Below are positions 1 to 15,206 of a stretch of DNA of 15,206 nt, one piece after another. Source of the DNA: Candidatus Hodarchaeota archaeon (GTDB lineage Archaea; Asgardarchaeota; Heimdallarchaeia; Hodarchaeales; Hodarchaeaceae). Position numbers and translations under genes: made by a program. The stretch is taken from the NCBI GenBank assembly GCA_016840285.1, contig JAEOSR010000080.1:1-15206 (forward strand), written 5' to 3'. A model generated the notes under the pieces. The model was not told the origin of the DNA. It searched no databases and saw only the letters and a list, made by a program, of their open reading frames with translations. The first letter of the stretch is position 1; every line of letters begins with the position of its first letter.

Positions 1-108
1 CCTTCAACTCCTGAGAGGGCACCTGGGATAAGAAAATTTTGCCATAATTGTGGTGCAGTAGTTGTTCCTGGAGCAAAATTTTGTAGTATGTGCGGTAGTC
101 AAGTTTAG
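1..108 (+). CDS. C-terminal fragment of a zinc-ribbon protein (5' end outside window)
   Basis: Frame 1 is open from the window edge to a TAG at 106-108, giving 35 visible residues. They contain two CxxC knuckles (C14/C17 and C28/C31) in the pattern FCxNCG...PGAKFCxxCG, typical of the short C-terminal zinc-ribbon tails (zinc_ribbon_2 type) found on many archaeal proteins of unrelated function. The Pro/Arg-rich stretch before it looks like a flexible linker to an unseen N-terminal domain. The tail says little about function, because this ribbon is usually an accessory metal-binding module. The gene converges on the minus-strand gene ending at 162, and T-rich sequence follows its stop. Confidence 0.7.
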   Translation, partial: PSTPERAPGIRKFCHNCGAVVVPGAKFCSMCGSQV

Positions 109-125
109 CTGGAAAAAACAGTAGT

Positions 126-146
126 ATTTATTTTTATTATATTATT
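126..146 (+). terminator. U-rich archaeal-type terminator after the zinc-ribbon gene
   Basis: A T-rich run (TATTTATTTTTATTATATT) lies 18 nt after the TAG of the + strand fragment, in the gap between convergent genes. Archaeal RNA polymerase terminates at such U-tracts without needing a hairpin. On the other strand a T6 tract (A6 at 113-118) could end the minus-strand gene. Confidence 0.35.
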
Positions 147-161
147 GTCGCAATAGGATGA

Positions 162-797
162 TTAGATTGAACAGAAATATGTAATTGCTCTCTTTTTTTG
201 CTCTTTTCCAATAAATCCCATTTCTTGTAGAGAATTTAAATTCTTTCTTACAACGTGCTTTTTTTCGCCACTCTCTTCCGAAATTTCCTTTATTGTACCT
301 TGTTCCAACGAGACCATGGCTAAAGCTGTCTTCTGAAGACGAGGTGGAAGTTGGAAAATTTCCCCCGTCGATAGCTTCTTACTGGGTCTAATCGATTTGG
401 AATCATCAGTACTTGTCTCGGTCTGAATGATTTCACGAAGTGTATCTTGGAAAGGTGCAAAGATACTTAGATTAGAATCCCAGTCCATTAGTACTTCGCC
501 GTATTGTTTGATAAATCGAAAACCTACCATTTGAATGATATCTTCTGGAGTTTTAGGAACATCAGTCACGAGAACAAGGCGAAAAAAACCAAAAAATCGG
601 ATATGATAAGAAAGACCTTCGATATCAATACTTTGCATTTCAGAATCTGCCTGTGTCATCTCAGTGGTCAGGTTTTGAAGTGCAGTGAGTAATCCCCCAA
701 GTAAGATAGCATCAGGAATATCCTCACTGGAATGGAAGTTCTCCGATAAAATTGTCCGACCATCATCAGATATAACATAAATTGCATAAACAATCAT
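162..797 (-). CDS. Longin-like domain / winged-helix protein, downstream paralogue
   Basis: A 211-residue protein of unassigned function. Residues 1-110 read as beta-beta-helix-beta-beta-beta-helix starting directly at the first strand (IVYAIYV, then DDGRTILSE). This order fits a longin-like fold better than a roadblock fold, which begins with a helix. A charged linker (about 115-148) leads to a C-terminal winged helix (about 150-211): LEQGTIKEISEESGE, a recognition helix around VVRKNLNSLQEMGFI, then a wing. The protein is probably a cytoplasmic DNA-binding or adaptor protein. It is the ungapped paralogue of the upstream gene (about 55% identity by eye). The ATG at 797 has a GGGTGA ribosome site (804-809) six bases away, so the start is well supported. 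A 232-nt spacer separates it from the upstream copy, so it may have its own promoter. The domain call is from secondary-structure reading only. Confidence 0.6.
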   Translation of the reverse strand: MIVYAIYVISDDGRTILSENFHSSEDIPDAILLGGLLTALQNLTTEMTQADSEMQSIDIEGLSYHIRFFGFFRLVLVTDVPKTPEDIIQMVGFRFIKQYGEVLMDWDSNLSIFAPFQDTLREIIQTETSTDDSKSIRPSKKLSTGEIFQLPPRLQKTALAMVSLEQGTIKEISEESGEKKHVVRKNLNSLQEMGFIGKEQKKRAITYFCSI

Positions 798-816
798 GTT
801 ATTTCACCCAAGACAA

Positions 817-826
817 GTTTTTAAAT
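817..826 (-). promoter_or_regulatory. Possible TATA box for the downstream longin-wHTH gene
   Basis: On the minus strand an ATTTAAAAAC element lies about 24-27 bp before the ATG at 797. That would put the transcript start at or next to the start codon, so the message would be leaderless or nearly so. A good GGGTGA ribosome site lies between the two, which argues for a longer leader from another start. Weak call. Confidence 0.25.
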
Positions 827-974
827 GCAAAATAGACAGTTTTGAACACTTGATTGCATCAGTAACTGTAGTATATCAATCATTATTCCTACTTATGAAA
901 GAAACTGAATAATTTAAAAATTCCTTTATTAGTTCGAATAGAATTATTTCAGGTTGTCTATATCGTTCTTAAGT

Positions 975-999
975 AAAAAACGAAATTAATTTAAAAAAA
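975..999 (-). terminator. Twin U-tract terminator of the minus-strand gene run
   Basis: Downstream of the TAA/TAG end of the upstream longin-wHTH gene, the minus strand carries T7 (993-999) and T6 (975-980) tracts separated by AT-rich sequence. This is the usual archaeal termination signal. It would end the long minus-strand transcript before the second longin-wHTH gene, leaving that gene to its own promoter or to read-through. Confidence 0.45.
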
Positions 1000-1029
1000 C
1001 AGTCTTGTATCTTGCCTCTGTTTCACGAA

Positions 1030-1683
1030 TTAAATTGTACAGAAATAGACAGTTTTCTTCTCCAGTTTCTTTGTACCGATGAATCCCTTCTCTTTCAGCG
1101 TTGTTAGGTTCTTTTTAATAATATTTGTTTCTTCCCCACTTTCTAGGGCTATATCAGATATTGTTCCTTCTTCTAAAGTTACCAGTGCTAAAGCTGTTGC
1201 CTGTAAATAGTGAGGTAACGCGAAAATTTCCCCTGTATTTAATCTTTTACTCGGTTTTATTGATTTAGATTCATCATAACCTACTAATTGCTTCATAATA
1301 TCCTGAATAGTAGTTTTAAAAGGATTAAAGATAGTTGAGTTAAATTCTGTTTGTGTTAAAACATCTCCATATTCATTAATGAACTGTAATCCTAACCTTT
1401 GAATAATTTCTTCAGGGGTTTTCGGGACATTCGTTACTAACACAACGCGAATCAGACCAAACGATCGGATGTGATAAGAGAGGCCTTCTATCGCGACACT
1501 TTTCATTTCTATGTCTTCTTTGGTCATGTCTTTCGTCATTCTTTGGAGTGCGGTAAATAATCCCCCAAGTAAGACTTCGTTTGGAATAACCTCTATCGAT
1601 TGAAAATTCTCTGATATGAGTGTTTTACCATCTTCAGTTAAAACATATACAGCGTATACGATCGTGCTATTCCACCTCTCCAA
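1030..1683 (-). CDS. Longin-like domain / winged-helix protein, upstream paralogue (start uncertain)
   Basis: Same architecture as the downstream copy: a longin-like N-terminal domain (IVYAVYV, EDGKTLISENF, then LLGGLFTALQ helix, EGLSYHIR strand), linker, and C-terminal winged helix (EEGTISDIALESGEE, then recognition helix IIKKNLTTLKEKGFI). Function unknown. The reading frame runs into the 3' end of the MinD-like ATPase gene, so translational coupling is likely. The TTG at 1681-1683 is the upstream-most start and gives 217 residues. However, the strong ribosome site GGAGAGGTGG (1672-1681) overlaps and follows that TTG, so it cannot serve it. The paralogue aligns from an ACG codon (1663-1665) exactly where its own ATG lies, giving 211 residues in both. 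Real initiation is therefore probably at 1665 (ACG) or nearby. I keep the longer coordinates as the conventional call. Confidence 0.6.
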   Translation of the reverse strand: MERWNSTIVYAVYVLTEDGKTLISENFQSIEVIPNEVLLGGLFTALQRMTKDMTKEDIEMKSVAIEGLSYHIRSFGLIRVVLVTNVPKTPEEIIQRLGLQFINEYGDVLTQTEFNSTIFNPFKTTIQDIMKQLVGYDESKSIKPSKRLNTGEIFALPHYLQATALALVTLEEGTISDIALESGEETNIIKKNLTTLKEKGFIGTKKLEKKTVYFCTI

Positions 1684-2524
1684 AAAATATTGGGATCAGA
1701 TCGATGAGAGTGGTGGAAAAGATGTGATCGGGTTGTTCTAAGGTATAGATAATTCGAGAAGACTCTTGCCCTTGTAAGTTCTTAACCGCTTCTTGGAATT
1801 CAATATTTTGGAGTTCAAAATCTGTAGGAATCCACCCAAGAAACTCCACTATCTTATCTCCAATGTCTGCAGTGAACCGTTTTTCAATAAGTTTTTGAAT
1901 TGATTCTTTCTTTGTTCTACTTTGAATTGCTTCGTTGGGAATGAGGTTGGCTAACACTAGAGATCTATTCTTCAATTGTTTATATAGACCAGCAATCATT
2001 TGTGATGTACCAAAGATATCTGCATTACTTAGCTTTACAATAAAAAGGCTTGAATCAGTTGCAAGCATGACGTTGACAGTAGAATATCCTGTTCCAGGTG
2101 AGCAGTCAACAATTAAGTATTCGATCTCATAAGGCTTATCTTTGATTCCTTTTTTAAGTTTAATGAGGTTTTGAAGCATCTTAATAGAGGTTTTCTGATC
2201 TATTCTAATAAGATTCTGAATTGATTCAGGAGTAGGATCCGCATAACCTACCCACAGCTTTCCTGATAAGTTAAGCATAGGAGATACATTGTGTAAACAT
2301 TTGTCCATGGTTTGTTCACCTAGCAAGTATTCATTTAACCAACTGACCTCTGGATCCTTCTGAAAAAACGTCATTATGCTAGGGCCATGGAAATCATTAT
2401 CCAATAAACAGATCCTCTTACCTACCTTTGCTAAGTGAACAGCGATATTCACTGCAATACTAGATTTGCCAACACCGCCTTTATGTGACAATATTGCTAA
2501 ACTTCTCAATGACACATTGATCAC
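1667..2524 (-). CDS. MinD/ParA/Mrp-superfamily deviant-Walker ATPase
   Basis: A 285-residue cytosolic P-loop ATPase of the SIMIBI class. It has the deviant Walker A KGGVGKS (residues 15-21, signature Lys15 and Lys20). The switch I segment LLDNDFHGPS (about 40-49) resembles the DxDxxGPS of Mrp/NBP35 proteins, and Walker B is YLIVDCSPGTG with Asp140. The CxxC of Mrp iron-sulfur carriers is absent, so an Fe-S role is not supported. The family uses ATP-driven dimerisation to position or segregate partners. The partner here is probably the longin-winged-helix protein encoded immediately downstream, whose reading frame touches or overlaps this one. The annotated start is GTG at 2522-2524. A second in-frame GTG at codon 4 (2513-2515) is equally possible and fits a TATA-like element better. 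It lies 45 nt after the helicase gene, so it is either the sixth cistron of that run or starts from its own promoter. No C-terminal membrane-targeting helix of the MinD type is evident. Confidence 0.8.
   Translation of the reverse strand: MINVSLRSLAILSHKGGVGKSSIAVNIAVHLAKVGKRICLLDNDFHGPSIMTFFQKDPEVSWLNEYLLGEQTMDKCLHNVSPMLNLSGKLWVGYADPTPESIQNLIRIDQKTSIKMLQNLIKLKKGIKDKPYEIEYLIVDCSPGTGYSTVNVMLATDSSLFIVKLSNADIFGTSQMIAGLYKQLKNRSLVLANLIPNEAIQSRTKKESIQKLIEKRFTADIGDKIVEFLGWIPTDFELQNIEFQEAVKNLQGQESSRIIYTLEQPDHIFSTTLIDLIPIFFGEVE
1672..1681 (-). promoter_or_regulatory. Ribosome binding site that argues against the TTG start of the upstream longin-wHTH gene
   Basis: GGAGAGGTGG on the minus strand lies inside the last codons of the MinD-like gene. 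It ends six bases before an ACG codon that aligns with the paralogue's ATG. It lies downstream of, and overlaps, the in-frame TTG. The MinD-like stop (TAG, 1667-1669) falls between this site and the ACG, so coupled termination and reinitiation would be natural. Confidence 0.5.
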
Positions 2525-2540
2525 CCGAATATGCCAATGT

Positions 2541-2561
2541 GATTATAATCCCCTTAAAAAT
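2541..2561 (-). promoter_or_regulatory. Possible internal promoter of the MinD/longin-wHTH module
   Basis: The 45-nt gap between the helicase and the MinD-like gene holds, on the minus strand, TTTTTAAGGGGATTATAATC. The last ten bases (2541-2550) are a perfect palindrome, GATTATAATC, containing a TATA-like core. The core lies about 22 bp before the first GTG and about 31 bp before the second. This would suit a start on the second GTG with almost no leader. Transcription independent of the repair genes is an inference. Confidence 0.3.
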
Positions 2562-2569
2562 CAAACTTT

Positions 2570-4840
2570 TCATTTTTGAAGTTTTTTTCGTAATAATTCT
2601 TCTAATATAGAAATAGCAACATATTTATCCAAGGGAAAGTTTTCATTACCGCACTTAGGTGATTGCACGCAACTCGGACAGCCATCGTTGCATTCACATT
2701 CCTTAATGAGATCCAAGACATTCTTGAGCAATATATCACATTTCTCGAAAAGCTGTTCAGAAATTCCAATCCCTCCAGGAAACCCATCATAAATAAACAC
2801 CTTTGCTTTTCCGTCCACGGGAAAACTAGGATAAGAAGTTCCACCAATGTCCCATCGGTCACACATTGCATATATTGGGGATAATGCAATGGTAGCATGT
2901 TCCATTGCATGAATTCCTCCAGGAAAGTCAAGAGCATCTTGTTGGATACGATCAACGATTTCATGGGGGATCTCGATCCAAAGAGCTTTTGTTTTGAATT
3001 CTAGGGAAGGTAAATCAAGTGGTAAGATCTCAAGAACTTCATCAAATGTCTTTTTCCGATAGGAATGATATAATTCAGTAACTTTAACTTCTCCAAAGAA
3101 AAGAGGAAATCCAATATCCTTGTTTAAGAGTGTTTTTAGTACTGTAACCTCTGAGGTACTTAATGCATCTGTGTAGTAATCAACTTCAATAGGAGATGCA
3201 ACTGCCTTCTTTTTTCTAAGATTTAACGTTTCAACCAAGTAAGTTTCCCCTTGATGGATCAGGATGGCTCCTTCATGCGCTTCACGATAAGCTTGTGTGA
3301 TACTCATTGTTTCCAAAAGATTTCCTTGGACCAAAACTTCAATAATTTCTGTGAAGGCAGAATTAAGACTTATCACTGACGCTGGTCTTTTGGGGGAACT
3401 GCTAGTTAATCCAGCAGGAACAATCTTGACCAATTCTTCCTGTTTCAATTCTTGGACAATTTCTTTCCCTTGATCCCCCCAGATTTGCTGAATTTCGTTT
3501 AATGTTAAAGGAAGTTCCGCGGTGGCACAAAGGATATGGCCTTTCAATATATAGGGGTTAGCTAGATCAATGATTGCATTTTCAGGATTCTTTTCGAGGA
3601 AATAGTCTGGATGTTTTCCGAGAAATTGCTGGAGGGGATCTTCAAACAGAATTAGAGTAGCTAATGAAGGTCGTAGTGTCCTTCCAACCCTGCCTATTTG
3701 TTGCCAGGTGGAAATTATGGTTCCAGGAAACCCTGATAATAATACAGCATCTAAATTACCAATATCGATTCCGACTTCTAAGGCATTAGTAGAAACAACA
3801 GCCTGAATCTCACGATTTCGTAATTTGTTTTCAATTTCACGACGTTCTAAGGGGCGATAGCCTGCACGATAGGACTTCACTTGATCATGGTCTAGTCGAT
3901 GATTTTTAAGATCTTGTTTTACCCACATTGAAACCAGTTCTGCCATTCGACGGGATAGTGTGAAACAAAGGGTTTGGTAATCAGCTTTGAGATGCTGAAG
4001 TAGTAGATCACGAGTTTCTTGATGAGGAGAACGCTTTCTCAACTTGTATCGATCAACATAGGGAGGATTCCATAATATAAGATGTTTCTTACCATATTCC
4101 GCCCCGTCGTTTCTAATAATTTCGACTGGCTTTCCAATGAGTTTTGTAATAAATTCCTTAGGATTATTAATGGTAGCAGATGAGAGAATGTACTGGGGAA
4201 TGGATCCATAGTGATTGATTATACGATTTAATCGTCGAAGTAGTTGAGCGACATTGGAGCCAAAAACTCCTCTATATTGGTGAGCTTCGTCTATCACGAT
4301 AAACCTCAAATTTCTGAAAAATCTATCCCATTTCTGATGCCAATCCAAATATTGATGCAATGCATATGGATTGGAGATTACTGCATGAGCAAGATTCCGA
4401 ATTTGAGGTCGTTGCTTAGTAGGAGTATCTCCATCATAAATATAGGGACGTAATCGTCCATTTAACACTTCATTGAATTCTTCTAGCTTCTTTAATTGGT
4501 CATTTGCGAGAGCTTTTGTTGGGTATAGGAATAGTGCGGTCACTGCTCGTTTTCGAGCTACCGCATTTGCAACGGAAAGAGAGAAAATTAGTGTTTTCCC
4601 CGAAGCTGTGGGTGTTGTTATCACTACATTTTTCCCTTTGTGAATAGTATTCAAAGCTTCAGCTTGATGAGAAAATAATTTCAATTGATTTTGTTCTAAC
4701 CAATCCGTCAATTCTGGTTCTAATTCGAAGTCAAGATTTCCAAAATTTGCCGTTTTAGCGGGAATTGTTGTCTTAAATATCATCTGTCGCCGATAAGAGG
4801 AGTGAGCTTCAATATCGTTAAGAAATTCTTCAATCTTCAT
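2570..4840 (-). CDS. MrfA/Hrq1-family superfamily 2 DNA helicase with C-terminal zinc-binding (DUF1998/MZB) domain
   Basis: A 756-residue ATP-dependent 3'-5' DNA helicase family member. The motor motifs are in order: LFSHQAEAL (about 55-63), Walker A TPTASGKT (76-83), motif Ia YPTKALANDQ (106-115), DEAH (184-187), SAT (221-223), and in lobe 2 STNALEVGIDIG and QQIGRVGRTLR. The C-terminal domain has the family's YDGFPGGIGI segment and a Cys cluster, C715/C717/C721/C724/C730 in the pattern CxCxxxCPSCxxxxxC, which in MrfA binds zinc. Bacterial MrfA (YprA) and yeast Hrq1 act in interstrand-crosslink and bulky-lesion repair. The yeast RecQ4-like assignment is by homology only. Length is normal and no motif is missing. 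The gene lies 21 nt after rad50 and 45 nt before the MinD-like gene, so it is probably co-transcribed with the resection genes. The ATG at 4840 has a weak AGTGAG ribosome site. Confidence 0.85.
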   Translation of the reverse strand: MKIEEFLNDIEAHSSYRRQMIFKTTIPAKTANFGNLDFELEPELTDWLEQNQLKLFSHQAEALNTIHKGKNVVITTPTASGKTLIFSLSVANAVARKRAVTALFLYPTKALANDQLKKLEEFNEVLNGRLRPYIYDGDTPTKQRPQIRNLAHAVISNPYALHQYLDWHQKWDRFFRNLRFIVIDEAHQYRGVFGSNVAQLLRRLNRIINHYGSIPQYILSSATINNPKEFITKLIGKPVEIIRNDGAEYGKKHLILWNPPYVDRYKLRKRSPHQETRDLLLQHLKADYQTLCFTLSRRMAELVSMWVKQDLKNHRLDHDQVKSYRAGYRPLERREIENKLRNREIQAVVSTNALEVGIDIGNLDAVLLSGFPGTIISTWQQIGRVGRTLRPSLATLILFEDPLQQFLGKHPDYFLEKNPENAIIDLANPYILKGHILCATAELPLTLNEIQQIWGDQGKEIVQELKQEELVKIVPAGLTSSSPKRPASVISLNSAFTEIIEVLVQGNLLETMSITQAYREAHEGAILIHQGETYLVETLNLRKKKAVASPIEVDYYTDALSTSEVTVLKTLLNKDIGFPLFFGEVKVTELYHSYRKKTFDEVLEILPLDLPSLEFKTKALWIEIPHEIVDRIQQDALDFPGGIHAMEHATIALSPIYAMCDRWDIGGTSYPSFPVDGKAKVFIYDGFPGGIGISEQLFEKCDILLKNVLDLIKECECNDGCPSCVQSPKCGNENFPLDKYVAISILEELLRKKLQK

Positions 4841-4861
4841 TCAAACTCACTAGGATCCTGA

Positions 4862-7216
4862 CTAATCACCCTTGATAGACCGGCCATAGCTATCTCGAGT
4901 AATATTAATAGAATGAGGGAATTGCTCTGCGATCTCCTGAAGATGAGTTATCAAAATGATTTTGAAACGATTTGTTAACTTAAATAACTTGGTTACGAAT
5001 GCTTGTTGTGCTTCTAACGTATCAAGTGATCCTAAATCTCCTTCATCAATGAATAAAGTTTTTTTACTAGCCTTAGCTGTTCCCTCAACTTGTCCGAGTT
5101 CTGAAATCTCTTCACTGATAGCTAACCGTAATGCAGCATTAATCTGTGTTCTCTCGCCTCCTGAAAATGTTGCTACATCACGGATCCCGTCAGGAGCTTT
5201 TATTAAAATTTCAAATCCCATCCCGTGCCTCTCTGAATCGATTTCTTGTAATTGAATGTGAGAAAATCTTTCACTGGTGAGTTCGGCTAAAATGAAAGAA
5301 GCTCGTCTGCCTAATCTAGGTAACACTTTATTGATAGCATAAAAAGGTGCACCCTTGGTATGAAATACTTCCCTCTTGAGTTTTTCAAGAATTTCTTCTT
5401 CTTTTACTAGCGTGTTGATCTTTTTTTCTAATATCTTAATTTCAGGTTTGAGTTTTTTCAATTCCTCAATCTTTTGAGTCTGATTTTTTATTCGTTCCTC
5501 TAATACAGTGATTTTATTCTCAAGAATTCGTTCTTCTTTTCTTTTCTTTTCAAATTCCCTTGTTAGATTCTCATATTCTTTCTTAAAAGATGGGAATCCT
5601 TTGAGTCTTACTTTTAGGTCATGTATTTCTGTTTCTGTATCCTTCACTTGCTTTTCAATAGTTGTTACCTTAGAAGTAGGGTCAACTATGTCTTTAGCCT
5701 CGGGTTTAATTTTTTCATATTTTTTTTGGATTTCTAGGTTAGATTTGTGTTTATCTCTCAATTTTGTTAATTCTTGGTTTCTTTCTGGAGTGAAATCAAG
5801 CTTTTCTAATTTTTTCTTTTCTACCAGCAGTTCTTTCTCATCAGCTTCCTGTTCCTGTCTTAATCGTATTTCAAGTTCTTGAACTTCTTCTTCAAGTTCT
5901 GAAATCTTTTGAATTATTTCTGAAAGGATAAAAGAGTCTTTATTAATATCTTCCTTTTCAATTTGTAATTCTTTTAATTCATTTCTAGCTTGAAACTGTT
6001 CATCATGAAGTTCTTGAAGAATTTTTTCCGTAAGGTTCCATGATTGCTCTAACGATATACGTTGGATTCGTTCTAATAACCTACCTTCTTGGTTGAGGAG
6101 TTTAAAAGCAGTTTCATGATCAATAGTTGTACTTAGTTTTTTTGTTCGATTTTGCTCTTTTTTGAGCCGATCAAGTTTATCTTTCAAATCTTTCTTCAGA
6201 GAGTCTTCTTTTTCTTTCTTTTTCTTTTTTAAAGTATCTATATGACTCTCTATGAGTATATAATCTTTTCTCATTCTTTCTAATTCTTTTATTTCCTCTT
6301 CTAAATTCTTCATTTTTTTCGTTTGGTTCTCAAAGTCTGTTATTTGACTTTGAAGCTTCTGATACTTTTCTAATTCAGTATTTGCTTTAGATAATTCTTT
6401 CAAGTTAGTCTTTAATCGAGAATCGGCATTTTCTTTTGTAGCTTGTAATGATTGGTATTTTTCTAAAACCTTATGTTTTTCTTCTTCTTTTTTCTTCAAT
6501 TCTTCAATGAAACTTAAAAGAGATTCATGCTCCTCTTTCCGTAAAATTAATTGGGGTTTAATCTCTGTTAATTCAACTTCTAATTGTTCACTTCTTGCTA
6601 TCCCTTCCTTTTTAACCTTGAGTTCTCCCTCCTTCTGATTTTTTTCATTTAATACATCTTGCAATCGTTTCTGTGTATCTTTTATGGCCTTCTCAAAGAT
6701 ATCTAATCGAAATAAATTTTGCAATGCTCTCAATCTTTCAGTTGAGGATTTGGAACCAAGCGCTTTCATTTCGTCCTGACGAATAATCGTCGAGTTCACA
6801 AACGATTTGTAATTCATTCCAAGAATAGTTGAGCGAATTTTCTCATTTAATTCGGGGATTTTACCTGGAACGCGTTCGTCATTAATGAATAATTCAAGAT
6901 AGCTTTTCCCCTTTTTGTCTCGTCCCCGCTTTATTCTAATTACATTATCTCCTGTTTTAAACTTACAACGAACATTCCCATTTTTCTTACAAATATCTTC
7001 TATCTTCACACCCATTAAATCTAAGCGTGAACTCTTCCCAAAAAGTATAAAGGTAAGAGCGTCTAGAATTGTGGTTTTACCAGAACCTGTTGGCCCTGCA
7101 ATTACAATATAGGGTGCATCAAAATCAAATTTAATTGGGGTTTGATAGTTCATAAAGCGATACAGTTCCATTTGTTGGAGGTCAAATCCTAATCCTATTC
7201 GTGCTTGAATACTCAT
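4862..7216 (-). CDS. rad50: Rad50 DNA double-strand-break repair ATPase (no zinc hook)
   Basis: A 784-residue SMC-like ABC ATPase that forms the Mre11-Rad50 complex. The N-terminal lobe has Walker A GPTGSGKT (41-48) and a Q-loop Gln147. A long Lys/Glu-rich coiled coil runs from about 175 to 625. The C-terminal lobe has the signature SGGE (685-688), Walker B LFIDEGD with D724/E725, D-loop GSLD (729-732) and H-loop His758, all intact. The coiled coil is unusual: it contains no cysteine at all. The only two cysteines, C76 and C84, are in the N-terminal globular lobe, so the CxxC zinc hook that dimerises canonical Rad50 at the coil apex is missing. The protein is also somewhat shorter than typical archaeal Rad50. 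The start codon overlaps the mre11 stop (ATGA) and is preceded by GGAGGA (7223-7228) seven bases upstream, which fixes the start and indicates translational coupling. Confidence 0.93.
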   Translation of the reverse strand: MSIQARIGLGFDLQQMELYRFMNYQTPIKFDFDAPYIVIAGPTGSGKTTILDALTFILFGKSSRLDLMGVKIEDICKKNGNVRCKFKTGDNVIRIKRGRDKKGKSYLELFINDERVPGKIPELNEKIRSTILGMNYKSFVNSTIIRQDEMKALGSKSSTERLRALQNLFRLDIFEKAIKDTQKRLQDVLNEKNQKEGELKVKKEGIARSEQLEVELTEIKPQLILRKEEHESLLSFIEELKKKEEEKHKVLEKYQSLQATKENADSRLKTNLKELSKANTELEKYQKLQSQITDFENQTKKMKNLEEEIKELERMRKDYILIESHIDTLKKKKKEKEDSLKKDLKDKLDRLKKEQNRTKKLSTTIDHETAFKLLNQEGRLLERIQRISLEQSWNLTEKILQELHDEQFQARNELKELQIEKEDINKDSFILSEIIQKISELEEEVQELEIRLRQEQEADEKELLVEKKKLEKLDFTPERNQELTKLRDKHKSNLEIQKKYEKIKPEAKDIVDPTSKVTTIEKQVKDTETEIHDLKVRLKGFPSFKKEYENLTREFEKKRKEERILENKITVLEERIKNQTQKIEELKKLKPEIKILEKKINTLVKEEEILEKLKREVFHTKGAPFYAINKVLPRLGRRASFILAELTSERFSHIQLQEIDSERHGMGFEILIKAPDGIRDVATFSGGERTQINAALRLAISEEISELGQVEGTAKASKKTLFIDEGDLGSLDTLEAQQAFVTKLFKLTNRFKIILITHLQEIAEQFPHSINITRDSYGRSIKGD

Positions 7217-8442
7217 TTAGATTCCTCCACTCTTGAAATTGCTGTGTTAAGGATTTCTAAACCTTTGTCACGAAGTTCTTTCATGTATGGATAATCGCTA
7301 TATTGTTCAGATACAAATTCTGTAAATAATACCAAGGGATCTAGAATTAATTCTGATAACACTATTTCCCTCATTGTTTCAGAGGTTGTCCAATTGATTT
7401 CATAATGAAAAGCTGTATCTTCAAGAGCTTGATAAATACGGGGAAGAATAACACGTTTTTGCAAAGTCGAAGAGATTTGAATATCAAGACGAACAATGGC
7501 GTCCTTAATTTTCTGAGGAAGACGTGTGAGGATAAATTCTGTTGGATTTTGAGTATCTGGTGGGACTTCGATGAACTTTCTTACCAATGCACGAGGATTG
7601 TTTGAATAAAATTCTAATTTTTCCGTGTTGGTATCGTATACATAAAACCCTTTGTCTTCTGTTGTCTCCCCGAAATTCACTCGTTCTAATGATCCAGGAA
7701 CTAGGAGTTTTCCATCTAACAATACTTGAGTAGTATGAATATGCCCGAAAACAGCGAGATCTACATCTTCTAACGGAAGCATATCTTTTTTAAATTTAAA
7801 TTCGTGGGGTAATTGATCTGGGTATGGAAGAATCCCAATTCTTGACCCTTCAACATAAAAGTGACCAATTATGAATTTGACCTTTGCATCGAGTTGTTTC
7901 ACTTCATGTTTGATCCAATCACGAAATAATTGTTGGCTACGGATCATATGTTGGCCTCGCTCAATTTCCTCTTCGATTTGTTCCTCTGCGTATGCTACAG
8001 CCTGGGTGGCTGTCATATATGGGAGAAGAATAAAACCAACCTCCTCTTCTGTGTTACGCGCCTTAACTTTTCGTGATTGAGGATATCTAACTGCATAGCT
8101 ATTAGGAATAATTGAGATCTCACCGAATGGTGATCCTTTCTCAAGAATTTGGGGTGAATCATGGTTTCCTCCCACCAAAACGATAGGAATTCTGTTGACA
8201 ATTAATGGCTGCCAAATTTTTTCCCTCACTTGTCGCAAAAGCGTTGGACCAATGGTTACACGATCGTATAAATCTCCACAAATAACAAATATATCGACCT
8301 GCTTCTTTATTGCATGATCGACGACTCGGGCTAGTGCATCTATGAAATCCATTGTTCGTTGACTTATTCCTGTACGCAGATTAACTCGATAGGGATAGCG
8401 AATACCAATGTGAACATCTGAAACAAAAAGAATTTTTGCCAT
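7213..8442 (-). CDS. mre11: Mre11 nuclease, partner of Rad50
   Basis: A 409-residue Mn-dependent phosphoesterase with 3'-5' exonuclease and endonuclease activity at DNA ends. All five metal-binding motifs are visible: DVHIG (D9, H11), GDLYD (D57), GGNHD (N93, H94), GHFYVEGS (H194) and GHIH (H234, H236). The capping domain follows to about 330. The helical C-terminal tail, ending in LRDKGLEIL..., is where Rad50 normally binds. The start ATG lies 14 nt after the herA stop with no convincing ribosome site (only a weak GATCAAAG), suggesting translation coupled to herA. Its end overlaps the rad50 start by four bases. Family assignment is secure and no key residue is missing. Confidence 0.95.
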   Translation of the reverse strand: MAKILFVSDVHIGIRYPYRVNLRTGISQRTMDFIDALARVVDHAIKKQVDIFVICGDLYDRVTIGPTLLRQVREKIWQPLIVNRIPIVLVGGNHDSPQILEKGSPFGEISIIPNSYAVRYPQSRKVKARNTEEEVGFILLPYMTATQAVAYAEEQIEEEIERGQHMIRSQQLFRDWIKHEVKQLDAKVKFIIGHFYVEGSRIGILPYPDQLPHEFKFKKDMLPLEDVDLAVFGHIHTTQVLLDGKLLVPGSLERVNFGETTEDKGFYVYDTNTEKLEFYSNNPRALVRKFIEVPPDTQNPTEFILTRLPQKIKDAIVRLDIQISSTLQKRVILPRIYQALEDTAFHYEINWTTSETMREIVLSELILDPLVLFTEFVSEQYSDYPYMKELRDKGLEILNTAISRVEESK

Positions 8443-8456
8443 CTTTGATCAGCTGG

Positions 8457-10046
8457 CTATTTTGGTTTGAAAAGATTACTCTTATCTTCATCAGACATGT
8501 CTTGAAGTTTTTGGTTTAAGCGAGTACCTGTATGTGTAACGCTCCATTTATCGGTCATTGTTTGATCGCTATATTCTAGAACGTCCATAGCTGTAGGAGC
8601 TTTTATGGCATCCCCAAACATCAAAACTGTTCTTGGTGGCATTGCTTTCACAATAGCCCGCCAAGCTGCAGGATCTACAGGACCAGAAAGAGCTCCTGTA
8701 ATATCTTTAGGATCATTTAATGATAAAATAAAACGATTTGCTAACTGGGATAAAATTTCAGGATCTATTCTTGAAGGACGTTGATCAACCATCGCTAGAA
8801 CAAGTTTAAACTTTCTCATTTCTCGAGCTAAACGATCAAAAATTGTACCTTTTGAAATTACTGGATCAAGAAATTTATGAGCTTCTTCAAGCAAGACAAC
8901 CAAATGAGGATATTCTGTCATATCGACCATTTCACTATAAGCTTGATATAAGCGTCTTGAAAGAATATTTGCTACGAATAAATACGCAAAAAAATCCGCT
9001 CCATATTTTCCAAAGTCAATTACAATTGATTGGCTACTTCTTAGATAGGTCAGTAGTTTGTTCAATGTTCCTTTTCCAGGGGGAACAATGAATTCTAGAC
9101 GCTCTAATCGTGCAATACGTCTGCCTAAAGCGCTTAAAGTGCCACGAGTCGCTTGGTACGTATCAGGATCAGCAAGAGATGCATTAGAAATCGCTTCTAT
9201 CAATGTTTGTCCAGATCTAAGCCTATTTATTTCGTGGATTGCGTCCTTCATTGCAGGACTAAGATCTTGGAACGCTACTATTAGATCCTGTGGTGTAATC
9301 TCATCCTCTCCCAAATATAACACTTCATCAAGGCCTTGGCTTGTTTTCGGATCTAATCCAAGCAGAGTGATCTTATCTTCAAAAAAGAATTTGAGTCCAG
9401 CTGATTGGTCAGCACGACTCCGCCAACCATATTCAGATTGCATGTCAAAAACTAAAATTTGGGCGACCCCAAGTTGAAGAATATTTCCAAGAATGATTTT
9501 ATTGAGAAAGGTCTTTCCTGAGTGGGTTCGACCAAAAATTCCAAAAGGTACCTGAACCAAGTTTTGGAAGTCAATAGGGACCTCAAATCCCTCAATGCCT
9601 CGTAAAGTTCCCACTGTTTGAGAGAACTCGGGAAGATCGGTTTGATAAACTCTATTTACATCTTCTTCATTGGCGAAACGACCAGATGAGAAGTATGGAG
9701 GAAGAGTTTCAAATGAATATGTTTTATTTGTCTCTTTATCGATCATCTGGACACATTGCAATTCGGCTGTACTGTAGAAAGTTCGGCCACGAGCAGTTTC
9801 AATCGAAGTCATGGGAATTGTACTTCGGAGTTTTTCTGCATTCGCTAACATTGTTACTGCATTACTTGTCGGGAAGGCAATATCCGCAATAATGCAAAAG
9901 AAGTCATATTTATTACCTTCGACAACCGCTGGATATCCTATTCTTACTTCCTCGCTATCAGTTTTTAGTTTTAATTGAATCGCGGAACTGACGGCTCCTG
10001 AAATTACTTCTCCAAGAATCTCATCCGAGTTATCTGTTTCTTCCAT
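8457..10046 (-). CDS. herA: HerA bipolar hexameric DNA helicase/translocase
   Basis: A 529-residue FtsK-HerA superfamily ATPase that pumps DNA through a hexameric ring and drives the NurA nuclease during end resection. Residues about 10-110 form the HAS-barrel-like N-terminal domain. The ATPase core has Walker A GRTHSGKT (172-179), the HerA segment DMQSEYGW (201-208), Walker B HLVVLLEEAHKFL with E387/E388, and the sensor/arginine-finger region VDQRPSRID (420-428). The His within the P-loop, where Gly is usual, is a small deviation; the catalytic Lys and Thr are kept. The ATG at 10046 has an AGGAG ribosome site (10056-10060) nine bases away and sits 21 nt after nurA, consistent with an operon in which the translocase and its nuclease are made together. 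Confidence 0.93.
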   Translation of the reverse strand: MEETDNSDEILGEVISGAVSSAIQLKLKTDSEEVRIGYPAVVEGNKYDFFCIIADIAFPTSNAVTMLANAEKLRSTIPMTSIETARGRTFYSTAELQCVQMIDKETNKTYSFETLPPYFSSGRFANEEDVNRVYQTDLPEFSQTVGTLRGIEGFEVPIDFQNLVQVPFGIFGRTHSGKTFLNKIILGNILQLGVAQILVFDMQSEYGWRSRADQSAGLKFFFEDKITLLGLDPKTSQGLDEVLYLGEDEITPQDLIVAFQDLSPAMKDAIHEINRLRSGQTLIEAISNASLADPDTYQATRGTLSALGRRIARLERLEFIVPPGKGTLNKLLTYLRSSQSIVIDFGKYGADFFAYLFVANILSRRLYQAYSEMVDMTEYPHLVVLLEEAHKFLDPVISKGTIFDRLAREMRKFKLVLAMVDQRPSRIDPEILSQLANRFILSLNDPKDITGALSGPVDPAAWRAIVKAMPPRTVLMFGDAIKAPTAMDVLEYSDQTMTDKWSVTHTGTRLNQKLQDMSDEDKSNLFKPK

Positions 10047-10067
10047 CTTCTTCTTCTCCTTTTTTAT

Positions 10068-11108
<1,041 letters not shown>

Positions 11109-11479
11109 TAATAATAGCCCCTAACCTGTGATAATCCCCAACTTTAATGATAGATTAGTAGGATAATTCGCTTTTAAGGCATTTGTACTATTATTACTTA
11201 TATTTCTTAACACCGCAAGAATCAAAATTATATCACCCTATTTTTCAAAGTGAGCAGTCATAGAACTTTAGAAATAGATTTAGCCTCAAAAGATTAGAAG
11301 TGATGAATTAAACTATAACATTTTCCCTTTAGAGATGATGAAAGACTAATTTAAGAATTCCTCATCTTCTAGACTGATCTCAGCAGCATTATAATCATGT
11401 TTAACGCAAGAATTATTATTATTTCATATTCAACCATTAAAAAATGATTATTCTTCTCTAATCCATAGTGTGAACTTCA
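11109..11479. promoter_or_regulatory. Divergent spacer between nurA and the reductive-dehalogenase gene
   Basis: This 371-bp AT-rich spacer has no gene I can support. It must hold the promoters of both neighbours. Candidate minus-strand TATA elements for nurA are GCCTTAAAAG (11171-11180), which would give a leader of about 40 nt, and GATATAATTTTG (around 11224-11235). A + strand candidate for the dehalogenase is CATTAAAAAATG (11435-11446), giving a leader of about 13 nt. None is decisive. I see no tRNA, no extended repeats and no strong palindrome. Confidence 0.35.
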
Positions 11480-12697
11480 ATGATTGAAAATAACCAAGGA
11501 TCACAACTTGAAAAAGAATTCAAAAAAGGAAAAATACCTTTTGCAATAGATAAAGACTACCATAGATTTTCCGAAAGGGACACAATTTTTGCTCGAGTTG
11601 TATGGGATGAATCATATTCATCTCACATGCGTCCCATAACAGAACGTGCACCTAAAAAAGTAGGCAAGGAAGGGTATAGTCGTATCGGTTATGCTGCTCA
11701 AGAAGCTTCTTGGACAATATATGATCATTTTAACGGAGCTTTTGATTGGAATAGTGCTGGAGGGAACAGTGATAAGAAGATTCTTCCAACACAGCTATTC
11801 AACATTTTACCTAAATTAGAGTCAACTGACATCAAGACAAACACCGAATTAGTCAAACGAGTAGGCCAAATATTTGGTGCATGCAAGGTAGGAATTGCCA
11901 AACTTGACCCCGAGCTTCCTTTTATTTACACACATAATCGTAGAAACGAACCAATAAATTTTCCAGAAGAAGTGAAATATGCGATTGTTATGCTGATTGA
12001 GATGGACTATTATGCCCTGAAAACATCACCAGCTCTTCCATCAAGTATTACAACTGGAAATGGTTACTCAAGAATGGCATTTGCCATCGCTTGTATGGCG
12101 GAATTTTTACGAAAATTAGGATATTATGCAGTTCCATCTGGTAACGATACAGGGCTATCGGTCCCTTTAGCTGTTGAAGCAGGTCTTGGACAATTTGGGC
12201 GTAATGGCCTCTTAATAAACCCCAAGTATGGACAAAGGGTGCGAATATGTAAAGTATTCACTGATTTACCATTAAAGCCTGATAAACCAGTAGATTTCGG
12301 TGTTACTCAATTTTGTAGAGTATGTAAAAAATGTGCTAAATCCTGTCCGTCACAATCTATACCTCATGAAACAGATCCTACTTGGAAAACTCCATGGAAT
12401 ACTATCTCAAACAATAATGGAACTTATAAATGGTATGTTAATGTGGAAACTTGTTATGACTATTGGGTAAAGAATTCTGCTGATTGCTCAAATTGCATTC
12501 GTGTTTGTCCGTTTACTAAACCCCCAGGATTCAGTCATGATATCGCTCGTTTTTTCATAAAACACTTTAGATTTTTAGATCGAATGTGGTTATGGATAGA
12601 TGATCTTATGGCAAAGTTCCCTTGGTGGAGGTACGGGAAAAAAGAGAACGCTGACAAGTTCTGGAAATCAAATAAATATCTAGGGAAAAAGATGTAG
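11480..12697 (+). CDS. Reductive dehalogenase homologue (corrinoid, two 4Fe-4S clusters), no Tat signal
   Basis: A 405-residue RdhA-family protein; characterised members remove halogens reductively from organohalides using a corrinoid. Two ferredoxin-like clusters are complete: C279, C282, C285 and C289 (CxxCxxCxxxCP), then C325, C336, C339 and C343 (C-x10-C-xx-C-xxx-CP). The corrinoid/active-site region contains Y196 (GYSRM), N222 (PSGNDT) and R255. Their spacing of 26 and 33 residues equals that of Tyr246/Asn272/Arg305 in PceA, so the active site looks intact. The N-terminus (MIENNQGSQLEKEF) has no RR motif or hydrophobic stretch, so the protein is probably cytoplasmic, and no RdhB membrane anchor is present in the window. 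The real substrate and electron donor cannot be told; a non-respiratory or non-halogen role is possible. An in-frame TGA at 11471-11473 makes the ATG at 11480 the first possible ATG. No clear ribosome site is present. Confidence 0.8.
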   Translation: MIENNQGSQLEKEFKKGKIPFAIDKDYHRFSERDTIFARVVWDESYSSHMRPITERAPKKVGKEGYSRIGYAAQEASWTIYDHFNGAFDWNSAGGNSDKKILPTQLFNILPKLESTDIKTNTELVKRVGQIFGACKVGIAKLDPELPFIYTHNRRNEPINFPEEVKYAIVMLIEMDYYALKTSPALPSSITTGNGYSRMAFAIACMAEFLRKLGYYAVPSGNDTGLSVPLAVEAGLGQFGRNGLLINPKYGQRVRICKVFTDLPLKPDKPVDFGVTQFCRVCKKCAKSCPSQSIPHETDPTWKTPWNTISNNNGTYKWYVNVETCYDYWVKNSADCSNCIRVCPFTKPPGFSHDIARFFIKHFRFLDRMWLWIDDLMAKFPWWRYGKKENADKFWKSNKYLGKKM

Positions 12698-12698
12698 A

Positions 12699-12706
12699 TA
12701 TAAATT
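12699..12706 (+). promoter_or_regulatory. Candidate TATA box for the hydroxyacid dehydrogenase gene
   Basis: TATAAATT begins two bases after the dehalogenase stop, and its centre is 27 bp before the ATG at 12729. That is the usual archaeal distance to a transcript start, so a leaderless message could start here. A loose AAAAGGG (12713-12718) before the ATG is the alternative, which would imply co-transcription with the dehalogenase. Confidence 0.35.
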
Positions 12707-12728
12707 GTTAGAAAAGGGTCGAGACTGA

Positions 12729-13721
12729 ATGAAAGTTTTATATGGACTTCGGGTTTCTCCAGAGTTGAAAAAGTACTATCGTGATAAACTCCCAGAAGAG
12801 ATAGATCTTATTTTTCCTGCTGAAATAAATGAGGAAATATTATTATCATTAGCTCCAGACGTAGAGGTTTTAGTAGCTTACAAACTATCCTCCACATTTT
12901 TGGAAAAAGCAGAAAAATTAAGACATATTCAGGTTCCTTGGACAGGTTCTGAAACCCTAGATTTTGAGCTTTTACGTAAATATCCACACATTACGGTCTC
13001 AAACTCACATTCAAACTCTCTAGCAATAGCTGAACATGCTGTTTCACTTTTATTATCTGCAGCGAAAAGAATTTCTTATCGTGACTCAAGGATGAGAAAA
13101 GGAGATTGGTCTCCTCGTTATAATGAAGTTAATTCTTATTGGATTACTGGAAAAACCTTGGGAATAATTGGTTATGGAGCAATAGGAAAAAAAGTAGGTA
13201 ATATTCTCAAGAATGGTTTCAAAATGAATGTCTATGCGATTAAACGAGATCCCAAAAATAACCATGATAATCTATATGATTTTCTCGGAGGATCAGATGA
13301 TATTCCTTATGTCTTCAAAGAATCTGATTTTATTCTTATTGCATTACCACTGACCAGAGAAACAGAGGGTTTTATTGGGAAGGATGAATTTCAACAAATG
13401 AAAGAAAGAGTTATCCTTTGTAATATTTCTCGGGGTTCGATAATTGACGAACAGGCCCTTTATGAGCACTTAAAAGAGAATAAAAATGCAATTGCCGCAA
13501 TGGATGTGTGGTACAACTACCCGAAAGATCGTAAAAATCCTACCAATGTTTTTCAAAATCACCCTTTTGAAGAATTGGATAATATCGTGATGAGTCCACA
13601 TTCAGCATTTAAAGTGCTTGAGAGGGAAGCAGTTTTTGCCGAAGACATTATTATAAATATTTCATTGATATTAAGGGGTGAGGAACCTATCAATCAAATT
13701 AATTTAGATTTAGAATATTGA
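12729..13721 (+). CDS. D-isomer-specific 2-hydroxyacid dehydrogenase family protein, catalytic Glu replaced
   Basis: A 330-residue NAD(P)-dependent oxidoreductase of the SerA/D-lactate dehydrogenase family, which interconverts 2-oxoacids and D-2-hydroxyacids. The Rossmann motif is GYGAIG (148-153). At the end of the second strand of that fold the sequence is NVYAIKRD, where NAD-specific members usually have an Asp or Glu; Lys172/Arg173 suggest NADP preference. Catalytic R235 (ISRGSIID) and H291 (SPHSAF) are present. The Glu normally found 29 residues after the Arg (E269 in E. coli SerA) is Tyr264, in DVWYNYP. Activity may therefore be altered, or this may be a subfamily with a different acid. 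There is no regulatory ACT domain, so it is not a classical SerA. It starts 31 nt after the dehalogenase gene on the same strand, so a functional link is possible but unproven. Confidence 0.8.
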   Translation: MKVLYGLRVSPELKKYYRDKLPEEIDLIFPAEINEEILLSLAPDVEVLVAYKLSSTFLEKAEKLRHIQVPWTGSETLDFELLRKYPHITVSNSHSNSLAIAEHAVSLLLSAAKRISYRDSRMRKGDWSPRYNEVNSYWITGKTLGIIGYGAIGKKVGNILKNGFKMNVYAIKRDPKNNHDNLYDFLGGSDDIPYVFKESDFILIALPLTRETEGFIGKDEFQQMKERVILCNISRGSIIDEQALYEHLKENKNAIAAMDVWYNYPKDRKNPTNVFQNHPFEELDNIVMSPHSAFKVLEREAVFAEDIIINISLILRGEEPINQINLDLEY

Positions 13722-13725
13722 AAAT

Positions 13726-13737
13726 CAATCATGATTG
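13726..13737 (+). repeat. 12-bp perfect palindrome after the dehydrogenase stop
   Basis: CAATCATGATTG lies five bases after the TGA at 13719-13721, in the 166-bp gap between convergent genes. No U-tract follows it, so it is not a convincing terminator. The rest of this gap shows nothing I can name. Confidence 0.4.
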
Positions 13738-13887
13738 CCTCTCTGAGCAACCACATTCTCTACCTAGTAACTACACCTACTTAGACTGACTCTTGGTATC
13801 CCACGTTGCTTGAAGTACAAAAGATGGTAAAAGATCATTATACTAAACAAAAATTCCTTCCTCCCCTGAAATAGTGTACTTTCTCGC

Positions 13888-14232
13888 TTATCTTTCAGCA
13901 TAATTTGTGATATAATGCTTTAAAGCTTCATTGATACCAGTTTCAAGAGCTTGTGTTTCATCTTCGACTAAATCTTTCATTTCATTCAGACAGATGTGAA
14001 GAATTTCGGAAGCTTGTTTAATTCTTTCTTCAGGAGTACTTCCACCCTCTTTTTCGGTATCAAGTATTGTTAGTTCATGCCTTTTTTGCCATTCTCTCAG
14101 TGCACGCCATAAAAAGCCTTTAATGACCATCTTTTTCATCGATATTTCTTCTGCTATTATTGTAGCAAAATCTTCTATAATTTTCCTCTGTATATCATCT
14201 GTAATTATTTTTTTGAATTGATCTTCTGCCAT
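13888..14232 (-). CDS. Small helical protein of unknown function
   Basis: I do not recognise this 114-residue protein. It reads as almost all helix: an amphipathic stretch at 5-32 (IITDDIQRKIIEDFATIIAE), a basic/aromatic helix at 33-52 (KGFLWRALREWQKRH), a Gly/Ser-containing turn at about 62-67, and an acidic helix from 70 to the end. There is no signal peptide, membrane segment or metal motif, and only one cysteine (C81). It is probably soluble. The gene is convincing because an AGGAG ribosome site (14240-14244) lies seven bases before the ATG at 14232 and codon use resembles its neighbours. It is divergent from the ferritin gene and convergent with the dehydrogenase gene. The spacer shared with the ferritin holds a hairpin, but no shared regulation is shown. 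Confidence 0.6.
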   Translation of the reverse strand: MAEDQFKKIITDDIQRKIIEDFATIIAEEISMKKMVIKGFLWRALREWQKRHELTILDTEKEGGSTPEERIKQASEILHICLNEMKDLVEDETQALETGINEALKHYITNYAER

Positions 14233-14310
14233 AAGATAGCTCCTAAAAAAGATATTTTTTATTTTTACTATTAGGACTTAGTAAACAAGAAGTCATTCAC
14301 AAATATGTAA

Positions 14311-14340
14311 AATGTCGTCAAGGAGGTTTTTCCCGACATT
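14311..14340. repeat. Inverted repeat / hairpin with a ribosome-site-like loop
   Basis: AATGTCG (14311-14317) and CGACATT (14334-14340) are perfect 7-bp arms around a 16-nt centre. Inside, GGA can pair with TCC across a short bulge. On the + strand the centre contains AAGGAGG, a consensus ribosome-site sequence. No long reading frame follows it. It could be an operator dyad or a structured RNA element. Confidence 0.5.
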
Positions 14341-14372
14341 CAGAAAGGATGATGTTTATGTGCTTTCTCTTT

Positions 14373-14393
14373 AGATTTTTATTGAAGAAATCT
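14373..14393. repeat. Second hairpin in the ferritin upstream spacer
   Basis: AGATTTTT and AGAAATCT can form an 8-bp stem (one G-U pair on the + strand) with a five-base ATTGA loop. It lies 32 bp downstream of the first hairpin. AT-rich hairpins like this occur by chance in such sequence. Confidence 0.3.
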
Positions 14394-14518
14394 CTTATGT
14401 TCTTATAAAATTAGTTTTTAGTTTAAAAAAAACCAATGTCTTTTTGAAAATGGACTACTGAATTACTTTCAAAATTAAAGGAAGAATTTATTAGATAGAT
14501 GTTCATTAAACGTAAGAT

Positions 14519-14533
14519 TGATTTAATAAATCA
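14519..14533 (+). promoter_or_regulatory. Palindromic TATA region of the ferritin promoter
   Basis: TGATTTA-A-TAAATCA is a 15-bp dyad with perfect 7-bp arms. Its centre (TTTAATAAAT) also serves as a TATA box. Twenty-seven bp downstream gives a transcript start near 14553, leaving a leader of about 21 nt that neatly includes the GGAGG at 14560-14564. A repressor bound to the dyad would block TBP; that regulation is inferred. Confidence 0.45.
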
Positions 14534-14573
14534 TTATATATCTTTCAGAAATAAAATTTGGAGGAAACAATAA

Positions 14574-15071
14574 TTGGGAACTGTAGGAAAGAAAATCGTA
14601 GGGATGGATGTTGAAGAATTACTGAAAATGCTGAATAAAGCTCTAGCAGATGAATGGCTCGCTTATTACCAGTATTGGGTAGGAGCCTTTGTTGTTAAAG
14701 GACCTATGAGAAAAAATGTTGAGGAAGAATTAAAAGAGCATGCTAATGAAGAACTTGAACATGCAAACCTGCTCGGAGAGAGAATTCTTCAATTAGGTGG
14801 AACTCCAATTCTTAATCCAGCTAAATGGACAGAGAACACAAATTGTGGTTATGAAGAACCAAGTGATCCACATGTGAAAAAAATATTGGAGCAGAATATA
14901 AAGGGGGAGCAATGTGCTATCAATACTTACCATAAGATTCTAGAAAAAGTCAAATTAGGGAATGATCCAATTACATTTAATATGATCAGAAAAATCATGG
15001 AAGATGAGGTAGAACACGAGGAAGATCTCGAAGCAATACTCGAAGATATCGAATTAATTGGAAAGTATTAA
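14574..15071 (+). CDS. DPS-like ferritin (DPSL/thioferritin type)
   Basis: A 165-residue four-helix-bundle ferritin-superfamily protein. The likely role is oxidising Fe(II) with peroxide or oxygen and storing it in a cage, protecting DNA. Ferroxidase-type residues are E27 in the first helix, E60-H63 (ExxH), E112 in the third helix and E145-H148 (second ExxH). C91 (NCGYEE) and C114 (EQCA) flank the third helix, matching the cysteine pair that marks DPS-like proteins of archaea and anaerobes such as Sulfolobus DPSL. That marker separates them from plain Dps and bacterioferritin. There is no heme-ligand motif I can point to and no signal peptide. Translation starts at a TTG (14574), supported by GGAGG nine bases upstream (14560-14564); the next in-frame ATG is 10 codons later and has no such site. 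It stands alone with its own promoter and U-tract terminator. Confidence 0.82.
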   Translation: MGTVGKKIVGMDVEELLKMLNKALADEWLAYYQYWVGAFVVKGPMRKNVEEELKEHANEELEHANLLGERILQLGGTPILNPAKWTENTNCGYEEPSDPHVKKILEQNIKGEQCAINTYHKILEKVKLGNDPITFNMIRKIMEDEVEHEEDLEAILEDIELIGKY

Positions 15072-15075
15072 AAAT

Positions 15076-15099
15076 TTTCATTTTTTCCTACTTTTTTTC
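15076..15099 (+). terminator. U-tract terminator of the ferritin gene
   Basis: Successive T-runs (TTTT, TTTTTT, TTTTTTT) separated by two to four other bases begin five bases after the TAA. This is a typical archaeal multi-U termination region. Confidence 0.5.
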
Positions 15100-15102
15100 T
15101 AT

Positions 15103-15206
15103 TCATTTCGCGAATACACACCTTTTTTGTCGAACTTCTCCATACATGGAATCAAAAACTCCTGTAAGAGAATCTCTAAATTGTCGAGGAGTATCTAACC
15201 AGTTAA
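15103..15206 (-). CDS. Probable C-terminal fragment of a minus-strand gene (5' end outside window)
   Basis: On the minus strand one frame is open from the right edge to a TGA at 15103-15105, giving 33 complete codons. The other two frames are broken within the first few codons (TAG or TAA). The fragment ends in a basic tail (EVRQKRCVFAK) and includes TPRQFRDSLTGVFDSMYG. I do not recognise the family. The call rests on the open frame, normal-looking composition and convergent placement with the ferritin gene; a chance opening of this length is possible. Confidence 0.4.
   Translation of the reverse strand, partial: NWLDTPRQFRDSLTGVFDSMYGEVRQKRCVFAK

What the first reader, a model, noticed from the sequence alone, without database searches (positions are those of the whole stretch)
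162..2524. MinD-like ATPase with two longin-winged-helix partners: candidate undescribed partition or positioning module
Seen: a deviant-Walker ATPase gene whose 3' end touches the gene for a protein with an apparent longin-like N-terminus and a winged-helix C-terminus, followed by a second copy of that partner. Known: ParA/MinD ATPases usually sit beside a gene for a DNA-binding or membrane-linked partner (ParA-ParB, SegA-SegB, and ParA-AspA-ParB on the archaeal plasmid pNOB8, where AspA is a winged-helix protein). A partner that joins a longin-like interaction domain to a DNA-binding fold is not one I can name. Inference: the longin part contacts the ATPase or another protein while the winged helix binds DNA. 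The location after a DNA-end-processing cluster hints at genome maintenance.
Basis: partly seen in the sequence, partly recalled or inferred. Interest (0 to 1): 0.75.

Follow-up and report, generated by a model that had tools for sequence, protein, structure and literature searches.

The report
MinD-type ATPase with longin partner
Asgard archaea carry a two-gene unit that pairs a MinD/ParA-type ATPase with a protein joining a eukaryote-like longin domain to a winged helix, probably as switch and adaptor, although its cargo is unknown.

The parts
1667..2524 (-). MinD/ParA-type ATPase, 285 aa (GTG start as listed; some relatives start 3-5 codons later)
2462..2488 (-). deviant Walker A, SHKGGVGKS (ATPase residues 13-21)
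   Evidence: sequence; S13, K15, G16, G17, V18, G19, K20 invariant in 45 aligned sequences
1030..1683 (-). partner A, longin + winged helix, 217 aa from TTG; most relatives begin just before the conserved IVYA
1282..1662 (-). longin domain of partner A (residues 8-134)
1033..1239 (-). winged helix of partner A (residues 149-217)
1667..1683 (-). overlap of the ATPase 3' end with the partner A frame; holds GGAGAGGTGG, Shine-Dalgarno-like by eye
1663..1665 (-). ACG at the position where most relatives have ATG (some TTG or GTG); alternative start of partner A
162..797 (-). partner B, second longin + winged helix, 211 aa; ortholog of the CP070695.1 copy at about 942 kb
   Evidence: 94% longin, 90% winged-helix identity

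Best explanation
The genes form an Asgard ATPase-adaptor module of the SegAB/ParA kind. The ATPase dimerises with ATP (inferred from its intact deviant Walker motif). The partner is its cognate adaptor: the longin half probably makes the adaptor a dimer and recognises a cargo or receptor, and the winged helix, the part shared with partners of related Asgard ATPases, contacts the ATPase and/or DNA. Adaptor-stimulated ATP hydrolysis would then position or segregate a DNA or membrane-linked cargo. Extra partner copies such as B would let one ATPase serve several sites. Shown here: predicted folds, linkage, correlated divergence, exchangeable partner N-termini. Inferred: binding between the proteins, dimerisation, DNA binding, cargo, positioning.
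For: 33 of 38 closest ATPases have the partner directly downstream on the same strand. Gap between ATPase stop and conserved partner start: median 1 nt, 31 of 34 pairs at 20 nt or less, window included. This is the segA-segB layout (segB downstream, genes overlapping; PMC5120986 passages). ATPase and partner distances correlate, r 0.90, 0 of 5000 permutations as high. The partner winged helix is homologous to that of partners that adjoin other Asgard ATPases. Longin genes also adjoin two further ATPase groups, in one as a degenerate-MinD-longin fusion. No plasmid match and only distant ParA in viral contigs; the closest named relative is in the 4.94-Mb chromosome record CP070695.1.
Against: No experiment. 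The winged helix has net charge 0 or below in 19 of 29 diverse members. No inverted repeat met the settings in the A-B spacer; those near the ATPase start or in relatives are short or imperfect and share no motif. The closest folds are FleN and MinD, not ParA, with ranks within 1 Z tied. In G001 (one 4.94-Mb contig) the pair at 930 kb lies over 500 kb from all four Orc1/Cdc6 genes, and two other ATPases there also have small HTH-type neighbours, so this is not the only candidate for segregation. Part of the distance correlation is species kinship; nearest neighbours agree in 23 of 31 and only 11 of 21 paralogue quartets agreed, though all 5 with a clear signal in both proteins did (cut chosen after the fact).
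Confidence: 0.48

Rival explanations
1. A FleN/FleQ-like transcription switch: the partner is a winged-helix regulator whose longin senses a signal, and the ATPase binds it in an ATP-dependent way to block or release it. No movement is involved.
Against: MinD is within about 1 Z unit of FleN. FleQ's AAA+ domain is absent. Neutral or acidic winged helices are odd for a DNA-binding regulator. Residues about 121-143 differ at least as much between paralogues, and 48-61 about as much.
Confidence: 0.25
2. A GTPase/membrane adaptor: the longin is a docking platform for Ras-like GTPases, as in TRAPP, Ragulator or SRX, and the winged helix is a protein-protein domain as in ESCRT-II. The ATPase reads or resets GTPase-marked membrane sites.
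For: 3 of 38 tier-1 ATPases are fused to a Roc/Ras-like GTPase; no longin partner was found beside them, though two of the three genes run off the contig end, so only G050:C227 shows its downstream side. Sequence-level longin hits are to eukaryotic GTPase-regulator families (Fuz/MON1/HPS1 in 9 of 29 members, best 9.9e-5; BET5 in PDB, E 0.0014). A protein with an Arf/Rag-like GTPase lies about 4.4 kb from one pair. The winged helix is often acidic.
Against: The fusion may replace rather than mirror the longin. GTPase linkage was not counted, and Asgard genomes are rich in such GTPases (PMC10933270 passages). The ATPase has no MinD-type C-terminal membrane tail.
Confidence: 0.2
3. One reading: a DNA-end-processing accessory working with HerA-NurA-Mre11-Rad50.
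For: Contiguous in the window and in L001; mre11, rad50 and the helicase also precede the pair in L003.
Against: No blastp hit at 1e-8 to these five proteins in 19 of 22 pair loci with at least 5 kb of upstream DNA.
Confidence: 0.04

Closest known systems
SegAB of Sulfolobus (SegA ParA-type ATPase + SegB)
   Different: SegB is a ribbon-helix-helix protein (recalled; the passages call it archaea-specific and site-specific DNA-binding at palindromes upstream); here longin + winged helix, and no inverted repeat was found in the A-B spacer.
pNOB8 AspA-ParB-ParA
   Same: ATPase genetically linked to a winged-helix protein; weak profile matches to AspA, E 0.005-0.01 for the partners of other ATPases and 0.02-0.2 for the longin partners.
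   Different: No ParB found among the window genes scanned; order reversed; [quoted passage not shown] no longin in AspA (recalled).
FleN/FlhG with FleQ
   Different: No FleQ AAA+ domain; partner is longin + winged helix.
MinD with MinC/MinE
   Different: Model ends where MinD reaches residue about 250, leaving no membrane-targeting tail; partner unlike MinC/MinE (recalled).
Asgard longin and roadblock proteins (Lokiarchaeota longin 8yqg; longin-GTPase fusions in PMC10933270)
   Different: The passages read tie longins to small GTPases and ESCRT-linked proteins; none mentions a longin linked to MinD/ParA ATPases.

Membership tests
MinD/ParA deviant-Walker ATPase superfamily | KGGxGK[ST] deviant Walker A with signature lysine | tested here: met
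   K15-G-G-V-G-K20 invariant in 45 aligned sequences; Pfam ParA/AAA_31 above cut-off
MinD (cell division) | C-terminal membrane-targeting helix beyond the core fold | tested here: not met
   Model residue 285 (the last) aligns to MinD residue 250-251; the tail's place near residues 256-270 is recalled
MinD (NCBIfam TIGR01969 minD_arch) | score above 201.75 bits | tested here: not met
   43.8 bits
SegAB | partner SegB is a ribbon-helix-helix protein | tested here: not met
   partner predicted as longin + winged helix
SegAB | ParA-type ATPase gene followed by an overlapping or touching DNA-binding partner gene | tested here: inconclusive
   layout met; DNA binding not shown
AspA-ParB-ParA | linked parB gene | tested here: inconclusive
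   no ParB among the window genes scanned, but only 161 nt remain downstream of copy B
FleN-FleQ | FleQ-type AAA+ enhancer-binding partner | tested here: not met
   partners A and B have no AAA+ match and a longin + winged-helix model
Longin domain | b2-a-b3-a-a fold | tested here: met
   Pfam Longin in 5 of 29 and Fuz_longin_1 in 9 of 29 members at E up to 0.1
TrmB (Pfam PF01978) | score above 25.6 bits | tested here: not met
   25.2 bits (copy B) and 24.2 (copy A), just below
DNA-binding winged helix | binds DNA | not testable with these tools
   charge varies from -8 to +8 in 29 members

The most novel reading that the evidence does not exclude
Asgard archaea broadly couple MinD/ParA ATPases to longin platforms, the fold that serves Rab/Rag/Arf GTPases on eukaryotic membranes, so that a GTPase- or membrane-borne signal steers an ATP-driven positioning or segregation machine. 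It would be a positioning system built from a bacterial-type motor and a eukaryote-type adaptor, so far seen only in Asgard.
Probability: 0.2. Interest if true: 0.9.

Novelty: new variant of a known kind. Interest (0 to 1): 0.68.

Why it matters
How Asgard archaea segregate chromosomes and place cargo is barely known (my own knowledge), and the passages I read discuss their longin domains mainly with small GTPases. A conserved gene pair joining a MinD/ParA ATPase to a longin adaptor gives a concrete two-protein system for biochemistry, and hints that longins served ATPase-driven positioning in the archaeal kin of eukaryotes.

Tried and rejected
Own-genome search: none held. Orc1/Cdc6 proximity in G001: nearest is over 500 kb away. 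Inverted repeats in six regions (A-B spacer, around the ATPase start, window 1-165, and upstream regions in L001, L118, L119): no shared operator-like site; single finds include a 12-nt 83% palindrome at 2536-2555 and a 17-nt 82% one in L119. Plasmid origin: no blastn match. Viral origin: 44 loci, ParA-like at 21-54% identity, mostly over the P-loop; not read further. The idea that the recognition helix is the single hot spot of paralogue divergence was rejected: residues about 121-143 diverge as much or more. DNA-end-processing link rejected as general. GTPase neighbours were not counted. Absence of a family from the structure lists is not used as evidence.

Full report
What is there. On the minus strand the window carries nurA, herA, mre11, rad50 and a TIGR03817/MrfA-like helicase (2570-4840; below the NCBIfam cut-off), then an ATPase (1667-2524), partner A (1030-1683) and partner B (162-797). 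The closest named relative, the 4.94-Mb chromosome record CP070695.1 (Ca. Heimdallarchaeota bin6; L001, genome G001), keeps the order nurA to partner A, with an extra partner copy between helicase and ATPase and the copy-B ortholog about 10 kb further on. No plasmid match was found and viral contigs gave only distant ParA.

Linkage. In 227 genomes of G001's phylum, a profile of Asgard ATPases gave 38 places at E 1e-74 or better (tier 1), followed by a gap to 1.6e-65. That profile was itself built mostly from partner-linked ATPases, the cut was set after seeing the gap, and at most 10 candidates per genome were scored. Of the 38, 33 have the longin-winged-helix gene directly downstream on the same strand; two of these partner genes are cut by a contig end (G216:C117, G048:C202). 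One (G037:C88) has a diverged version there, E 5e-17. Three (G044:C12, G049:C162, G050:C227) are fused to a Roc/Ras-like GTPase with no such neighbour found, but the first two run off the contig end. One (G048:C173) has a winged-helix-containing 238-aa gene upstream. A contig-end fragment (G003:C11, 3.2e-48) fell below the cut. For 34 pairs including the window, the gap from ATPase stop to conserved partner start has a median of 1 nt; 31 are 20 nt or less, the largest 200. The proteins diverge together: 31 pairs, distance correlation 0.90 against a permutation maximum of 0.32; nearest neighbours agree in 23 of 31. Species kinship contributes; the paralogue test agreed in 11 of 21 quartets overall and in 5 of 5 where both differences exceeded 0.4, a cut chosen afterwards.

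A wider pattern. 52 more distant ATPases, picked nearly all from the list, were read with their neighbours. 27 adjoin a gene that shares the winged helix but has another N-terminus (coiled coil or other, judged by eye); 25 of these lie upstream on the same strand, L193 is convergent and L206 divergent. 19 of the 27 were found by the longin-partner profile, 8 only by the profile, of which 4 (L194, L206, L213, L216) are members of that profile. Profile comparison supports homology of the two winged helices (hhalign probability 98, E 2.6e-14). In nine genomes with handles between G180 and G225, 9 of 9 sampled ATPases have a longin gene of about 440 aa directly upstream and 8 of 9 a second one of about 310 aa; the one 316-aa protein scanned has weak Pfam matches to INTU/CCZ1 and FUZ/MON1 longins (E 9e-4, 0.009), its 442-aa neighbour none to longins. 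In G049 and G050 an ATPase is followed by a 416-aa protein joining a MinD-type domain without a recognisable Walker A to a C-terminal longin. Two (L209, L215) have an upstream neighbour that looks ribbon-helix-helix-like to me by eye; Pfam (L215 only) gave just weak HTH matches. In 12 of 52 I recognised no such neighbour; at least L188 is cut at its upstream end. On the ATPase tree of 91 rows, the two-longin, Roc-fusion and MinD-longin groups are each one side of a starred branch, and the downstream longin-winged-helix label needs 5 changes (shuffled mean 27.6). The two-longin group hangs by an open fork near longin-winged-helix rows, so independent origins are not shown, and long branches make deep joins unsure.

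Against a simple DNA-partition reading. The partner winged helix has mean net charge -1.6 (range -7 to 6) and mean pI 6.2 over 35 sequences; across 29 diverse members it ranges from -8 to +8, 19 at 0 or below, window copy A -1 and copy B +3, while 16 partners of other ATPases average +3.9. No operator-like repeat common to the spacers was found. In G001 the pair is over 500 kb from all four Orc1/Cdc6 genes, and other ATPases at about 131 kb and 3.75 Mb have small HTH-type neighbours. The nuclease/helicase neighbours occur in 3 of 22 pair loci with at least 5 kb upstream (window, L001, L003); five pairs fetched later were not scanned.

The second copy. Copy B is the ortholog of the CP070695.1 copy at 942 kb (94% longin, 90% winged-helix identity), copy A of the ATPase-linked copy (84%, 87%). 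G001 has four full-length partner frames and one ATPase of this tier. Between paralogues the segments at residues about 121-143, 184-199 and 48-61 are the least alike, while orthologues keep them better. This suggests, but does not show, several adaptors with different targets for one ATPase.

Mechanism. I commit to an ATPase-adaptor module working like SegAB: ATP-bound ATPase dimers engaged and reset by the longin-winged-helix adaptor, with extra adaptor copies for extra targets. Predicted folds, linkage and joint divergence are shown; interaction, DNA binding, cargo and movement are inferred. A FleN-like transcription switch and a GTPase-linked membrane adaptor remain open; the Roc fusions and the longin fold itself favour the latter, the FleN fold match the former.

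Literature. Searches with longin, winged helix, helix-turn-helix, Asgard, ParA, MinD, SegA, AspA, pNOB8 and SegB showed no title or abstract start describing this pair; the lists were capped (20 of 43 papers, 20 of 241), and (longin domain + archaea + MinD) returned no paper. I read passages only of PMC11188069, PMC10933270 and PMC5120986; the rest were seen as listings. Subscription papers are mostly not in that library, so an unseen report is possible.

Noticed in passing
window 1663-1665 (-); L118 1940-1942 (+): Partner A and its L001 ortholog have ACG where most relatives have the ATG start; the G001 942-kb copy has no ATG, GTG or TTG between the preceding stop and the conserved IVYA, although window copy B has ATG there. 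Either a non-standard start or, for the 942-kb copy, a silenced gene.
   Followed up: partly
window 11480-12697 (+): Reductive-dehalogenase-family protein above the NCBIfam TIGR02486 cut-off (222 against 160 bits), followed by a 2-hydroxyacid dehydrogenase-like gene.
   Followed up: no
L094 9761-12469, L095 2-1738, L096 2-1705: MinD/ParA-type ATPase fused to a Roc/Ras-like GTPase; the one complete protein (902 aa, L094) also has a DUF4145 match near its C-terminus.
   Followed up: partly
L203 3264-4511, L204 1179-2426: MinD-type domain without a recognisable Walker A fused to a C-terminal longin, directly downstream of a MinD/ParA ATPase gene.
   Followed up: partly
L208, L210, L211, L214, L228-L231: Conserved three-gene set: a longin protein of about 310 aa, a longin protein of about 440 aa, and a MinD/ParA ATPase.
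   Followed up: partly
L122 4995-5606, L123, L124: A longin-winged-helix protein (starting MIQ.IYIL.ADSGLCVLD) with no ATPase match in the three loci read; similar-scoring matches occur in many genomes with handles G180-G226.
   Followed up: no
L113 2956-4824: Protein with an Arf/Rag-like GTPase between a longin-like start (by eye) and a weak C-terminal HTH match, about 4.4 kb from an ATPase-partner pair.
   Followed up: no
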